Of a DNA stretch of 64,000 nt, positions 1 to 64,000 are shown piece after piece. Position numbers and translations under genes: made by a program. Source of the stretch: Dyella sp. C11 (lineage in GTDB: Bacteria; Pseudomonadota; Gammaproteobacteria; Xanthomonadales; Rhodanobacteraceae); NCBI RefSeq assembly GCF_003121485.1, contig NZ_QAVX01000007.1:124001-188000 (forward strand), written 5' to 3'. Under the pieces are notes generated by a model. It searched no databases. It saw only the letters and a program-made list of their open reading frames with translations, and was not told the origin of the DNA. Positions within the stretch are counted from its first letter, which is position 1. Each line of letters begins with the position of its first letter.

Positions 1-537
1 CGTCGGGTAGTAGATCAGCTTCTCGCGCACCAGCTCGCCCAGGTATTCGTGCTGCGGCAGCTCGGTTTCCAGGTAGTCCTTGTACGCAAGGTCGTTGACG
101 TTGCGCACGCCGTGCGCGATCACGATCTTCTCGTAGCGCTCGTAGGTTTCCGGGTCGCGCACCAGGCTCATGAAGGGCGCCAGGCCCGTACCCGTACCGA
201 GCAGGTAAAGATGCCTGCCGGGCTTCAGGTCGTTCAGCACCAGCGTGCCCGTGGGCTTGCGGCTTACGATGAGCGGATCACCCGGCTTCAGATGCTGCAG
301 ACGCGAGGTGAGCGGGCCGTTCTGCACCTTGATGCTGAAGAACTCCAGATGCTCCTCGTAATTGGCGCTGGCGATGGAATACGCGCGCATCAACGGGCGG
401 CCATCCACTTCCAGGCCGATCATCACGAACTGTCCGCTCTCGAAGCGGAAGCCCGGATCGCGCGTCGTGCGGAAGCTGAAGAGACTGTCGTTCCAGTGGT
501 GCACGTCGATCACGTGCTCCGTCGCCAATGCCACCAT
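1..537 (-). CDS. fpr: Ferredoxin--NADP(+) reductase, 3' end beyond window
   Basis: FAD flavoprotein that moves electrons between NADPH and ferredoxin or flavodoxin in the cytoplasm. Translating the minus strand gives 179 residues running off the window edge (about 70% of the usual ~258). The N-terminal FAD domain shows RAYSIAS (residues ~52-58), the flavin-binding RxYS signature, and the start of the NADP domain shows LLGTGTGLAPFMS (residues ~112-124). Start ATG at 537 is chosen because an in-frame TAA lies three codons upstream (544-546); GTG is the next codon. The gene is divergent from dusA. Family assignment is firm; the C-terminal residues that confirm NADPH preference are not visible. 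Confidence 0.93.
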   Translation of the reverse strand, partial: MVALATEHVIDVHHWNDSLFSFRTTRDPGFRFESGQFVMIGLEVDGRPLMRAYSIASANYEEHLEFFSIKVQNGPLTSRLQHLKPGDPLIVSRKPTGTLVLNDLKPGRHLYLLGTGTGLAPFMSLVRDPETYERYEKIVIAHGVRNVNDLAYKDYLETELPQHEYLGELVREKLIYYPT

Positions 538-837
538 TGCCGGTTACCGTCCTGAAGAGTGCTGGGGAAGCTGCGGGCAGAGCGCTGGCCGGTGGCCTGC
601 GCCGGACTCGTGTGGGGAGGGCGGAATCCGCTGCGCCTGACGAGTGCTGCCCTGGGGGTGCAGCGAAGCGGCCATTATGCCACGGGGATCCGCCTGGTCA
701 GGCGCTCCGGCACGGGCGGGCGCGGCATCATGCCGCAAAGGGGAATCGGCCAGGGCCTCGGCCGCCTCTCGGGGCGGCCAGGAGGCTGTAGCCGCTGCCT
801 CCGCAGTCCGCTGAAGGCAACGCAGTACAATGGGCGC

Positions 838-1842
838 ATGTCATCCCCGATTTCCTCCCCGGGCCAGCTGCTCCAGAAGGACGACTGGCGTCTCACCGTT
901 GCGCCCATGATGGACTGGACGGACCGCCACTGCCGGTACTTCCACCGTCTGTTGTCCCCGCATGCCCGGCTTTACACCGAAATGGTGACCAGCGCCGCGC
1001 TGGTGCGCGGCAAGCAGCTGCGCCTGCTCGAACACAGCCAGCAGGAGCATCCGGTGGCGCTGCAGCTGGGCGGCAGCGAGCCGGAGGAGCTCGCCATCGC
1101 GGCCCGCTACGGCGCCGATGCGGGCTACGACGAAATCAACCTCAACGTGGGTTGCCCTTCCGATCGCGTGCAGTCCGGCCGCTTCGGTGCCTGCCTGATG
1201 CGCGAGCCGGCGCTGGTGGGTGATTGCGTGAAGGCCATGCGCGACGCGGTGGACGTGCCCGTGACGGTGAAATGCCGCATCGGCGTTGACGACCAGGACG
1301 ACTACGCCGATCTGCAGCACTTCACCGAAACCATGATCGACGCGGGCGTGGAAGTGCTGGTGGTACACGCCCGCAAGGCGTGGCTGCAGGGCCTGAGCCC
1401 CAAGGAAAACCGCGAAATTCCGCCGCTCGACTACGAGCGCGTGTATCGCCTCAAGCGCGAGTTCCCCGAACTGGTGGTCGTCATCAATGGCGGCATCACC
1501 ACGGTGGAACAGGTGCAGGCGCATCTGGAACGGGTGGACGGCGTCATGCTCGGCCGGGCGGCCTACCACGACCCCTACATCCTCGCCCAGGTCGAGGCCG
1601 CGCTTTACGGTGAGCCGATGCCGGCTCGCGACGACGTGCTGCTCCGCATGCGCCCGTATATCGAGGCCGAACTGGCTCGGGGCACGTCGCTCAAGCACAT
1701 CAGTCGCCACCTGCTGGGGCTGTACCAGGGCGAGCCGGGCGCCCGCGGCTTCCGCCGCCGGCTGAGCGAAGGCGCCCATTTGCCGGACGCCGACTGGCGT
1801 CTGATCGAGCAAGCCATCGCACAACCCCGCGTTGCCGCGTGA
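838..1842 (+). CDS. dusA: tRNA-dihydrouridine(20/20a) synthase DusA
   Basis: FMN-dependent enzyme that reduces uridine to dihydrouridine in the tRNA D-loop. The 334-residue product has the family's usual length. It opens its TIM barrel with VAPMMDWTDRHCR (~21-33), carries the catalytic cysteine in NVGCPSD (Cys ~106), and has the FMN phosphate-binding region VINGGI plus MLGRAAY that separates DusA from DusB and DusC. The frame is open far upstream, but the ATG at 838 matches the family start. A -10-like TACAAT lies at 827-832, only five bases before this ATG, and no Shine-Dalgarno is visible, so a leaderless mRNA is plausible. Confidence 0.95.
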   Translation: MSSPISSPGQLLQKDDWRLTVAPMMDWTDRHCRYFHRLLSPHARLYTEMVTSAALVRGKQLRLLEHSQQEHPVALQLGGSEPEELAIAARYGADAGYDEINLNVGCPSDRVQSGRFGACLMREPALVGDCVKAMRDAVDVPVTVKCRIGVDDQDDYADLQHFTETMIDAGVEVLVVHARKAWLQGLSPKENREIPPLDYERVYRLKREFPELVVVINGGITTVEQVQAHLERVDGVMLGRAAYHDPYILAQVEAALYGEPMPARDDVLLRMRPYIEAELARGTSLKHISRHLLGLYQGEPGARGFRRRLSEGAHLPDADWRLIEQAIAQPRVAA

Positions 1843-1937
1843 CCGTTCAGGTTCGTCCGGTCACTATTCAGCCGCGATTCCATAGTCTGAACACGATGGA
1901 CCGTGTCCCCGCAGGTAATCCGGGCTTGTTTAACAAA

Positions 1938-2258
1938 ATGAAAACAATCCTGCGTCCACTGATATGGCTACTGGCGTTGTCGGCAGGCTCGAGTGCCTGG
2001 GCTGCGCAGTCGAACGAGCCAGCCATGTCGCTGGAGCAGGCTGTGAATCAGGTGCAGCACGAGACCGGTGGCAAGGTGTTGTCGGCCCAGACGGTACGGC
2101 GGGGCCGCAGCTCGTTCGAACATCGCGTAAAGGTGCTCACGCCTACCGGGCACGTGCGCGTGGTGACCGTGACGACGGAGGCGGCCAAGGGGCCGGCCTC
2201 TGGCGATTCGACCAAGAACCCGTCCAGTGACGGTGGAAGCAACAAGGAGAAACACTGA
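1938..2258 (+). CDS. Small exported PepSY-like protein upstream of phoP
   Basis: A 106-residue protein with an N-terminal signal peptide (MKTILRP then a hydrophobic stretch ending in AWAAQ, cleavage near residue 23). It is followed by a single PepSY-like unit (AVNQVQHETGGKVLSA, then a beta-rich HVRVVTV stretch) and a polar, low-complexity C-terminus. PepSY domains are thought to modulate proteases or sensor kinases in the periplasm. The stop codon overlaps the phoP ATG (TGATG at 2256-2260) and the phoP ribosome site AAGGAGA (2244-2250) sits inside this gene, so the three genes are one translationally coupled operon. A role in modulating the partner kinase is inference from position. Confidence 0.8.
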   Translation: MKTILRPLIWLLALSAGSSAWAAQSNEPAMSLEQAVNQVQHETGGKVLSAQTVRRGRSSFEHRVKVLTPTGHVRVVTVTTEAAKGPASGDSTKNPSSDGGSNKEKH

Positions 2259-2950
2259 TGCGCATTCTTTTGGTTGAGGACGAGGCTCCGCTGCGCGAGA
2301 CCCTCGCCGCCCGCCTGAAGCGCGATGGTTTTGCCGTCGATGCAGCCCAGGACGGTGAAGAAGGCTTGTACATGGGGCGCGAAGTGCCCTTCGACCTGGC
2401 CATCATCGACCTCGGCTTGCCCAAGATGTCGGGCATGGACCTGATCAAGTCGCTGCGCGAGGCCGGCCAGCGCTATCCCATCCTTATCCTCACCGCCCGT
2501 GGAGGCTGGCAGGACAAGGTGGAAGGCCTCAAGCACGGCGCCGACGATTACCTCGTCAAGCCGTTCCATGTCGAAGAACTGCTGGCTCGCATCAACGCGC
2601 TGGTGCGTCGCGCCAGTGGCTGGTCCAAGCCGGTGCTGGCCTGCGGCCCGATCAAGCTGGACACCACCGCGCAGACGGTGACGGTGGAAGGCAAGGCGGT
2701 CGACCTGACCAGCTACGAATACAAGGTGCTCGAATACCTGATGCTGCATGCGGGTGAGCTGGTCTCCAAGGCCGATCTCACCGAACACATCTACCAGCAG
2801 GATTTCGATCGCGATTCCAACGTGCTGGAGGTCTTCATCGGTCGCCTGCGCAGGAAGCTGGACCCGGAAGGCAACCTCAAGCCCATCGAGACGGTACGTG
2901 GACGCGGATACCGCTTTGCCATCCCTCGCAGCGAAAGCGACGACGAATAA
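2258..2950 (+). CDS. phoP: OmpR-family response regulator, PhoP type
   Basis: DNA-binding response regulator of 230 residues. The receiver domain (1-~118) has acidic residues at ~8-9 (VEDEA), phosphoacceptor Asp51 (AIIDLGLP), Thr79 (ILTA) and Lys101 (YLVKPF). The C-terminal winged helix (~130-225) has the OmpR-type ETVRGRGYRF hairpin. The gene is in an operon with a PepSY protein upstream and a sensor kinase downstream, the arrangement seen for PhoP/PhoQ in Xanthomonas relatives, where the pair responds to divalent cations and antimicrobial peptides. The signal sensed here is not shown by the sequence. Its 3' end overlaps the reading frame of the kinase. Confidence 0.9.
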   Translation: MRILLVEDEAPLRETLAARLKRDGFAVDAAQDGEEGLYMGREVPFDLAIIDLGLPKMSGMDLIKSLREAGQRYPILILTARGGWQDKVEGLKHGADDYLVKPFHVEELLARINALVRRASGWSKPVLACGPIKLDTTAQTVTVEGKAVDLTSYEYKVLEYLMLHAGELVSKADLTEHIYQQDFDRDSNVLEVFIGRLRRKLDPEGNLKPIETVRGRGYRFAIPRSESDDE

Positions 2951-4337
2951 TGCAACGCCCCCGCCGCGCCGCCCGTTCTCACTGGCGGCGCGCGCGGCGC
3001 TGGCGACAGGTTTCGTGCTGGCTGCGTTTCTTGGCGTAGTCGGCCTTACGCTCACGCGCACCAACAACGATCGCGCCCTGCAGGGCCTGCACGATCGTCT
3101 GGAAAATTTCTTCATGGCCTACCTGGCCGGCACGGAAGTGAGCCGGTCGGGCAAGGTATTGATGCCCGATACGCTGCCCGATTCGATGTTCTCGCGACCG
3201 GGCTCGGGGCTTTATGCCGTCGTCGTGGGTGACAACAACTTCAAGTGGGAATCGCCTTCGGCCATCGGTCGCGATTTCGGTTTCCTGCATCCGTTGGAAC
3301 CGGGCCAATCCCAATTCATCGGTCCGGTCGATACGCGCATGGGGCGGCTGTATTACTACATTCGCGGCGTGGCGCTGGACAACGCCGAAAAGAAATCCGT
3401 GCCGCTCACCTTCATGGTGGCGCAGACCGAGGACCAGTACGAAGGTCCCAACGCCGTCTTCCGACGAAGCCTGATCTTCTGGCTCGCCTCACTCGGTGTG
3501 ATGCTGATCCTGCTGCAGCTGCTGCTGCTGCGCTGGAGTCTTACGCCGTTGCGCAAGGTGGCCAATGAGATGTCGCGCGTGGAGCGCGGCGACCGCGAAC
3601 ACCTTGGCGATCAATATCCCCAGGAACTCACGGGCCTGACCGAACGCATCAACGCCTTCATCGACAGCGAGCGCGAACAGCGCGTACGCACGCGCAACAC
3701 GCTGGCGGATCTGGCGCACAGCCTGAAGACGCCGCTGGCGGTGATACGTTCGAGTCTTGAAAGCGTCAGCGGCGAATCCGGCTTGCGCGATCAGGTGCTG
3801 GAGCAGGTGCGCAAGATGGACGAGCTGGTGGCTTACCAGCTTGCGCGCGCGGCCACGTCCGGTCGACAGACCTTCGCCACCACGGCCATTCCCATCGCCA
3901 GCCACGCGGAAGACCTGGTGCAAAGCCTGGAGAAGGTGTACGCCGCGAAGAACGTGCTGTGCGAATTTGATATCGACGACAACGCCGCGTTCTACGGTGA
4001 ACAGGGCGACCTGCTCGAACTGATGGGCAACTTGCTGGAAAACGCCTTCAAGTGGGCGCGCCATCGCGTGCTGCTGGTGGTGAAGATGCGTCCGGTGGCA
4101 GGACGTCAGCGCCCCGGCTTGTGGCTGAGCGTGGAAGACGACGGCCCCGGCATCGACGACGACAAGATCGAAAGCGTGCTGCAGCGTGGCGTGCGTGGCG
4201 ACGAGCGCGTGCAGGGGCACGGCATCGGGTTGTCGATCGTGCAGGACATCATTCGCGCTTACGGCGGCGAGCTGGGGGTCGATCGATCACCGGAATTCAA
4301 CGGCGCGCGCTTCAGCGTGAAGTTCCCGCCCGGTTGA
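2898..4337 (+). CDS. phoQ: Sensor histidine kinase, PhoQ type (start uncertain)
   Basis: Inner-membrane sensor kinase partner of the upstream regulator. Order of parts: TM1 (ALATGFVLAAFLG), a ~140-residue periplasmic sensor, TM2 (LASLGVMLILLQLLLL), a HAMP-like linker, dimerisation helix with phospho-His in LADLAHSLKTPL, then the ATPase with N-box NLLENAFKWA, VEDDGPGI and GHGIGLSIV. The start is a problem: no ATG lies in frame before TM1. GTG at 2898 (used here) or TTG at 2916 would overlap phoP, whereas the well-placed ATG at 2950, overlapping the phoP TAA, is out of frame. One extra C in the five-C run at 2958-2962 would join that ATG to the frame. Confidence 0.88.
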   Translation: MDADTALPSLAAKATTNNATPPPRRPFSLAARAALATGFVLAAFLGVVGLTLTRTNNDRALQGLHDRLENFFMAYLAGTEVSRSGKVLMPDTLPDSMFSRPGSGLYAVVVGDNNFKWESPSAIGRDFGFLHPLEPGQSQFIGPVDTRMGRLYYYIRGVALDNAEKKSVPLTFMVAQTEDQYEGPNAVFRRSLIFWLASLGVMLILLQLLLLRWSLTPLRKVANEMSRVERGDREHLGDQYPQELTGLTERINAFIDSEREQRVRTRNTLADLAHSLKTPLAVIRSSLESVSGESGLRDQVLEQVRKMDELVAYQLARAATSGRQTFATTAIPIASHAEDLVQSLEKVYAAKNVLCEFDIDDNAAFYGEQGDLLELMGNLLENAFKWARHRVLLVVKMRPVAGRQRPGLWLSVEDDGPGIDDDKIESVLQRGVRGDERVQGHGIGLSIVQDIIRAYGGELGVDRSPEFNGARFSVKFPPG

Positions 4338-4349
4338 TGCGCGCTTCCT

Positions 4350-4372
4350 CCCTCTCCCCTTCGGGGAGAGGG
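4350..4372. repeat. REP-like hairpin after phoQ
   Basis: Perfect 10-bp inverted repeat (CCCTCTCCCC, loop TTC, GGGGAGAGGG) followed by GTCGGGGTGAGGGG, a type of repeated intergenic sequence common in Xanthomonadales. It lies between the convergent phoQ and mtfA genes and may also stop transcription, although no T-run follows. Confidence 0.6.
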
Positions 4373-4433
4373 TCGGGGTGAGGGGCCAACCTGGCGACAA
4401 CCATCGTGTGGCCATCCAAACAAAAAATCACAC

Positions 4434-5201
4434 TCACCCCGGCGCCGGCGAAACCCCGTAATACGCCTCAAGCAATCGAGCCACCGTCGCATCCGCACGC
4501 TGCAGCACGCCCGGCTGCGACCAATGCAGCTCGCTCACCACGGCAAAGAACTCGTCCGGGCTTTCGGCAGCGTACGGATCGATCAGCGTATCCCGCCCGC
4601 GGGCGACGTCATTGGACAGCAGGTCGAACGCGCGCTGGAATGCCACGATCCATTGGCGGCGCGAAATGGATGGTGGGAGCGGCGGCACGCCATCCGGCGG
4701 CCCGTCGAGCATGTCGAGCTTGTGCGCGATTTCGTGCACGACCACGTTGTAGCCGTCCCACGGTTGAGCCAGGTCGAGCTGCACGTCGGCAAGCGACAGT
4801 ACGAGCGGGCCGTGTTCCCAGGCCTCGCCGATAAGCACGTCGTCGCTTTCGGTCACCACGCCGTTGCGATCGTCGTGATGACTGCGTTTCACCTTGAACT
4901 CGCCCGGATAAATCAGGATGTCGCGCCAACCGCGCAATGCGCCCGGACCCGGGCGGAGCACGGGCAGGCAGGCCTGGATGGCAATGGCGGCGCAGGTGCC
5001 CTCGGTCAGCTCGGCACCGGCCAGGGCGTGCAGGCGTTTGCGGGCGAGGAATACACCCACCAGGCGACGGAGCTCATGCTGGCGGGCGGTATCCAGGCGT
5101 TGGGCAATGGGACTGGCGGCCAGCGCAAGGCGCCAGGGTTTGTCAGCGAGCGGGGGAGGGCTTACGTAGGCGCGGAGGCGCCGCCACCAGTCAGCCGACA
5201 C
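4434..5201 (-). CDS. mtfA: MtfA-type zinc peptidase (Mlc titration factor family)
   Basis: Cytoplasmic zinc metallopeptidase, 255 residues, near the length of E. coli MtfA (265). The metal site is visible as HEIAHKLD (HExxH) with the third ligand supplied by a downstream Glu in SPDEFFAVVSE. In E. coli MtfA binds the glucose repressor Mlc and so affects PTS sugar uptake; whether a Mlc homologue exists here cannot be told. The family also has general aminopeptidase activity in vitro. The gene stands alone, convergent with phoQ and followed at its 5' side by another minus-strand gene 9 bp away, so the two may be co-transcribed. Confidence 0.9.
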   Translation of the reverse strand: MSADWWRRLRAYVSPPPLADKPWRLALAASPIAQRLDTARQHELRRLVGVFLARKRLHALAGAELTEGTCAAIAIQACLPVLRPGPGALRGWRDILIYPGEFKVKRSHHDDRNGVVTESDDVLIGEAWEHGPLVLSLADVQLDLAQPWDGYNVVVHEIAHKLDMLDGPPDGVPPLPPSISRRQWIVAFQRAFDLLSNDVARGRDTLIDPYAAESPDEFFAVVSELHWSQPGVLQRADATVARLLEAYYGVSPAPG

Positions 5202-5210
5202 AAGCGGTGG

Positions 5211-5522
5211 TTACTGGATGGAGCCCGGCAACAACGACTGCCAGCCGATGCGGTTCTGGCGGGCGCGCGGCGATCGGGCCGGGGGCGTGGGCGGGCAGTT
5301 GTCGCTGGACGACGACGAGGCGGGGCCGGGAGACGTATTGGCTTCGCGGGACAGCCCGAGGGCGTCGCCACCGCTGCCGCCGGCACCTTCATGGCTTGCC
5401 GAGCTGCTGTCCACCGTGCGCTGCATGGAGTTCAGATCCTGGCCGTCCGCGTCCATGGCCGATGCAGCACCCACGCTGCCGACGCATAAAACACATCCAA
5501 TCAAGAACTTCCTGACGCCCAT
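5211..5522 (-). CDS. Small secreted hypothetical protein
   Basis: A 103-residue protein not recognised by family. It begins with a convincing signal peptide (MGVRKFLIGCVLCVGSVGAASA, cleavage near residue 22). The rest is low complexity, rich in Ser, Gly and Pro, with a run of five serines and no cysteine except one near residue 75. It ends 9 bp before mtfA on the same strand, and starts in the divergent region facing birA. Coding status rests on the signal peptide and the operon-like spacing; the low-complexity tail leaves some doubt. Confidence 0.55.
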   Translation of the reverse strand: MGVRKFLIGCVLCVGSVGAASAMDADGQDLNSMQRTVDSSSASHEGAGGSGGDALGLSREANTSPGPASSSSSDNCPPTPPARSPRARQNRIGWQSLLPGSIQ

Positions 5523-5680
5523 GGCGGCTCAACCCCTTGATCCGCAAACCAAGGTCCGGATGCTGGCAGAAAAAAGAAGGCGATACCAGTGCCTGCGCAA
5601 CCCTCGCGCAAGGCTCGCGAGTCCCAGAAGTCATGGGGCGACGAGGCAAGGGCAACCTCCGGCGCGCCGTGACGGCAGGC

Positions 5681-5686
5681 TAGAAT
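5681..5686 (+). promoter_or_regulatory. Putative -10 box upstream of birA
   Basis: TAGAAT lies six bases before an ATG at 5693, so the transcript would start at or next to that ATG. No clear -35 box was identified. This ATG opens a 25-codon reading frame that ends on the birA start codon. Confidence 0.4.
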
Positions 5687-5692
5687 CGCCCG

Positions 5693-5770
5693 ATGCCTCG
5701 CCTCCCGACTTCGCCTTCTTATGCCAGCGACTGCCGCGTACGCGGTTTGTCGGTGTGGGGCCTGGCGTAA
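5693..5770 (+). CDS. Possible leaderless upstream ORF coupled to birA
   Basis: A 25-codon frame starting at the predicted transcription start (TAGAAT six bases upstream) and ending in TAA at 5768-5770, whose last A is the first base of the birA ATG (TAATG). The peptide MPRLPTSPSYASDC... has no recognisable domain. The termination-reinitiation geometry suggests that birA, which lacks a visible Shine-Dalgarno, is translated by coupling to this frame. Evidence is positional only, and chance cannot be excluded. Confidence 0.35.
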   Translation: MPRLPTSPSYASDCRVRGLSVWGLA

Positions 5771-6738
5771 TGCAGGCGCAGGAACTCCTGGTGGCGCTGT
5801 CGGATGGCGGCATGGTGTCCGGTTCCCAGCTGGCCGAACGCGCCGGCGTTACGCGTGCCGCGATCTGGAAGCAGATCGAAGCGCTTCGCGCGCGTGGCGT
5901 GCCGGTGGAATCCCGCGGTACGGCCGGTTACTGCCTTCCCTGGCCGGTCCAGCTGCTCGATGTGGAAGCCATTCGCCATGCGCTGCCGGCTGGCGCGCGC
6001 GAGCGGGTCGGCGCGCTGGAGCTGCACTGGGAAATCGACTCGACGTCCAGCGAGATCCAGCGCCGCCAGGCCGATCTGGCTGACCTGAGCATGGTGCTGG
6101 CGGAAACGCAGACCGCCGGGCGCGGACGGCGCGGACGGCAGTGGTTGTCGCCACCGGGCCTGAATATCTATCTGTCGTGCCTGAAGCGTTTCGAAGCGGG
6201 GTTCGCGGCACTCTCCGGCTTGTCGCTCGCGGTTGGCGTGATCGTGATGCGCACACTCGATGCGTTGGGCATCCGCGGCGCGGGCCTGAAGTGGCCCAAC
6301 GACGTGTTGAGCGACGGCGGCAAGCTCGCCGGCATCCTGGTGGAGCTTGGCGGGGAATACCAAGGGCCTTGTTCGGCCATCATCGGAGTGGGGTTGAACG
6401 TGCGGCTTACCGAAGCGCTGCACCAGCAGGCGGGCCAGCCGGTGAACGATCTGGCCACGCTCGCGGGGCACGCGCCGGATCGCAATCGCGTGGCCGCCGC
6501 ACTCGTTGCCGCGCTGGCTGAAGGGCTGGATCAATTCGAACGGGAAGGCTTCAGCGCCTTCGTCGATGAATACGCACGCCATGACTTGCTGAGTGGCAAG
6601 CCGCTGCGCGTACAGGGTGCTGCCCACGTGACCGAAGGTACGGGCGCGGGTGTGGATGCGCGCGGTGCGCTGCTGTTGCAGACAGCCGACGGCGTGCATC
6701 GCATCGACAGCGCCGACGTCACGGTGCGACGCACATGA
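5770..6738 (+). CDS. birA: Bifunctional biotin ligase / biotin operon repressor BirA
   Basis: Activates biotin with ATP and attaches it to carboxylase lysines; forms with an N-terminal HTH also repress biotin synthesis genes. The 322-residue product has the HTH (~8-60, TRAAIWKQIEALRARGV), the biotinyl-AMP loop GRGRRGRQW (~118-126), WPNDV and KLAGIL motifs, and an SH3-like C-terminal domain, so it is the two-function form. ATG 5770 is used; a GTG at 5755 is an alternative. The frame is open back to 5218 without coding support. The stop overlaps the coaX start (ATGA), giving a birA-coaX operon. Confidence 0.93.
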   Translation: MQAQELLVALSDGGMVSGSQLAERAGVTRAAIWKQIEALRARGVPVESRGTAGYCLPWPVQLLDVEAIRHALPAGARERVGALELHWEIDSTSSEIQRRQADLADLSMVLAETQTAGRGRRGRQWLSPPGLNIYLSCLKRFEAGFAALSGLSLAVGVIVMRTLDALGIRGAGLKWPNDVLSDGGKLAGILVELGGEYQGPCSAIIGVGLNVRLTEALHQQAGQPVNDLATLAGHAPDRNRVAAALVAALAEGLDQFEREGFSAFVDEYARHDLLSGKPLRVQGAAHVTEGTGAGVDARGALLLQTADGVHRIDSADVTVRRT

Positions 6739-7493
6739 GACTGCTGCTCGACCTCGGAAATACACGCCTGAAATGGGCCCTGCGCGAAGGTTCGCGCTGG
6801 GTGGGGCAGGGTGCGGTGGCGTGGAACGACGACGTCGTGCTCGCGCTGCACGAAGCCTGGCGACTGGTGCCACGTCCCGATCACGTGTTCGGTGCGTCGG
6901 GGGTGGACGGCGGTCGCGAAATGCAAATCTCCGCGGTGGTGTTCACCTGCTTCGAGCGCGAGCCCACCTGGCTGCGCACGCCGGCGGAGGCCTGCGGTGT
7001 GCGTAACGCTTACCCCGAACCCGGCCGGCTGGGTGTGGATCGTTTTCTCGGCATGGTGGCGGCGCGTGCGGAAGGTCTGGCGCCCTGCATTCTTGCCAGC
7101 GTGGGGACCGCGCTGACGCTCGACGCGCGCGATGCGGACGGCCAGCACCTGGGTGGCCTGATCGCCCCGGGGCCGCAGCGGATGCAGCAATCCCTACTTG
7201 GCGCCACGTCGCGGGTAGTGGTTGATCGTCCGGGCCGCGTGCTGGAAGTCGCCGACAACACACCCGATGCCGTCGCCTCCGGATGCTGGCAGGCCGCTGC
7301 GGCGCTGGTCGAGCGTTTTGTCGCGCACATGTCCGCCCCCCTGGGTGGCTCGCCGCAACTCATTTTCGGCGGCGGCGATGCGGAATCGCTGGCGCCGCTG
7401 GTCGACATCCATTCGCGGCTCAGCGAGGACGGCGTGCTGCGCGGTCTGGCCGTGTGGTCGGACGCACATACACCTGTCGCGCGATCTCCCTAG
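6735..7493 (+). CDS. coaX: Type III pantothenate kinase
   Basis: Phosphorylates pantothenate, the first step of CoA synthesis, in a form that is not inhibited by CoA. The 252-residue protein has the ASKHA-fold nucleotide loop LLDLGNTRLKW (~3-13), the substrate motif GVDRFLGM, SVGTALTLD and the GGLIAPGPQ segment. It overlaps birA by four bases. The birA-coaX pairing is widespread in bacteria and joins biotin and CoA cofactor supply. Confidence 0.95.
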   Translation: MRLLLDLGNTRLKWALREGSRWVGQGAVAWNDDVVLALHEAWRLVPRPDHVFGASGVDGGREMQISAVVFTCFEREPTWLRTPAEACGVRNAYPEPGRLGVDRFLGMVAARAEGLAPCILASVGTALTLDARDADGQHLGGLIAPGPQRMQQSLLGATSRVVVDRPGRVLEVADNTPDAVASGCWQAAAALVERFVAHMSAPLGGSPQLIFGGGDAESLAPLVDIHSRLSEDGVLRGLAVWSDAHTPVARSP

Positions 7494-7531
7494 AATGCTC
7501 GCTCCCCTGCACGTTGCCTGACGGATCGACG

Positions 7532-8278
7532 ATGTTCCTGCGCCTGCTCTTTGTCCTGCTGATTGCGCTCAACATTGCGGTGGGCGCGTGGCTGCTGCTT
7601 GGCCAGGACGACGTGCACGGGCGCAGCGCCACCGACGCGGGCGTGCCCGAACTGCACCTGTTGAGCGAGCGCCCAGCCACGCCGTCCAGCGCACCGGCGC
7701 CTGCATCGTCTGCGGTGTCCTCGGTCGCCGGGCAGGGTGATGTCACGCCACCGAGCCCCGCTTCCACCCCCGCGGCTGTTGCACCGGCACCCGCGCCCGC
7801 CCAGCCCGCGCTGCCGTCGCGCCCCAACACCTACACCTGCATGGCCTTGGGCCCGTTTGCCACGCAGACCGACATGCGCAACGCACGCGCCGCGCTCACC
7901 AACCAGGCGGCGCGCATGCGATCGCGCCAGGAACAGACCACCCAGACCACCGGCTGGTGGGTTTACCTGCCCGGTGGCGGAACCCGCGACAAGGCGCTGG
8001 AACTGGGTCGGCGCCTGGCCGCTGCCAACGTGGGCGAATACTTCATCGTCAGCTCGGGCGACCAGTCCAACACCATCTCGCTGGGCTTGTTCAAAGACCC
8101 GGCCAACGCCCGTCGCCGTCGGGAGCAGGTGGCTGCAGCGGGCTTTCCCGCACAGATGAGCGAGCGCACCGAGAGCGTGCCGGAGTATTGGCTGGATGTG
8201 GTCATCGCCGACAACGGCCACGCCGACTGGCGCAACCGCGTGCGCGGCGTCGGTTCCCACAGCACCGGCTGCTTCTGA
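7532..8278 (+). CDS. SPOR-domain membrane protein
   Basis: A 248-residue protein with one N-terminal membrane anchor (residues ~4-25), a long Ala/Pro/Ser linker (~40-100) and a C-terminal SPOR-like domain (~105-235; YFIVSSGDQ...SLGLFKDPANAR...). SPOR domains bind glycan strands stripped of peptides at the division septum, so the linker would span the periplasm. The frame stays open upstream, but ATG 7532 gives the anchor directly at the N-terminus. It follows coaX by 38 bp, and birA-coaX-SPOR is a recurrent order in this bacterial group. The division role is inferred from the family. Confidence 0.85.
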   Translation: MFLRLLFVLLIALNIAVGAWLLLGQDDVHGRSATDAGVPELHLLSERPATPSSAPAPASSAVSSVAGQGDVTPPSPASTPAAVAPAPAPAQPALPSRPNTYTCMALGPFATQTDMRNARAALTNQAARMRSRQEQTTQTTGWWVYLPGGGTRDKALELGRRLAAANVGEYFIVSSGDQSNTISLGLFKDPANARRRREQVAAAGFPAQMSERTESVPEYWLDVVIADNGHADWRNRVRGVGSHSTGCF

Positions 8279-8328
8279 CCGGTTTTTTGGCGTCGGGCCA
8301 CACGGGCCTGCTAGACTTGCCGTCCTTC

Positions 8329-8404
8329 GCCGGTATAGCTCAGTTGGTAGAGCAACTGATTTGTAATCAGTAGGTCGCGGGTTCGACTCCTGCTGCCGGC
8401 ACCA
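8329..8404 (+). tRNA. tRNA-Thr (anticodon TGT)
   Basis: A 76-nt cloverleaf can be folded. The acceptor arms GCCGGTA and TGCCGGC pair with one G-T; the D-arm is GCTCAGTTGGTAGAGC; the anticodon stem ACTGA/TCAGT encloses loop TTTGTAA, giving anticodon TGT. The T-arm contains GGTTCGA and CCA is encoded at the 3' end. A -10-like TAGACT lies at 8312-8317. Confidence 0.97.
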
Positions 8405-8412
8405 GTGAAACG

Positions 8413-8448
8413 AAAGGCCTGCGTGGATCATTCCGCGCGGGCCTTTTT
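8413..8448 (+). terminator. Rho-independent terminator after tRNA-Thr
   Basis: AAAGGCCTGCG pairs with CGCGGGCCTTT with a bulge, and the right arm runs into a T-tract. Confidence 0.75.
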
Positions 8449-8537
8449 ATGGGATCGGCCGCAACGGCACGCATTCGAAGCGCGCGGCTCGATGGCAGCG
8501 GAGTAAGCTGCGTCGGGTCGTGATTCCGGTGGCTAGC

Positions 8538-10112
8538 ATGAGTCAGATTGGAAAGCCTCCTTGCGAAGACGGCGTCATCCTGAAGGGAGCGCCGGCAGAG
8601 CCTTGTTCATCGCCAGCGCGCCATTGGACGCTGGTGGTGGCGATACTGGGATCGAGCCTCGCGTTCATCGACGGCACGGTGGTGAACGTGGCGCTTCCTG
8701 CCATCCAGCGCGAACTCGGCGCGACCACTTCCGATGCGCAATGGGTGATGGAGTCTTACGCGCTGTTCCTGGCGTCGCTGTTGCTGGTGGGTGGCGTGCT
8801 GGGAGATCGCTTCGGGCGCAAGCGTGTTTTCCTGATCGGCACGGTCATGTTCACGGCGGCATCAATCGGTTGCGCTATGTCCACGGCGGTGGCGCCGTTG
8901 ATTGCGGCTCGCGCCATTCAGGGCATTGGCGCGGCATTGCTGGTGCCGGGCAGCCTGGCGTTGATCAGTGCCACGTTTCCGCAGTCGGAACGAGGTGCCG
9001 CCATCGGTACGTGGTCGGCGTTCAGTGGCATTACGGCGGCAATCGGGCCGGTCATTGGCGGGTTTCTCGTCGATCACTATTCGTGGGCGTGGGCCTTTCT
9101 GGTCAATGCACCCGTTGGCGTTGCGGTATTGGCGATAGGTGCTTTGAAGGTGCCCGAAAGCCGGGGCGGTGCGGAGGCGGGTTCCATCGACATGCTCGGC
9201 GCCACGCTGGTGACCATCGGCCTGGCTGGATTGGTGTTTGCCTTCATCGAAGCGCCATCGCGTGGCTGGGGTGCGATGCCGGTATGGCTTGCCCTGCTGG
9301 TGGGCGTACTTGCGCTGGTGTTCTTCGTGCGAGTGGAACAACGCGTCGCATCGCCCATGCTGCCGCTGGGGCTGTTTCGCGAGCGGGATTTCACCGGCGC
9401 CAATCTGCTGACGTTGTTGCTCTACGCATCGCTGGGCGGCAGCCTGTTCTTTCTGCCGCTGAACCTGATCCAGGTGCAGGGTTACGGCGCCACGGGCGCG
9501 GGTGCCGCGTTGTTGCCGTTCATCGCCATCATGTTTCTCCTGTCGCGCTGGGCGGGAAGCCTGGTGGATCGGTTCGGGCCTCGTCTGCCGTTGGTGGTGG
9601 GGCCCGTGATCGCCGCAGCTGGATTCGCGATGTTTGCGCTGCCTTCCATCGGTGGCAGTTACTGGGCGGCTTTCTTGCCGGCCATCTGTGTCCTCGGCTT
9701 CGGCATGAGCATCACGGTGGCGCCGTTGACGACGACGGTGATGAACAGCGTGGACGCCACGCTGGCGGGCACGGCATCGGGTATCAACAACGCGGTGTCG
9801 CGTGCTGCCGCCCTGCTGGCGGTGGCTCTCTTCGGTTTCGTCTTGACGATGGTTTTCAACGCCACTCTGGCGCGAGAACTGGCTGGCGTGCAGGCGCCGC
9901 AGGAGTTGGTGTCTGCGGTGGTGGCGCAACGCCAGAAGCTTGCGGGCATCGTGCTTCCCGCTGGCTACGCGCAAGCGGCTGTTGAAGCGATGAGTCACGC
10001 AATCAAGGCGTCCTTCGTTGCCGGCTTTCGGTGGGTAATGCTGATCTCGGCCCTGCTGGCGCTGTTGAGCGCGGTGTGCGCGCAGGTCTTCATCCGGGGA
10101 AAAACGACATGA
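8538..10112 (+). CDS. DHA2-family (14-TM) MFS drug exporter
   Basis: Proton-driven inner-membrane exporter of the EmrB/QacA group, 524 residues with about 14 hydrophobic helices. DHA2 signature motifs are visible: FIDGTVVNVALPAIQ in TM1, the loop 2-3 motif A as GDRFGRKR, and motif C-like glycines in TM5 (GITAAIGPVIGG). ATG at 8538 is preferred; GTG 8520 in frame would add six residues. There is no adjacent membrane-fusion or outer-membrane partner, so it probably works as a single component. The substrate is unknown. It is convergent with the SDR gene and separated from it by a hairpin. Confidence 0.9.
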   Translation: MSQIGKPPCEDGVILKGAPAEPCSSPARHWTLVVAILGSSLAFIDGTVVNVALPAIQRELGATTSDAQWVMESYALFLASLLLVGGVLGDRFGRKRVFLIGTVMFTAASIGCAMSTAVAPLIAARAIQGIGAALLVPGSLALISATFPQSERGAAIGTWSAFSGITAAIGPVIGGFLVDHYSWAWAFLVNAPVGVAVLAIGALKVPESRGGAEAGSIDMLGATLVTIGLAGLVFAFIEAPSRGWGAMPVWLALLVGVLALVFFVRVEQRVASPMLPLGLFRERDFTGANLLTLLLYASLGGSLFFLPLNLIQVQGYGATGAGAALLPFIAIMFLLSRWAGSLVDRFGPRLPLVVGPVIAAAGFAMFALPSIGGSYWAAFLPAICVLGFGMSITVAPLTTTVMNSVDATLAGTASGINNAVSRAAALLAVALFGFVLTMVFNATLARELAGVQAPQELVSAVVAQRQKLAGIVLPAGYAQAAVEAMSHAIKASFVAGFRWVMLISALLALLSAVCAQVFIRGKTT

Positions 10113-10113
10113 C

Positions 10114-10143
10114 GGGGCACCCGCTTCGGGAAGCGGGCGCCCC
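10114..10143. terminator. Hairpin between convergent genes
   Basis: GGGGC-A-CCCGCTT pairs with AAGCGGG-C-GCCCC, placed between the MFS stop and the SDR stop. It lacks a T-run, so it may act as a bidirectional transcription barrier rather than a classical terminator. Confidence 0.55.
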
Positions 10144-10147
10144 ATGA

Positions 10148-10894
10148 TTACAGCTTGGAACCACCATCCACGCTCACCGTGTCGCCGGTGATCCAGCGTG
10201 CATCGTCCGAAGCGAGAAAGACGATCGGCCCGGCAATGTCGTCGGGCTGTGCGATGCGCTTCAGCGCCTGCATGCCCAAGGTGTAATCGCGCCCAGCTTC
10301 CGACTTGGCGAAGCTGGACATGTCCGTTTCCACCACGCCCGGCGCCACGGCGTTGACGCGAATGCCGCGCTCGCCCAGTGCGGCCGCAAAATGGGTGACC
10401 AGCGTGTCGATGGCGCCTTTGGTGGCGGCGTAGGCGGCGAGCGAGCCGACCGAGGCACGGGCAGCAAGCGACGAAGTGAAGATGATGCTGCTTCCTTCGC
10501 ACAGGTTGGGCAGCAACTGCTGCACCAGGAAATACGGTGCGCGCACGTTCACCGCGAAAAGCTGATCGAAGTCCTCGATGGTCATCTCTTCGATTGGCCC
10601 GGAGCGGGAAATGCCGGCGTTGGCGACCAGTATGTCCAAGCGGCCGCCGACGATGTCACGCACCTGTCTGGCGAGGTCGTGCGGACCGTTCGGCTTGCCG
10701 AGATCGGCAGCAATCGTCTGCGCGCGACCACCGGCATCGGTGATTTCCTTCACCACGGCATCGGCCTCCTTCTGCGCGTTGCCGTAGTGGACGAGGACCT
10801 GTGCGCCTGCCTTGGCCAAGGCAAGGGCGGCGGCGCGACCAATGCCGCGAGAGGCGCCGGTGACGAGTGCGGTTTTACCCGTGAGTGTTGACAT
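10148..10894 (-). CDS. SDR-family NAD(P)-dependent oxidoreductase
   Basis: Classical short-chain dehydrogenase of 248 residues. Cofactor site TGASRGIG (~12-19) with NAG at ~91-93; catalytic Ser in TSSLAA and Tyr/Lys in YAATK. The C-terminal DGG near residue 243 is typical of FabG-like members. Asn or His after the first strand (HYGNAQ) suggests NADPH rather than NAD, but this is weak. It is the last gene of a three-gene minus-strand run (hydrolase, DUF427, SDR, gaps ~30 bp). Substrate is unknown; the set with an alpha/beta hydrolase and a LysR gene resembles small detoxification operons. Confidence 0.92.
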   Translation of the reverse strand: MSTLTGKTALVTGASRGIGRAAALALAKAGAQVLVHYGNAQKEADAVVKEITDAGGRAQTIAADLGKPNGPHDLARQVRDIVGGRLDILVANAGISRSGPIEEMTIEDFDQLFAVNVRAPYFLVQQLLPNLCEGSSIIFTSSLAARASVGSLAAYAATKGAIDTLVTHFAAALGERGIRVNAVAPGVVETDMSSFAKSEAGRDYTLGMQALKRIAQPDDIAGPIVFLASDDARWITGDTVSVDGGSKL

Positions 10895-10924
10895 GATGGC
10901 GTGTCCTGGAAAGTAAGGTTGGAT

Positions 10925-11320
10925 TCAATCGAGCACTTCAATGCTGTCGACGCGATCCGGATAGAACGCGAGGTGATTCCGGATCGTCGCCACTGCGTCG
11001 TAAGGCGCTTCATAGGTCCACACGGCGTTGATGGCGCGTTCGCCGCCGGAAGGGATGCTGTAGTAGTTGCACTCGCCCTTGTACGGGCAATACGTGGTGT
11101 GTTCGCTGCGTGCGAGCAATGACTGGTCCACATCCTCGCGCGGGATGTAATGCACGGCGGGGTAGTGCGCTTCCTTCAATACCAGTGCGCGTCGCGAATC
11201 CGCGATGACCTTGCCGTTGCTCTTCACCACGACGCGGCGAGAGCTTGCTTCGATGGTGATCGGGTGATCCGGTCCCGGCCGTTTGGCCGTCCGAACGGCG
11301 GTGCTTTGTTTCGGGTTCAT
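10925..11320 (-). CDS. DUF427 domain protein
   Basis: A 131-residue protein matching the DUF427 family: IEASSRRVVVKSNGKVIADS near the N-terminus, then YIPREDVD, the TTYCPYKGECNYYS core and a terminal YPDRVDSIEV. The family is small, all-beta and of unknown function. ATG at 11320 is used; the frame extends to 11356 but that start would fall on the preceding gene's stop region. It lies between hydrolase and SDR genes with 32 and 30 bp gaps and is probably co-transcribed with both. Confidence 0.88.
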   Translation of the reverse strand: MNPKQSTAVRTAKRPGPDHPITIEASSRRVVVKSNGKVIADSRRALVLKEAHYPAVHYIPREDVDQSLLARSEHTTYCPYKGECNYYSIPSGGERAINAVWTYEAPYDAVATIRNHLAFYPDRVDSIEVLD

Positions 11321-11352
11321 GGTTTTTCGTCCGTCAGGTGGGGTGAGCGGAA

Positions 11353-12201
11353 TCACTCGGACAGAAAGGTGTCAACGTGCTTCACGAAGCGCTCGGGATA
11401 CTGGTACTGCGCGCCGTGGTTGCCATCCGGATACAGGATGAGTTGCGCGTTCGGCAGATGTTGCTGGAGCAGGTACGAATTGATCGTGTAGATGATCACG
11501 TCGTTGCTGCCATTGAGCACCAGCGTCGGCTGCGTGATCGTCTTGAGGTAGTCGTACGGTTGTTCGCGGGGTGCACCCCACTTCGCCAGGGCTTCCAGCT
11601 GAGCCGGTGCCACGTTTTCGTTGGCCTCGGGATCGCGGTCTAAGGTGCGAGAGCGAAAGCGCTGCAGATAGGCGTGGCCGGCGGCCTGGCTGGCCGGGCT
11701 GTCGGTGAAGAGCACCTTCAGCCAGAGATGGTCCGGTTCGTCATAGGTGGCGCTGAAGATCTGCTGCGCCTCGGGCGTCAGGCCGCCCATGCCTTCGCCG
11801 CTGCGCGGCCCGGTGCCGACCAGGACGAGCTTGCGGACCAGTTGGGGCTCGGCCTGGCTGAGTGCCTGGGCGACGAAGCCGCCCAACGAAAAGCCCAGCA
11901 CGTCTACCTGCGTGAGCCCCAGCGCCTCGACGAAGGCTGCGGCGTTGGCAGCCATGCCTTCCACGGTGGTGGGCACCTGGCCCGAGCTGCCGGCGATGCC
12001 GGCGTTGTCGAACAGGATCACTTCCCGGTCGCGGGCGATGCCGTCCGTGATGGCGGGGTCCCAGTGGTCCATGGTGCCGGTGAAGTGCATGTTGAACAGC
12101 AAGGGCACGCCATTGGGGTGGCCAAAGCGGCGGTAGGCGAAGCGGATGCCATTGGCTTCGACGAATTGGGTGGGGGCGGTCTGGTGGGTGTGGGTGGTCA
12201 T
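11353..12201 (-). CDS. Alpha/beta-fold hydrolase
   Basis: A 282-residue serine hydrolase. The nucleophile elbow is GFSLGG (~Ser 120), the acid is probably Asp in NGSNDVI, and the base is His in DGNHGAQY. Sequence before the elbow (ILFDNAGIAGSSG) is typical of peroxidase-like or esterase-like members, so ester hydrolysis or perhydrolysis is possible. The frame remains open to 13284 only because it runs antisense to the LysR gene; ATG 12201 gives the normal N-terminus. It is first in the operon and divergent from LysR. Confidence 0.9.
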   Translation of the reverse strand: MTTHTHQTAPTQFVEANGIRFAYRRFGHPNGVPLLFNMHFTGTMDHWDPAITDGIARDREVILFDNAGIAGSSGQVPTTVEGMAANAAAFVEALGLTQVDVLGFSLGGFVAQALSQAEPQLVRKLVLVGTGPRSGEGMGGLTPEAQQIFSATYDEPDHLWLKVLFTDSPASQAAGHAYLQRFRSRTLDRDPEANENVAPAQLEALAKWGAPREQPYDYLKTITQPTLVLNGSNDVIIYTINSYLLQQHLPNAQLILYPDGNHGAQYQYPERFVKHVDTFLSE

Positions 12202-12369
12202 GATCAGAGCCTCGAAGGGAAGGGGATAGGCGTTGCCAGTCCTTTGAAGCATTGCCAGGGCCTGGCTTGCTGAAGCGTTGCCGGCAAATCTAGGCTTCCG
12301 TGGCGCCCGTGAAAAAGACTTTGTAAGCTCCTCCCCATGCCTGTGAGGCATGGCTTTCTGGAGATCCCC

Positions 12370-13269
12370 ATGGAGCTTCGTCACCTTCGCTATTTCGTGG
12401 CCGTTGCCGAGACGGGCAGCCTGACCGAGGCCGCCGAGCGGCGGCTGTATACCTCGCAGCCATCGCTCAGTCGCCAGATCAAGGACCTGGAGGATCAGGT
12501 GGGCGCCTCGCTGTTCAGCCGAAGTGCGCGAGGCGTTGAGCTCACCGATGCCGGCAAGGCGTTCCTCGACCATGCCCGGCTGGCACTCCATCAGGTCGAT
12601 GCCGCCGTGGAAGCCGCGCGCCGTGCGGCGCTGCCGTCCAAACCGCGTTTTGCGATGGGTTTTCTCACCGGGCAGGAAATGACCTGGCTGCCCGAATCCA
12701 TGCGCGTGCTGCATGCGGACTTGCCGAACATCGATGTCACCGTCTCCAGCGATTACTCGCCCGATCTGGCAGAAGCCGTTGCACGAGGGCGCCTGGATAT
12801 CGCCTTCATGCGTGCCGAGCCGGATGTCGATCTTCTCTACCGGCGCGTGGCGCGCGAGCCACTCGTCGTGCTGATGCCCAGCGATCACCCGCTGGCGGTG
12901 AAAGAGGCCATCAACCCGGAGGATCTCGTGGGCAGGCCGTTCATCGCGATGGCCAGCAAGGCGAAGGTGCTGCGCGCCACCATCGATGCGTATCTCGCGC
13001 AGTCGGGCATCACCATCGAGCCGGCGCAGACGGTGGACAATCCTGCCATGGTGATGTCGCTGGTCGCCTCCACGCGGGGCGTCACGTTGATTCCCGATTA
13101 CGTGAAAAACCTCATGCCCTGGTCGGTCACGAGCCGCCCCCTGGCTGGCGAGGTGCCGATGATCGATCTCGTGGTTGGCTACAGCCGTGCCAACGCGTCG
13201 CCCCTGCTGCAAAGCTTTCTTGGCCATCTCGACGAGATGGTGTCGAAGATGCAGGGCGCGAGCCGCTGA
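12370..13269 (+). CDS. LysR-family transcriptional regulator
   Basis: A 299-residue regulator. The N-terminal winged HTH (MELRHLRYFVAVAETGSLTEAAERR...SLSRQIKDLE, residues 1-~60) is classic LysR, and the rest is a two-lobe periplasmic-binding-like effector domain. ATG 12370 is chosen because MELRHLRYF is the family start. It is divergent from the hydrolase-DUF427-SDR operon with 168 bp between the starts, so it most likely controls that operon and itself. The inducer is unknown. Confidence 0.92.
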   Translation: MELRHLRYFVAVAETGSLTEAAERRLYTSQPSLSRQIKDLEDQVGASLFSRSARGVELTDAGKAFLDHARLALHQVDAAVEAARRAALPSKPRFAMGFLTGQEMTWLPESMRVLHADLPNIDVTVSSDYSPDLAEAVARGRLDIAFMRAEPDVDLLYRRVAREPLVVLMPSDHPLAVKEAINPEDLVGRPFIAMASKAKVLRATIDAYLAQSGITIEPAQTVDNPAMVMSLVASTRGVTLIPDYVKNLMPWSVTSRPLAGEVPMIDLVVGYSRANASPLLQSFLGHLDEMVSKMQGASR

Positions 13270-13305
13270 CGCTCCGTGGGCCACGCGTACTCGCGGAGTA
13301 GAATG

Positions 13306-13454
13306 CGCAAGTCAAGGCACACCCATTCGGAGCGAGGGTTTGCCCGAAAGCCGAGATGGACGGCGGCTGATCGGCGGCCTGCTAAATAATTCATACGATT
13401 CAAGGTGTTGGCAGTGTTTCAGGACGCCTGCCGCGCCGAAAGAGGATTCCCTGC
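13306..13454 (+). promoter_or_regulatory. Promoter and long leader of the rhodanese gene
   Basis: TAGAAT at about 13311 resembles a -10 box and would leave a leader of roughly 135 nt before the rhodanese ATG. The leader holds GC-rich segments that could pair (GGCGGC...; GCCTGCCGCGCC), but I do not recognise a riboswitch class. Confidence 0.3.
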
Positions 13455-13835
13455 ATGTTCAAGGGCCTTTTGGCCGCATGGCTGATGCTGGTGGGCCTGT
13501 CTGTCGCCCATGCAGCGGAAGCGCCTGTCGATGCTGCCCAGTTGCTGGAGCGCCAACAGGCAGGGCGCGCGCCCTTGCTGCTTGATGTGCGCCGCACCGA
13601 GGAATACCGCGACGGCCATATCGCCGGCGCGCTCAATATTCCGGTGGATCAGCTGGCCAGCCGCGCCGGTGTGCTGGGCGTGCCGCGGGACAGCGACATC
13701 GTGGTGTATTGCGTCTCCGGCAAACGGGCTGCCCGGGCGCAGGAAACGCTTACATCGCTGGGCTACACCCACGTGCGATTGCTGGATGGCAGCCTGAACG
13801 AATGGCGGCAGCGTCATCTGCCTCTGGCACACTAG
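13455..13835 (+). CDS. Exported single-domain rhodanese
   Basis: A 126-residue periplasmic sulfurtransferase-type protein. Signal peptide MFKGLLAAWLMLVGLSVAHAA (cleavage ~20) is followed by one rhodanese domain with LLLDVRRTEEYRDGHIAGALNIP, the active-site loop YCVSGKRA (catalytic Cys), and the terminal LLDGSLNEW. A six-residue loop of this type fits sulfane sulfur transfer. The partner is unknown. It sits 38 bp upstream of arginase and may share its transcript. Confidence 0.9.
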   Translation: MFKGLLAAWLMLVGLSVAHAAEAPVDAAQLLERQQAGRAPLLLDVRRTEEYRDGHIAGALNIPVDQLASRAGVLGVPRDSDIVVYCVSGKRAARAQETLTSLGYTHVRLLDGSLNEWRQRHLPLAH

Positions 13836-13873
13836 GCAAGTCGTATTTCCAGTTCTTCACATTGCAGGTTTTC

Positions 13874-14788
13874 ATGGTCAACAAGGCACTTTCCCTGGTC
13901 GGCGTTCCCACCGACATCGGTGCGGGACACCGTGGCGCTTCGATGGGTCCGGAGGCATTGCGCGTCGCCAACCTTCTCGCAAGGCTCACCCGGCGCGGGC
14001 TGGATGTGGTGGATCGCGGCAATCTGCAGGGTCCGCTGAACCCGTGGCAGCCGCCGGTGAACGGCTATCGCCATCTGCCTGAAGTGGTGGCGTGGAACCA
14101 GGCCGTGCACGAAGCGATCTACGCCGAGCTTGCCGACGGTCGCCTGCCGATCATGCTGGGTGGCGATCACTGCCTGGCCATCGGTTCCATCAGCGCCGTG
14201 GCGCGTCATTGCCGCGAAACCGGCAAGACGCTGCGCGTGCTGTGGCTGGATGCGCACGCCGATTTCAACACGGCCGAAGCCACGCCGTCGGGCAACATCC
14301 ACGGCATGCCGGTGGCGTGCCTGTGCGGCAACGGTCCGAAGGAGCTGGTGGAGATGGGCGGCCATGTGCCGGCGACCACGGCGGCCGTGTTTCGCCAGAT
14401 CGGCATCCGCTCCGTCGACGAAGGCGAGAAGCGCCTCGTGCGCGAATCGCAGGTGAGCATTTTCGACATGCGCCACATCGACGAAGTGGGCATGAAGCGC
14501 ACGATGGAAGAAGCGCTTGCCGGCGTGGATGAAAACACGCACCTGCACATCAGTTTCGACGTGGATTTCCTCGACCCGACCATCGCGCCGGGCGTGGGCA
14601 CCACGGTGCGCGGCGGCCCGAACTACCGCGAAGCGCAGCTGTGCATGGAGATGATTGCGGACACGGGCCGCATCGGCTCGCTGGACATCGTGGAACTCAA
14701 CCCGGCCTTCGACAAGAAAAACCAGACGGCACGCCTTGCAGTGGATCTGGTCGAGTCGCTGTTCGGCAAGTCGACGCTGATCCGTTGA
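13874..14788 (+). CDS. rocF: Arginase
   Basis: Manganese hydrolase converting arginine to ornithine and urea, 304 residues, standard length. The binuclear Mn site is visible: GGDHCLAIG (His ~99), WLDAHADFNT (Asp ~126, His ~128, Asp ~130) and SFDVDFLDP (two Asp). DIVELNP near the C-terminus is also characteristic. The substrate-loop HADFNT...SGNIHGMP matches arginases rather than agmatinases. ATG 13874 is used, with the frame open upstream. Downstream is trpS after 65 bp. Confidence 0.93.
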   Translation: MVNKALSLVGVPTDIGAGHRGASMGPEALRVANLLARLTRRGLDVVDRGNLQGPLNPWQPPVNGYRHLPEVVAWNQAVHEAIYAELADGRLPIMLGGDHCLAIGSISAVARHCRETGKTLRVLWLDAHADFNTAEATPSGNIHGMPVACLCGNGPKELVEMGGHVPATTAAVFRQIGIRSVDEGEKRLVRESQVSIFDMRHIDEVGMKRTMEEALAGVDENTHLHISFDVDFLDPTIAPGVGTTVRGGPNYREAQLCMEMIADTGRIGSLDIVELNPAFDKKNQTARLAVDLVESLFGKSTLIR

Positions 14789-14853
14789 ACACGGCCAATC
14801 GCAGCACGCTCGATCGAATCAACAACCATAACGACAAGAAGACACGAGAGACC

Positions 14854-16218
14854 ATGAAGACCCGCGTACTCACCGGCATCACCACCACCGGCACGCCGCA
14901 CCTTGGCAACTACGTTGGCGCGATCCGCCCCGCTGTTGCTGCAAGCAAGCGCGATGACGTGGACGCGTTCTACTTCATGGCCGACTACCACGCGCTGATC
15001 AAGAGCGACGATCCGGCGCGCATCGAGCGTTCGCGTCTGGAAATTGCCGCCACGTGGCTGGCCGCGGGACTCGATCCGCAGAAGGTCACGTTCTATCGCC
15101 AGTCGGACATTCCCGAAATTCCGGAGCTCACCTGGTTCCTCACCTGCGTCACCGCCAAGGGCCTGCTCAATCGCGCGCATGCGTACAAGGCATCCGTGGA
15201 CAAGAACACGGATGCGGGCGAGGACGCCGATGCCGGCATCCCGGCTGGCCTGTACATGTATCCGGTGCTGATGGCGGCCGATATTCTCGCGTTCAATGCG
15301 AACAAGGTGCCGGTGGGTCGCGATCAGATCCAGCACATCGAAATGGCACGCGACATCGCGCAGCGTTTCAACCACATCTACGGTCGTGAATTCTTCGCGC
15401 TGCCGGAAGTGGTGATAGAGGAACAGGTGGCCACGCTGCCGGGCCTCGATGGCCGCAAGATGTCCAAGAGCTACGACCACACCATTCCGCTGTTCTCCGG
15501 CGGCCAGAAGCATCTGCGCGAATCGATCATGCGCATCGTCACCGACTCGCGCTTGCCGGGCGAGGCGAAGGACCCGGACAGCTCATCGCTGTTCACCATT
15601 TTCCGCGCGTTCGCCAGCGAGAACGAGTCCACCGCGTTCCGCCAGGCACTCATCGATGGCCTGGGTTGGGGCGAAGCCAAGCAGGTGCTGTTCGAACGCC
15701 TGGAAGTGGAAGTGGCTCCGATGCGCGAAAGCTATGACGCGCTGATCGCGCGTCCGGCCGTGATCGAAGAGATCCTGCAGGAAGGTGCCAAGAAGGCCCG
15801 TGCCATCGCCGCGCCCAAGGTGGCCGAGCTGCGTGACGCGATTGGCCTGCGCAGCGGCGTGTCGGTGGCACCGCAGGCGAACGCGCCCAAGGCAGCAGCC
15901 AAGGGTGGCAAGGCGGCGCGCTTTGCCAGCTTCCGAGATGCCGATGGCAGCTTCCGTTTCCGCCTGTTCTCCTCGGAAGGCGAAGAGTTGCTGTTGTCGC
16001 GTTCGTTTGCCGACCCCAAGGCGGCCGGCGTGATGCAGAAGCGCATCAAGGAACTCGGCAGTGTTGCGGCGGTGGTGCAGGTACAACCGCAATCGTTGGG
16101 GCTGGAGCTCGACGGGGAGGCCGGGGGTGCCACGCCGGACTTCGAGAGCGAACAGGCACGCGACGAGGCGCTGCTGCGCCTGCGTGGCGCGCTGGATCAG
16201 CTTGCCGCGCAGGAATAA
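14854..16218 (+). CDS. trpS: Tryptophanyl-tRNA synthetase with C-terminal DUF1508-like extension
   Basis: Class I synthetase charging tRNA-Trp. The 454-residue protein has the HIGH-equivalent TGTPHLGNY (~12-20) and GRKMSKSYD (KMSKS loop), with the dimer core ending near residue 335 as in ordinary TrpS. About 115 further residues follow: an Ala/Lys-rich linker (APKAAAKGGKAA) and a segment RFASFRDADGSFRFRL...SRSFADPKAAGVMQKRIKEL that resembles the YegP/DUF1508 fold, then an acidic tail. Synthetases of this order seem to carry such extensions, but the role is unknown. Start ATG 14854 is preceded by GAGAG. Confidence 0.95.
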   Translation: MKTRVLTGITTTGTPHLGNYVGAIRPAVAASKRDDVDAFYFMADYHALIKSDDPARIERSRLEIAATWLAAGLDPQKVTFYRQSDIPEIPELTWFLTCVTAKGLLNRAHAYKASVDKNTDAGEDADAGIPAGLYMYPVLMAADILAFNANKVPVGRDQIQHIEMARDIAQRFNHIYGREFFALPEVVIEEQVATLPGLDGRKMSKSYDHTIPLFSGGQKHLRESIMRIVTDSRLPGEAKDPDSSSLFTIFRAFASENESTAFRQALIDGLGWGEAKQVLFERLEVEVAPMRESYDALIARPAVIEEILQEGAKKARAIAAPKVAELRDAIGLRSGVSVAPQANAPKAAAKGGKAARFASFRDADGSFRFRLFSSEGEELLLSRSFADPKAAGVMQKRIKELGSVAAVVQVQPQSLGLELDGEAGGATPDFESEQARDEALLRLRGALDQLAAQE

Positions 16219-16252
16219 GGCGGCTTACGTATTTCATGGAGTGAACTGACGC

Positions 16253-16579
16253 ATGCGTTATCTGGCCATCCTGATGCTTGCACCCTGGTTGTTGATACTG
16301 GGTTGGGCGTACTGGTCGTATCCAAAGAACCTGGCGCACACACGCCTGCGCCGCTGGTTCGATGTTGCGGCCCTATTGCTGGCGGCCTTTGCCGCGGTGG
16401 AGTGCGCCAACACGGCATTCGACACCGCCACGGTGCCAGCCGCGGGACAGTACGGGCACGCCAGCGGTGCGATCTGGCAGCAGGTGTTGCCTGCGCTCTA
16501 TGGCTATGGCGCGTGCGTCGTGGTGCTGGTGCTGGCGCTGATCGTGCGCCAGCTGGTATGGCGTCCGCACGCTCATTGA
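16253..16579 (+). CDS. Small three-helix membrane protein, unknown function
   Basis: A 108-residue protein with hydrophobic helices at about 3-20, 38-53 and 80-100. The N-terminus LAILMLAPWLLILGWAYW is strongly membrane-like. No family was recognised. A weak GGAG ribosome site precedes ATG 16253. It follows trpS by 34 bp and precedes the next gene by 25 bp, so it is probably in one transcript with both. Confidence 0.7.
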   Translation: MRYLAILMLAPWLLILGWAYWSYPKNLAHTRLRRWFDVAALLLAAFAAVECANTAFDTATVPAAGQYGHASGAIWQQVLPALYGYGACVVVLVLALIVRQLVWRPHAH

Positions 16580-16604
16580 TACAAGCCCTGAATCGGGAAC
16601 GACC

Positions 16605-17246
16605 ATGCAAGACACGGAACTCCAGCGTTACCTCCTTCGCCTGTTCGAGCGTCACGACGTCGAACTGGAACCGGATGAAGAGTGGCTGATGACTGATGGC
16701 GATTTCCCCGCCGTGCGCGCCAGCTGGTTCGAGGGCGCGGCGGGTGAACCGGGGCGCCTGGACGTCGATGTGGTGATCAGCGAGGAACGCCACATCGAGG
16801 AAAGCTTTGCCGGTGTTGGCGGTGGCCAGGCCGGTTGCCTGGACGCGCTGAAGGCCTTCGAGCACGGCGTATTCCACGTGCTGCTGGCGGCGTGTTGGTA
16901 CGTCACCGATGACCGCCGCATGGAGCTGCATGGCTGGGACATCGGCGTACGCACCTGGGACGTGTTCGTGGGACCGTGGTTGTCCAGCCGCGACGATGTC
17001 GAACGGCCATCCGAACTGGTGCCGTCGCTGCGTACGGCGTTGCAGAACGAATCGCTGACACCCGAGTTGCACTGGGTGCGCCTGTTCTACCGTCGTGGCG
17101 ACGATGGCTCGGTCACCGCCGAGGCATTGCTCGACAACGCGCCGTGGCCTGCCGGTGACCGCGTGCTGTCCTCGCTGCCGTGGCCGGCGAGCGAACAGGG
17201 CTACAGCGTGCGCGGCTTTGTTGCGCTGGATATTCGCGACTACTAA
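16605..17246 (+). CDS. DUF6348-like soluble protein
   Basis: A 213-residue acidic cytoplasmic protein without signal or membrane segments. Features include an N-terminal ELQRYLLRLFERHDVELEPDEEWL, a central HGVFHVLLAACW helix and a terminal GFVALDIRDY. The pattern resembles DUF6348, whose role is unknown and which in some bacteria is found near contact-dependent or immunity genes; I am not certain of the match. The upstream small membrane protein may be a partner by position only. Confidence 0.72.
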   Translation: MQDTELQRYLLRLFERHDVELEPDEEWLMTDGDFPAVRASWFEGAAGEPGRLDVDVVISEERHIEESFAGVGGGQAGCLDALKAFEHGVFHVLLAACWYVTDDRRMELHGWDIGVRTWDVFVGPWLSSRDDVERPSELVPSLRTALQNESLTPELHWVRLFYRRGDDGSVTAEALLDNAPWPAGDRVLSSLPWPASEQGYSVRGFVALDIRDY

Positions 17247-17263
17247 GCATCGCGCGTGGTTCC

Positions 17264-17334
17264 TTGTGGGAGCCCACCCTGTGGGCGACAAACCTGCGAA
17301 GCCGCATGCATCCCGCATGAAACGTGCTCCTACA
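17264..17334. repeat. REP-type TGTGGGAGC...GCTCCTACA element
   Basis: TTGTGGGAGC at the left and GTGCTCCTACAA at the right are inverted ends of a repeated intergenic element seen widely in Pseudomonas and Xanthomonadales. An internal copy (CCACCCTGTGGG) is present too. The right end overlaps the last codons of the SulP gene. Confidence 0.65.
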
Positions 17335-19042
17335 ACGGCAGATCACCCTGCGTGGGCGTTTCGACATAGCGCTGCCGATACGCAGCCACTGCCGCCTGTC
17401 GTGACGGGAAATACAGGATACCCGTGCGTTCTGGCGGCAGGCCCGCACGCGTCATGCGCTTGATCAACTGTGCCGTGCGCCCGGCAATCACCAACTGGAT
17501 GCCTTGCTTGTCCAGCGACTGACGCAGTTCATCGATCACGTGAAAGCCGGTGATGTCGTTCTTCGTCATCGAGATCGCGTCGATGACGACCCAATGCGGA
17601 TGCGTCGAAAGGGCCAGTTCTTCGACGCGTCGGCGGAAATAATCCGCGTTGAAGAACGTCAGCGGCGACTCGAACCGGTAGATCAGCAATCCCGGAATGG
17701 CGCGTGCTTCCGGATAGTGCGCGAGCTCATAGAAACCTTCCTGTCCCTCGATGCGTCCGAACTGTTGCTCCGCAGGGCGCGCCACTTGCGAAAGGAAATA
17801 CAGCAGTGCCATCGACACCGCGAGCAGGATGCCGGACATCACGCCGAACAACACCACGCCCACCACCGTGGCCAGTGCGATCAGGTGTTCGCTGCGACTG
17901 AAGTGCCGCAATTCGCGCAGACCGCCAAGGTCGATCAGGCTGATGGCCGCCGCGACAAGGATGGCGCTGAGTGCCGCGATGGGCAGCATGGCAAGCACAG
18001 TGTTGAACAGCGTCATCACCAGCAGTATCGCCAGCGCGCCGATGATCGACACCAGCGGGCTCTTGCCGCCCATCGCATCATTCACTGCCGTGCGCGAGCT
18101 GGAACCGCTCACCGCAAAGCCCTGGCACGCGGCGCTGGCAAGGTGCGAGAGACCCAGCGCGAAAAACTCCTGGTTGCCGTCGACGCGATAGCCGTTCTTC
18201 GACGCAAAGCTGCGCGCCGTTAGCATGCCGCTGCTGAAGGTCACCAGCACCAGTGCGCCCGCGGCAGGAAACAGCGTGCCGAACAATTCGTGCGGCAGCG
18301 CCGGGGCCACCAGCGGTGGCAGGCCGGAGGGCAGGGCGCCGACTACGGCCACGCCCTGTGCCGTCAGTTTCAGCAGCCATGTGGCGATGACGGCAACGGC
18401 CAGCGCGAGCAGCGCCGCCGGTCCACGCGGCCACGCGGCCTTGATGGCGAAGAACAGCACGAAGGTGCCTGCTGACAACAAGGCCGTGGGCCAGTGCGTG
18501 CGCGGCAGCTGTTTGACCAGTGAAAGCACCTGACTGATGGTGTCGCTGCCTTGCAGGCCGATGCCCAGCACCTTGCCTGACTGCCCGACAAGAATGGTGA
18601 TGGCCACGCCGTTGAGCAGCCCGATCAAAATGGGACGCGAGAGAAAGTCGGCGAGAAAGCCGAAACGAAAACGGCCGGCGATCACGCACAGCACGCCCGT
18701 GATCAGCGTGAGCGACATGGCGTAGGCCTGGTAGGTTTCGCTGCCCGGCGTCGCCAGCGGCATCAGCGTGGCGCCCAGCATGGCGCAGGTGGCGGCATCC
18801 GGGCCCACGATCAATTGCCGCGACGAGCCGAACAACGCGTACACGATCATTGGCAGTACGGTGCTGTACAAGCCAATGATGGGGCTGAAACCCGCCAGTT
18901 GCGCGTACGCAATGCTGATGGGCAGTGCGACGGCGGCCACCGACAAACCGGCCTGCACGTCGGCGTTCAACCACTCGCGACGGTAGCCCAGCAATTGGTC
19001 CAGCCCGGGTGCATGACGACGCAGGAAGTGACGCATGGCCAA
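17330..19042 (-). CDS. SulP-family anion transporter with STAS domain
   Basis: Inner-membrane anion carrier of the SLC26/SulP family, 570 residues. About 10-12 hydrophobic helices (residues ~25-430) include the family signature near TM1 (LPISIAYAQLAGFSPIIGLYS) and an IVGPDAATCAMLGA segment in TM3. A cytoplasmic STAS domain follows (~445-555) with the FFNADYFRRR and NDITGFHVID regions. Members carry sulfate, bicarbonate or dicarboxylates; the ion here cannot be told. Start is ATG 19042 or ATG 19036. The VOC gene ends 4 bp upstream on the same strand, so they are co-transcribed. Confidence 0.92.
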   Translation of the reverse strand: MAMRHFLRRHAPGLDQLLGYRREWLNADVQAGLSVAAVALPISIAYAQLAGFSPIIGLYSTVLPMIVYALFGSSRQLIVGPDAATCAMLGATLMPLATPGSETYQAYAMSLTLITGVLCVIAGRFRFGFLADFLSRPILIGLLNGVAITILVGQSGKVLGIGLQGSDTISQVLSLVKQLPRTHWPTALLSAGTFVLFFAIKAAWPRGPAALLALAVAVIATWLLKLTAQGVAVVGALPSGLPPLVAPALPHELFGTLFPAAGALVLVTFSSGMLTARSFASKNGYRVDGNQEFFALGLSHLASAACQGFAVSGSSSRTAVNDAMGGKSPLVSIIGALAILLVMTLFNTVLAMLPIAALSAILVAAAISLIDLGGLRELRHFSRSEHLIALATVVGVVLFGVMSGILLAVSMALLYFLSQVARPAEQQFGRIEGQEGFYELAHYPEARAIPGLLIYRFESPLTFFNADYFRRRVEELALSTHPHWVVIDAISMTKNDITGFHVIDELRQSLDKQGIQLVIAGRTAQLIKRMTRAGLPPERTGILYFPSRQAAVAAYRQRYVETPTQGDLPL

Positions 19043-19046
19043 TGCG

Positions 19047-19430
19047 TCATTCCCAACGATTGAGGTGGGGACCGAAACGCTCGCGCTGCGGGCGCACCAC
19101 GCAGAAGTGGTGTCCGCTCGGTGCCCGCATCACCCACCAGCGTTCGCGCACGAAAGCCACGCGCGTGGCGCCCAGTTTTTCCAGACGCTCCGCTTCGGCT
19201 TCCAGGTTGTCGGTCTCGATATCCAGGTGCACGCGGCTCTCATGCTCAACGCGCTGCAACAGGATGATGGGCTCGTCGTCCTCGGTGGCGAGCTCGGCGT
19301 ATTTGCCGTCGCCGTCCTGATCCACCGTGACGATGGACTTGCCCAGCGCATGGCTCCAGAACATGGCCGCATCGGCGAGGTTGTCGGTCTTGCAGTCGAT
19401 GACGACGGTGCACAGCCGGCTGTGATGCAT
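19047..19430 (-). CDS. VOC (glyoxalase/bleomycin resistance) family protein
   Basis: A 127-residue paired beta-alpha-beta fold protein with HLDIETDNLEAEAERLEKLG in the second half, WWVMRAPSGHHFCVV as the last strand pair, and a likely metal His and Glu at those places. It resembles the single-domain glyoxalase-like (VOC) group acting on small toxic metabolites; substrate unknown. ATG 19430 begins MHHSRLCTVVID; longer frames to 19484 are unlikely. It is 4 bp from SulP. Confidence 0.85.
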   Translation of the reverse strand: MHHSRLCTVVIDCKTDNLADAAMFWSHALGKSIVTVDQDGDGKYAELATEDDEPIILLQRVEHESRVHLDIETDNLEAEAERLEKLGATRVAFVRERWWVMRAPSGHHFCVVRPQRERFGPHLNRWE

Positions 19431-19520
19431 GATTGACTCCGGAAGAGGCCCTGGGCTGTCGTATAACGGCTGCCTGGTGGACACCTCGTCAATCCGGATG
19501 ATTTGCGTGTTTACGGCCTG

Positions 19521-21224
19521 TTAGCCAGCCATTGGCACCACGTCGAAGGCCATGCTGAGGCGATGCTCGCCCGTTTCAGTGGTGAAGGGTGCGGTGCCGT
19601 GCCACATCCACGACGGAAACAACACGAGCATCCCGGGTTGCGGGCGCACGAAGTAATCGGCGCCCATGGCAGGTTGGGTCTTCACCCCGGGCTCGCCGAA
19701 CTTCAGCCATCCCTCCCCGCCGTTCTTGTTCATCGCTTGCGGCACCTGCACGTAGCACGCGGACGATACCCAGCCTTTGCCGTGATAGTGACTGACATGA
19801 TGCCCCTCCGATGGCAGGCGAACCGACCACCAGCCATTCAATCGATAGCGTTCCGTGACGCGGCGATGCCAGGGCGTAAGGCCTGCAGCAAGGTTGCGCA
19901 TGTAGCGTTGTATGGGCCCGTGGATGGCCTGGGGAAAGGCGCGGACGGCACGGCCGTGGGTTTCGTCGGCGCGAAGTTCAACCTGGGTGCCGCCGCGAAC
20001 GCTTTGGTCCAACGGTTCCGCGAGCAACCCATGTGCACCGTGGAGCTCGTTGGTCAGCTCATCCAGGTAGTGCTGCAGGCTGCTCCAGCCGTCAGGAACA
20101 TCGAGCAGGCTGGTTTGCACGAGTGACGCGTAGTCGTGGAAGGGCAAATGGCGCGCGTCGTCGAGCTGACGCCATGCCGCCGTCTGCAGCGCAATGGCGT
20201 GGTTGTCGTGGGGATTCCCGGTCAACAGTCGCTGGGCGATCTCGGCCGCGGCGCTCGGGTTGCCGGAAGCAAGCATGGCGTCGCCGTAGAGTCCCAGAAT
20301 GCCTGTATGCCCGGGCGCCATGCGCATCGCATAAGCGGCGTGCTGAACAGCTTTGGAAGCGTCCACCGACATGGACGTCTTGATGGCGAGAATCCGCAGC
20401 GACAGATGATTCGGGTTTGCAGCCAGCAGCGTTTCCAGTTGCTCCATGGCGCGCTGATGAAAACCTGCCGCGGACAACACGCGCACGCGCACCAGTTGCA
20501 GCTCCAGGCTGCGTGCATCGCGGCATTGAGTGATCGCGTGATCGATATCGACCAGCGCTGCAGCGGCGTCGCGCGTACGCAGCCAGACCAATTCGGCCAG
20601 CGACGTGTGAGTGCGCACGTTCCCCGGATTGTGTTTCAGCGCGCGGCGATATTCGGACTCCGCTTCGTCGTAGCGGTGCAGTTCGTAGAACGAATGTGCC
20701 AGGACGGAACGACTCCCCACGTTGTCCACGCCTTTGCTGATGGCGATTGCAGCGGAACGATTGGCCGCCTGGTTCTGACCGTCCTGTCCTTGCGCCACCG
20801 CAAGTCCCAGGTATCCGGCGCCCTGATCGGGTGCAGCAGCAATGGCTTGTTCGAATGCGCCGATGGCGTCCTTGAGTTCGCCCATTTCCAGGAGCATCTG
20901 CGCACGCATGAGCAGAAGCGCCGGCGAAGCGCCGGGCATGGCAATGGTGTGGGCATCGATGGTGTCGCGCGCTTCCTTTGACTTTCCCTGCGCCTGCAGT
21001 GTTCGAACGAGCAAACCCAGGAAAGTCGGCGCCGGCGCGCCTTTCGCAAGCGACTCCCTTAGAAGCTGTTCGGCTTCTTGCCACCTTCTCTGCTGAAGAA
21101 GCGTTTCCGCTTGGGCGAGCACGCCGGAAACGTTGCTTGCCGGTATCGAGTGTCCCGATGTGGCATGGAGCGGCGAGTTGAGAATGCCCCGACCTGGGCG
21201 TTGTTCTTCCATGAGCAAATTCAT
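19521..21224 (-). CDS. TPR repeat protein fused to a 2OG-Fe(II) oxygenase
   Basis: A 567-residue protein. Residues ~30-350 form roughly eight to nine TPR helix pairs (for example ALLLMRAQMLLEMGELKDAIGAFEQAIAAAPDQ and YDEAESEYRRALKHNPGN). The C-terminal ~200 residues form a putative 2-oxoglutarate/Fe(II) oxygenase of the TIGR02466 type: VSHYHGKGWVSSACYVQVP supplies iron ligands, then LVLFPSWMWHGTAPF the distal His and RLSMAFDV the Arg for 2OG. Such proteins may hydroxylate small molecules or peptides; the substrate is unknown. ATG 21224 or MEEQ at 21212 could be the start. Downstream is the divergent globin gene. Confidence 0.9.
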   Translation of the reverse strand: MNLLMEEQRPGRGILNSPLHATSGHSIPASNVSGVLAQAETLLQQRRWQEAEQLLRESLAKGAPAPTFLGLLVRTLQAQGKSKEARDTIDAHTIAMPGASPALLLMRAQMLLEMGELKDAIGAFEQAIAAAPDQGAGYLGLAVAQGQDGQNQAANRSAAIAISKGVDNVGSRSVLAHSFYELHRYDEAESEYRRALKHNPGNVRTHTSLAELVWLRTRDAAAALVDIDHAITQCRDARSLELQLVRVRVLSAAGFHQRAMEQLETLLAANPNHLSLRILAIKTSMSVDASKAVQHAAYAMRMAPGHTGILGLYGDAMLASGNPSAAAEIAQRLLTGNPHDNHAIALQTAAWRQLDDARHLPFHDYASLVQTSLLDVPDGWSSLQHYLDELTNELHGAHGLLAEPLDQSVRGGTQVELRADETHGRAVRAFPQAIHGPIQRYMRNLAAGLTPWHRRVTERYRLNGWWSVRLPSEGHHVSHYHGKGWVSSACYVQVPQAMNKNGGEGWLKFGEPGVKTQPAMGADYFVRPQPGMLVLFPSWMWHGTAPFTTETGEHRLSMAFDVVPMAG

Positions 21225-21555
21225 CCAGGTTGCGACGGGCGACAGCTACACATAGCAAGTTGTCGTGATCACGCAGCGTGAAGAAGGTGCATGCTTACGT
21301 ACATCTGTCGAACGATGTATCTGTGATGTTCTGAGTCGTACGTCGCATCGGTCGTAAAAGATTGGCGCAAGAAGATTCGTTTTCGCTTGCCGATCGAAAC
21401 AACATGGTCTTCGCGAAGACATGGACGTGCGTCGTTACTGCACGAACGGGCACTGCACATCATGTTCTGGATCGCCGCATGGCGACCTTGTGCCTCAATC
21501 GATCCGCAGGCCACGGGTGCTAGTTTTCGCGTGGATCAAGGCACGTGGAACGCGC
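21225..21555. other. Divergent intergenic region with 14-bp palindrome
   Basis: 331 bp between the divergent oxygenase and globin genes. It is less GC-rich than its surroundings. It contains the perfect palindrome GTCTTCGCGAAGAC at 21407-21420 and a TACATCTG/GATGTATC pair near 21300-21325. A short frame starting at 21421 reads into the globin gene but looks untranslated. Nothing else is recognised. Confidence 0.5.
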
Positions 21556-21960
21556 ATGAGCGACACCTTCGACGATTTGCAGACCAGCTATGGCCGCTGC
21601 CTGCAGCATGGGAAATTCATTGCCCGGTTCTACGAGATCTTCATGGCCAGCCACGCGGATGTTCCCGCGTTGTTCAAGGACACGGATTTCAGCAAGCAGT
21701 ACATCGCGCTGCGCCGCGGCATCACGGCCGCCATCGCGCATGCGGGTGGCAGCACGCTGACCAAACGCACGATGGAGCAGATGGCATGTGCGCACAGTCG
21801 CGGCGGACACGCACCGGTGCCGCCGTCCCTGTATCCGTATTGGACAGAGGCACTGATGGTGGCGATACGCGAGCATGATCCCGAATATGACCTTGCACTC
21901 GAACAGCGTTGGCGCAAGGCGCTGGCGTATACGATGAGGCATTTCGTGGAGCGGTATTGA
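21556..21960 (+). CDS. Globin-like protein
   Basis: A 134-residue all-helical protein resembling the single-domain bacterial globins. The A-C region (FYEIFMASHADVPALFKDTDF), an E-helix-like AHAGGSTLTKR, and the F region with likely proximal His in MACAHSRGGHAPVPPSLYPYW fit the fold, though the distal position is unclear. It could bind heme for O2 or NO chemistry or be a heme-less sensor. ATG 21556 is used (MSDTFDDLQ); the open upstream frame to 21421 lacks coding character. Downstream is a repeat-rich gap. Confidence 0.75.
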   Translation: MSDTFDDLQTSYGRCLQHGKFIARFYEIFMASHADVPALFKDTDFSKQYIALRRGITAAIAHAGGSTLTKRTMEQMACAHSRGGHAPVPPSLYPYWTEALMVAIREHDPEYDLALEQRWRKALAYTMRHFVERY

Positions 21961-22032
21961 AGTTGCCTTGTGCGCTGAGACTATCGGCGGTGTGACTCGG
22001 CAAAGTCGTCACGCAACTTCAACCTTTATCCA

Positions 22033-22140
22033 CCCTCACCGTCATCCCTGCGAAGGCAGGGATCCAGCGACTTTGGATTTTGCGCTTTAAAGCGAGAGCA
22101 CAGTCACTGGATCCCTGCTTTCGCAGGGATGACGGTGAGG
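22033..22140. repeat. Paired REP inverted repeat
   Basis: CCCTCACCGTCATCCCTGCG and its inverted complement at 22110-22140 flank ~45 bp. This is one copy of the same element found at 23905, 27234, 28980 and 30823. Confidence 0.85.
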
Positions 22141-22380
22141 GGCTGCAAAGGCTTTTGTGTTTCATGCAGCTCTCGCCTCAATGGAGCGAGAGCAAAGTCA
22201 TTGGATGACCGCCCTTCGACCGTTGAGAAGCGCCTCCTGCCTTTGGAGGGATGACGGTGAGGGGCTGCAAAGGCTTTTGTGTTTTATGCAGCTCTCGCCT
22301 CAATGGAGCGATAGCCAACCCACTGGATGACCGGCCTTTCGACCGCTGAAAAGCGCCTCCTGCCTTCGCAGGGACGTGAG
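22139..22380. repeat. Tandem duplication of a ~122-bp intergenic unit
   Basis: GGGGCTGCAAAGGCTTTTGT begins at 22139 and again at 22261. The two copies share CATGCAGCTCTCGCCTCAAT or TATGCAGC..., GATGACCG, and GCGCCTCCTGCC. They diverge by about 10-15% and no gene is contained. The unit carries half of a REP element at its end, so it looks like a local duplication of repeat DNA. Confidence 0.8.
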
Positions 22381-22428
22381 AGGGCGTAGCGGTCTTGTGC
22401 GTGATGTAGCGCGAGTTCCCGATGAGGC

Positions 22429-22454
22429 AAAAAAAAACCCCGGTATAACCGGGG
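22429..22454 (-). terminator. Rho-independent terminator of the pdh operon
   Basis: CCCCGGTATAACCGGGG hairpin (22438-22454) followed on the minus strand by nine or more T residues, 24 bp after the pdhC stop. Confidence 0.9.
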
Positions 22455-22477
22455 CTTTTCATTCAACACGTCAGCAC

Positions 22478-23866
22478 TCAGTTCGGCGCGGACAAATCGT
22501 CCAGCAGAGCCTTGAGGAAGCGAGCCGCTTCACCACCCGTCGCGGCGCGGTGATCGAAGGTCAGCGAGATCGGCATGCGGCGGTGCACTTCGATGCCACC
22601 CATCACGGCCACCACGTCGTGGCTCAGCTTGCCGGCACCGATGATGGCGACGCACGGCGGCACCACGACCGGCGTGGCATAGCGACCGGCGAACATGCCG
22701 AAGTTGGACAGGCTGATGGTGTAGCCCGACAGTTCCGAGGCCGGAATCGTGCGGTCTTCCACCGACGAACGCAGGCGCTTGATGGCGGCGCGGATGCCGG
22801 CACCGTCGAGCACGTCGGCGTTGCGCAGCGCCGGCACGAACAGGCCTTCTTCCGTGTCGACAGCAATGCCAATGTCCACGTGCGGATGCAGCGTGCGGGT
22901 GAGGTTCTTGCCGTCGAACCAGGCGTTGAGGGCCGGCACGGCCTTGCACGCGGTGACGATGGCGCGGATCAGGCGGGCCGTGATGTCCTGCTTGCCGATC
23001 CAGGCGTGCAGGTCGGCGTCGTCCACCAGCGTGGTCGGAACCACATTGGCGTGGGCTTCGGCCATCACGCGCGCCATGTTGCGGCGAACGCCCTTGAGCT
23101 GTTCCGGCTGGCCGCTGGCCTGCTGCTGGCTCGGCGGTGCCGTGCGTACCGGCTTGCCGGCGAGCGAGGTGGCCGTACGGGCCGGCTCGGGCTCGGGCAG
23201 GCGCGGAGCAAGGTGGCGACCAGCATCTTCGTGTACGGCACGGGCGGGCGCAGCACCAAGCTGTGCACTGCCGTTGGCAGCGGCGTTCTTCACGTCGGCC
23301 ATGGTGACCACGCCATCGGCGCCGGTCGGCTTCACGCGGGTCAGGTCGACCTTGAGCTTCTTGGCCAGTGCGCGCACGGCCGGCACGGCCTTTACGCCGC
23401 CGACGCTGGAAGCCTGTTCCACGTGCACGTGGCTGCCGGAGACCATGGCGCCGACCACGGTGCCTTCGTCTTCGCGATCGCTCTTGCCGTTGCCTTCGTC
23501 GATCTCGCCGCCTTCATCGGAGGCAACGACCTTCTTCGGCTCGGCAGCGGCGCTGCCGGTGCCCTTTTTCGGGCCGTGGTGGTGGCCGGTGGATTCGGCC
23601 TCGGCACGCTGCTTGGCGTTCGGGTCCGGCTCGAACTCGGCCAGTGCGGCGCCGGTCTCGATGATGTCGCCGGCGGCGCCGTGCAGCTTGGTCACCTTGC
23701 CGGTGTACGGGGAAGGCACGTCGACGACGGCCTTGGCCGTTTCCATCGAGCACAGCGGTGCGTCGAGCTTGATGGTGTCGCCTTCCTTCACGTGCCACTC
23801 GACGATGGTGGCGTCGGGCAGGCCTTCGCCGAGGTCGGGCAGGTAGAAAGTCTTGATGTCGGCCAT
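22478..23866 (-). CDS. pdhC: Pyruvate dehydrogenase E2, dihydrolipoamide acetyltransferase
   Basis: Core of the pyruvate (or 2-oxoacid) dehydrogenase complex, passing the acyl group to CoA. Of 462 residues, 1-80 form a single lipoyl domain with the lipoylated Lys45 in METAKAVVDV. Then comes a hinge (~85-150) and a peripheral subunit binding domain (VPAVRALAKKLKVDLTRV, ~160-195). The catalytic domain (~240-462) ends in FDHRAATGGEAARFL. The usual HRxxDG catalytic motif reads HRxxTG here, so the Asp is replaced by Thr, as in some E2 proteins of this group (recollection, not checked). Closest relatives in the order are pdhC-like. E1 genes are upstream; no lpd gene is beside it. Confidence 0.9.
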   Translation of the reverse strand: MADIKTFYLPDLGEGLPDATIVEWHVKEGDTIKLDAPLCSMETAKAVVDVPSPYTGKVTKLHGAAGDIIETGAALAEFEPDPNAKQRAEAESTGHHHGPKKGTGSAAAEPKKVVASDEGGEIDEGNGKSDREDEGTVVGAMVSGSHVHVEQASSVGGVKAVPAVRALAKKLKVDLTRVKPTGADGVVTMADVKNAAANGSAQLGAAPARAVHEDAGRHLAPRLPEPEPARTATSLAGKPVRTAPPSQQQASGQPEQLKGVRRNMARVMAEAHANVVPTTLVDDADLHAWIGKQDITARLIRAIVTACKAVPALNAWFDGKNLTRTLHPHVDIGIAVDTEEGLFVPALRNADVLDGAGIRAAIKRLRSSVEDRTIPASELSGYTISLSNFGMFAGRYATPVVVPPCVAIIGAGKLSHDVVAVMGGIEVHRRMPISLTFDHRAATGGEAARFLKALLDDLSAPN

Positions 23867-23904
23867 GAGTTTTATTCCGTGGTCAGGCGGAGAATTTCAT
23901 TGTG

Positions 23905-24035
23905 CGTCATCCCGGCCGCACCCCACAAAAGGGGGCAAGGGCCGGGATCCAGTGGCGTTGTCGCTGGATTGTCGCGAAGGTTTTGTGTGCTTCGCACGCA
24001 TCCTTCACTGGATTCCGGCCTACGCCGGAATGACG
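23905..24035. repeat. Paired REP inverted repeat inside the pdh operon
   Basis: CGTCATCCCGGCCGC at the left and GCCTACGCCGGAATGACG at the right, with CCAGTGG/CTGGATTCC internal arms. It occupies most of the 187-bp gap between pdhB and pdhC. It may stabilise or split the transcript. Confidence 0.8.
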
Positions 24036-24053
24036 CTTCGTTCAACGATTCGT

Positions 24054-25034
24054 TTACGACGCAGCCAGCGCGCGCTTGGCAGCTTCCACCACGCGTTCTG
24101 CACTCGGCATGTACTTCATTTCCAGGCGGAACAGCGGGATGTGCGTGTCGTAGCCACTGACGCGTTCCACCGGCGCCAGCAGGTCGTACATGCATTCCTC
24201 GGCCAGGCGCGCGGCGATTTCGGCGCCGAAGCCAGCCGTCTTGGGAGCTTCGTGCACGATCACGCAACGGCCGGTCTTCTGCACCGATTCGGCGATGGTG
24301 TCGAAGTCCAGCGGGGTCAGCGTGGCCACGTCGATGACTTCGGCGCTGATACCTTCTTCGGCCAGTGCGTCAGCCGCTTCCAGCGCTTCCTTCACCTGCG
24401 CGCCCCACGAGACGAGGGTGACGTCGGTGCCGTCGCGCAGCACGAAGCACACGTCCAGCGGCAGTGCTTCGCCGTCATCGGGCACTTCTTCCTTGTACTG
24501 GCGGTAGATGCGCTTGGGCTCGAAGAACATCACCGGATCCGGATCGCGGATGGCGGCGAGCAGCAGGCCGTAGGCGCGCGCCGGCGACGACGGCATCACC
24601 ACGCGCAGGCCCGGGATGTTGGTGAACAGGTGTTCGTTCGCTTCCGAGTGATGCTCCGGCGCGCGAATGCCGCCGCCCCACGGTGCGCGCCACACGGCCG
24701 GCACGGTGATGCGGCCGCGCGTGCGGTTGCGCATGCGGGCGGCGTGGCAGGCGATCTGCTCCATCATCGGGTAGATGAAGCCTTCGAACTGCGCTTCGGC
24801 CACCGGCTTCATGCCCTGGGCGGCGAGGCCCACGGTGACGCCGGCAATGGTGGTTTCGTCGAGCGGGGTGTCCAGCACGCGCAGCTCGCCGAACTTTTCC
24901 TGCAGGCCCTGGGTGGCGCGGAACACGCCGCCGTTGACGCCCACGTCTTCGCCCAGCACCACGACGCTGTCGTCGTGGGCCATTTCATACGCGAGAGCCT
25001 GGGTGACGGCTTCGATAAGGGTGATCTGTGCCAT
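24054..25034 (-). CDS. pdhB: Pyruvate dehydrogenase E1 component, beta subunit
   Basis: Beta half of the heterotetrameric thiamine-diphosphate E1. The 326-residue product has GEDVGVNGGVFRAT, DTPLDETTIAGVTVGLAAQGMKPVAEAQF with the ThDP-activating Glu, and the PEHHSE loop with the active-site His. The C-terminal domain (VIDVATLTPLDFDTIAESVQKTGR) binds E2. Three bases separate it from pdhA (25034/25038), so both E1 genes are translationally linked. Length and motifs match the family of PDH_E1_beta rather than transketolase. Confidence 0.93.
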   Translation of the reverse strand: MAQITLIEAVTQALAYEMAHDDSVVVLGEDVGVNGGVFRATQGLQEKFGELRVLDTPLDETTIAGVTVGLAAQGMKPVAEAQFEGFIYPMMEQIACHAARMRNRTRGRITVPAVWRAPWGGGIRAPEHHSEANEHLFTNIPGLRVVMPSSPARAYGLLLAAIRDPDPVMFFEPKRIYRQYKEEVPDDGEALPLDVCFVLRDGTDVTLVSWGAQVKEALEAADALAEEGISAEVIDVATLTPLDFDTIAESVQKTGRCVIVHEAPKTAGFGAEIAARLAEECMYDLLAPVERVSGYDTHIPLFRLEMKYMPSAERVVEAAKRALAAS

Positions 25035-25037
25035 GAC

Positions 25038-26123
25038 TTAGTGCGCCTTCTTGTCGAGCTGGATGGCGAGATCGCGCTGCTTGGCGAGATCGGCGGGGAC
25101 TTCGGCGAAGGTGTAGTCGAACATCGCCGTGACGGGCTGCGTCTTGGTCTCGAGGTATGCGTTCACCTCGTTGTCCATCCAGTCGTCGCACTCGGCCTTC
25201 CAGGCCTCTTCCTTGGCGTCGTCCCACACGCCCTTGGCCACCAGCCAGTTGCGCAGGCGCTTCATCGGCTCCTTCGCCCAGGCGTCCTTCACTTCCTGCT
25301 CGCCGCGGTAGCGACGCGCATCGTCGGCGGTGGTGTGGTCGGAGAGGCGATAGGTCACCGCTTCGATCACCGAACCACCCTGGCCGTTGCGCGCGCGCTC
25401 CAGCGCGTCTTCCATCGCCTTGCGCACGGCGATGATGTCGTTGCCGTCCACCTGGATGGAGAACAGGCCCGCGGCGATGCCCTTCTGCGCCAGCGTCGGC
25501 GCACCGGACTGGATCTTGCGCGGCACCGAGATGGCCCACTGGTTGTTCACGATCACCGCCACCATCGGCAGGTTCTGCGCGCCGGTGATGTTGATGGCGC
25601 CGTAGAAGTCGCCCTTGGACGAACCACCGTCACCGATGGTGCACACGGCCACGCGCTTCTCGTTGCGGATCTTGAACGCCAGCGCCGAGCCGGCAGCGTG
25701 CAGGCACTGCGTGGCGATCGGCACCGACCAGGCGAAGTCGTGGCGCGCCGGTTCCTTCTGGTAGTCGTTGCCGCGCTCGTCGCCGCCCCAGTACATGTAC
25801 ACCTCGCGCGGCTGCACGCCGCGGTACAGCTGCGCACCGTATTCGCGGTAGCTCGGAGCGAGCACGTCCTCGGGCTTCATGGCGCTGCCGATGCCGACAT
25901 GCGCGGCTTCGTGCCCGAGGCAGCTGGCGTAGGTGCCGAGCTTGCCGGTGCGCTGCAGGGCGACCGACTTGGCGTCGAACACGCGGGTCGACAGCATCAG
26001 CTTGTAGAGCTCAACCATGTGGTTGAGATCCTTGGCGAATTCGGGCAGGTCATCACGAACCTGCTTACCTTCAGCATCGAGATACTGGAGGTATTCGATT
26101 TCAAACTTGGCGGCGATAGACAC
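25038..26123 (-). CDS. pdhA: Pyruvate dehydrogenase E1 component, alpha subunit
   Basis: Decarboxylates pyruvate and passes the hydroxyethyl unit to lipoyl-E2. The 361-residue protein has GHEAAHVGIG near the start, the ThDP motif GDGGSSKGDFYGAINITG...NNQWAIS (GDG...N), and the YRLSDHTTADDARRYR phosphorylation-loop-like region with the active-site His. The N-terminal ~45 residues (EYLQYLDAEGKQV) match the PDH alpha form typed TIGR03181 rather than branched-chain E1; a 2-oxoacid role cannot be fully ruled out. It heads the pdhA-pdhB-pdhC operon and is divergent from kynA by 213 bp. Confidence 0.92.
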   Translation of the reverse strand: MSIAAKFEIEYLQYLDAEGKQVRDDLPEFAKDLNHMVELYKLMLSTRVFDAKSVALQRTGKLGTYASCLGHEAAHVGIGSAMKPEDVLAPSYREYGAQLYRGVQPREVYMYWGGDERGNDYQKEPARHDFAWSVPIATQCLHAAGSALAFKIRNEKRVAVCTIGDGGSSKGDFYGAINITGAQNLPMVAVIVNNQWAISVPRKIQSGAPTLAQKGIAAGLFSIQVDGNDIIAVRKAMEDALERARNGQGGSVIEAVTYRLSDHTTADDARRYRGEQEVKDAWAKEPMKRLRNWLVAKGVWDDAKEEAWKAECDDWMDNEVNAYLETKTQPVTAMFDYTFAEVPADLAKQRDLAIQLDKKAH

Positions 26124-26336
26124 GACTCGCTCCTGGAGTGAGTACTAAGGGATAGGGGGTGCCGGGGCGTCGGCGGCCCATCCAGTGGGGCCAGCGGCGG
26201 ACGTAAAGCCCTGAGCAAGACAGAAATTGTTACAGGGGGCCATGTTGCGCCGCAAGGCACAGCGCAGCATGCGCCTTCGTACGGGGATGGCCTTCACACC
26301 GGGTAACATGCGGGTTTTTCCGCTTCCCGGACGGAC

Positions 26337-27185
26337 ATGACCGAGAACCAGCGCGACCTTGAGGCCGGCATCGAACTCGACCTGAACGGGCGGCTGACCT
26401 ATGGCGGCTACCTGCGCCTGGACCAGTTGCTCACCGCCCAGCAGCCGCTGAGCAACCCGCCGCATCACGATGAAATGCTGTTCATCACCCAGCACCAGGT
26501 GGCGGAGCTGTGGATGAAGCTGATCATCCACGAGCTGAAGGCCGCGCTGGCGCACCTGCGCCGCGATGAGATCGATCCATGCCTGAAGATCCTGGCGCGC
26601 GTGAAGCAGGTGCAGCGCCAGCTGTTCGAGCAATGGGCGGTGCTGGAAACGCTTACGCCGTCCGAATACCTGGAATTCCGTGGCGTGCTGGGCGCCTCGT
26701 CGGGGTTCCAGTCGCTGCAGTACCGGCAGATCGAGTTCCTGCTGGGGAACAAGAACGCGCAGATGCTGCAGGTGTTTGCGTACGATCCTGCGGCGCAGGC
26801 CACGCTGCGCGAGGTGCTGGAAGCGCCCAGCCTCTACGACGAATTCCTGTGCTACCTGGCGCGCCGCGGGCACGCCGTGCCTGCCGAACTGACGCAGCGC
26901 GACTGGTCCCAGCCGTATCGCCGTCACGATGATCTGCTGCCGGTGCTCAAGCGCATTTACGAAAACCGTTCGATGTTCTGGCCCGAGTACCACATGTGCG
27001 AACAGCTGGTGGACATGGAGGAAAGTTTCCAGCTTTGGCGTTTCCGCCATATGAAAACGGTGGAGCGGATCATCGGACACCGTCGAGGCACCGGTGGTTC
27101 CTCGGGCGTGGCGTTCCTGAAGAAGGCGCTGGAGCTGGAGTTTTTTCCGGAGTTGCTGGATGTGAGGACGGAGCTGGGGGTGTGA
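26337..27185 (+). CDS. kynA: Tryptophan 2,3-dioxygenase
   Basis: Heme enzyme that opens the indole ring of L-tryptophan to N-formylkynurenine, starting the kynurenine path. The 282-residue length is usual. [13 protein letters not shown] and [19 protein letters not shown] (His-rich active site) open it; [20 protein letters not shown] binds the amino acid; proximal His in [30 protein letters not shown] at 26304-26309 could be a -10 box. Later pathway genes (kynB, kynU) are not in the window. Confidence 0.96.
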
Positions 27186-27233
27186 GGGGGCTACAGGCGA
27201 AGGGAGGCTCCAAACTTTCCTCAAAGTGCCTAC

Positions 27234-27343
27234 CCCTCACCGTCATTCCCGCGAAAGCGGGAATCCAGTGACTTTGAAGCTTTTAGCGCACGAACTAAGA
27301 GCAAAGTCACTGGATTCCCGCTTTCGCGGGAATGACGGTGAGG
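27234..27343. repeat. Paired REP inverted repeat
   Basis: CCCTCACCGTCATTCCCGCG...CGCGGGAATGACGGTGAGG, each half also containing GCGAAAGCGGGAATCCAGTG or its mirror. The centre is AAGCTTTTAGCGC. Between kynA and the first peptide transporter. Confidence 0.9.
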
Positions 27344-27433
27344 AACAAATTGCGTTGCTGATGTCGTGAAGGCGACGTCTTACGAATAACCAGAAGGCGC
27401 GTAGCGCCACGACATCAAACCCAGGGGGCATGC

Positions 27434-28942
27434 ATGAGCACCACCACCGACACCGCACCCACGCCGGTGCCCGACTTTCCGCAGATGCTCGGCCACCCGC
27501 GTCCGCTGTGGATGCTGTTCATGACCGAATTCTGGGAGCGCTTTGCGTTCTACAGCGTGAGCTGGGCGCTGGCGTTGTACATCGTGGCGCACTTCTTCCA
27601 CGGCGATCCGTCGGGCGAGGCGTGGGCCAGCAAGATCTATGGCGCCTATACCGCGCTGATCTACGCGACCAGCATTTTCGGCGGCTACGTGGCCGACAAG
27701 GTCATCGGTTATCAGCGCTCGATTTTGATCGGCGCACTGGTGATGGCGGCCGGCCTGTTCGTGGTGATGTTGCCGAGCAAGGAATTGTTCCTGCTTGGCC
27801 TGGCGATGGTCGTGGTGGGCAACGGCCTGTTCAAGCCGAACATTTCCTCGATGGTGGGGCAGCTTTACGGCCCGAAGGATGATCGCCGCGACCGTGGTTT
27901 CATCCTGTTCTACATGGGCATCAACGGCGGTGCGTTGCTCGCGCCGCTGCTCACCGGCTGGCTCGCCAGCTATTTCACCGACACGCCGACGCAGGAGAAC
28001 TACCGCATCGTGTTCGGCGCGGCAGGCGTGGGCATGGTGCTGAGCCTGTTCTGGTTCTGGTTTGGCCGTCGTGGCCTGCATGGCGTGGGACGTCCGGCGC
28101 CGGAAGCGGCCAGCCGCATGCGCGTGGTGTGGGTGCTGCTGGGTGTGATCGTCGCCGTGCCGCTGGTGTACCTGCTGCTGGCCTTCATCGGCGCCAGTGG
28201 CTTGCAGTGGCTGCTGGGCCTGCTGTTTGTCGGTGTGGCGGCGATGCTCATCATCGAGGCCATGCGCCACGATCGCGTGCAATTGCATCGCGTGATTGCG
28301 ATGCTGATCATCTTCGCGTTCAACATCCTGTTCTGGATGTTCTATTTCCAGCTGGGCACGTCGTTCAATTTCCTTGCGGCAAACATGGTGGACCGCGAGA
28401 TGTTCGGCGGCTGGATGTTCCCCGTGGGCTGGTTCCAGTCGGTGAGCCCGCTGGCGATCATCGTGCTGGCGCCGCTGGTGACGCAGGTGTGGTCCTTCCT
28501 TGCGCGCCGGAACAGCGAGCCGTCGATTCCGCGCAAGTTCGGCCTGGGCCTGCTGTTCAATGGCCTGGGCTTCACTGCGCTGATGTATGCGCTGAGCCAT
28601 TCGGTGGATAGCCGTGGGCTGATCCCGTTCTGGCCGCTGACGGCGTGTTACGTGCTGCAGACGGTGGGCGAGCTGTGCCTGTCGCCGATTGGCCTGTCGA
28701 TGGTGACCAAGCTGGCGCCGCCGCGCCTGGTGGGCGTCGCGATGGGTGGGTGGTTCCTGTCGCTGGCGGTGGGCGGCAACCTTTCCGGGCTGCTCGCGGG
28801 GCAGATCAGTGGCGAAAGCGGCATGACGGCGGCTTCGGCGCTTTCGGGGTTCACCTTCAGTTTCTATCTGCTGGCGGGCGCGGGCGTGTTGTTGCTGTTG
28901 ATCTCGCCGTTGATCAACCGGTTGATGCATGGGGTGAAGTAA
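27434..28942 (+). CDS. POT-family proton-coupled oligopeptide transporter (copy 1)
   Basis: Imports di- and tripeptides with protons, inner membrane, 502 residues and about 14 helices. The POT signature in TM1 reads EFWERFAFYSVSW (ExxERFxYY form with a Phe). The TM2-3 loop has GGYVADKVIGYQRSILIG and FKPNISSMVGQLY follows, as in bacterial DtpT. The C-terminus ends LISPLINRLMHGVK, nearly the same as copy 2. ATG 27434. Substrate range is unknown. Repeats flank it on both sides. Confidence 0.93.
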   Translation: MSTTTDTAPTPVPDFPQMLGHPRPLWMLFMTEFWERFAFYSVSWALALYIVAHFFHGDPSGEAWASKIYGAYTALIYATSIFGGYVADKVIGYQRSILIGALVMAAGLFVVMLPSKELFLLGLAMVVVGNGLFKPNISSMVGQLYGPKDDRRDRGFILFYMGINGGALLAPLLTGWLASYFTDTPTQENYRIVFGAAGVGMVLSLFWFWFGRRGLHGVGRPAPEAASRMRVVWVLLGVIVAVPLVYLLLAFIGASGLQWLLGLLFVGVAAMLIIEAMRHDRVQLHRVIAMLIIFAFNILFWMFYFQLGTSFNFLAANMVDREMFGGWMFPVGWFQSVSPLAIIVLAPLVTQVWSFLARRNSEPSIPRKFGLGLLFNGLGFTALMYALSHSVDSRGLIPFWPLTACYVLQTVGELCLSPIGLSMVTKLAPPRLVGVAMGGWFLSLAVGGNLSGLLAGQISGESGMTAASALSGFTFSFYLLAGAGVLLLLISPLINRLMHGVK

Positions 28943-28979
28943 GGCCTCGCTGCGCAACGCTTGCCTCGATGCTTGGGTA

Positions 28980-29085
28980 CCCTCACCGTCATTCCCGCGA
29001 AGGCGGGAATCCAGCGACTTTTATCACCTCACGGAAGAGCTAAAAGGCACTGGATTCCCGCCTTCGCGGGAATGACGAGTGAGAG
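28980..29085. repeat. Paired REP inverted repeat
   Basis: CCTCACCGTCATTCCCGCGA at the left, TTCGCGGGAATGACGAGTGAG at the right, with internal GGAATCCAGC and CTGGATTCC arms. It separates the two POT genes. Confidence 0.9.
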
Positions 29086-29182
29086 AGTGAGGCATCATGA
29101 TGCTGCGGCGCATTTGACGGGCACGGCGCACGCCGGTTAGAAGTCGACTTCGCAAGAAATTTCGACGGATGACGAGCACGAC

Positions 29183-30784
29183 ATGAGCACGACCGAGAAA
29201 GCCACCGCACCCACGGTGCCCGACTACCCCCAGACATTGGGGCATCCACGCCCGCTGTGGATGCTTTTCATGACGGAGTTCTGGGAGCGCTTCGCGTTCT
29301 ACGGCATGCGCTGGGCGCTCGCGCTCTACATCGTGGCGGAGTTCTTCCACGGCGATCCGGCGGGGCAGGGCTTCGCCAGCCGCACGTACGGCGCGTATCT
29401 GGCGCTGGTGTATGCCGCGGCGGTGTTCGGCGGCTACGTGGCGGACCGCATCATCGGCTACCAGCGTTCGATCCTGGTGGGCGCCGTGGTGATGGCGGCG
29501 GGCCTCTTCATGATCATGCTGCCCGATGAAAGGATCTTCCTGCTGGGCCTGTCGACCGTCATCGTGGGCAACGGCCTGTTCAAGCCGAACATTTCATCGA
29601 TGGTGGGGCGGCTCTACAGCGTGGGCGACGCACGCCGCGACCGTGGTTTCACGCTGTTCTACATGGGCATCAACGCCGGTGCGCTGGTGTCGCCGCTGGT
29701 CACCGGCTGGTTGGCAAGCCACTTTACCGACATGCCGATGCAGCAGAACTACAAGGCGGTGTTCCTTGCCTCGGGCGTCGGCATGCTGGTGAGCCTGGTG
29801 TGGTTCTGGATCGGCCGTCGGCAGCTCGGCCCCGTGGGCAGGCCGGCGCCGGAGCAGGCGGGACGGCTGCGGGTGGTCTATGTGTTCCTCGGTTGCGTGC
29901 TCGCCATTCCGCTGGTGTTTTTCATGCTGGGCGGCGGTTTTTCCGAACTGGTTGCCAGGGCGCTGCTGGACATGGGCGCGATCAAGCCGACGGTGATCGA
30001 TGGCGCCATCAACTATGAAAAGACGCTGCCTGCCGCGACTGTGCGCGCCTGGGTGCTGGGCGTGCTGTTCGTCGGCCTGTCCGCGCTGCTGCTGGTCGAG
30101 GGTTTTCGCGAGGGCAAGGTGCAGCGTGACCGCGTGTTCGCCATGCTGATCATCTTCGTGTTCAACGTGCTGTTCTGGATGTTCTACGAACAGGCCGGCA
30201 GCTCGTTCAACTTCCTGGCGCAGAACATCGTGGACCGCGAGATGTTCGGCGGCTGGGTGTTCCCGGTGGGCTGGTTCCAGTCGGTGGCGCCGCTTTCACT
30301 GGTACTGCTGGCGCCGTTCGTGTCGCTGGCATGGGGGTGGCTCGACAAGCGCCGCATGGAGCCGTCCATCCCGCGCAAGTTCGGGTTGGGGCTTATCGGC
30401 AACGCGCTGGCCTTTGTGGTGTTGATGTACGCACTGTCCGAGCTTGTGGACAGCCGACACCTGATCCCGTTCTGGCCACTGGTCATGGTGTACGTGCTGC
30501 AGACGCTGGGCGAGTTGTGCCTTTCGCCGATTGGTCTCTCGATGGTGACCAAGCTGGCACCGGTACGCCTGGTTGGTTTCGCGATGGGGGGCTGGTTTCT
30601 CTCTACCGGCATCGGCAACAACCTGTCGGGCATTTTCGCCGGCCATGTCAGCGGTGAAACCGGCATGACGGTGGCTTCCGCACTCAGCGGCTTCACCTTC
30701 AGCTTCTGGCTGCTGGCCGGTGCGGGCGTGCTGCTGTTCGTCATCGCGCCGCTGATCAACCGGCTGATGCACGGGGTGAAGTGA
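29183..30784 (+). CDS. POT-family proton-coupled oligopeptide transporter (copy 2)
   Basis: Paralogue of the gene at 27434, 533 residues. The POT motif is EFWERFAFYGMRW, with the loop GGYVADRIIGYQRSILVG and FKPNISSMVGRLY. It differs from copy 1 by a ~30-residue insertion near 235-270 (GGGFSELVARALLDMGAIK...). Both share WMLFMTEFWERF and the C-terminal PLINRLMHGVK, so the pair arose by tandem duplication. ATG 29183 is preceded by a weak GAGCACGAC; start fits the shared MSTT N-terminus. Confidence 0.93.
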   Translation: MSTTEKATAPTVPDYPQTLGHPRPLWMLFMTEFWERFAFYGMRWALALYIVAEFFHGDPAGQGFASRTYGAYLALVYAAAVFGGYVADRIIGYQRSILVGAVVMAAGLFMIMLPDERIFLLGLSTVIVGNGLFKPNISSMVGRLYSVGDARRDRGFTLFYMGINAGALVSPLVTGWLASHFTDMPMQQNYKAVFLASGVGMLVSLVWFWIGRRQLGPVGRPAPEQAGRLRVVYVFLGCVLAIPLVFFMLGGGFSELVARALLDMGAIKPTVIDGAINYEKTLPAATVRAWVLGVLFVGLSALLLVEGFREGKVQRDRVFAMLIIFVFNVLFWMFYEQAGSSFNFLAQNIVDREMFGGWVFPVGWFQSVAPLSLVLLAPFVSLAWGWLDKRRMEPSIPRKFGLGLIGNALAFVVLMYALSELVDSRHLIPFWPLVMVYVLQTLGELCLSPIGLSMVTKLAPVRLVGFAMGGWFLSTGIGNNLSGIFAGHVSGETGMTVASALSGFTFSFWLLAGAGVLLFVIAPLINRLMHGVK

Positions 30785-30822
30785 GCGTGGTATGGGCGCG
30801 CACTGAAACGCGCGCTTACCTA

Positions 30823-30915
30823 CATCGTCATTCCCGCGAAAGCGGGAATCCAGCGACTTTCGACTCGCGAAAGAGCTAAGGCACTGGATTCCCGCTTTCG
30901 CGGGAATGACGGATA
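30823..30915. repeat. Paired REP inverted repeat
   Basis: ATCGTCATTCCCGCGAAAGC...TTTCGCGGGAATGACGGAT, same family as at 27234. It sits between the second POT gene and the convergent MarR gene. Confidence 0.9.
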
Positions 30916-30935
30916 GGAAGGGTGTCGAGTACTAC

Positions 30936-31424
30936 TTACTTCGGCTCAATCGCCTGCAGCTTGTCCAGGATCCGCACCAGCCAGGTGCGTTCCTCGTCGT
31001 CCAGCTTCGACAGCAGATTGCGCTCATGCTCGCGTGCCATGGGCGCCACCACCTCGTGGATGGCCCAGCCGGCCTCGCTCAGGCCCAGCACGGAGCGGCG
31101 CTTGTCGCCGTCGTGGGTGGCGCGGGTCACCCAGCCGGTTTCCACCAGCTTGGCCAGGGCGCGGCTCACGGCCACCTTGTCCATCAGGGTGCGCTCGGCC
31201 ACTTCACGGGCCGACAGGCCGTCAAAGCGGGCCAGCACGGCCATCACGCGCCATTCCGTCATGCTCAGGTCAAACCGGCGTTGATAATCGTCGGCAATGG
31301 CCTGGCTGACCGCGTTCGACAGGATCGAAAGGCGGTAGGGCAGGAAGTTTTCCAGCTCCAGCGGGGCATGGTCGGGATGGTGTTCTTCAGCCACTGCTGC
31401 GGCGCTCCTTGCAAATGGTTTCAT
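30936..31424 (-). CDS. MarR-family regulator beside hpd
   Basis: A 162-residue winged-helix dimer, MarR family: helices up to SMTEWRVMAVLARFDGLSAREVAERTLMDKVAVSRALAKLVETGWV (HTH) and the wing THDGDKRRSVLGLSEAG with the DxRxx motif. It is divergent from hpd (90 bp between starts), so it probably represses the tyrosine-degradation genes until a pathway intermediate binds, as with HpdR/HmgR-type regulators in other proteobacteria. No ligand can be deduced. A 14-bp near-palindrome overlaps its ATG and fits autorepression. Confidence 0.9.
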   Translation of the reverse strand: MKPFARSAAAVAEEHHPDHAPLELENFLPYRLSILSNAVSQAIADDYQRRFDLSMTEWRVMAVLARFDGLSAREVAERTLMDKVAVSRALAKLVETGWVTRATHDGDKRRSVLGLSEAGWAIHEVVAPMAREHERNLLSKLDDEERTWLVRILDKLQAIEPK

Positions 31425-31431
31425 ATGTAAC
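31418..31431. promoter_or_regulatory. Candidate MarR operator over the marR start codon
   Basis: GTTTCATATGTAAC is palindromic except at one symmetric position pair, has the CATATG core, and overlaps the MarR ATG (31422-31424). It lies in the shared marR-hpd promoter region, 82 bp upstream of hpd. Confidence 0.5.
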
Positions 31432-31513
31432 TATAACGCGAGGATTATGAGGATGGTCGCACGCTAGGTACCCCGGGCGTAGGCCGTCGAGCACCGATCC
31501 ACAGGAGAGCCCC

Positions 31514-32611
31514 ATGAGCGCGCAGCCCAATCTTGGCATGCAGGTCACCACCTTCGAAAACCCCATGGGCATCAACGGATTCGAATTCGTCGAATTCGCC
31601 GCCCCGGCGGGCCGCGGCCACGAGCTGCATACCCTGTTCAAGAACATGGGTTTCACCGCCGTGCTCAAGCACAAGTCGCGTGCCATCACGGTCTATCGCC
31701 AGGGCGACGTGAACCTGCTGGTGAACGAAGATCCCGATTCCTACGCCGCCGAATTCGCTGAGGCCCACGGTCCGTGCGCGGCGGGTTTCGCCATCCGCTT
31801 CCAGAAGCCGGCCGATGAAGTGCGCAAGGTCGTGCTCGGCAACGGCGGCGAGGCGGTGAGCGACAAGGCCGAAGCCACCAAGGCGGTGAAGGCACCGGCC
31901 GTGAAGGGTATCGGCGACTGCGTGCTCTACCTGGTCGACAGCTACGGCGACAAGGGCAGCATCTACGCGGGCGACTACGAAGCCATTGCCGGTGTGGATC
32001 AGCATCCGAAGGGTTTCGGTCTCACCTTCATCGACCACCTCACGCACAACCTCTACTTCGGCAACATGCAGAAGTGGTCGGACTACTACGAGCGCCTGTT
32101 CAACTTCCGCGAGATCCGCTACTTCGACATCAAGGGCGCCAAGACGGGCCTGGTGTCCAAGGCGATGACCGCGCCGGACGGCATCGTGCGCATTCCGCTC
32201 AACGAATCGAGCGATCCGAAGTCGCAGATCAACGAATACCTCGACGCGTACCACGGCGAAGGCATCCAGCACATCGCCTGCTTCACCGACAACATCTACG
32301 ACACCGTGGAAGCGATGCGCGAGAAAGGCGTGGAGTTCCTCGACACGCCGGACACGTATTTCGACGTGATCGACATGCGCATTCCCGACCATGGCGAAGA
32401 CGTGCCGCGCCTGGCCAAGAACAAGATCCTGATCGACGCCGACCCGGAGACCAAGCAGCGCAAGCTGCTGCAGATCTTCACGCAGAACAACATCGGCCCG
32501 ATCTTCTTCGAGATCATCCAGCGCAAGGGCAACGAGGGTTTCGGCGAAGGCAACTTCCAGGCGCTGTTCGAATCCATCGAACGCGACCAGATGAAGCGCG
32601 GCTTCCTGTAA
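31514..32611 (+). CDS. hpd: 4-hydroxyphenylpyruvate dioxygenase
   Basis: Converts 4-hydroxyphenylpyruvate to homogentisate, the second step of tyrosine degradation, using Fe(II). The 365-residue protein has two VOC-type halves. Iron ligands: His in FIDHLTHNL (first), His in GIQHIACFT (second) and Glu in GPIFFEIIQRKGN (third). The C-terminal helix FGEGNFQALFESIERDQ gates the site. RBS AGGAGA (31502-31507) precedes ATG 31514. hmgA and fahA follow, with a membrane-protein gene on the other strand between. Confidence 0.97.
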   Translation: MSAQPNLGMQVTTFENPMGINGFEFVEFAAPAGRGHELHTLFKNMGFTAVLKHKSRAITVYRQGDVNLLVNEDPDSYAAEFAEAHGPCAAGFAIRFQKPADEVRKVVLGNGGEAVSDKAEATKAVKAPAVKGIGDCVLYLVDSYGDKGSIYAGDYEAIAGVDQHPKGFGLTFIDHLTHNLYFGNMQKWSDYYERLFNFREIRYFDIKGAKTGLVSKAMTAPDGIVRIPLNESSDPKSQINEYLDAYHGEGIQHIACFTDNIYDTVEAMREKGVEFLDTPDTYFDVIDMRIPDHGEDVPRLAKNKILIDADPETKQRKLLQIFTQNNIGPIFFEIIQRKGNEGFGEGNFQALFESIERDQMKRGFL

Positions 32612-32656
32612 TCGCAACGACATGGCCGCCCTTGATGGGCGGCCATGGTGTGGGAG

Positions 32657-33052
32657 TCAGTGCCAGGAACCGCCGTTGTGCATATAGGCCGCGAATACCG
32701 CGCCGTAGAACACGATGGCGAGTACCCACAGGACGATGCCGACCAGAATCAGCACGCCCTGGATCACGAAGTAAGTGCGCAGCTTGGCGAGCGCTTCCTT
32801 CAGGGCGACGGCATCGCCGCTCAGTTGGGCTCGTTCGATGGCACCGGCCGACTGCATCACCAGCACGCCGATCCAGATCGGCAGCCAGGCGATGAGGATG
32901 CCGACGATGGTGATGGCGGTGAGGGCACCCTGGATGATGAACACGATGCCGACGAACTTCATCCATCCCTTGCCCGACGCAAGCGGTTGGCTGAGATCCT
33001 GGATGGAGTGATTCGCGGTGGCCTGGCCCAGCGAGGAGAACGAGTCGGACAT
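32657..33052 (-). CDS. DUF5362-like small membrane protein
   Basis: A 131-residue protein on the opposite strand within the tyrosine cluster. Three hydrophobic helices (~32-55, ~60-72, ~100-125): FVGIVFIIQGALTAITIVGILIAW, then IWIGVLVMQSAGAIERA, then FVIQGVLILVGIVLWVLAIVFYG. A cytosolic helix AQLSGDAVALKEALAKLRTY lies between. It resembles DUF5362, function unknown. ATG 33052 is used. Its presence among tyrosine genes is positional; it also lies 139 bp from the divergent hmgA start. Confidence 0.8.
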   Translation of the reverse strand: MSDSFSSLGQATANHSIQDLSQPLASGKGWMKFVGIVFIIQGALTAITIVGILIAWLPIWIGVLVMQSAGAIERAQLSGDAVALKEALAKLRTYFVIQGVLILVGIVLWVLAIVFYGAVFAAYMHNGGSWH

Positions 33053-33190
33053 GCGGTTTCCTTGTGATGTCGTTTCAAGAGAGAACAACGCCTCGTCCAT
33101 CGTGTGAGGCGGCCAGCGGTCGTACGGCAAGCGTCATAGTATCGAGCGGGTGCCATCGTGGCCCGCCCCTGGGCAGATTGCGGAGTTTCC

Positions 33191-34489
33191 ATGTCAGCCA
33201 GCAAGCAGCAGTACCAGTCCGGTTTCGCCAACGAATTCGCCACCGAGGCGCTGCCTGGCGCGCTGCCTGAAGGGCAGAACTCGCCGCAGAGCGCGCCCCA
33301 CGGCCTATACGCCGAGCAGATTTCCGGCACGGCGTTTACCGCGCCGCGCCACAGCAACCGCCGCAGCTGGCTGTACCGCATTCGCCCGGCGGCCATGCAT
33401 CACCCGTTCGAGGCGATGCCGGATGGCCGCTTCCACAACCGTTTCAACGACGTGCCGGCCAGCCCGAACCAGCTGCGCTGGAGCCCGTTTGCGCTGCCGA
33501 CCGCGCCCACCGACTTCATCGACGGCTTGTTCACCGTGGCGGGCAATGGCGGCCCGGCCGACCAGACGGGCGTGGGTATTCACGTGTACGCCGCCAATCG
33601 CTCGATGCAGGGCCGGTTCTTCTACAACGCCGACGGCGAGATGCTGATCGTGCCGCAGGAAGGCCGCCTGAAGCTGGCCACCGAGATGGGCAACATCGAG
33701 CTGGAGCCGCTGGAAATCGCGGTGATTCCGCGTGGCGTACGCTTTCGCGTGGAGTTGCTGGACGACGTGGCGCGCGGTTACATCGCGGAAAACTTCGGTG
33801 CCATGCTGCGCCTGCCCGACCTGGGCCCCATCGGCAGCAACGGCCTGGCCAATCCGCGCGACTTCCTCACGCCGGTCGCGGCGTACGAAGACGTGGAAGG
33901 CAAGTTCGAACTGATCGCGAAATTCCAGGGCAACCTGTGGCGCGCCGCCATCGACCACTCGCCGCTGGACGTGGTGGGTTGGCACGGCAACTACGCGCCG
34001 TACAAATATGACCTGCGCAAGTTCAACACCATCGGCTCGATCAGCTTCGACCATCCGGACCCGAGCATTTTCCTCGTGCTGCACTCGCCGAGCGATTCCG
34101 AAGGCGTGAGCAACATGGATTTCGTGATCTTCCCGCCGCGCTGGCTGGTGGCGCAGCACACGTTCCGTCCGCCGTGGTTCCATCGCAATATCGCCAGCGA
34201 GTTCATGGGACTCATCACGGGTGTGTACGACGCCAAGGCCGAAGGCTTCGCGCCGGGCGGCGCATCGCTGCACAATTCCATGAGCGGCCACGGCCCCGAT
34301 GCGGCCACGTACGAGAAGGCATCCACGCGCGACCTGTCGCAGCCGGATGTCATCACCGGCACCATGGCCTTCATGTTCGAGACGCGTCGGGTGATCCATC
34401 CGACGAAGCAGGCCTTGGCGTTGCCGGAACTGCAGGGCAATTACTTCCAGTGCTGGCAGGGCATCCACAAGCATTTCCCGGGAGGCTGA
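33191..34489 (+). CDS. hmgA: Homogentisate 1,2-dioxygenase
   Basis: Ring-cleaves homogentisate to maleylacetoacetate. The 432-residue length is standard. Near the N-terminus [18 protein letters not shown] is the family opening. Fe ligands are His and Glu in [14 protein letters not shown] and His in [12 protein letters not shown]. The adjoining [15 protein letters not shown] and PPRWLVAQ motifs are also typical. ATG 33191 gives [12 protein letters not shown]; the frame opens at 33158. It probably shares MarR control with hpd. Confidence 0.97.
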
Positions 34490-34493
34490 TGTC

Positions 34494-35081
34494 ATGGTGT
34501 TGCGTCGACTTGGCGGCTTGTCGCTGTGCCTGATGCTCGTGGCGTGTCAGTCGCATGACGAAGCATCGGTGCCTGCGCCGGCAAGGACGGCGCCCGTGCC
34601 GGCTGCAACGAGTGCAGTGGCAAACAACACCGGCGCCCTGAGCCAGGCGAGTTACCAAGGTTTCGGCGACATGCGTTTCGGCATGGACGAGGCGGCGTTT
34701 CGCAAGGCGTGGGGCGGAGACCTGGTGGGTGGTGCCGCGCCGGGTTCGGACTGCGCCATGTATGCACCCAAGTGGGCGCGTACGCCGCCCGAGCTGGCGT
34801 TCATGCTCGAGCACGGCCACTTCGTGCGTTACGACGTGCGAAATGACAAGGAAACGGCGCCGGGTGGTGGCAAGGTCGGCATGGACAAGGCACAGGTGCT
34901 GGCGCTGTATGGCGACAAAGTGCTGGAATCGCCGGCCAAATACGAAGCGGGCGCGAGCACGCTGCGGCTGGAAGGTTCGGATGGCGGCGTGCTGATCTTC
35001 GATATCGGCGCCGACGGCAAGGTCACGGCGTGGCGCGTAGGCGTCATGCCACAAATCGATTACGTGGAAGGTTGCAGCTGA
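34494..35081 (+). CDS. Lipoprotein of unknown function
   Basis: A 195-residue exported lipoprotein. The N-terminus MVLRRLGGLSLCLMLVACQS ends in a lipobox (LVAC, Cys ~18), followed by an Ala/Pro linker and a globular part with YQGFGDMRFGMDEAAFRKAWGG, CAMYAP and YVEGC. The FGMDEAAFRKAW motif recalls small periplasmic proteins with SmpA-like tandem turns, but no family is certain. The gene starts four bases after hmgA and precedes fahA by 22 bp, so it is co-transcribed with the tyrosine genes. Confidence 0.8.
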   Translation: MVLRRLGGLSLCLMLVACQSHDEASVPAPARTAPVPAATSAVANNTGALSQASYQGFGDMRFGMDEAAFRKAWGGDLVGGAAPGSDCAMYAPKWARTPPELAFMLEHGHFVRYDVRNDKETAPGGGKVGMDKAQVLALYGDKVLESPAKYEAGASTLRLEGSDGGVLIFDIGADGKVTAWRVGVMPQIDYVEGCS

Positions 35082-35103
35082 GTGCTGCCTTTGGAGCGAT
35101 AGC

Positions 35104-36090
35104 ATGAAATTGGGTTCACTGAAGGAAGGCGGCCGGGACGGCACCCTCATCGTCGTCAACCGCGCGCTGACGCAGGCGGTCAAGGCCACCGGCATCGCGG
35201 CGACGCTGCAGGCAGCGCTGGATGACTGGTCGAGCACGGCCCCGCGCCTCAATGCGCTGTACGAAGACTTGAACGCCGGCAACGCGAAAGAGGCGTTTGC
35301 ACTCGACATGCAAGCGCTGGCTGCGCCGCTGCCGCGTGCCTACGAATTCGTCGACGGCAGCGCCTACCTGCCGCACGTGGAACGCGTGCGTCGCGCGCGT
35401 GGTGCCGAGGTGCCCGAATCGTTCTACGTGGACCCGCTGATGTACCAGGCGACCAGCGCCGGTTTCCTTGGTCCCCGCGATCCGGTGGTGGTGCCGAGCG
35501 AGGATTACGGCATCGATCTGGAAGCCGAAGTGGTCGTGATCACCGAGGACGTGCCGATGGCCGTGTCGGCGGAACAGGCCGCCGCTCATATCCAGCTTGT
35601 CGGCCTCGTCAACGATGTGTCGTTGCGTGGCCTGATTCCCAACGAACTGGCCAAGGGTTTCGGCTTCCTGCAGTCCAAGCCGCGCTCCGCGCTGTCGCCG
35701 GTGTTCGTGACGCCGGATGAACTGGGCGATGCATGGAAGAACGAGAAGCTGCACCTGCCCATGCGCACCTGGCTCAACGGCGAGTGGTTCGGCGAAGCCG
35801 AATGCGGCGTGGACATGCAGTTCAACTTCGCCCAGCTGGTGGCGCACGCGGCCAAGACGCGCCCGCTGACGGCTGGCACCATCGTGGGCTCCGGCACCAT
35901 CGCCAACGAAGATACCGGCAAGGGCGCGTCGTGCCTGGCCGAACAGCGCACGGTGGAAACGCTGCGTGACGGCAAGCCCAGCACGCCATTCCTCAGCTTC
36001 GGCAACAGCCTGCGCATCGACGTGACGGATGCCGCTGGCGAGTCCATTTTCGGCGCCATCGAGCAGACCATCGCGCCGCTCAAGCGCTGA
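35104..36090 (+). CDS. fahA: Fumarylacetoacetate hydrolase
   Basis: Splits fumarylacetoacetate to fumarate and acetoacetate, finishing tyrosine degradation. The 328-residue protein fits the prokaryotic FAH type, with a metal site from DYGIDLEAEVVVI (Asp and two Glu) and a downstream VNDVSLR, and a C-terminal TIVGSGTIANEDTGKGASCLAEQR. The isomerase MaiA that should act before it is not in the window. ATG 35104 follows a GGAG (35094-35097). Confidence 0.94.
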   Translation: MKLGSLKEGGRDGTLIVVNRALTQAVKATGIAATLQAALDDWSSTAPRLNALYEDLNAGNAKEAFALDMQALAAPLPRAYEFVDGSAYLPHVERVRRARGAEVPESFYVDPLMYQATSAGFLGPRDPVVVPSEDYGIDLEAEVVVITEDVPMAVSAEQAAAHIQLVGLVNDVSLRGLIPNELAKGFGFLQSKPRSALSPVFVTPDELGDAWKNEKLHLPMRTWLNGEWFGEAECGVDMQFNFAQLVAHAAKTRPLTAGTIVGSGTIANEDTGKGASCLAEQRTVETLRDGKPSTPFLSFGNSLRIDVTDAAGESIFGAIEQTIAPLKR

Positions 36091-36145
36091 GCAGGAACCC
36101 CGTCGCCAGCTGGCTGGCGGCGGGCGTCAAATCGTCGCGCCCGGG

Positions 36146-36157
36146 TGATCTCCATCA
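36146..36157 (+). promoter_or_regulatory. FNR/ANR-type site upstream of hemN
   Basis: TGATCTCCATCA is TGAT-N4-ATCA, the core of TTGAT-N4-ATCAA. Its centre is about 42 bp before the hemN ATG, the class II activation distance if transcription starts at or next to the ATG. A GATACT at 36181-36186 could be the -10 box of that leaderless transcript. Confidence 0.6.
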
Positions 36158-36193
36158 GGCGCGACGCGTGCGCTGGCCGCGATACTCGCGCCC

Positions 36194-37588
36194 ATGCGCC
36201 AGCCTACGACTGCTCCCGAGTTCGATCCCAAGCTTGTTGCCCGCTATGACGTAGCCGGCCCACGCTACACGAGCTATCCCACCGCGCCGCAGTTCCATGC
36301 GGGTTTCGACGAAGCTGCGCTACGACGCGCCGTGGATGCGTCGAACGCAGGCGCCGCGCCGCTGTCGCTCTACGTGCACGTGCCGTTCTGTTTCAGCCCG
36401 TGCTTCTACTGCGGTTGCCATCGCGTCATTACACGCGACGCGCGCAAGGCGACGGAATACCTCGATTACCTTGAGAAGGAACTCGCGCTGCTGGGCCCGT
36501 TGTTCGCTCGCGGGCGTCCCGTGCATCAATTGCACCTGGGCGGCGGTACGCCGAGCTTTCTCGACATCGATCACATGCAACGCCTGTTCGCGATGCTGGC
36601 ACGCCATTTCGACATGGATCGCGCCGCGGGCAGGGAGTGGGGCATCGAGATCGATCCGCGCGGCATCGACGCTGCGTACATGAGCGAGCTGGGGCGTCTC
36701 GGTTTCAACCGCTTGTCCGTCGGTATCCAGGATTTTGACGCCGCAGTGCAGGAGGCAGTCAATCGTGTACAAAGCGTGGAACAGACGCGCGACGTGTTGC
36801 GTGCAGCGCGCGGGCATGGTTTCACCTCGGCAAGCGTTGACCTGATCTACGGCTTGCCGCACCAACACGCCGCGGGATTCGCCCGGACACTCGACCAGGT
36901 CATCGCACTCGGCCCCGATCGCGTGGCGATCTATGGCTACGCGCACCTGCCGCACCTTTTCAAGGCGCAACAGCAGATCGACGAAGCCCACCTTCCCGAT
37001 GCCGCGAGCCGCCTTGCCTTGCTCGGTCTCGCCTGGGAAAAGTTGACCACGGCGGGTTATGTCTACGTCGGCATGGATCACTTCGCACGAGCGAGCGATG
37101 AACTCGTACAGGCACAGCAAGCGGGAACATTGCAGCGCAACTTCCAGGGTTATTCCACGCACGGCGACTGCGACATCGTCGGGCTGGGTGTCAGCGCCAT
37201 TGGCCGTATCGCCAACACCTACAACCAGAATGCGCGCGATCTGGTGGGTTATTACGCGGCGCTGGACGCGGGGCGTCTTCCCGTGATGAAAGGCATGGAG
37301 CTGAGCACGGACGACATTGTTCGACGCGAGTTGATCGGCGAGCTGATGTGTCACGGGACGCTCGACACGCGACGCTTTGGCGCAAGGCATGACCTGGTAT
37401 TCGCCGACCACTTTGCCGATGACATGGAGCGCCTTGCGTGGCTGGTCGATGATGGCCTTGTCGAACTGCGGGGTGCGGCGATCAACGTGACGCCCCGTGG
37501 CCGGCCGTTGTTGCGCAATATCGCCATGTGCTTCGACGCCTATCTCCGCAAGAGCACCGGTGCGCCGCGGTATTCGCGCACCATTTGA
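36194..37588 (+). CDS. hemN: Oxygen-independent coproporphyrinogen III oxidase
   Basis: Radical-SAM enzyme that decarboxylates coproporphyrinogen III without oxygen, in heme synthesis. The 464-residue size matches HemN. The Fe-S/SAM motif CFSPCFYCGC (CxxxCxxC) is near residue 62, with YVHVPFCFSPCFYCGC complete, and GGGTPSFLD (SAM binding) near 117. The C-terminal half has HFARASDELVQAQ and the substrate-binding GYSTHGDCDIVGLGVSAIG. ATG 36194 fits the FNR-type site 42 bp upstream. RNA control by oxygen level is expected of HemN. Confidence 0.95.
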   Translation: MRQPTTAPEFDPKLVARYDVAGPRYTSYPTAPQFHAGFDEAALRRAVDASNAGAAPLSLYVHVPFCFSPCFYCGCHRVITRDARKATEYLDYLEKELALLGPLFARGRPVHQLHLGGGTPSFLDIDHMQRLFAMLARHFDMDRAAGREWGIEIDPRGIDAAYMSELGRLGFNRLSVGIQDFDAAVQEAVNRVQSVEQTRDVLRAARGHGFTSASVDLIYGLPHQHAAGFARTLDQVIALGPDRVAIYGYAHLPHLFKAQQQIDEAHLPDAASRLALLGLAWEKLTTAGYVYVGMDHFARASDELVQAQQAGTLQRNFQGYSTHGDCDIVGLGVSAIGRIANTYNQNARDLVGYYAALDAGRLPVMKGMELSTDDIVRRELIGELMCHGTLDTRRFGARHDLVFADHFADDMERLAWLVDDGLVELRGAAINVTPRGRPLLRNIAMCFDAYLRKSTGAPRYSRTI

Positions 37589-37662
37589 CGGCCGGGGCGA
37601 GGGCAGTCGTGCTGCGACGGCTGGCGTGTTCTACTTAAGGGCCCCATCCAACGAGGTGTCCC

Positions 37663-38163
37663 ATGTCCCAAGTCACGCTGAAAGGCAATCCGGTGCAGGT
37701 CGATGGTCAATTCCCGGCCACCGGTCAGGCGGCGCCTGCGTTCTCGCTGGTCGGCAAGGACCTGGCCGACGTCACGCTTGCCAACTTCGAAGGCAAGCGC
37801 AAGGTGCTGAATATTTTCCCCAGCGTCGATACGCCGACGTGCGCCATGTCGGTGCGTCACTTCAACCAGGACGCAAGCCAGCTCGACAACGCCGTGGTGC
37901 TGTGCATCTCGGCCGACCTGCCGTTTGCGCAGGCGCGCTTCTGCGGTGCCGAAGGTCTGGACAACGTGGTGATGCTTTCCACCATGCGAGGCTACGACTT
38001 CCTGAAGAACTATGGCGTGTCGATTGCCTCCGGTCCGCTCTCCGGCCTGGCCGCACGCGCCGTGGTGGTGCTGGATGGCCAGAACAAGGTGGTGCACAGC
38101 GAAATGGTGGGCGAGATCGCCCACGAGCCGAACTACGACGCCGCACTTGCTGCGCTGCGCTGA
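37663..38163 (+). CDS. tpx: Thiol peroxidase (Tpx)
   Basis: Atypical 2-Cys peroxiredoxin reducing organic peroxides with thioredoxin. The 166-residue protein has peroxidatic Cys in [11 protein letters not shown] and resolving Cys in ARFCGAEGL, with SFVKDGQV-like edges replaced by [14 protein letters not shown]. Length is normal. Its terminator lies 20 bp downstream. A -10-like TACTTAAG at ~37630 may mark the promoter. Confidence 0.95.
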
Positions 38164-38182
38164 TCGACCCTTTGGACGAATG

Positions 38183-38213
38183 AAAAAGGCCGGAGCTTCT
38201 CCGGCCTTTTTTC
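38183..38213 (+). terminator. Rho-independent terminator after tpx
   Basis: GGCCGGAG, loop CTT, CTCCGGCC, then TTTTTT. The left side is A-rich, so it may also end the azurin transcript from the other strand. Confidence 0.9.
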
Positions 38214-38238
38214 TTTGAATATTGGCGCAACCGATGCG

Positions 38239-38688
38239 TTACTTCTCCAGCGTCAGCGTGCCCTCCATCAACGCGGCGTGCCCCGGGAAAGTGCAGAAGT
38301 AAGCGTAGGTTTCCCCAGCCTTGAGCTTGGACACGGGAACGGTGACGCTGTCCGACTCGCCACCACCGATCAATTTGGTGTGTGCGATCACGCGCGGGTC
38401 GCCGGGTTTGATGTAGTTCTGCTCGGCGCCGGCCTTCATGCCGTCAGTGATGATGGCCTGCTCGTCGGCCGCGGTGCCCAGCACCCAGTTGTGTCCCATC
38501 GAAGCCTTGGGCAGTTTGCCGACGTGCTTCAGCGTCATGGTGAACTGCTTGCAGGTCTTGGCCACCGTGATGGTCTTCTGGTTGAACTGCATGGCGTCGC
38601 TGGCTTCGATGGTGGTCGAACAGTCGGCTGCCCAGAGCGGCGTGGTGCACAGGCAGAGCAGGGCGAGGGCGAGGGTTTGGCGAAGCAT
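38239..38688 (-). CDS. azu: Azurin
   Basis: Type 1 blue copper electron carrier of the periplasm. The 149-residue product has a signal peptide ([21 protein letters not shown], ~21) and the mature 128-residue cupredoxin fold. Copper ligands: His in MGHNWVLG, then Cys-His-Met of [15 protein letters not shown]. Length, disulfide cysteine pair (CST and KTCKQ) and motif order match azurins. It donates electrons to nitrite reductase or cytochrome c peroxidase in related bacteria. GGAG at 38698-38701 (minus strand) is its RBS, and an ANR-type site lies upstream. Confidence 0.96.
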
Positions 38689-38742
38689 CGGGTGTCTCCA
38701 GGAAGTAGGCGCGAACGATTGCGCCTGTTCATTCCTGCGGCC

Positions 38743-38756
38743 TTGATCTGGATCAG
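38743..38756 (-). promoter_or_regulatory. FNR/ANR-type site upstream of azurin
   Basis: TTGATCTGGATCAG matches TTGAT-N4-ATCAA in all but the last base. It lies 55-68 bp before the azurin ATG, so activation at about -41.5 would put the transcription start near 38708, 20 bp upstream of the gene. Azurin genes are ANR-controlled in pseudomonads. Confidence 0.65.
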
Positions 38757-38813
38757 TTCGCCATAAACCACGTGACTCGTGCGACGGCATGTCGCGGTGG
38801 CACGCCAAAAAAC

Positions 38814-38838
38814 AAAAGCCGGGCAATGCCCGGCTTTT
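38814..38838 (-). terminator. Terminator of gap
   Basis: AAAAGCCGGGCAATGCCCGGCTTTT, a perfect stem with A- and T-flanks on both strands, 25 bp after the gap stop. Confidence 0.88.
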
Positions 38839-38863
38839 GCGTGTTCCCTTTCAGCGATGTCGC

Positions 38864-39877
38864 TTACTTGGCGGCCATCAGCGCGACCGTCATGTCGAGC
38901 ATGCGGTTGGAGAAGCCCCACTCGTTGTCGTACCACGACAGCACCTTCACCAGCGTGCCGTCCATGACGCGCGTCTGCGTGGCGTCATAGGTGGACGAAG
39001 CCGGGTTGTGGTTGAAGTCGATGGACACCAGCGGCTGCGTGTTCACGTCCAGGATGCCCTTCAGCTTGCCCTTGGAGGCTTCGCTGATGATCTGGTCGAT
39101 TTCTTCCTTGGTGGTCGGACGCGCGGCGTCGAACACCAGGTCAACCACCGACACGTTGATGGTCGGCACGCGCATGGCGAAACCGTCCAGCTTGCCGTTG
39201 AGTTCCGGCAGCACCAGGCCCACCGCGGCGGCGGCGCCGGTCTTGGTCGGGATCTGCGAGTGCGTGGCCGAACGGGCGCGGCGCAGGTCGGAGTGATAGA
39301 CGTCCGTCAGCACCTGGTCGTTGGTGTAGGCGTGGATGGTCGTCATCAGGCCGCGCTGGATGCCGATCTTCTCATGCAGCACCTTGGCCAGCGGAGCAAG
39401 GCAGTTGGTGGTGCAGGACGCGTTCGAGATCACTTCCAGCTTGGAGGTGAGCTTGTCGTCGTTCACGCCGATGACGAAGGTGCCGTCCACGTCCTTGTCG
39501 CCCGGGGCGGAGATGATCACCTTCTTGGCGCCGGCGGCGATGTGCGCGCTGGCCTTGGCCTTGGAGGTGAACAGGCCCGTGCACTCCAGCACCACGTCGA
39601 CACCCATGGCGCCCCACGGCAGCTTGGAGGGGTCGCGCTCGGCGCAGACCTTGATGCGGTCGCCGTTGACGATCAGGTCGCCGCCGTCCACGGACACGGT
39701 GCCCGGGAACTTGCCGTGCGCGGTGTCGTACTGGGTCAGGTGCGCATTGGTCTCGGCATTGCCGAGGTCGTTGATCGCAACGATCTGGATCTCGTTGGTG
39801 CGACCGGCTTCGTACAGCGCGCGCAGAATGTTGCGGCCAATGCGACCGTAACCGTTGATGGCGACCTTGATTGCCAT
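38864..39877 (-). CDS. gap: Glyceraldehyde-3-phosphate dehydrogenase (type I)
   Basis: Glycolytic NAD-dependent enzyme, 337 residues. NAD site INGYGRIGR at the start, catalytic Cys in [10 protein letters not shown] (~156), His in TIHAYTNDQ, and the signature [12 protein letters not shown] at the end. ATG 39877 starts [11 protein letters not shown]; longer frames are spurious. It is flanked by its own terminator downstream. Confidence 0.98.
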
Positions 39878-40065
39878 GGGACAGCGTCCTCCGATGGGAT
39901 GGCGAGAGTGGCGGCTGTGGGTCCGCCGTAAAACCGTCATTTTAGCCTGAAGCCGCCCGGAGGCTCACCCATGCACCGCAACACCCGGAAGGGGCTGTTC
40001 AGCGGCGCCCGGAAGCGCTTGAATCGGCATTTATTTCGGGCGTTGGCCCGGGCCAGGAGACAGGC

Positions 40066-40548
40066 ATGAGCGAGGCAGAACACTCCTTCGGGATCACCCT
40101 GGAGCAGGTATCGGATTTCGAGTTCCGGATCCGGTTCGACGAAACCGGCATTCCCGACCTCATCACGGACGAAACCTCGCCGCTCGGCCATGACGCGGGG
40201 CCCAACCCGTCGCGGATGCTCGCCGCCGCCATCGCCAACTGCCAGGCCGCGAGCCTGCTGTTTGCCCTGCGCAAGTACAAGAATGCCCCGGAAAAAATGC
40301 GGGCCACGGCGCGGCTGGCGATGGAACGCAACGAACAGGGTCGCCTGCGCATCAGCCATGTGGGCGTGGACCTGCAGCTGTCGGAGAAGGGGGAAGCCAT
40401 GGCGCACCTGGATCGCGTGCTGGCCCAGTTCGAGGATTTCTGCATCGTTACCCAGAGCGTGCGCCAGGGCATCAAGGTGGATGTGACCGTGCATGACGGG
40501 GAGGGCAACGCACTGCACGCCTCCGGCAAGGGCCCAGCTGGCGCGTAG
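40066..40548 (+). CDS. OsmC-family protein
   Basis: A 160-residue OsmC/Ohr fold protein. The first redox Cys is in AAIANCQAASLLFALRK and the second in FEDFCIVTQSVRQG, the two-Cys pattern of OsmC-like peroxide reductases. The N-terminus lacks the Ohr-specific Glu/Arg patterns, so it is more of the YhfA/OsmC-like group. Substrate could be organic hydroperoxide. ATG 40066 is used with GGAGACAGGC before it. Confidence 0.9.
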   Translation: MSEAEHSFGITLEQVSDFEFRIRFDETGIPDLITDETSPLGHDAGPNPSRMLAAAIANCQAASLLFALRKYKNAPEKMRATARLAMERNEQGRLRISHVGVDLQLSEKGEAMAHLDRVLAQFEDFCIVTQSVRQGIKVDVTVHDGEGNALHASGKGPAGA

Positions 40549-40602
40549 CTGTCACGGGGCTGTGGCAGACTTCGACGTTTCCCTGACAGACATCGACGAA
40601 CC

Positions 40603-41418
40603 ATGCCATTCCCGCGCCGAACTGCTGTTGTTGCTGCAATGCTCTGTTTCGCCCTGGCTCCCGCCGTCCATGCGTGGGGCCAGCTTGGCCACAGCGTGGT
40701 GGCCGACCTTGCCCAGCGCCACCTGAGCCCGGCTGCCGAGGCGGCCGTGGAACGCCTGCTGGCGCCGGAAAACACCAAGTCGCTGGCCGACATCGCCAGC
40801 TGGCCGGACGAGATCCGCAACGATCCCACCAAGGATGCGCTGTGGAAGCAGACGCGCGCGCTGCACTACGTCGACTTCACCTCGGGCGACTGCAGCTACA
40901 CGCCCCCGCGCGACTGCAAGGACGGCCAGTGCGTGGTGGAAGGCATCGACCACTACGTGAAGATCCTCGGCGACAAGAGCCAGCCGGATGCCGCGCGCCT
41001 TGAGGCGCTGAAATTCGTGGTGCATTTCATCGGCGACGAACACCAGCCGCTGCATGGCGGCTCGCGCGACGACAAGGGCGGCAACGCCTACCAGGTGCAG
41101 TTCCAGGACAAGGGCACCAACCTGCACAGCGTGTGGGATTCGGGCCTGCTGAAGACGCGCGGCCTGGACTACAAGGCCTACGCCGACAAGCTGGAGGCCG
41201 AAGGCACCGTCACGCTGCCCAAGCCGATCCCGCCGTTCGACAACGCCTACGCGCAGTGGGCGGAAGAGTCGTGCACGATCTCGCGCGACATCTACCCCGA
41301 CGGCCACAAGCTCGATCAGGCGTATGTGGACAAGGAACTGCCGGTCGCCGAACTGCGCCTGCGCGAAGCGGGTCGTCGCCTTGCCGAGGTGTTGAACCTC
41401 ACGCTGGCCAACGGATGA
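40603..41418 (+). CDS. Secreted S1/P1-type nuclease
   Basis: A 271-residue zinc-dependent phosphodiesterase of the S1/P1 group, degrading single-stranded nucleic acid outside the cytoplasm. The signal peptide ends ...PAVHAW, so the mature protein begins with the Trp that binds zinc (WGQLGH). Further ligands: DEHQPLHGG with HFIGDEHQP, and NLHSVWDSG with LHYVDF before. Length is usual. Bacterial homologues are secreted and help scavenge nucleotides. ATG 40603. Confidence 0.92.
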   Translation: MPFPRRTAVVAAMLCFALAPAVHAWGQLGHSVVADLAQRHLSPAAEAAVERLLAPENTKSLADIASWPDEIRNDPTKDALWKQTRALHYVDFTSGDCSYTPPRDCKDGQCVVEGIDHYVKILGDKSQPDAARLEALKFVVHFIGDEHQPLHGGSRDDKGGNAYQVQFQDKGTNLHSVWDSGLLKTRGLDYKAYADKLEAEGTVTLPKPIPPFDNAYAQWAEESCTISRDIYPDGHKLDQAYVDKELPVAELRLREAGRRLAEVLNLTLANG

Positions 41419-41444
41419 CCGGATGGCGTGGCGGGCCGGAGGGC

Positions 41445-41481
41445 ATCGCCCCCCCCCCGCGAACGGTGGGGGGGGGGAGCG
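41445..41481. repeat. Very strong C10/G10 hairpin
   Basis: TCGC followed by ten C, a short loop, then ten G, A and GCGA. The stem of about 14 pairs follows the nuclease gene and might end its transcript, although no T-run is present. It also marks the point where composition starts to fall. Confidence 0.75.
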
Positions 41482-41611
41482 ACATCGCCAAAACCTGTCA
41501 TGGCAATAAGCTGGTCAACACAAAGATGTATAGCATCGTCACGCGCGATGTCCGAATATCGGAATCAGCCGCGCCCAGAGGCAGTCAGGTCGGTGCGCGG
41601 GGGAGGCGATC

Positions 41612-42535
41612 ATGGTGCGCGAAGCGTATGGCAATCGACTCGCTAGCTCGTTCCAGCTGAGCGACCCTCCGACACTGGTGTCGCACACCACTGATCAATA
41701 CCGTCTCGCAGTAACGGAACTGCGGCACGATGCATCGGACTACGGCTTTACGGCACCGATTGCACGAGAGGAGGCCTTTCTCATTGGCCTGCAGCTGCAG
41801 GCTCTCAACAGGCACGAGCTGTGGTTGGATGGAAAATCTGTGCCTGTCCAGCCGATCCTTGCGGGTCAGTCCAGCTTTTTCGATTTGACTCGTGACCCTA
41901 TTGCATACATTGCCGAGCCCTTCCATCCGTTGTTTTTCTATATGCCGCAGGCTGCCATTGATGAGGTTGCGCGCGAGCTAGGTATGAAGCCCGCCACGCT
42001 CATTTGTCGTCATGGCCAACTTGTCGATGATCCGATCATCGAGTCGCTGGGGCGTGCATTGTTGCCGGCTTTGCATGCAACGCCGCTCGGCAATCAATTG
42101 TTTGTCGACCATGCCCTCCTGGCACTGCGTAGTCACCTGGTCCAGAACTACACGGGCGTTCGCGCTCGATGCCCGGCCCATGACAAAGGACTCGCCCCCT
42201 GGCAGGAGCGAGTGGCAAAGGAAATGATACGGGAGCACCTGGTCGATGGCATTGCTTTGGCTACCGTCGCTACAGCTTGCGGACTATCCGCATGCGCTTT
42301 CATCAATGCGTTCAAGCGCAGCACGGGCATGTCTCCGCATCAGTGGCTCATCGAGCGCAGGATCGAGCACGCCGTGGCGCTAATGCGGCAAACGAGTCAT
42401 CCGCTGTCGGACATTGCCTTGGAGGCGGGTTTCGCCGATCAGAGCCACTTTACGCGCGCGTTTGCCGCACGGATGGGAGTCACCCCTGGCACGTGGCGCC
42501 GGAATATCGATAGGCATCAGCTCGGATCGCCGTAA
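41612..42535 (+). CDS. AraC-family transcriptional regulator
   Basis: A 307-residue regulator. The C-terminal ~100 residues hold two HTH units: LATVATACGLSACAFINAFKRSTGMSPHQWLIERRI and PLSDIALEAGFADQSHFTRAFAARMGVTPGTWR. The N-terminal part resembles an AraC_binding_2-like domain without clear ligand residues. GGGGGAGG at 41598-41605 is a strong ribosome site. The upstream leader has two small inverted repeats (GATGTATAGCATC 41525-41537, TCCGAATATCGGA 41551-41563). It precedes the Rrf2 gene on the same strand with 168 bp between. Confidence 0.92.
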   Translation: MVREAYGNRLASSFQLSDPPTLVSHTTDQYRLAVTELRHDASDYGFTAPIAREEAFLIGLQLQALNRHELWLDGKSVPVQPILAGQSSFFDLTRDPIAYIAEPFHPLFFYMPQAAIDEVARELGMKPATLICRHGQLVDDPIIESLGRALLPALHATPLGNQLFVDHALLALRSHLVQNYTGVRARCPAHDKGLAPWQERVAKEMIREHLVDGIALATVATACGLSACAFINAFKRSTGMSPHQWLIERRIEHAVALMRQTSHPLSDIALEAGFADQSHFTRAFAARMGVTPGTWRRNIDRHQLGSP

Positions 42536-42602
42536 CGATGCGCGCGCAAGCTACATACCGTTTCCCCAAACGCGCCAATCAGGCCATTCGGTCCTAAATT
42601 GT

Positions 42603-42619
42603 AAGTATATCAATTACTT
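42603..42619. promoter_or_regulatory. AT-rich inverted repeat upstream of rrf2
   Basis: AAGTA-N7-TACTT at 42603-42619 in an AT-rich stretch about 85-100 bp before the Rrf2 start, within its probable promoter. It is a candidate operator for the Rrf2 or AraC regulator. Confidence 0.35.
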
Positions 42620-42703
42620 GTATTTCTCGCCATGGGTATAAGTGCCGCAATTTAAGACGGTGGCACTTGTCATCCACAACGCGGACAAATAAAGTCCGTG
42701 TTT

Positions 42704-43267
42704 ATGGCACACCTCGGAAATGGCGTTGAATACGGCTTGCATTGCCTGCTCTGGCTAACCGGTAGTCCGGACGAGCGGGCGAGTAGTCGCGACCTTGCGG
42801 ACCTGCAGGGAATTTCTCCTTCTTTCGTTGCGAAGCTGTTTCCGCGATTGGAGAAGGCGGGAATTGTCGAGGCTGGCGAGGGCGTGCGTGGCGGATACCG
42901 ACTGGCCCGCCCGGCTCAACGGATTTCAGTGCTCGACGTTGTCGATGCCATTGAGGGCCCGAAGCCTTTGTTCGAGTGTCAGGAAATTCGCGGTCGATGC
43001 GCCGTATTCGGTGGCAAGCCACCGTCGTGGTCGACCGACGGCGTCTGCAGCGTGCATGCAGTCATGCTTCGTGCGGAACAAGCCATGCGCCGCGAACTGG
43101 CGCGAACCACGCTGGCTGAACTGGCGGCAGTGGCGGGCAAGAAGGCGCCCGAAGGTTTTACGCAGGACATCAGGTCGTGGCTCAACGATCGTTGGGCGGC
43201 GCGCACGGACACGCGGGCGTCAGATACACAGGAAGGGTCGGCAAAGCGCCGCCGACACAAGACGTAA
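42704..43267 (+). CDS. Rrf2-family regulator with three cysteines
   Basis: A 187-residue winged-helix protein of the Rrf2 (IscR/NsrR) family. The HTH region contains RDLADLQGISPSFVAKLFPRLEKAGIVEAGEGVRGGYRLARP. The loop carries Cys92, Cys99 and Cys115 (FECQEIRGRCAVFGG...DGVCSVH), the pattern that can hold an Fe-S cluster, spaced C-x6-C-x15-C rather than IscR's C-x5-C-x5-C. ATG 42704 is used; GTG 42698 would add two residues. The C-terminal ~35 residues are basic. It probably senses oxidants or NO and controls the flavoprotein gene 102 bp downstream. Confidence 0.9.
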   Translation: MAHLGNGVEYGLHCLLWLTGSPDERASSRDLADLQGISPSFVAKLFPRLEKAGIVEAGEGVRGGYRLARPAQRISVLDVVDAIEGPKPLFECQEIRGRCAVFGGKPPSWSTDGVCSVHAVMLRAEQAMRRELARTTLAELAAVAGKKAPEGFTQDIRSWLNDRWAARTDTRASDTQEGSAKRRRHKT

Positions 43268-43369
43268 ATCCGAATCCCCCCAACCCCAAACACGATAGGG
43301 CTTACGCAAGTACGCCTATGCGGCCCCTTGCGCCCCAAAATCGGTTCTGCATTGAAGAGTAGTCACGTC

Positions 43370-44581
43370 ATGAAAAAGCGCATTTTGATCATCGGAGCTG
43401 GTTTTGCCGGCATGTGGAGCGCCCTTGCGGCAGCCCGGGCTTCGAGCCTGGCAGGTAGCGCAGGCGATGCGCTGGAGGTGATGGTGCTCGCACCGGAGCC
43501 TCGCTTGCATGTTCGTCCGCGTCTTTACGAGCACGACCTTTCGGGTGTCGCTCCGTCGCTGGACAAGCTGTTCAAACTCGTGGGCGTTCGTTTCATCACC
43601 GGCTATGTTCAGCGCATCCGGGACGTCGATCAGGCCGTGGATTACATCGATGAAAGCGGTGCGTCCGCCACCATGGCGTTTGACCGGCTCGTATTGGCCA
43701 CCGGAAGCAAGCTGCATATGCCTTCCGTGCCCGGTTTGCGCGAGCACGCCTTCAACGTCGACCAGCTCGCCGATGCGGTGAAACTCGAGGCGCACATGCT
43801 GGCACTCGCCAGTCGTCCTACTACCCTCGCGCGCAATACGCTGATCGTGGTGGGCGGTGGATTTACGGGTATCGAGACGGCAGCCGAAATGCCGGCGCGC
43901 ATGCGCTCCATCCTTGGTGCACATGCTGCCGTCAATGTAATCGTCATCGAACAGGCCGATGCCATCGGGCCGGACCTCGGTGCAGGGCCGCGCCCCGTGA
44001 TTGAACAGGCCTTCCGTGAGATGGGGGTTTCCATGCGCCTGGGCACCTCAGTGGCTTCCATTGATGCGCAGGGCGTTGTGACATCCGCTGGCGAGCGCAT
44101 ACCAAGCGAAACCGTCATCTGGACGGCTGGCGTGCGCGCCAACGGCCTCACGGATCACATTGCGGCTGATCGCGATCGTTTCGGTCGCCTGCATGTCACG
44201 CCGGAGATGCGCGTGCAGGGTTCACAAACGGTGTACGCCACTGGCGACGTGGCGATGGCTGCCACCGACGATGCGGGTAATGTGACGATGATGTCATGCC
44301 AGCACGCGATGAACATGGGCCGCTCTGCGGGTCATAACGTTGCCGCCGAACTGCTGGGCCTCCCGATGCTGCCGTATAGCCAGCCCAAATACGTGACCTG
44401 CCTGGATCTTGGCCCCTGGGGCGCCGTCTATACCGAGGGGTGGGATCGCGAAGTGAAATTGGTTGGCGCTGAGGCCAAGGCGCTGAAGCAGAAGATCAAC
44501 ACCGAGTGGATCTATCCGCCGAGCGACGACCGCGAAGAGGCCCTGGCTGCTGCGGATCCCGCTCGTATCGTGGTGGCCTGA
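43370..44581 (+). CDS. NDH-2-like FAD/NAD(P)H oxidoreductase
   Basis: A 403-residue flavoprotein with the FAD motif LIIGAGFAGMWSAL (~5-18), the NAD(P)H motif IVVGGGFTGIETAAE (~165-179) and the third FAD-binding VYATGDVAMA (Asp of FAD O3). Similar to type II NADH dehydrogenases or pyridine nucleotide-disulfide reductases but without the C-terminal membrane helix of Ndh, so a soluble role is possible. It follows the Rrf2 gene and likely belongs to that regulon. ATG 43370 is used (GTCATGAAAAAGCG), preceded by GAAGAG. Confidence 0.9.
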   Translation: MKKRILIIGAGFAGMWSALAAARASSLAGSAGDALEVMVLAPEPRLHVRPRLYEHDLSGVAPSLDKLFKLVGVRFITGYVQRIRDVDQAVDYIDESGASATMAFDRLVLATGSKLHMPSVPGLREHAFNVDQLADAVKLEAHMLALASRPTTLARNTLIVVGGGFTGIETAAEMPARMRSILGAHAAVNVIVIEQADAIGPDLGAGPRPVIEQAFREMGVSMRLGTSVASIDAQGVVTSAGERIPSETVIWTAGVRANGLTDHIAADRDRFGRLHVTPEMRVQGSQTVYATGDVAMAATDDAGNVTMMSCQHAMNMGRSAGHNVAAELLGLPMLPYSQPKYVTCLDLGPWGAVYTEGWDREVKLVGAEAKALKQKINTEWIYPPSDDREEALAAADPARIVVA

Positions 44582-44717
44582 GGAAGTTATGGCTCCGACG
44601 GATCGCGGGCGCGCGTAGCGCAGGCTGAGTGAATTTCCATCAAGGCGGCCGCCGAATGTTCAATGAATTCAGCGGCCGGTTCCCTATGTTTGTGTTGCCT
44701 TGATGGCGACCCAGATG

Positions 44718-44737
44718 CGCGCTCCATGTGGAGCGCG
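44718..44737. terminator. Hairpin between flavoprotein and cupin genes
   Basis: CGCGCTCCA, loop TG, TGGAGCGCG, followed by TTT, in the 222-bp gap. A second, weaker pair (GGCGGCCGC/GCGGCC) lies at about 44644-44685. Terminator function is uncertain. Confidence 0.4.
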
Positions 44738-44803
44738 TTTCGACGCCCTGTGCTGGCGTTGGCTGTCGCCTCGGGGCCATGTCGACTTGCTACGGAGTGT
44801 CCC

Positions 44804-45232
44804 ATGAAGAAACAGCTTTGTTTGCTGGCTGCCCTATTTGCCATCTCCCTCGCTTGCCTTGCCGATACCGTTCCGGCGACCACGGGGCATGCAAGCCAGG
44901 AAACCGTGCAGCCCGCGTTCGCGCACGCGCTTCCTAACGCCCCTGGGAAAAAGCTTGTTGGTGTACTGGTGACCTACACGCCTGGCGGAACGTCCAAACC
45001 GCACCGGCACGGAGACGCATTCGTGGTGGGTTACGTACTCAGTGGCGAGATACGTAGCCAGCTAGCGGACGGCAGCTCACGGGTTTATCACGCCGGTGAG
45101 AGCTGGAGCGAAAGCCCTGGCGCGCACCACGTAGTCAGCGAGAACGCGAGCAAGACCGAGCCAGCAAGCTTGCTGGCCATTTTTGTGGTCGATGCGAACC
45201 AGAAGGATCTGGTGACCTACGACACACCTTGA
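44804..45232 (+). CDS. Exported cupin protein
   Basis: A 142-residue single cupin barrel with a signal peptide (MKKQLCLLAALFAISLACLA, cleavage ~20-21). Cupin motif 1 reads SKPHRHGDAFVVGYVLSGE (metal His-His-Asp/Glu) and motif 2 has SPGAHHVVSENAS. The family binds a metal and small ligand; function unknown. A possible lipobox (SLAC) near residue 17 leaves export as a lipoprotein open. It precedes aceE by 13 bp and is probably co-transcribed with it. Confidence 0.85.
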   Translation: MKKQLCLLAALFAISLACLADTVPATTGHASQETVQPAFAHALPNAPGKKLVGVLVTYTPGGTSKPHRHGDAFVVGYVLSGEIRSQLADGSSRVYHAGESWSESPGAHHVVSENASKTEPASLLAIFVVDANQKDLVTYDTP

Positions 45233-45245
45233 GTCGGTATAGGCC

Positions 45246-47939
45246 ATGGAAAAAGAAAGTGCGCCCAGCCCCAGTGATATCGATCCTTCCGAGACCAGTG
45301 AATGGGTTGAATCGTTAGGTGCGGTGATCCATCACGATGGGCCTGATCGGGCTCGTTATCTGCTGGATCGAATGATCAATTCAGCACGTCGCGTGGGCAC
45401 GTTGCTGCCGTTGCAAACGGCCAGCGACTATGTGAACACCATTCCTGCGGGCAGTGAAGTGCCTAGTCCTGGTGATGCCGCGATGGAGTGGCGCATACGG
45501 TCCATCATTCGATGGAACGCCATGGCCATGGTCGTGCGAGCCAACAGGAAGCCCGGTGATCTGGGCGGCCATATCTCCAGCTTTGCTTCGTCCGCCACCC
45601 TGTACGACGTGGGCTTCAACCACTTCTTTCGTGCGCCGAGCCAAGGACATCCTGGCGACCTGATTTTTACTCAGGGACACTCAAGCCCAGGCATCTATGC
45701 CAGGTCCTTCCTTGAGGGGCGAATCAGTGCCGAACAGCTTGACCTGTTCCGCATGGAAGTGGCCGGAGCCGGGAAAGGGCTCTCCTCGTATCCACACCCC
45801 TGGTTGATGCCTGATTACTGGCAGGTGGCCACCGTGTCGATGGGGCTTGGGCCTATTCAAGCCATCTACCAGGCGCATTTCTGGAAGTACCTGGAGCACC
45901 GCGGGCTGATTGCCCCCAGCGACAGGAAGGTCTGGTGCTTCCTGGGTGACGGCGAGCTGGACGAGCCAGAATCTCTGGGTGCGATTTCACTCGCTGGTCG
46001 CGAAAACCTGGACAACCTCATTTTCGTCGTCAACTGCAATCTCCAGCGGTTGGATGGCCCGGTGCGGGGCAACGGCAAAATCATCCAGGAGGCTGAGGGT
46101 GCCTTTGTTGGCGCAGGCTGGAACGCGATCAAGGTGATCTGGGGCGCTCGATGGGATCCGCTACTTGAACGCGATACGTCCGGGCGGCTTAGGCAACTGA
46201 TGATGGAAACCGTGGACGGTGACTATCAGGCGTTCAAGGCATTGGGCGGCGCCTATACGCGCGAACATTTCTTTGGTCGGTATCCGGAGACAGCAGCACT
46301 GGTCGCTGACATGTCCGATGAGGATCTCGAGCACTTAAATCGTGGCGGCCACGATCCGCAAAAGGTCTATGCGGCCTACCACGCAGCTGTTCATACCGAA
46401 GGGCAACCTACGGTGATTCTGGCCAAGACCGTGAAGGGCTATGGCATGGGTGAGGCGCTGCAGGCGCAAAACCCCACCCACAACAAGAAAAAGATGGACG
46501 ATGACGCGATACGCCTTCTGCGTGATCGCTTGCGCATTCCCATTCCCGACAGTGAGCTGGCCGACGTTCCGTATTACCACCCAGGTGAGGACTCGCCCGA
46601 GGTGCGGTACATCAAGGAGCGCCGGCAGAAGCTTGGTGGTTTTCTCCCTCAGCGCCGACGCAAGGCGGACGAGACCCTGAAGGCACCGGACCTTTCGGCA
46701 TTCGAACAGATAACGCAAGGCACGGGAGATCGTGAAGTCTCCACCACCATGGCGTTTGTCCGCGGTGTAAACCTGCTGTTGCGTGATCAAGCGCTTGGCC
46801 CGCGCCTGGTGCCCGTGATTGCGGACGAGGCGCGTACATTCGGTATGGAAGGACTATTCCGGCAGATTGGTATCTATGCGCCTTTCGGGCAGAAGTATCG
46901 TCCGCAGGATGCAGACCAACTTCTGTATTACCGCGAAGACAAGCAAGGCCAGGTGCTGCAGGAAGGCATTTCCGAGGCCGGTGGTATGTCCGCATGGATT
47001 GCCGCGGGCACAAGCTACAGCGTCAGCAACGTGGCCATGTTGCCACTCTTCTTCTATTACGCCATGTTCGGCTTTCAGCGTGTGGGTGACCTTTGCTGGG
47101 CTGCGGCAGACATGCGTGCACGCGGCTTTCTTGTGGGCGGCACATCCGGACGAACAACTATCAATGGCGAAGGACTTCAGCATGAAGATGGCCATTCGCA
47201 TCTCATGTCCGGGGCCATCCCTAATGTCGTCTCGTACGACCCGACGTTCTCGTATGAAGTGGCCGTGATCCTGCAGGATGGCGTGCGCCGGATGATGCAG
47301 GAGCAGGAGGACGTGTACTACTACGTCACCGTCCTCAATGAAAATTACCCTCATCCCGATATGCCGGCAGGAAGCGCCGATGGCATTCTCAAGGGCATGT
47401 ACCTCTTCAAGGATGCCGGCGAGCCCATTGCAGGAGAAAAGCGGGTGCAGCTGCTTGGGGCGGGAGCGATTCTTCGCGAAGTCATCGCTGCGGCGCAGCT
47501 GCTTGAAAAGGATTTCGGTGTGCGCGCGGATGTCTGGTCGGTGCCCAGTTTCAGCGAGGTGCGACGGGACGGCTATGACGTCGAACGATGGAACCGCTTG
47601 CACCGCGATCAGTCAGCACGTGTTTCATATGTCGCTGGATTGCTGCAGGGCAGGGACGGGCCCATTGTCGCAGCGACAGACTACGTGCGCGCGCTACCAG
47701 ATCAGATTCGACCATTCTTGCCTGCAGGTCGGCACTACACGGTACTGGGTACAGACGGCTTCGGTCGCAGTGATACCCGCGCTAATCTTCGTGCTTTTTT
47801 TGAGGTTGACCGGTTTTGGATTGCGCACGCTGCCTTGGATGCGCTGGTTGCCAACGGGCAGATGGATCATGGTGAGCTTGGGCGCGCCATGAAGCTCTAT
47901 GGCATCAATCCCAGCAAGCCAGAGCCATGGACGCAATGA
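45246..47939 (+). CDS. aceE: Pyruvate dehydrogenase E1, homodimeric AceE type
   Basis: Large single-chain E1 of 897 residues, close to E. coli AceE (887). Features: GHISSFASSATLYDVGFNHFF near 107-127, ThDP motif GDGELDEPES...NCNLQRLDGPVRGNG, SYPHPW with the active-site His and the C-terminal GRSDTRANLRAFFEVD. Unlike the housekeeping arrangement, no aceF or lpd gene follows, so E2 and E3 would have to come from elsewhere. It ends up in a cluster with Rrf2, flavoprotein and cupin genes. Codon use is less GC-biased than in pdhA-C. ATG 45246 is used. Confidence 0.93.
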   Translation: MEKESAPSPSDIDPSETSEWVESLGAVIHHDGPDRARYLLDRMINSARRVGTLLPLQTASDYVNTIPAGSEVPSPGDAAMEWRIRSIIRWNAMAMVVRANRKPGDLGGHISSFASSATLYDVGFNHFFRAPSQGHPGDLIFTQGHSSPGIYARSFLEGRISAEQLDLFRMEVAGAGKGLSSYPHPWLMPDYWQVATVSMGLGPIQAIYQAHFWKYLEHRGLIAPSDRKVWCFLGDGELDEPESLGAISLAGRENLDNLIFVVNCNLQRLDGPVRGNGKIIQEAEGAFVGAGWNAIKVIWGARWDPLLERDTSGRLRQLMMETVDGDYQAFKALGGAYTREHFFGRYPETAALVADMSDEDLEHLNRGGHDPQKVYAAYHAAVHTEGQPTVILAKTVKGYGMGEALQAQNPTHNKKKMDDDAIRLLRDRLRIPIPDSELADVPYYHPGEDSPEVRYIKERRQKLGGFLPQRRRKADETLKAPDLSAFEQITQGTGDREVSTTMAFVRGVNLLLRDQALGPRLVPVIADEARTFGMEGLFRQIGIYAPFGQKYRPQDADQLLYYREDKQGQVLQEGISEAGGMSAWIAAGTSYSVSNVAMLPLFFYYAMFGFQRVGDLCWAAADMRARGFLVGGTSGRTTINGEGLQHEDGHSHLMSGAIPNVVSYDPTFSYEVAVILQDGVRRMMQEQEDVYYYVTVLNENYPHPDMPAGSADGILKGMYLFKDAGEPIAGEKRVQLLGAGAILREVIAAAQLLEKDFGVRADVWSVPSFSEVRRDGYDVERWNRLHRDQSARVSYVAGLLQGRDGPIVAATDYVRALPDQIRPFLPAGRHYTVLGTDGFGRSDTRANLRAFFEVDRFWIAHAALDALVANGQMDHGELGRAMKLYGINPSKPEPWTQ

Positions 47940-48027
47940 CATCGGCGTTGCGATTGACTGGCGTCGAATTCACCGCTCGAAGCAGCGTGAAGACAACGTC
48001 CCAGCGGTAGTTAGAATGTACAAGTTT

Positions 48028-48044
48028 TCCAGTGTCTAGCTGGA
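48028..48044. promoter_or_regulatory. Inverted repeat before the efflux operon
   Basis: TCCAG-TGTCTAG-CTGGA in the 178-bp gap between aceE and the efflux genes, about 75 bp before the outer-membrane factor start. A TAGAAT 15 bp upstream (48012) resembles a -10 box. Possible repressor site. Confidence 0.35.
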
Positions 48045-48117
48045 TAGTGTTGGTAGCCATGCCGGGTCGCACATACGAGCGACGAGCCAGGCATTTGAAC
48101 CCGATGGCGCCGATGCA

Positions 48118-49581
48118 ATGTTCAGACAAAGATCTCTGGTTGTGCTCGGATTTCCCTTGCTGCTGGCGGCTTGCGTCAGCAGCAAGGGCCTTCATCCGCA
48201 ATCGGCTCTGCTACAACCATCCGATGTGCATGCAGCAGCCGAGCTTAAGCAGCTGCGCACTGCCGAGGCTTCGTGGCCAGCGCCGAATTGGTGGACAGGC
48301 TTTGGCGACGAACAGCTCAATGAACTGATCGCTCGCGCGCTCGCGAATAACCCAGATGTCGCGATCGCCGATGCGCATCTTCGCGAAGCTCGCGCAAGAG
48401 TGGAATTTGCTGACGCGGCGCGTGGTCCTGATATCAATGCAACGGCGCAAGCTGCTGGCATGTACCTCCCCACGACATTGCCGCCCCCTGTGGGCATCGG
48501 TCACTACATACTTGAAAAACATGTCGACGCCGGGCTTCACTGGGACCTTGACCTATGGGGTGGCAAACGCGCTGCATGGGAAGCTGCGCTGGGGCGGACG
48601 CAAGTAGTCGAAGCCGAGCGACAAGCCACGCTGATCGCGGTGTCCACCAACGTCGCCAGACTGTACCTGCAGCTTGGTCATGCCTTCATTACATTGGACA
48701 TAGCCAACCAGGAGCTGGATCGCGCGACACATAGTCAGGCATTGACGCGCCAGCGTGTGAATGCAGGTATCGACGGTAATACGCAGTTACGGCTGATCGA
48801 TGCAGAGGTAGCCAGCGACCGCGAGCGTGTAACGGCCTCTGCGCGTGACATTGAGGCAAAGCGCTCCGCCTTGGCCGTGCTGCTTGGTGAAGGACCCGAC
48901 AGTGGCTTGGTGTTGCAGCGCCCGAGGGCACTTGCTCCACTCGACGTAGCGGTTCCATCCACCCTCCCTGTCGAGTTGATTGGGCGACGAGCAGACCTGA
49001 CGGCCGCGCGCTGGCAGGTCGAAGCTTCATCGAAGGATATCGTCGAGGCGAAGGCAGAGTTCGTGCCGAATGTCAGTCTCGGTGTATTGGCAGGCTTCGT
49101 TGCACTCGGCGGAACGAATGTGTTTCAGCTGCCGGCGCGGTTCTACCAAGTGGCGCCTTCAGTGAGCCTTCCCATCTACGACGGTGGTCGCCGACGCGCC
49201 GAGCTCTCCAGCCGGGACGCCCAGTATGACGTGGCCGTAGCCCAATATAACGCGACGCTCATTCGCTCCATCAATGAAGTCACTGACCAATTGTCCGCCC
49301 TTCAATCGCTTGACCAGCAGGTGGTCGAACAGCAGGCGGCCTATCTGGCCTCCGGCGATGCGTGGAAGCTTGCCGAGCAGCGGTATCGCGCAGGCGTAGG
49401 CAGCTTCCTGGACACATTGGTGGCGCGTCAGCAGCTGTTGGTGGCCGAACGCCATCGAGCAGATCTACTCGCTCAACAAGTGGATAGCTCCATCTTGCTG
49501 GTTCAGGCCCTGGGCGGAGGATATCGCCCTGGCAGCAACCAAGCCCCGTCCCTTTCGGAAAATCTGCGAGGAACGCCATGA
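48118..49581 (+). CDS. NodT-family outer-membrane efflux factor
   Basis: A 487-residue TolC-like outer membrane channel. Signal with lipobox LLLAAC (Cys ~19), so the protein is lipidated, as in OprM/NodT types. Two OEP repeats follow with the WWTGFGDEQLNELIARALANNPD motif and LFGRRADLTAARWQVEASSKDIVEAKAEFVPN-like halves, and coiled coils between. ATG 48118; the stop overlaps the emrA ATG by four bases. It forms the outer part of a tripartite pump with the next two genes. Confidence 0.93.
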   Translation: MFRQRSLVVLGFPLLLAACVSSKGLHPQSALLQPSDVHAAAELKQLRTAEASWPAPNWWTGFGDEQLNELIARALANNPDVAIADAHLREARARVEFADAARGPDINATAQAAGMYLPTTLPPPVGIGHYILEKHVDAGLHWDLDLWGGKRAAWEAALGRTQVVEAERQATLIAVSTNVARLYLQLGHAFITLDIANQELDRATHSQALTRQRVNAGIDGNTQLRLIDAEVASDRERVTASARDIEAKRSALAVLLGEGPDSGLVLQRPRALAPLDVAVPSTLPVELIGRRADLTAARWQVEASSKDIVEAKAEFVPNVSLGVLAGFVALGGTNVFQLPARFYQVAPSVSLPIYDGGRRRAELSSRDAQYDVAVAQYNATLIRSINEVTDQLSALQSLDQQVVEQQAAYLASGDAWKLAEQRYRAGVGSFLDTLVARQQLLVAERHRADLLAQQVDSSILLVQALGGGYRPGSNQAPSLSENLRGTP

Positions 49582-50777
49582 GCGGCGAACCAGAGTCCAC
49601 CAACGTAGCATCAACCACGTCTTCTCCTCGCCGTCGCTGGCTGATGCGTGGCGTGCTGTTGCTTGTAGTGATAGGCGCGATAGGTGGCGTGATTTGGTAT
49701 CTCGCCATTGGGCGTTGGCATGAAGGCACCGATGATGCCTACGTCAGCGGCAATATCGTGCAAATCACATCACAAGTGACAGGCACCGTGACATTGATTG
49801 GTGCGGACGATGGCGACCTCGTGCACAAGGGTGACTTGCTGGTGCGCCTGGACCGGGCGGATGCAGACGTGGCACTGGAGCGCGCCAAGGCGGATCTGGC
49901 GAGTACTGTGCGTCGCGTGCGCGGTCTATATACCAATGCATCTGGTGCTGCGTCAGAAGTGGCGTTAAGCAGGGTCGCACTGGATCGCGCCAAGAAGGAC
50001 TACGAGCGTCGTCGTGACCTGGCCAAGTCAGGCGCAATTTCCAGTGAGGAGCTCGCCCACGCCCAGGACACCTTGCTGTCTGCCGAGAATGCGTTGGCCA
50101 CCGCGGCGCAGCGCTTTAGTACCAGCAAGGTTCTTGTTGACGATACCGTAGTTGCATCGCATCCGGATGTGCTGGCTGCCGCTGCGAGGCTGCGCGCAAG
50201 TTATCTGGATGACGTACGCACCGACATCCTAGCTCCTGTGACTGGCTACGTAGCCAAACGCAGTGTGCAACTGGGACAGCGCTCGCAGCCTGGCAATGCG
50301 CTGATGGCTGTCGTGCCGCTGCGCGAAGTCTGGGTGGATGCCAATTTCAAGGAAACCCAGCTGCTGCATATGCGCATTGGGCAGCCAGTTTCGGTGAAGG
50401 CTGATGTCTACGGGGGCGAGGTTGACTACGAGGCCGTAATCCAGAGTCTTGGCGTAGGAACGGGTAGTGCTTTTTCTCTTCTTCCGGCGCAAAACGCGAC
50501 GGGTAACTGGATCAAGATCGTCCAGCGCATTCCCGTGCGCGTGCGCTTTATCAAGCCGGAGCAACTGGATGCCCATCCCCTGCGGATAGGCGTGTCAACG
50601 GTTGTGGAGGTAAATCTGCATGATCAAACCGGTGCTTGGCTTCCTGCACAAAGCCCTGCCGTTCCCATTCTTTCCACGGATATCTACCAACGGCAGCTGG
50701 CTGACGCCCAGGCGTTGATTGACGGCATCGTCCACGCCAATACCCCGGTTGGCAGCGCGGCATCCGGCACGAACTGA
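49578..50777 (+). CDS. emrA: EmrA/HlyD-family membrane fusion protein
   Basis: Periplasmic adaptor, 399 residues, with one N-terminal TM (LLLVVIGAIGGVIWYLAI, ~25-42). Then come a lipoyl-type half motif (TDDAYVSGNIVQITSQVTGTV), a long coiled coil (~100-205) and the second half (ILAPVTGYVAKRSVQLGQ), finishing in a beta-barrel region with VDANFKETQL. These are EmrA features. It joins the inner-membrane pump EmrB to the outer-membrane factor. The four-base overlap with the previous gene shows coupling. Confidence 0.93.
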   Translation: MSGEPESTNVASTTSSPRRRWLMRGVLLLVVIGAIGGVIWYLAIGRWHEGTDDAYVSGNIVQITSQVTGTVTLIGADDGDLVHKGDLLVRLDRADADVALERAKADLASTVRRVRGLYTNASGAASEVALSRVALDRAKKDYERRRDLAKSGAISSEELAHAQDTLLSAENALATAAQRFSTSKVLVDDTVVASHPDVLAAAARLRASYLDDVRTDILAPVTGYVAKRSVQLGQRSQPGNALMAVVPLREVWVDANFKETQLLHMRIGQPVSVKADVYGGEVDYEAVIQSLGVGTGSAFSLLPAQNATGNWIKIVQRIPVRVRFIKPEQLDAHPLRIGVSTVVEVNLHDQTGAWLPAQSPAVPILSTDIYQRQLADAQALIDGIVHANTPVGSAASGTN

Positions 50778-50816
50778 CCTCGTCTTGAACGAACTATCAC
50801 CGCAACGTGAGCGATC

Positions 50817-52337
50817 ATGAGCGAACCATTCCGACCACCCAATCTCGCGCTGGCGACGCTCAGCCTGTCGCTCGCTACGTTCATGCAGGTGCTCGACACC
50901 ACGATTGCCAACGTCTCCCTTCCGACGATTGCCGGCAACCTTGGAGTGAGCGCGAATCAAAGTACGTGGGTTATCACATCGTTCGCAGTGAGCAACGCTA
51001 TCGCGCTTCCGCTTACGGGGTTCATGACGCGACGATTTGGTGAGACGCGCCTGTTCGTATGGTCGACGCTGCTCTTTTCCCTGGCGTCGTTCCTGTGTGG
51101 AACTGCTCAGACGATGAGCATGCTTATCCTGTTTCGCGCGTTACAGGGAGCCGTTGCCGGGCCGATGTATCCAATTACGCAGAGCCTGCTCATTTCGATA
51201 TACCCGCCACACAAACGCGGCATGGCGCTGGCTCTTTTTGCCATGGTTACCGTGGTGGCGCCAATCGCTGGACCCATTCTTGGCGGGTGGATTACCGATG
51301 ACTACACCTGGCCGTGGATCTTCTTCATCAACGTGCCTATCGGTATCTTTGCCAGTCTCACGGTCGCCTCGCAGATGAAGGGGCGAGTGGAGCCTACCAG
51401 TCGACCGAAGGTGGACTATGTCGGGCTCATCACGCTGGTTATCGGTGTGGGGACGTTGCAGGTCGTGCTGGATAAGGGGAATGACGAAGACTGGTTCAAC
51501 TCCACGTTTATCGTGGAAATGGCCATTGTCTCGGCTATCGCTATCGCCGTCTTCCTTATCTGGGAGCTTACCGATAAGGAGCCGATCGTTAATCTGAGGC
51601 TGTTCCGGCATCGAAATTTCAGCATGGGCACATTGGCGTTGGTACTCGGCTACGCTGCGTTCTTTGCGATCAACGTGCTTGTGCCGCAGTGGCTGCAGCG
51701 CAATCTGGGGTACACAGCGACGTGGGCGGGTTTTGCGACGGCGCCGCTGGGCATTTTGCCCGTGATACTTACGCCCTTTGTTGGTCGCTACGCGCCACGT
51801 TTCGATCTGCGCGCACTCGCCGGCTTCGCCTTCCTCGTGCTTGGAGGGACCTGCCTGATGCGATCCTATTTCTATATAGGCATCGATTTTCGCCACGTTG
51901 CGCTGGTGCAGCTTTTGCAGGGCCTGGGCGTCGCATTCTTCTTCGCGCCGGTGCTGACCATTCTCCTCTCTGACCTTGCCCCGACGGAGATAGCCGATGG
52001 TGCGGGACTGGCAACATTCTTGCGCACCTTAGGGGCCAGTTTTGCCGCATCACTGACCAACTTCTTATGGGATCACCGGGCCATCGTGCATCACGAACGC
52101 CTGGGTGAGCATGTCACCGTTTACGACCCCTCGACCGTAGCAGCGATGTCCGACCTGGGTGGCAAACAGGATGCTATAGCCATGATCAACCAGACCATCA
52201 CCCAGCAGGCCTACCAGCTGTCGTTCAATGAGGTATTTCACCTGCTGGGATGGATATTTCTTGCACTGATCGCTGTTGTCTGGCTGGCCAAGCCACCGTT
52301 CGAACCCAAGGCGGGCATGGCATCGGGCGGTCACTGA
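50817..52337 (+). CDS. emrB: EmrB-type DHA2 multidrug exporter
   Basis: Proton-driven 14-helix inner-membrane exporter, 506 residues. DHA2 motifs: FMQVLDTTIANVSLPTIAG in TM1, TRRFGETRLF motif A, GPILGGWITDDYTWPWIFFINVPIG motif C in TM5. Long C-terminal tail ends ...KPPFEPKAGMASGGH. With the two preceding genes it gives a complete tripartite pump for hydrophobic toxicants; actual substrates unknown. A 39-bp gap after emrA. Convergent with the AraC gene at 52361. Confidence 0.94.
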   Translation: MSEPFRPPNLALATLSLSLATFMQVLDTTIANVSLPTIAGNLGVSANQSTWVITSFAVSNAIALPLTGFMTRRFGETRLFVWSTLLFSLASFLCGTAQTMSMLILFRALQGAVAGPMYPITQSLLISIYPPHKRGMALALFAMVTVVAPIAGPILGGWITDDYTWPWIFFINVPIGIFASLTVASQMKGRVEPTSRPKVDYVGLITLVIGVGTLQVVLDKGNDEDWFNSTFIVEMAIVSAIAIAVFLIWELTDKEPIVNLRLFRHRNFSMGTLALVLGYAAFFAINVLVPQWLQRNLGYTATWAGFATAPLGILPVILTPFVGRYAPRFDLRALAGFAFLVLGGTCLMRSYFYIGIDFRHVALVQLLQGLGVAFFFAPVLTILLSDLAPTEIADGAGLATFLRTLGASFAASLTNFLWDHRAIVHHERLGEHVTVYDPSTVAAMSDLGGKQDAIAMINQTITQQAYQLSFNEVFHLLGWIFLALIAVVWLAKPPFEPKAGMASGGH

Positions 52338-52360
52338 TCGTCCGCGGTGAAGTTGATGCG

Positions 52361-53212
52361 TTACAGGTCGCCATTCTCTCCGCTACCTGCGCCATCTCGG
52401 GCCAGTCGCCGCGCTTCGGCAGGCGATCTTCCGCGTAAACGCCGGAAGGATTTCGCGAAATGGGAAGGGTCCTTGAATCCTGCGCGCTTGCCGATTTCCG
52501 CAAGGGAAAGAATGGAAAGATTCGGAGAGGCCAGCATGCGCTCAGCCAACCGGATGCGCGCATGGACCAGCAGCACTCCAAAGTTATCGCCTCTGTTGGC
52601 TAGCGCGCGATGCAATGTGCGTGCCGACACGCCAAGGTTGCGTGAGACATCGGCAACCGAGAGCGTGGCTTCCGAACATCGTTCTTGTATGCGGGCCCGA
52701 GCGCGCTCACAGAGGTCATTGGGCAGCATGAACGGCTTGGCTCCCGGCAAATCCCTCTCGGCAATGAGGGCCAGCAGGGTGCCAATCTGTTCGGCCAGCG
52801 CTGCGGGTGAGACTGGGCCCGAGCGAACAAGATCCAACGTCCACTGCGCCAGGAAGGCATTCAACGCCTCGCTCCATTTGCAGGGGGCGCGCGTGGGCTC
52901 GCCCAGCAGTCGTCGCGGGGACTGAACTCGGGCAAGCAGCCAGTCGGTAGGGACATTCCAATGCATGATTCCCGCAGACTGTTCTATGGAGAATCGCTTG
53001 AAATCGCGTTCATCGAGCAGGACGGCTTCGCCGGTGCTGAGGACTCGATGTTTCACGCCGGGGAGCATGCGAGGCACCCCGTGGTTGAATAGCAGATGGT
53101 GGCGCTCCCCCACAGTAGAGCCTCTCTCTTGAGAGGGAGTCTTGCCTGCAGGTGTTCTATAAACGAACGTCAACGGGCCTGCGGCGACGCTGTACATACC
53201 CGTGTCTGGCAT
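52361..53212 (-). CDS. AraC-family regulator (second of the region)
   Basis: A 283-residue regulator with the two-HTH domain at the C-terminus: LSVADVSRNLGVSARTLHRALANRGDNFGVLLVHARI and LAEIGKRAGFKDPSHFAKSFRRLRGRSPAEARR. The N-terminal ~170 residues hold a ligand-type region like AraC_binding_2. It ends 23 bp past the convergent emrB and starts five bases after the stop of the next AraC gene, so the pair is one transcript. It is a likely controller of the efflux operon, but that is inference. Confidence 0.92.
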   Translation of the reverse strand: MPDTGMYSVAAGPLTFVYRTPAGKTPSQERGSTVGERHHLLFNHGVPRMLPGVKHRVLSTGEAVLLDERDFKRFSIEQSAGIMHWNVPTDWLLARVQSPRRLLGEPTRAPCKWSEALNAFLAQWTLDLVRSGPVSPAALAEQIGTLLALIAERDLPGAKPFMLPNDLCERARARIQERCSEATLSVADVSRNLGVSARTLHRALANRGDNFGVLLVHARIRLAERMLASPNLSILSLAEIGKRAGFKDPSHFAKSFRRLRGRSPAEARRLARDGAGSGENGDL

Positions 53213-53217
53213 GAGGA

Positions 53218-54192
53218 TTATGGGTCTTGTTCGCCAGGCGTTGCGCGCAGCTGGGATGGCAGATGCCCCGTCCGCTTTCGAATGACTCTCGTAAAATACG
53301 CGGGATCAGCGAAGCCGCAACGGCGACCAATCTCCGCTGCAGTGAAACGCCTGGCCATAGGCGACAGAAGCATCTGCTTTGCCTGTTCGACGCGCGCATC
53401 CATCAGTACCTGTGCGAATGTCACGCCACATGCGCGTAATGCTGCATGCATGATGTGCTCTGGCACGCCGAGTGCCGCAGAGATATGTGCGGAAGTAAGA
53501 TTGGGTTCGCTGCAGCGCTGCGTGATGATGTCTTGCGCTTTGGCCTTCAACGCGCGTTGAACCATGGTCGGGCGTTCCGAGATGCCATTCATCTCATGCG
53601 CCACTTGCGCCAATAGAGCTCCTACCTGATCCACGAAAAGCCGGCTAGGCAGCGATGAGTTCGACACAACTTCCGGGGACAATGCGCTGACGAAAGTCGA
53701 AAGCGCTCGCCCCCAGCCGACATCGCGACTGATGACTCGACCAACCAGCAGATTTGGGTTTGGAATCCATTGGCGCAACCATGACTCGGAGATCTGAAGG
53801 TTGACGATATCGTATGGATCGTGGTCCAGCTCGAACGGAAGAAGAGAGTCTGTCAATACGGCGTCACCAGTTCTCAACAGCATCCGGTTGCGTTGAAAGA
53901 ATCGCCACTCTGATGCCAGGTTGATCACGAGATTGATGCTTCGCCCCGTGCTGAGCCCCAATTCGCGCTTTCGCCGCAGTGAACGATGTTTACTCCCCTG
54001 CATGCGAAATAGAGTGACTGGCCCAAGCTCTGTAAAGATGGCGCCGGCATTGAGCGGGCCAGGGGTGTCACAAATCACCTCCATGGGGATCAAGCTTCCG
54101 GCCAGTGCGGAAACGTAGTACTCGTAACGCTGAGATTCGGGCACGTCGAGTGTTGACCAGCGATGTACTAGCCCTGGAGATTCGTTGGTCAT
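53218..54192 (-). CDS. AraC-family regulator (third of the region)
   Basis: A 324-residue regulator. HTH domain: LTSAHISAALGVPEHIMHAALRACGVTFAQVLMDARVEQAKQML and FTAAEIGRRCGFADPAYFTRVIRKRTGHLPSQLR. The N-terminus (SESQ-like DVPESQRYEYYVSALAGSLIPMEV) is the AraC_binding_2-like input domain. ATG 54192 is chosen; a longer frame to 54249 adds no coding character. It is the upstream member of a two-gene AraC operon with the gene at 52361; both resemble each other in layout but not strongly in sequence, so this is an old duplication if any. Confidence 0.9.
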   Translation of the reverse strand: MTNESPGLVHRWSTLDVPESQRYEYYVSALAGSLIPMEVICDTPGPLNAGAIFTELGPVTLFRMQGSKHRSLRRKRELGLSTGRSINLVINLASEWRFFQRNRMLLRTGDAVLTDSLLPFELDHDPYDIVNLQISESWLRQWIPNPNLLVGRVISRDVGWGRALSTFVSALSPEVVSNSSLPSRLFVDQVGALLAQVAHEMNGISERPTMVQRALKAKAQDIITQRCSEPNLTSAHISAALGVPEHIMHAALRACGVTFAQVLMDARVEQAKQMLLSPMARRFTAAEIGRRCGFADPAYFTRVIRKRTGHLPSQLRATPGEQDP

Positions 54193-54264
54193 AGTGTCAT
54201 TCCGCGTTATGCGTGCAGTGCGAATGCACGTCCCTTCATCAGAATACAAACACAGCTTAGCGCG

Positions 54265-55071
54265 TTACGGAAATTGGCGCCGATAGTTGCCTGGCGTTAT
54301 CCGTTGCACCTGGAAAAAGCTTCGGCAGAGATGGCTTTGGTCCGAAAAACCAGCCTCCTGTGCGATTTCGGTAAGGGGGCGTCTCGTCTCTCGAATTAGC
54401 AGCGCCGCCATCGCAACACGACGCTGGACAATGTACTTGTGAGGTGGAACACCAGTACTCAGGCGAAACGCCCGGATAAAGCTTCCCACGGACAAGCGTG
54501 TCAGGGCCGCCAGCTCGGGTAACTGGATTTTCTCGCCCAAGTGCCGCTCGATATAGCCTTGCACCTTGACGAGCGCGGCAGGCGAAAGAGCCCCTGGCGG
54601 CGACGTGATCATGCCAGCCCCTTGCGCCCCGGAGGCTGGCGACTTGCCGCGAACGAGCCCATTTAGTGCATCGACCAAGGCCTGGGCCGGTCCTGGAGTG
54701 GCTTCGCGAGCGGATGTGGGGCTCAGTGAAGGGTCGACGTCCGGGAAAGATACGCGCACGGTGACGAGTAGCTGGATCACAGCGAAATGGCCGCCGCGCA
54801 GGCCTTCGTCGGCTTCGCCCTCGTTAGCCAATGGGCTCACGTGCGCGTGGTCAATACTGATGGCGAGCCGGGCTTGATCTTGGTCGCTTGCCGCAGGCCC
54901 GGTGCCGTGTGAGGCGAGCTTGCCGAGCTCGGACAGGACAAGTGCGATTTTCCCTGCCTGCTGCGCCAGGGCTGCGGCGGGAGCGATATCGGGTCCTTGG
55001 CGAGCGAAGGTCCTGCTGGAGGATCCAGTCGCTCGGTAGGCGGCGTAAGTTATAGGGGCCTGTGGTGTCAT
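54265..55071 (-). CDS. AraC-family regulator (fourth of the region)
   Basis: About 268 residues from ATG 55071; frames further upstream (to 55302) look untranslated. The C-terminal domain has LPELAALTRLSVGSFIRAFRLSTGVPPHKYIVQRRV and PLTEIAQEAGFSDQSHLCRSFFQVQRITPGNYRR, a typical AraC pair. The N-terminal half is Ala/Ser-rich with an HFAVIQLLVTVRVSFP segment and no recognised ligand domain. No Shine-Dalgarno is clear, so the start is moderately uncertain. It is 72 bp from the next AraC gene on the same strand. Confidence 0.85.
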   Translation of the reverse strand: MTPQAPITYAAYRATGSSSRTFARQGPDIAPAAALAQQAGKIALVLSELGKLASHGTGPAASDQDQARLAISIDHAHVSPLANEGEADEGLRGGHFAVIQLLVTVRVSFPDVDPSLSPTSAREATPGPAQALVDALNGLVRGKSPASGAQGAGMITSPPGALSPAALVKVQGYIERHLGEKIQLPELAALTRLSVGSFIRAFRLSTGVPPHKYIVQRRVAMAALLIRETRRPLTEIAQEAGFSDQSHLCRSFFQVQRITPGNYRRQFP

Positions 55072-55438
55072 GGGGGGCAGGCGCTGTTGTTTGGTCACCC
55101 CTAGCTTCGCGAGAATTTGGTGAGAAACATGGACCGGAAAACGGCCTACTGCCAATAAATCCGGTCTCTGCGCGCCACGGATGTGCCAACCCCTCGTTAC
55201 GGTTAACTCACAGGTTATGGTGCCAGGACAGGTATGGCGCGGCCTCTCACGTCCCGTATTTGGGCCCGCGACTGGCCTGATGCCGGCCCGGAACATGCAC
55301 ACGCCGACATCGAATTCCTGCGCTCGGGATGTACTGAAACGCTCCTATAGACGGCGCGCAAGATTTTGCCTTAGGTTGTAAGAAAGCGCGTTCCGCTCAG
55401 TGCCGCGCTAATTGCCAAACATGTCCTGGGGTCGCTTG
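55072..55438. other. Intergenic region, divergent promoters
   Basis: About 370 bp between the divergent AraC and response regulator genes. It is less GC-rich, includes GGTTAACTCACAGGTTATGG and AAGATTTTGCCTTAGGTTG, and has no gene, repeat or RNA that I recognise. Confidence 0.5.
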
Positions 55439-56179
55439 ATGTACTTCTCGAATCAGGCCAACTTGCCTTCGGCGGAACCATCAGCGTTGCGTGTGGTTGT
55501 CTTGGAGGATGACGACATGCTTCGCGACCAGATTCTGGCGCCCAATCTGCGTCGGTTCGGATTCGACGTCGTGGCTATTGGCCACCCGGCAGAATTGGAC
55601 GGTATCTTCATTCAGCGAAGGCCGGACATCGTTGTGCTTGACGTGGGCCTGCCGGAGCGTGACGGCTTCTCAGTGAGTCGCGAGCTGAGGGCAACCCAGG
55701 GCGGGATCGGCATCGTCATGTTGACGGGCAGGGGTGACAGCGCAAACCGGGTACGAGGATTGGGCGAAGGGGCCGATGCTTACCTTGCCAAGCCCGTAGA
55801 TATCGATGTGCTGGGTGCGACGCTCCACAGCCTTGCACGGCGGCTGCGTATGCAACAGATGATACCGCCGGCGATCACCCCGGTGCGACGCGAATGGTCA
55901 CTCGACAATGGTGGCTGGGCGCTACGTTCTCCCAAGGGCAACACGGTGGCGCTCACCAAAACCGAATCCCGGCTGTTGTCTGCGCTCATGCTATTGCCCA
56001 ACAACGTGGTGCCTCGTGAAGATCTGATTGGGCTTCTGACGGACAATGTGTTCGAGTTCGATCCGCATCGGCTTGACTCGATCATCCACCGTTTGCGCCG
56101 GAAGGTTCGAGATGCGTTGGGGGAACCATTGCCGCTGAATGCGGTGCATGGCGAAGGCTACGTTATCGTCACGCCTTGA
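55439..56179 (+). CDS. OmpR-family response regulator
   Basis: A 246-residue regulator. The receiver has acidic residues VLEDDDML, phosphoacceptor Asp in IVVLDVGLPERDG, and the Lys in AYLAKPVD. The C-terminal winged helix carries ALTKTESRLLSALMLLPNNVV and HGEGYVIV. ATG 55439 is preferred, with GGGG 7 bp upstream; ATG 55421 and TTG 55412 are alternatives. The 3' end overlaps the next gene's 3' end by 22 bp on the opposite strand. Its cognate kinase is probably that gene. Confidence 0.9.
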   Translation: MYFSNQANLPSAEPSALRVVVLEDDDMLRDQILAPNLRRFGFDVVAIGHPAELDGIFIQRRPDIVVLDVGLPERDGFSVSRELRATQGGIGIVMLTGRGDSANRVRGLGEGADAYLAKPVDIDVLGATLHSLARRLRMQQMIPPAITPVRREWSLDNGGWALRSPKGNTVALTKTESRLLSALMLLPNNVVPREDLIGLLTDNVFEFDPHRLDSIIHRLRRKVRDALGEPLPLNAVHGEGYVIVTP

Positions 56180-57987
56180 AGCTCCGCAGCTGTCTTGCAT
56201 CGCTTCACCAGCTCTCGGATGCGCGCGAGCAGGTCATCCGGACTGAATGGCTTGGGCATGCGCATGATCCACGGCTCGGAAGGCTCATCCGGGATTTCCA
56301 GATAGGCTGAGATGAGGATGGTGGGTACTCGGGGCCAGCGCGGACGAAGCTTGGCGAGAAGTTCCGTGCCGTCCATGTCGGGCATGCGGTTGTCGCAAAT
56401 CAGTACATGCGGCGGCTCTCCGGCGGCTAAGCGCAATGCGGCGGCAGCCGAGCCTGCGGCGTCCACGTGCCATCCTTCTTGCCTCAATGCCTGAGCCAGA
56501 AGCTCCCTCAGCTCCTCGTCATCGTCGACGAGCAGAATGCGTAGAGGCGAAGCAGCTGGATCGGTGTTGATCGTCTTGTCGGCGATGGCTGTGTCGTCGG
56601 GTACCAGTGCAAGCGGCAGTCGAACGTCAAAGCGAGTGCCGGCTCCAAGCGTGCTGTCGACATGAATCGCGCCGCCTGCGTCTTCGATCAATGCGTAGAC
56701 AACAGACAAGCCCAGGCCTGTGCCCCTTGCGCTTGGCTTTGTTGTGAAGAATGGCTCGAAGATGCGCTGGCGGACACTTGGCGACATGCCCTCGCCGGTA
56801 TCCTCGATAAGGAGCGAAGCATGACCGTCGTCTTCAAGCCTTGTCCCTATAGTCAGTTGGCCGCCGTCGGGCATCGCATCGCGCGCGTTCGAGGCCATAT
56901 TGAGTAGCGCAAGTTCGAATTGACTGCGATCAAACCGTATGGGTAGCGGTGCATTGGCGAGTTCAAGTCGTATAACGAATGGCGCGGGCAACAGCTGTTT
57001 CAGCATGGGCATCAAATCGCGCAGGCTTTCTCCGAGGTCAAACGTTTCGCGATGCGCTGGGTCGTGGCGGGCAAAGTTGAGAAGCTTGCGCGTTATGGCG
57101 GCACCACGTCGCGCCGCCGTATCCACGCCACCCAATGCATGCGCCATAACCTGTGCGTCTTCCAGGTGGGCGATTGCCGGCCCGTTGATCCGATAGCGTT
57201 CGCGTGCGAACCCAAGAATGATTCCAAGAATATTGTTGAAGTCGTGGGCAATACCGCTCGCAAGCTTGCCTATCGCGTCCATTTTTCTGGACTGCACAAG
57301 TTGCTCCTGCGCCAATTCGCGCATGAGCATTTCTTCTTGCAGCTGTTTCCTATGCTGATTTGCTTCGCCAAGGCTCTCGCGAAGCGCGTTGGTTGCGCGA
57401 TCCAGGATCAGTACGATCAGCAAATAGCCGAATGCACGAGATGGCAGATCAACAAAGGCATTCGGCAACGCCCCGCCGTGCTGAGTGGCTTGCAGTGCCG
57501 CTCCTTGTCGGAGCAAATCAGCGGTCATGCCCGCGATGAATTCGAGCATGACAGTGCCGTAGATCAGCCACAGCGCGCGACGACTAAGCATCAATCCGCC
57601 CAGGGCAATCGCCATGATGGGAATCAGGTCGCCAAACACAGCCCAATAGCCAAAGGTGACGTAGGCCAGCAAGGCGGAAACAAGCACCACGGTAAGGAAC
57701 TGGATGATGGCAGCATGGAAGCGCCCTTGCCGGATCAGCAACAGGCCGCACCAGGCGGCGAGGGCCATGGCTAAGTCGGTCAAGAGGTCTACAAGTATTG
57801 CGACCTTGAGCCCGTGTTCGCCCATCAAATGCTGATAGCCAGTGCTATTGAGAACGACATAGAGCTTGTTCAGGGGCAGGGCGACACCAAGAAACAGGAA
57901 AAGCATCTGCACAAACGAGGCATTGCGACGCTCCACGGGATCGGAAACGGGAGCCGTCCGTAGCCAACGCGAGAAACCTGACAGCAT
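56158..57987 (-). CDS. Hybrid histidine kinase with receiver domain
   Basis: A 609-residue inner-membrane kinase. The N-terminal ~210 residues hold about five or six TM helices without periplasmic domain. A coiled coil follows (ANQHRKQLQEEMLMRELAQEQ), then HisKA with phospho-His in IAHDFNNILGI, the ATPase with LNMASNARDAMP, IEDTGEGM and GTGLGLSVV, and a C-terminal receiver (phosphoacceptor Asp in LICDNRMPDMDG, Lys in RMPKPFS). The HDFNN type usually lacks a fixed partner, but the overlapping response regulator gene is the likely output. The stimulus is unknown. Confidence 0.92.
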   Translation of the reverse strand: MLSGFSRWLRTAPVSDPVERRNASFVQMLFLFLGVALPLNKLYVVLNSTGYQHLMGEHGLKVAILVDLLTDLAMALAAWCGLLLIRQGRFHAAIIQFLTVVLVSALLAYVTFGYWAVFGDLIPIMAIALGGLMLSRRALWLIYGTVMLEFIAGMTADLLRQGAALQATQHGGALPNAFVDLPSRAFGYLLIVLILDRATNALRESLGEANQHRKQLQEEMLMRELAQEQLVQSRKMDAIGKLASGIAHDFNNILGIILGFARERYRINGPAIAHLEDAQVMAHALGGVDTAARRGAAITRKLLNFARHDPAHRETFDLGESLRDLMPMLKQLLPAPFVIRLELANAPLPIRFDRSQFELALLNMASNARDAMPDGGQLTIGTRLEDDGHASLLIEDTGEGMSPSVRQRIFEPFFTTKPSARGTGLGLSVVYALIEDAGGAIHVDSTLGAGTRFDVRLPLALVPDDTAIADKTINTDPAASPLRILLVDDDEELRELLAQALRQEGWHVDAAGSAAAALRLAAGEPPHVLICDNRMPDMDGTELLAKLRPRWPRVPTILISAYLEIPDEPSEPWIMRMPKPFSPDDLLARIRELVKRCKTAAELQGVTIT

Positions 57988-58031
57988 GGTGTTGCTTACT
58001 CCTTGGCGTCTAAAACTGGGGCGGGTTTGGC

Positions 58032-58065
58032 GGAACGATCAAGGTCCGGTGCGCCAGATCGTTCC
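58032..58065. promoter_or_regulatory. Stem-loop upstream of the S8 protease
   Basis: GGAACGATC (58032-58040) pairs with GATCGTTCC (58057-58065) across 16 bp. Further downstream is TCGCGATATTTCGCGA at about 58073-58089. Both lie in the 279-bp divergent region between the kinase and the protease, and may be operators or a leader structure. Confidence 0.4.
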
Positions 58066-58266
58066 TGGCGTTCGTTCGCGATATTTCGCGAGGATATCTG
58101 AGAAATCGTGCGTGACGGGGATATGACGCGGGACTAGTTTTTGGCTCATCAGGAACGCTTTGCTGGGGAGCGGGCGTGACCTGTGCTTGCTTGCCCATGC
58201 AAGGCGACACGGCGACGTGTTGTCACGGGTATCTGTTGCCATTTATCAGTCCGGGGAGATCTATTC

Positions 58267-60219
58267 ATGCTATTCACATTGCATAAGCGGCTGCTAGGCG
58301 CAGCCATCCTTGCCACGTTTTCCGGTGTGCTGCTGGCCGCGCCAGCGCCCACGGTGAGCGCACCGCACTTCAACGCAAGCAGCCTCACCACCAGTCAGGT
58401 GTACGACCGGTTTATTGTGAGCTACCGCTCTGGTACGAGCGATGCCGCGACCCGCAACGCGATGCTTCAGAGCGTGAGCGCGGCCGTTGGCAGGGCCGGC
58501 CTGTCGCACGTCTCGACCTCTGGCGCCACCGTGGGAAGTAGCGGCGTGTCCTACGTGCGCAAACTGGCAACCGGTGCACACGTGGTACGTACCAACAAGC
58601 TGACCAAGATCCAGGCTGCAGCTTTGATGAAGCAGATTGCCGCCGACCCAGCCGTTTCGCACGTCGAGCCGGACATCCGGGTCCGCGCGATTGGTGATTT
58701 CCGTGGCTCGACAGTCAAGGTGGCTGACTTCACGCCCAATGATCCGTACTACGCTTCCTACCAGTGGCATTTCCAGTCGGGCGACGGCACGATGCAAACC
58801 GTCGGGCACGACACCAGTGGCTATGCCAATCGCGGCGGCGCAGATATAGCCAAGGCATGGGATGTGGCCGATGGCCTGGGTGTGACCGTGGCCGTGCTGG
58901 ATACGGGCCTCACTCATCATCCTGATCTCGATACATCGCTCGGTGATGCAGGCTACGACTTCATTAGCGACGCTTTTATTTCAGGCCGCGCCACTGACGA
59001 TCGCGTGCCGGGAGGCTGGGATCAGGGTGACTGGACGACCGAAGATCCATGGTTGAGCCAGTGCACGGACTCGAGTGATCCGCCGGAAGACAGTTCGTGG
59101 CATGGCACGCATGTGTCGGGAACCATCGCCGAGTTGACGAACAACGGTACGGGCCTGGCAGGTTCTGCGCATGCCGCCAAAGTGCTGCCCGTACGCGTGC
59201 TGGGTCATTGCGGTGGCTACATGTCCGACATCGCCGATGGCATTGAATGGGCATCGGGCGGCCATGTCGATGGCGTGACCGACAACGCCAATCCGGCCCA
59301 GGTCATAAGCATGAGTCTGGGTGGTGGTGGCGTCTGCGAAGCATCGGACGTCGCCGGCGTGGCGATCAGCGATGCGATCAGCCGAGGTGTGACGGTGGTA
59401 GTGGCTGCAGGTAATAGTTCTGATGATGCCGCCAATTACACGCCAGCAAGCTGCCCCGGCGTCATCTCCGTGTCTTCGGTCGGCATCACGGGCAAGCGCG
59501 CGTTCTATTCCAACTTTGGCAGCAGTGTGGCTATTGCGGCGCCGGGTGGCGGTATCTACGCCAACGATGCATCGAGCGGCACCGTGGTTGCAGCTGGCTT
59601 GGTTTGGTCGACGTTGAATGGAAGCTTGACCGCACCGGATGAGAGCAACTACGTCTACGGCTCGATGGCCGGCACGTCGCAAGCGACGCCGCACGTATCG
59701 GGCACCGTGGCCAGGGTGATTGGCGCCCTCAAGGCGGCTGGCCTGCCTGCATTGTCACCTGCGGCGATGAAATCGCTGATCACCTCGACCGCCCGCCCGT
59801 TCCCCACGGTGCCTGATCAGCCGATTGGCGCCGGCATCGTGGATGCCGCCGCCGCAGTTAACCAAGCGCTTGGTGGCAACAGTGGTGGTGACGGCAACGA
59901 TGCAACCGTGCTGAACAACGGTGACACGTTGAATGGAATCTCCGGCGGGGTGGGCGACAGCAGGCTTTATCAGGTAACGGTACCGGCCAACACCAGCGCT
60001 CTCGTGCTACGTACCTACGGTGGCACTGGCGACGTATCGTTGTATGTGAAGCGCGATGCCATCCCGACGACGAGTGTCTACGACCGCTCCTCCGTGCACA
60101 CGGGAAATAACGAGTCAGTGACCATTACACGCCCCGTGGCAGGCACGTACTACCTGCTCATCTCTGGCGTCAAAGCATTCGCAAGTGTGTCGGTGCAGGC
60201 GAGCTATCCCGCTCAGTAA
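58267..60219 (+). CDS. Secreted S8 (subtilisin-like) protease with PPC domain
   Basis: A 650-residue extracellular serine protease. Signal peptide (~1-25, ends VLLAAPA), propeptide of the I9 type (~45-142, VYDRFIVSYRSGT ... SHVEPDIRVRAI), and catalytic domain with Asp212 (VAVLDTGLTHHPD), His279 (SSWHGTHVSGTI) and Ser in SMAGTSQATPHVSG. A bacterial PPC domain ends the protein (~565-650). ATG 58267 follows GGGGAG. Preceded by the kinase and followed by the adhesin gene on the same strand, 111 bp away. Confidence 0.93.
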   Translation: MLFTLHKRLLGAAILATFSGVLLAAPAPTVSAPHFNASSLTTSQVYDRFIVSYRSGTSDAATRNAMLQSVSAAVGRAGLSHVSTSGATVGSSGVSYVRKLATGAHVVRTNKLTKIQAAALMKQIAADPAVSHVEPDIRVRAIGDFRGSTVKVADFTPNDPYYASYQWHFQSGDGTMQTVGHDTSGYANRGGADIAKAWDVADGLGVTVAVLDTGLTHHPDLDTSLGDAGYDFISDAFISGRATDDRVPGGWDQGDWTTEDPWLSQCTDSSDPPEDSSWHGTHVSGTIAELTNNGTGLAGSAHAAKVLPVRVLGHCGGYMSDIADGIEWASGGHVDGVTDNANPAQVISMSLGGGGVCEASDVAGVAISDAISRGVTVVVAAGNSSDDAANYTPASCPGVISVSSVGITGKRAFYSNFGSSVAIAAPGGGIYANDASSGTVVAAGLVWSTLNGSLTAPDESNYVYGSMAGTSQATPHVSGTVARVIGALKAAGLPALSPAAMKSLITSTARPFPTVPDQPIGAGIVDAAAAVNQALGGNSGGDGNDATVLNNGDTLNGISGGVGDSRLYQVTVPANTSALVLRTYGGTGDVSLYVKRDAIPTTSVYDRSSVHTGNNESVTITRPVAGTYYLLISGVKAFASVSVQASYPAQ

Positions 60220-60229
60220 GTCATGCACA

Positions 60230-60270
60230 GGTCGGCCCGGCGATTGCGCCGGGCCGACCGTTCTTCTCTT
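60230..60270 (+). terminator. Terminator after the S8 protease
   Basis: GGTCGGCCCGGCG, loop ATTG, CGCCGGGCCGACC, then a T-rich TTCTTCTCTTT tract. It separates protease and adhesin transcription. Confidence 0.88.
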
Positions 60271-60330
60271 TCGACCTTTTTCGTCCATTTTCATCCGTAT
60301 CTGGCGCAGCGCGCCGGATGGGAGGCGCTT

Positions 60331-63300
60331 GTGAACAAGATTTACAGTCGTGTTTGGAATACATCGCTCGGCATGCTGGTCGTTGCATCGGAACTTGCGC
60401 GAACGCGCTGCAAGAGTGGGCGCGCGAATCGTCGCTCGATCGTCGTGGCGGGCACAGTTGCGGCCATTGGCATGACGCTGGCGTCGCCCTTTGCAGAGGC
60501 GACAAGCGCTCCTGAGCAAGCGGCCTCTGTAACGCAGTCAATCGTGACAGAGGGCATGACTAGCCAGCGGAGTGTTACGACGCCCGTTGGCTCCAAGGCA
60601 AAGAAAGCCGCTGCGATTAAGCAGGGCAAGCGTGCGACGTCTTCCGATGCCGCGAACCCGGGCACCGTGAAGGCGATGGATGATAGTTCCGCGTCACACT
60701 ATCTATCGGTTATCGGTGCTGGCGACGGCAGTGACGACGCCGTTGCGGTGGGCAACCAAAGCGTTGCCGTCGGCCCCAATGCGCTCGCTGCCGGCGATCA
60801 GAGCTCAGCCTACGGTGCAGGTGCCGTGGCGTTTGACACCAACTCGACAGCTCTAGGCGCTGGAAGTAACGCATTCGGAACAGGTGCGTCTGCGCTTGGC
60901 TCGTTGGCATCCACGGCGAGCGATTACGCGACAGCCATCGGCTACAACGCCGCGGCGGCGGGCCTCAATAGCCTTGCAAGCGGGAGCAATGCGCTCGCCG
61001 AGGGAGCATCCAGCACCGCTGTCGGCGGACAGCTGCATATTGTCGACCCGGACACGGGCGATGTTCTTCTCGACGGTCCTACGTATGCGTCCGGCATGGG
61101 TGCAACCGCCCTGGGCGCCGGCGCTCGCGCCACCGACTCATTCGCAACCGCTGGCGGCGCTGCTTCGCAGGCCATGGGCAAACAATCAACGGCGTATGGC
61201 TACATGAGCCTCGCTGAAGGCAGCTATTCCGTGGCCGCGGGTGCTTTTAGCCAGGCTGCCAATGACTACGCCACCAGCGTGGGCTATCTATCCACCGCTG
61301 ATGGCCTGCTTAGCACGGCCATTGGTGAAGAGGCTGCCGCGCACGGTGCGTATGCAACGGCGGTGGGTACGTCCGCACTGGCCGAAGCCGACCAGACCGT
61401 GGCACTGGGTGAATACGCCCGTGCGCAAGGACCATCGGCTACCAGCGTGGGTTACCTCAGCATTGCCACCGGCAACGAAAGCGTTTCGGTTGGCGGTGTT
61501 TCCAATACGATTTTTCACGCGACCGAAGCGTTTGGTTTTGGCGCCGTGGCCGTGGGTTCCGGCACGTATGCGCCGCAGGATCTCTCCACTGCCGTGGGCT
61601 GGATCTCGGCCGCCAACGCGTTGCAGAGTACCGTGCTGGGTGCGGCGGCTCACGTCAATCCCGACGCAGACAATGCCGTCGCCATTGGCGTATCGTCCGT
61701 TGCTGATCGTGCGAATACGGTGTCTGTTGGTGGAGGCTTTACTGGCGATCGCCAGATAGCCCACGTAGCCGCAGGCACGGAAGACACGGATGCGGTAAAC
61801 GTCGCGCAATTGAAAGGTGCGCTGAGTGGCGTTACCAATTTTGTCGCTGCAGACGGCGCAATGGATGGTAGTGAGGACGCCCTGGTCACTGGCCAGCACG
61901 CGCTCGCTGCGGGTGCATCCAGTGCCGCGCTGGGGCAGGAGAGCACGGCGATAGGCGCGAATGCGGTGGCATTCAACGACAACGCGGCTGCACTTGGTGC
62001 CGACGCCAGCGCCTTGGGCACCGGGGCTTCCGCCATAGGCAGCCTTGCGAGCACGAATGCCGACTACGCCACCGCCGCCGGTTATGGTGCAACCGCCTCC
62101 GCGCGCAGCGCGTCAGCCTTCGGTGCGGGAGCACAGGCGCTTGGCGCTGGCAGCACTGCCATGGGTGGCGAGGCTGTTGATGAGAATGGCAATTCCCTGT
62201 TGACGGATGCTGCGGGAAATCCGGTGACGGGAGCGGCTGTCGCTACTGGCGCGGCGAGTCTGGCGTTGGGGGCGGGAGCGCACGCGGACGGCAATTTCTC
62301 CAACGCTATTGGCGCTGGTGCACACACCGTGGGTGATAGCTCGGTCGCTGTCGGCTCACTGGCTTATGCGGTCGGTCTTCATGCGCTCGCCGTAGGCAAC
62401 CAGTCGCTCGCCGCAGGCGATTACACCGCTGCGCTTGGCGATGGCGCCATGGCGGTGGGCGTCTATGCAACCGCCGTGGGTGTGGCTAGCCAGGGCATTG
62501 GTGCGGGTTCGGCAGCCATTGGTGACGGCGCGCTTGCCGTGGGAGTGGATGGCGTTGCATTGGGCTACTACGCGTTCGCGCTTGGAGACAATGCCACTGC
62601 ACTGGGTCCATCAAGCAGTGCGCTGACCGAGGAGTCGGTCGCCATTGGCTGGCAGTCAGTGGCGGCTGGCAGCTCAGCGACAGCGATTGGTGGTTTCGCC
62701 AATGCGACTGGCGACTTTTCCACGGCCGTCGGCATTGGCGCCTCGACACCAGGTACGCGTGCGATTGCGCTAGGTATGGATGCCTATGCGTCCGGATTGC
62801 ACAGCAGCTCGCTTGGTAGCGCCAGCCTTGCTTGGGGCGACTACAGCGCTGCGTTAGGTGACAGCGCTATCGCCGGCATCAGCGGAACGGCACTGGGCGC
62901 CTCCAGTGTGGTCAATGCCGCCAATAGCATTGCGCTGGGTTATGGCTCTGTGGCTGATCGACCCAATTCCGTATCTGTGGGTGCTTCTGCCGATTGGAGT
63001 GATGGAAATGGCAGTCATCCGGCGATCAATCGCCAGATTACCAATGTAGCGGCAGGCACCGAGGGCACGGATGCAGTCAACTTGGACCAGCTGCACACTG
63101 CGATGGCAGGGGCTGGCGTCAACGGCTCGCACTACTTCAAAGCAGACGGCGCTGCGGATGGTAGTGACGATGCGTGGGCTGATGGCACGGGTAGCGTGGC
63201 CATGGGAAGCAACGCAGTCGCCGAGGGAAAGACAAGCGTTGCCCTTGGCAATGGCGCCACTGCTTTCGACGAAGACACTGTTGCGGCCGGCCGCGGAGCG

Positions 63301-64000
63301 ATCGCCATTGGCGTAGGCTCGGCAGCCCTGGGGGCGGGCGCCAACACCAATGGTGATTACGCGCTTGCCGCCGGCTACAACGCCGTCGCTGCAGGTGCGC
63401 AGTCCGTCAGTTATGGCGCGGGAGCCCAAGCCAGCGCCAATGGTGCGGTGGCCATTGGCGGCCAGGCGTTGGACGCATCGGGCAATCCGTTGATCACTGT
63501 CGACGGGCAGCCGTTGTCGTCGGCGTATGCCAATGGTGTTGCGGCTACGGCCATTGGTGCCAGTGCGCAGGCGCTGAACGCGCAGACCACAGCAGTGGGT
63601 GCCGGCAGCTTCGCCATTGGTCAAAACAGCACGGCCGTGGGATATCTCGCAGAAGCTCGTGGCGTGGAGTCTTCCGCCCTTGGCGCTTATGCCTTTGCCG
63701 TCACGGACTACAGCAACGCATGGGGCGCGTGGTCGTATGCCAGCGGCACGGGCACCACGGCGCTTGGCTACTACGCAGATGCGGAAAATGACTACGCGAC
63801 CGCATTGGGCTATACGGCTTACGCCACGGGCGACCACAGCACGGCGGTGGGCGGCCTCGCATCGGCACCGTATGACCACGCCACGGCATTGGGTGCGAGC
63901 GCCTTTGCGCGAGGCATGGGCTCCACTGCATTGGGTTACAACACCTTTGTGGCATCAGGAAGTAGTGAAGCCATTGGTAGCGAAAGCTTTGCCTACGGCG
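60331..64000 (+). CDS. YadA/Hia-type trimeric autotransporter adhesin, 3' end beyond window
   Basis: Open frame from GTG 60331 (GGAGG at 60321-60325, five bases before) to the window edge, at least 1,223 codons. The extended signal peptide starts MNKIYSRVWNTSLGMLVVASELA, typical of large autotransporters. Residues ~125 onward contain several dozen YadA-head repeats of type SxAxGxxAxAxG. Two neck units occur: VADRANTVSVGG...RQIAHVAAGTEDTDAVNVAQL (~61,700-61,822) and VADRPNSVSVGA...RQITNVAAGTEGTDAVNLDQL (~62,950-63,090). It should trimerise at the cell surface and bind host or matrix; the C-terminal barrel is not seen. Confidence 0.92.
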   Translation, partial: MNKIYSRVWNTSLGMLVVASELARTRCKSGRANRRSIVVAGTVAAIGMTLASPFAEATSAPEQAASVTQSIVTEGMTSQRSVTTPVGSKAKKAAAIKQGKRATSSDAANPGTVKAMDDSSASHYLSVIGAGDGSDDAVAVGNQSVAVGPNALAAGDQSSAYGAGAVAFDTNSTALGAGSNAFGTGASALGSLASTASDYATAIGYNAAAAGLNSLASGSNALAEGASSTAVGGQLHIVDPDTGDVLLDGPTYASGMGATALGAGARATDSFATAGGAASQAMGKQSTAYGYMSLAEGSYSVAAGAFSQAANDYATSVGYLSTADGLLSTAIGEEAAAHGAYATAVGTSALAEADQTVALGEYARAQGPSATSVGYLSIATGNESVSVGGVSNTIFHATEAFGFGAVAVGSGTYAPQDLSTAVGWISAANALQSTVLGAAAHVNPDADNAVAIGVSSVADRANTVSVGGGFTGDRQIAHVAAGTEDTDAVNVAQLKGALSGVTNFVAADGAMDGSEDALVTGQHALAAGASSAALGQESTAIGANAVAFNDNAAALGADASALGTGASAIGSLASTNADYATAAGYGATASARSASAFGAGAQALGAGSTAMGGEAVDENGNSLLTDAAGNPVTGAAVATGAASLALGAGAHADGNFSNAIGAGAHTVGDSSVAVGSLAYAVGLHALAVGNQSLAAGDYTAALGDGAMAVGVYATAVGVASQGIGAGSAAIGDGALAVGVDGVALGYYAFALGDNATALGPSSSALTEESVAIGWQSVAAGSSATAIGGFANATGDFSTAVGIGASTPGTRAIALGMDAYASGLHSSSLGSASLAWGDYSAALGDSAIAGISGTALGASSVVNAANSIALGYGSVADRPNSVSVGASADWSDGNGSHPAINRQITNVAAGTEGTDAVNLDQLHTAMAGAGVNGSHYFKADGAADGSDDAWADGTGSVAMGSNAVAEGKTSVALGNGATAFDEDTVAAGRGAIAIGVGSAALGAGANTNGDYALAAGYNAVAAGAQSVSYGAGAQASANGAVAIGGQALDASGNPLITVDGQPLSSAYANGVAATAIGASAQALNAQTTAVGAGSFAIGQNSTAVGYLAEARGVESSALGAYAFAVTDYSNAWGAWSYASGTGTTALGYYADAENDYATALGYTAYATGDHSTAVGGLASAPYDHATALGASAFARGMGSTALGYNTFVASGSSEAIGSESFAYG

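What the first reader, a model, noticed from the sequence alone, without database searches (positions are those of the whole stretch)
42603..47939. Orphan AceE in an Rrf2-flavoprotein-cupin cluster
A second, homodimeric pyruvate dehydrogenase E1 lies 20 kb from a separate heterotetrameric E1 operon, without E2 or E3. Upstream are a cysteine Rrf2 regulator, an NDH-2-like flavoprotein and an exported cupin. A redox-controlled bypass of pyruvate oxidation is a testable idea: Rrf2 would switch on AceE and an NADH oxidase under oxidant stress, when the regular complex is damaged. No known system fits exactly.
Basis: inference. Interest (0 to 1): 0.6.

Follow-up and report, generated by a model that had tools for sequence, protein, structure and literature searches.

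The report
Mobile island with spare pyruvate dehydrogenase
A soil bacterium carries a second, well-conserved copy of the first enzyme of pyruvate oxidation inside a transferable gene cluster for pumping out and reducing toxic compounds, which suggests that some bacteria import spare central-metabolism parts together with their detoxification genes.

Summary
The genes are real: Rrf2, an NDH-2-related flavoprotein, an exported cupin and a full-length homodimeric PDH E1, AceE2 (45246-47939), in a Dyella genome. Its lack of a neighbouring E2/E3 means little: core aceE also lies about 20 kb from aceF-lpd. AceE2 is an extra copy, from an accessory AceE clade found in 6 of 197 family genomes (lower bound). 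All 6 have a related AraC gene and a cupin within about 10 kb; efflux genes are nearby in 4, NAD(P)H- or quinone-reductase genes in 5; in 2 its ORF overlaps a second nuoF, not found in the other genomes at the threshold used. The cluster has low GC and sits at different sites: a mobile island. Rrf2 keeps RsrR's four [2Fe-2S] ligand positions, with a moderately supported operator at its own promoter only. A by-eye motif before cupin-aceE2 and OMF-emrAB, and a genome that lost rrf2 and most of the flavoprotein but kept the rest, point to AraC rather than Rrf2 as AceE2's regulator. Best reading: AceE2 replaces E1 in the ordinary PDH complex during stress by a redox-active or electrophilic toxin. 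Anatomy is well supported; toxin, regulator and function are inferred.

The parts
41612..42535 (+). AraC-family regulator, conserved partner of accessory AceE
   Evidence: HTH_18 9e-25; relatives at E<=1e-90 in 8 of 197 family genomes, including all 6 with accessory AceE
42678..42702 (+). 25-bp inverted repeat, putative RsrR-type operator of the rrf2 promoter
   Evidence: best PWM site in the window with 11 comparison sites, 0 of 100 shuffles reach it; without the nearest training site 7 of 100; rank 2 and 25 of 100 when the two nearest are dropped
42704..43267 (+). Rrf2-family regulator, RsrR-like
   Evidence: best PDB relative 6hsd; E9, H13, C92, C115 align with RsrR E8, H12, C90, C110
43370..44581 (+). 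NDH-2-related NAD(P)H flavoprotein (ORF opens at 43328; likely ATG 43370)
   Evidence: quinone-site motif reads CQHAMN instead of the recalled NDH-2 AQxAxQ
44655..44663 (+). AATGTTCAA motif upstream of cupin-aceE2, putative AraC site
   Evidence: same place in G019 and G011
44804..45232 (+). exported single-domain cupin (ORF opens at 44663; likely ATG 44804)
   Evidence: Cupin_2 5e-14; 13 bp before aceE2
45246..47939 (+). AceE2, accessory homodimeric pyruvate dehydrogenase E1
   Evidence: TIGR00759 1429 bits; separate 100%-supported clade; Ka/Ks 0.03-0.04 in the two Dyella pairs where computable
48015..48023 (+). AATGTACAA motif upstream of OMF-emrAB, putative AraC site
   Evidence: same place in G019 and G011
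48118..49581 (+). NodT-type outer-membrane efflux channel
   Evidence: TIGR01845 374.6 bits, cut-off 210
49578..50777 (+). EmrA-like membrane-fusion protein
   Evidence: NF011715 414 bits, below its cut-off of 563
50817..52337 (+). EmrB-like MFS efflux permease
   Evidence: TIGR00711 485.6 bits, cut-off 230
52361..55302 (-). three AraC-type regulators (52361-53212, 53218-54249, 54265-55302), right side of the island
   Evidence: relatives at the same place in D. silvae and G019 (the third cut off by the end of the G019 stretch)

Best explanation
AceE2 is a catalytically competent, alternative E1 of the ordinary pyruvate dehydrogenase complex, carried by a horizontally acquired, AraC-controlled detoxification island. 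A hydrophobic redox-active or electrophilic compound (quinone- or phenazine-like) would be sensed by AraC, which turns on cupin-aceE2 and the OMF-EmrA-EmrB pump; AceE2 would dock on the AceF-Lpd core and keep acetyl-CoA flowing while the core E1 is impaired or short. Beside it, the RsrR-like Rrf2 would sense redox state through a [2Fe-2S] cluster and control itself and the NDH-2-like flavoprotein. Shown by sequence: intact enzyme, clade, recurring partners, mobility, Rrf2 ligand positions, motif positions. Inferred: activity, docking to AceF, AraC as activator, cluster binding by Rrf2, the toxin class, the benefit of AceE2.
For: Accessory clade with 100% FastTree support, nested in Rhodanobacteraceae AceE, in 6 of 197 genomes that each keep a core aceE. 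The catalytic-loop segments and the N-terminal segment inspected (residues 1-60, 100-150, 225-262, 395-425, 515-575) resemble core AceE. Purifying selection, Ka/Ks 0.033 and 0.042 in two Dyella pairs with nearly saturated Ks, third pair saturated. One AceF-type E2 in the genome: of 3 E2-domain genes, one is AceF, one SucB, one belongs to the E1alpha/beta operon. AraC and a cupin within about 10 kb in 6 of 6; EmrA-type efflux genes in 4 of 6; WrbA in G040, G178 and G096, NDH-2-like flavoprotein in G000 and G019; second nuoF whose ORF overlaps aceE2 by 13 bases in G040 and G178, the only two of 197 genomes with two nuoF matches at E<=1e-180 (183 of 197 had one or more). AAYGTNCAA before cupin and before OMF in three Dyella and twice in the cupin/WrbA intergenic stretch of G178 and of G040. 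Low GC and GC3, different sites in G019 and G011, left flank intact without the island following in G009, G001 and G019.
Against: No expression, binding or toxin data. The AraC motif was found by eye from these same regions, occurs 3 times in 64 kb (2.6 expected, one of the 3 inside the cupin), also at unrelated places in other loci, and G096 has none. E2 docking is inferred only from N-terminal similarity. No residue signature in AceE2 points to resistance: I recognise no catalytic residue among its 36 clade differences, and Cys changes are not uniform. EmrAB substrate classes are recalled, not tested. G040 and G178 show no EmrAB relative in the 20 kb examined. The enzymes next to aceE2 differ between genera, so the common function is uncertain.
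Confidence: 0.45

Rival explanations
1. One reading: Rrf2 directly switches on flavoprotein, cupin and AceE2 as a redox bypass of pyruvate oxidation; AceE2 is read through from the rrf2 promoter.
For: Same strand; Rrf2 keeps RsrR's Fe-S ligand positions; an operator-like repeat sits at its promoter; RsrR class 1 targets in Streptomyces include nuo and a quinone oxidoreductase (PMC5015018, passages).
Against: No second operator-like site before cupin or aceE2; 222 bp between flavoprotein and cupin with a conserved upstream element; G011 keeps cupin-aceE2-emrAB without rrf2 or intact flavoprotein; 4 of 6 accessory-aceE clusters lack the Rrf2-flavoprotein pair in the stretches examined.
Confidence: 0.15
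2. AceE2 is a substrate variant (e.g. 2-oxobutyrate or another 2-oxoacid) used to degrade a compound handled by the island, not a PDH backup.
For: In G178 and G040 it lies with Zn-ADH and ALDH genes, in G178 also a Phenol_MetA_deg protein and in G040 an SDR, as in a catabolic cluster; NCBIfam TIGR03186, named alpha-ketoglutarate dehydrogenase, describes AceE-like proteins with another substrate and scores AceE2 highly.
Against: AceE2 scores below the TIGR03186 cut-off (1292 against 1408) and higher on TIGR00759, as core AceE does; it is nested within core AceE; the inspected active-site segments resemble core.
Confidence: 0.15
3. AceE2 is a dosage copy or passenger that was caught in a mobile efflux island and has no specific role in it.
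For: Cluster composition varies; mobile; other second AceE copies exist, e.g. a 59-61% identical lineage in 7 genomes and a pair in G119.
Against: Association of the clade with related AraC and cupin genes across three genera, purifying selection, overlap with a second nuoF.
Confidence: 0.2

Closest known systems
AceE, homodimeric PDH E1 (TIGR00759; E. coli 1L8A)
   Same: full length; inspected active-site loops and N-terminal segment alike
   Different: extra copy in a mobile AraC/efflux island; longer branches than core
RsrR, [2Fe-2S] Rrf2 regulator of Streptomyces venezuelae
   Same: Glu/His/Cys/Cys ligand positions aligned; 25-bp inverted repeat of similar layout at its own promoter
   Different: neighbour is an NDH-2-like flavoprotein rather than NmrA; two more cysteines (C14, C99); cluster binding untested; RsrR's own sites score only 9.5 and 8.9 with the matrix built here
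Rrf2-flavoprotein-EmrAB-OMF-cupin stretch of Cupriavidus metallidurans CH34 megaplasmid
   Same: related genes for Rrf2, flavoprotein, EmrB, EmrA, OMF and a cupin within 13 kb
   Different: gene order differs and no aceE there; the megaplasmid's aceE relative lies about 48 kb away without these genes in 9 kb on either side
EmrAB-TolC type tripartite efflux
   Same: OMF, fusion protein and MFS permease adjacent
   Different: EmrA- and EmrB-specific NCBIfam cut-offs not reached; coupled to a spare AceE

Membership tests
Homodimeric PDH E1 (AceE) | full-length TIGR00759 match above cut-off | tested here: met
   1429.4 bits against 859.9, residues 9-896
Homodimeric PDH E1 (AceE) | ThDP/Mg and catalytic-loop segments, N-terminal E2-docking segment kept | tested here: met
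   segments 1-60, 100-150, 225-262, 395-425, 515-575 compared with 6 core AceE of the same genomes and 10 distant ones; that these segments matter, and the E401 numbering, are recalled. The E401-equivalent is Q in the three Dyella copies and L128, E in L135 and L161
Homodimeric PDH E1 (AceE) | PDH activity with AceF-Lpd | not testable with these tools
   needs a bench assay
TIGR03186 (AceE-like, named alpha-ketoglutarate dehydrogenase) | score above the family cut-off | tested here: not met
   1292.2 bits against 1408.3
RsrR-type Rrf2 | Glu, His, Cys, Cys at the [2Fe-2S] ligand positions | tested here: met
   aligned to chain 6hsd at E8, H12, C90, C110; present in 8 of 8 sequences aligned, the window's included. 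Residue roles recalled; the title of Volbeda 2019 (reference list) names Cys, Glu and His
RsrR-type Rrf2 | binds a [2Fe-2S] cluster | not testable with these tools
   needs purified protein
RsrR-type Rrf2 | 11-3-11 bp inverted-repeat operator at its own promoter | tested here: inconclusive
   25-bp inverted repeat at 42678-42702 ranks first with 11 training sites, second when the two nearest are dropped; two RsrR sites score 9.5 and 8.9, at chance level for that matrix
NDH-2 | flavoprotein alignable over its length to solved NDH-2 | tested here: met
   4nwz, 1.9e-26, residues 4-382 of 403
NDH-2 | AQxAxQ quinone-site motif (recalled) | tested here: not met
   reads CQHAMN opposite AQIAIQ of 4nwz; so called NDH-2-like only
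EmrAB-type efflux | adjacent OMF, EmrA-like and DHA2 MFS genes | tested here: met
   48118-52337

The most novel reading that the evidence does not exclude
A mobile AraC regulon that swaps in toxin-tolerant copies of central-metabolism subunits: the PDH E1 in six Rhodanobacteraceae and, in two of them, also the NADH-oxidising NuoF of complex I. Both hold reduced intermediates (enamine-ThDP, reduced FMN) that a redox-active antibiotic can rob, so the island would combine efflux, quinone reduction and 'electron-thief-proof' spare parts.
Probability: 0.2. Interest if true: 0.75.

Novelty: new variant of a known kind. Interest (0 to 1): 0.5.

Why it matters
Resistance by importing a tolerant copy of a drug target is known for some antibiotics (recalled), but I recall no case for PDH E1 or NuoF. 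If AceE2 and NuoF2 are tolerant spares, PDH E1 and the complex I NADH site would be real targets of natural redox-active toxins in soil, and the island would be a ready source of tolerant enzymes and of a sensor for the toxin. Even as a plain backup, it shows central-carbon enzyme subunits travelling with efflux islands.

Tried and rejected
Rejected: that absence of E2/E3 is notable (core aceE is likewise 19.9 kb from aceF-lpd; my notes say 22 kb, which was measured between domain hits). Rejected: AceE2 as a TIGR03186 member. Tried without gain, from search listings only: aceE paralogues, aceE with self-resistance or efflux, Rrf2-cupin-oxidoreductase-quinone-EmrAB, Dyella-phenazine-resistance, PDH and pyocyanin reduction, EmrAB-AraC-quinone-aceE, aceE-nuoF-paralog-efflux pump-redox-active (no paper at 4 of 5 terms): nothing in the titles and abstract starts listed describes this cluster. 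Plasmid-borne aceE: 8 of the 20 records listed were opened; 7 are annotated, 6 of these show aceE-aceF-lpdA, and the seventh, C. necator pBB2, shows a lone aceE. A uniform loss of cysteines in AceE2 as a thiol-resistance signature was looked for and not found. Sigma-70 and terminator scans were no better than shuffles. The RsrR-layout pattern was written after seeing the site, and 1.14 matches at up to 2 mismatches are expected by chance, so it is no independent test. Searches (GC3; synonymous differences) used a wrong frame for flavoprotein and cupin, and one search also for core aceE; the values used are. An AT-rich imperfect palindrome near 42586-42620 between AraC and Rrf2 has no explanation.
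Full report
What is there. The window lies in a Dyella genome (4.73 Mb, 46 contigs). The genus follows because genome G011 of the same genus group has a contig of the same length, with the same AceE2 protein, as Dyella silvae RLT163. The reported genes are real: Rrf2 42704-43267, NDH-2-related flavoprotein 43370-44581, exported cupin 44804-45232, AceE 45246-47939.

The 'orphan' is ordinary, the paralogue is not. The genome holds two homodimeric E1 genes. The core aceE (contig 11) stands between a malic-enzyme/phosphotransacetylase fusion gene and a ubiM-type gene, 19.9 kb from aceF-lpd, so separation from E2/E3 is usual here. Three genes with the E2 catalytic domain are in the genome: AceF, SucB and the E2 of the E1alpha/beta operon. 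Of 20 genomes of the genus examined, 19 have core aceE (the other, G004, is 86% complete) and 3 also have AceE2 at 87-100% identity. In 197 genomes of the family 15 had two matches at E<=1e-200. In a 147-row tree, second copies of 6 (G000, G011, G019, G178, G040, G096) form one clade with 100% support; 7 form another, 59-61% identical group, G115's is a 53% outlier, and G119's two copies pair with each other. Only fetched loci were placed on the tree, so 6 is a lower bound; 11 of the 197 had no match at that threshold, all of them 89% complete or less.

Recurring company. All 6 accessory copies have a related AraC gene and a cupin within about 10 kb. AraC relatives at E<=1e-90 occur in 8 of 197 genomes: these 6 plus G017 and G170 (at most 11 candidates scored per genome). 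A search of 398 genomes of the order gave 9 at E<=1e-85, all in this family (at most 5 candidates scored per genome; G019 is not among its matches, so it was either not drawn or missed). G096's cupin is weak (48%, E 6e-24; not among the matches). G000 and G019 add Rrf2 and the flavoprotein, and all three Dyella have OMF-EmrA-EmrB. G096 has patatin, OMF, EmrA-like and MFS genes, WrbA quinone reductase and then aceE2 on one strand. G178 and G040 both have cupin, Zn-ADH, aceE2, a second nuoF whose ORF overlaps aceE2 by 13 bases, WrbA, ALDH and patatin genes; an SDR close to that of G096 is in G040, a Phenol_MetA_deg protein in G178. At E<=1e-180, 183 of 197 genomes had a nuoF match and only G040 and G178 had two. 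NuoF2 of both differs at 24 aligned positions that are near-invariant in the 28 core NuoF fetched (the best-scoring ones of that search), including a Cys-to-Ser change beside the GEET segment.

Mobile island. GC is 57-62% from 42 to 59 kb against 61-66% in the 8 kb to the left; GC3 of the cluster genes is 0.62-0.71 against 0.84-0.91 for six neighbours or E1/E2 genes and 0.87 for core aceE. The left flank GAPDH-OsmC-S1/P1 nuclease is intact in G009, G001 and G019 with no cluster gene in the following 15 kb; in G019 the cluster lies elsewhere on the chromosome, and in G011 on a different contig from the nuclease. Synonymous sites of the cluster genes differ by 0.61-0.80 between the window and G019 or G011, while core aceE pairs of these genomes have Ks 0.20-0.39. 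Codon bias in the core gene contributes to that contrast.

The enzyme. AceE2 keeps the inspected active-site and N-terminal segments and evolves under purifying selection (Ka/Ks 0.033 and 0.042, with Ks 1.7-2.1 and so rough; the third Dyella pair was saturated). Thirty-six positions invariant in 33 chosen core copies differ in at least 5 of the 6 accessory ones; I recognise no catalytic residue among them, but had no structure-based list to check. The likely role is E1 of the same complex; docking to AceF is inferred.

Who controls it. Rrf2 is closest in the PDB to RsrR (6hsd, 6e-28), with E9, H13, C92 and C115 opposite RsrR E8, H12, C90 and C110; these are present in 8 of 8 sequences aligned, along with two more cysteines. 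In S. venezuelae RsrR binds 11-3-11 bp repeats, is thought to regulate itself, and its class 1 sites include nuo and a quinone oxidoreductase; only the divergent sven6562 changed clearly in the mutant (PMC5015018, passages). A repeat of similar layout stands at 42678-42702. With 11 sites from related Rrf2/flavoprotein loci it is the best in 64 kb and 0 of 100 shuffles reach it; without the G019 site 7 of 100 do; without G019 and the Microvirga site it ranks second and 25 of 100 do. The two RsrR sites themselves score 9.5 and 8.9 with this matrix, at the level of chance maxima. So support rests on near relatives and position. No comparable site precedes cupin, aceE2 or OMF. Instead AAYGTNCAA stands before cupin and before OMF in all three Dyella, twice in the cupin/WrbA intergenic stretch of G178 and of G040, just before WrbA in G170 and before an SDR in G017; G096 has none. 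It also lies at the 5' end of the ALDH ORF in G178 and G040, where the real start may be further down, and at a few places inside other genes. The motif was picked by eye and occurs 3 times in the window (one inside the cupin) against 2.6 expected, so it is a lead. G011 lacks Rrf2 and keeps only a C-terminal flavoprotein remnant, yet keeps the rest.

How it may work. Compounds that take electrons from reduced intermediates could strike both E1 and the NADH site of complex I. E1's enamine does reduce the dye DCPIP, and paracatalytic inactivation is mentioned for human E1b (PMC2663715, passages). A regulon that brings efflux, quinone reductases and spare copies of these subunits fits such a threat. 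The compound, the AraC effector and any tolerance of AceE2 are not known. Simple backup, another substrate, or passenger status remain possible.

Compared with what is known. The Rrf2-flavoprotein pair also occurs on plasmids (Microvirga with a cupin; Pseudomonas pA4J1; B. arboris and S. fredii replicons), and C. metallidurans CH34 has Rrf2, flavoprotein, EmrAB, OMF and a cupin within 13 kb. What I have not seen described, in the listings, is a transferable accessory AceE with such a set.

Noticed in passing
L171:8621-9961 (-) and L173:11657-13003 (+): Second nuoF whose ORF overlaps the end of accessory aceE in G178 and G040, the only 2 of 197 genomes with two nuoF matches at E<=1e-180. Changes near the FMN/NADH segment, e.g. 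Cys to Ser beside GEET.
   Followed up: partly
L035:11340-11740: Dyella silvae (G011) has lost Rrf2 and most of the flavoprotein between AraC and cupin; a C-terminal remnant of the flavoprotein is left: a natural deletion.
   Followed up: yes
L254:4222-13206: C. metallidurans CH34 megaplasmid: AraC-like, flavoprotein, Rrf2, EmrB, EmrA, OMF and cupin together, with inverted-repeat operator candidates at flavoprotein and rrf2.
   Followed up: partly
L182:8574-10355: G019 carries a second Rrf2-flavoprotein pair elsewhere, arranged tail to tail, with a perfect-arm inverted repeat before the flavoprotein.
   Followed up: partly
L163-L169: A different second AceE lineage, 59-61% identical, in 7 of 197 family genomes; two of its loci (L180, L181) held none of the island's AraC, cupin, Rrf2 or efflux relatives.
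   Followed up: partly
L253:2801-4869: A 10.6-kb Pseudomonas plasmid (pA4J1) carries a divergent Rrf2-flavoprotein pair.
   Followed up: no
L171:6250 and L173:17530: The AraC-type motif also lies at the 5' end of the ALDH ORF in both genomes; possibly a further operator.
   Followed up: no
window 42586-42620: AT-rich imperfect palindrome between AraC and Rrf2, not the RsrR-like operator.
   Followed up: no
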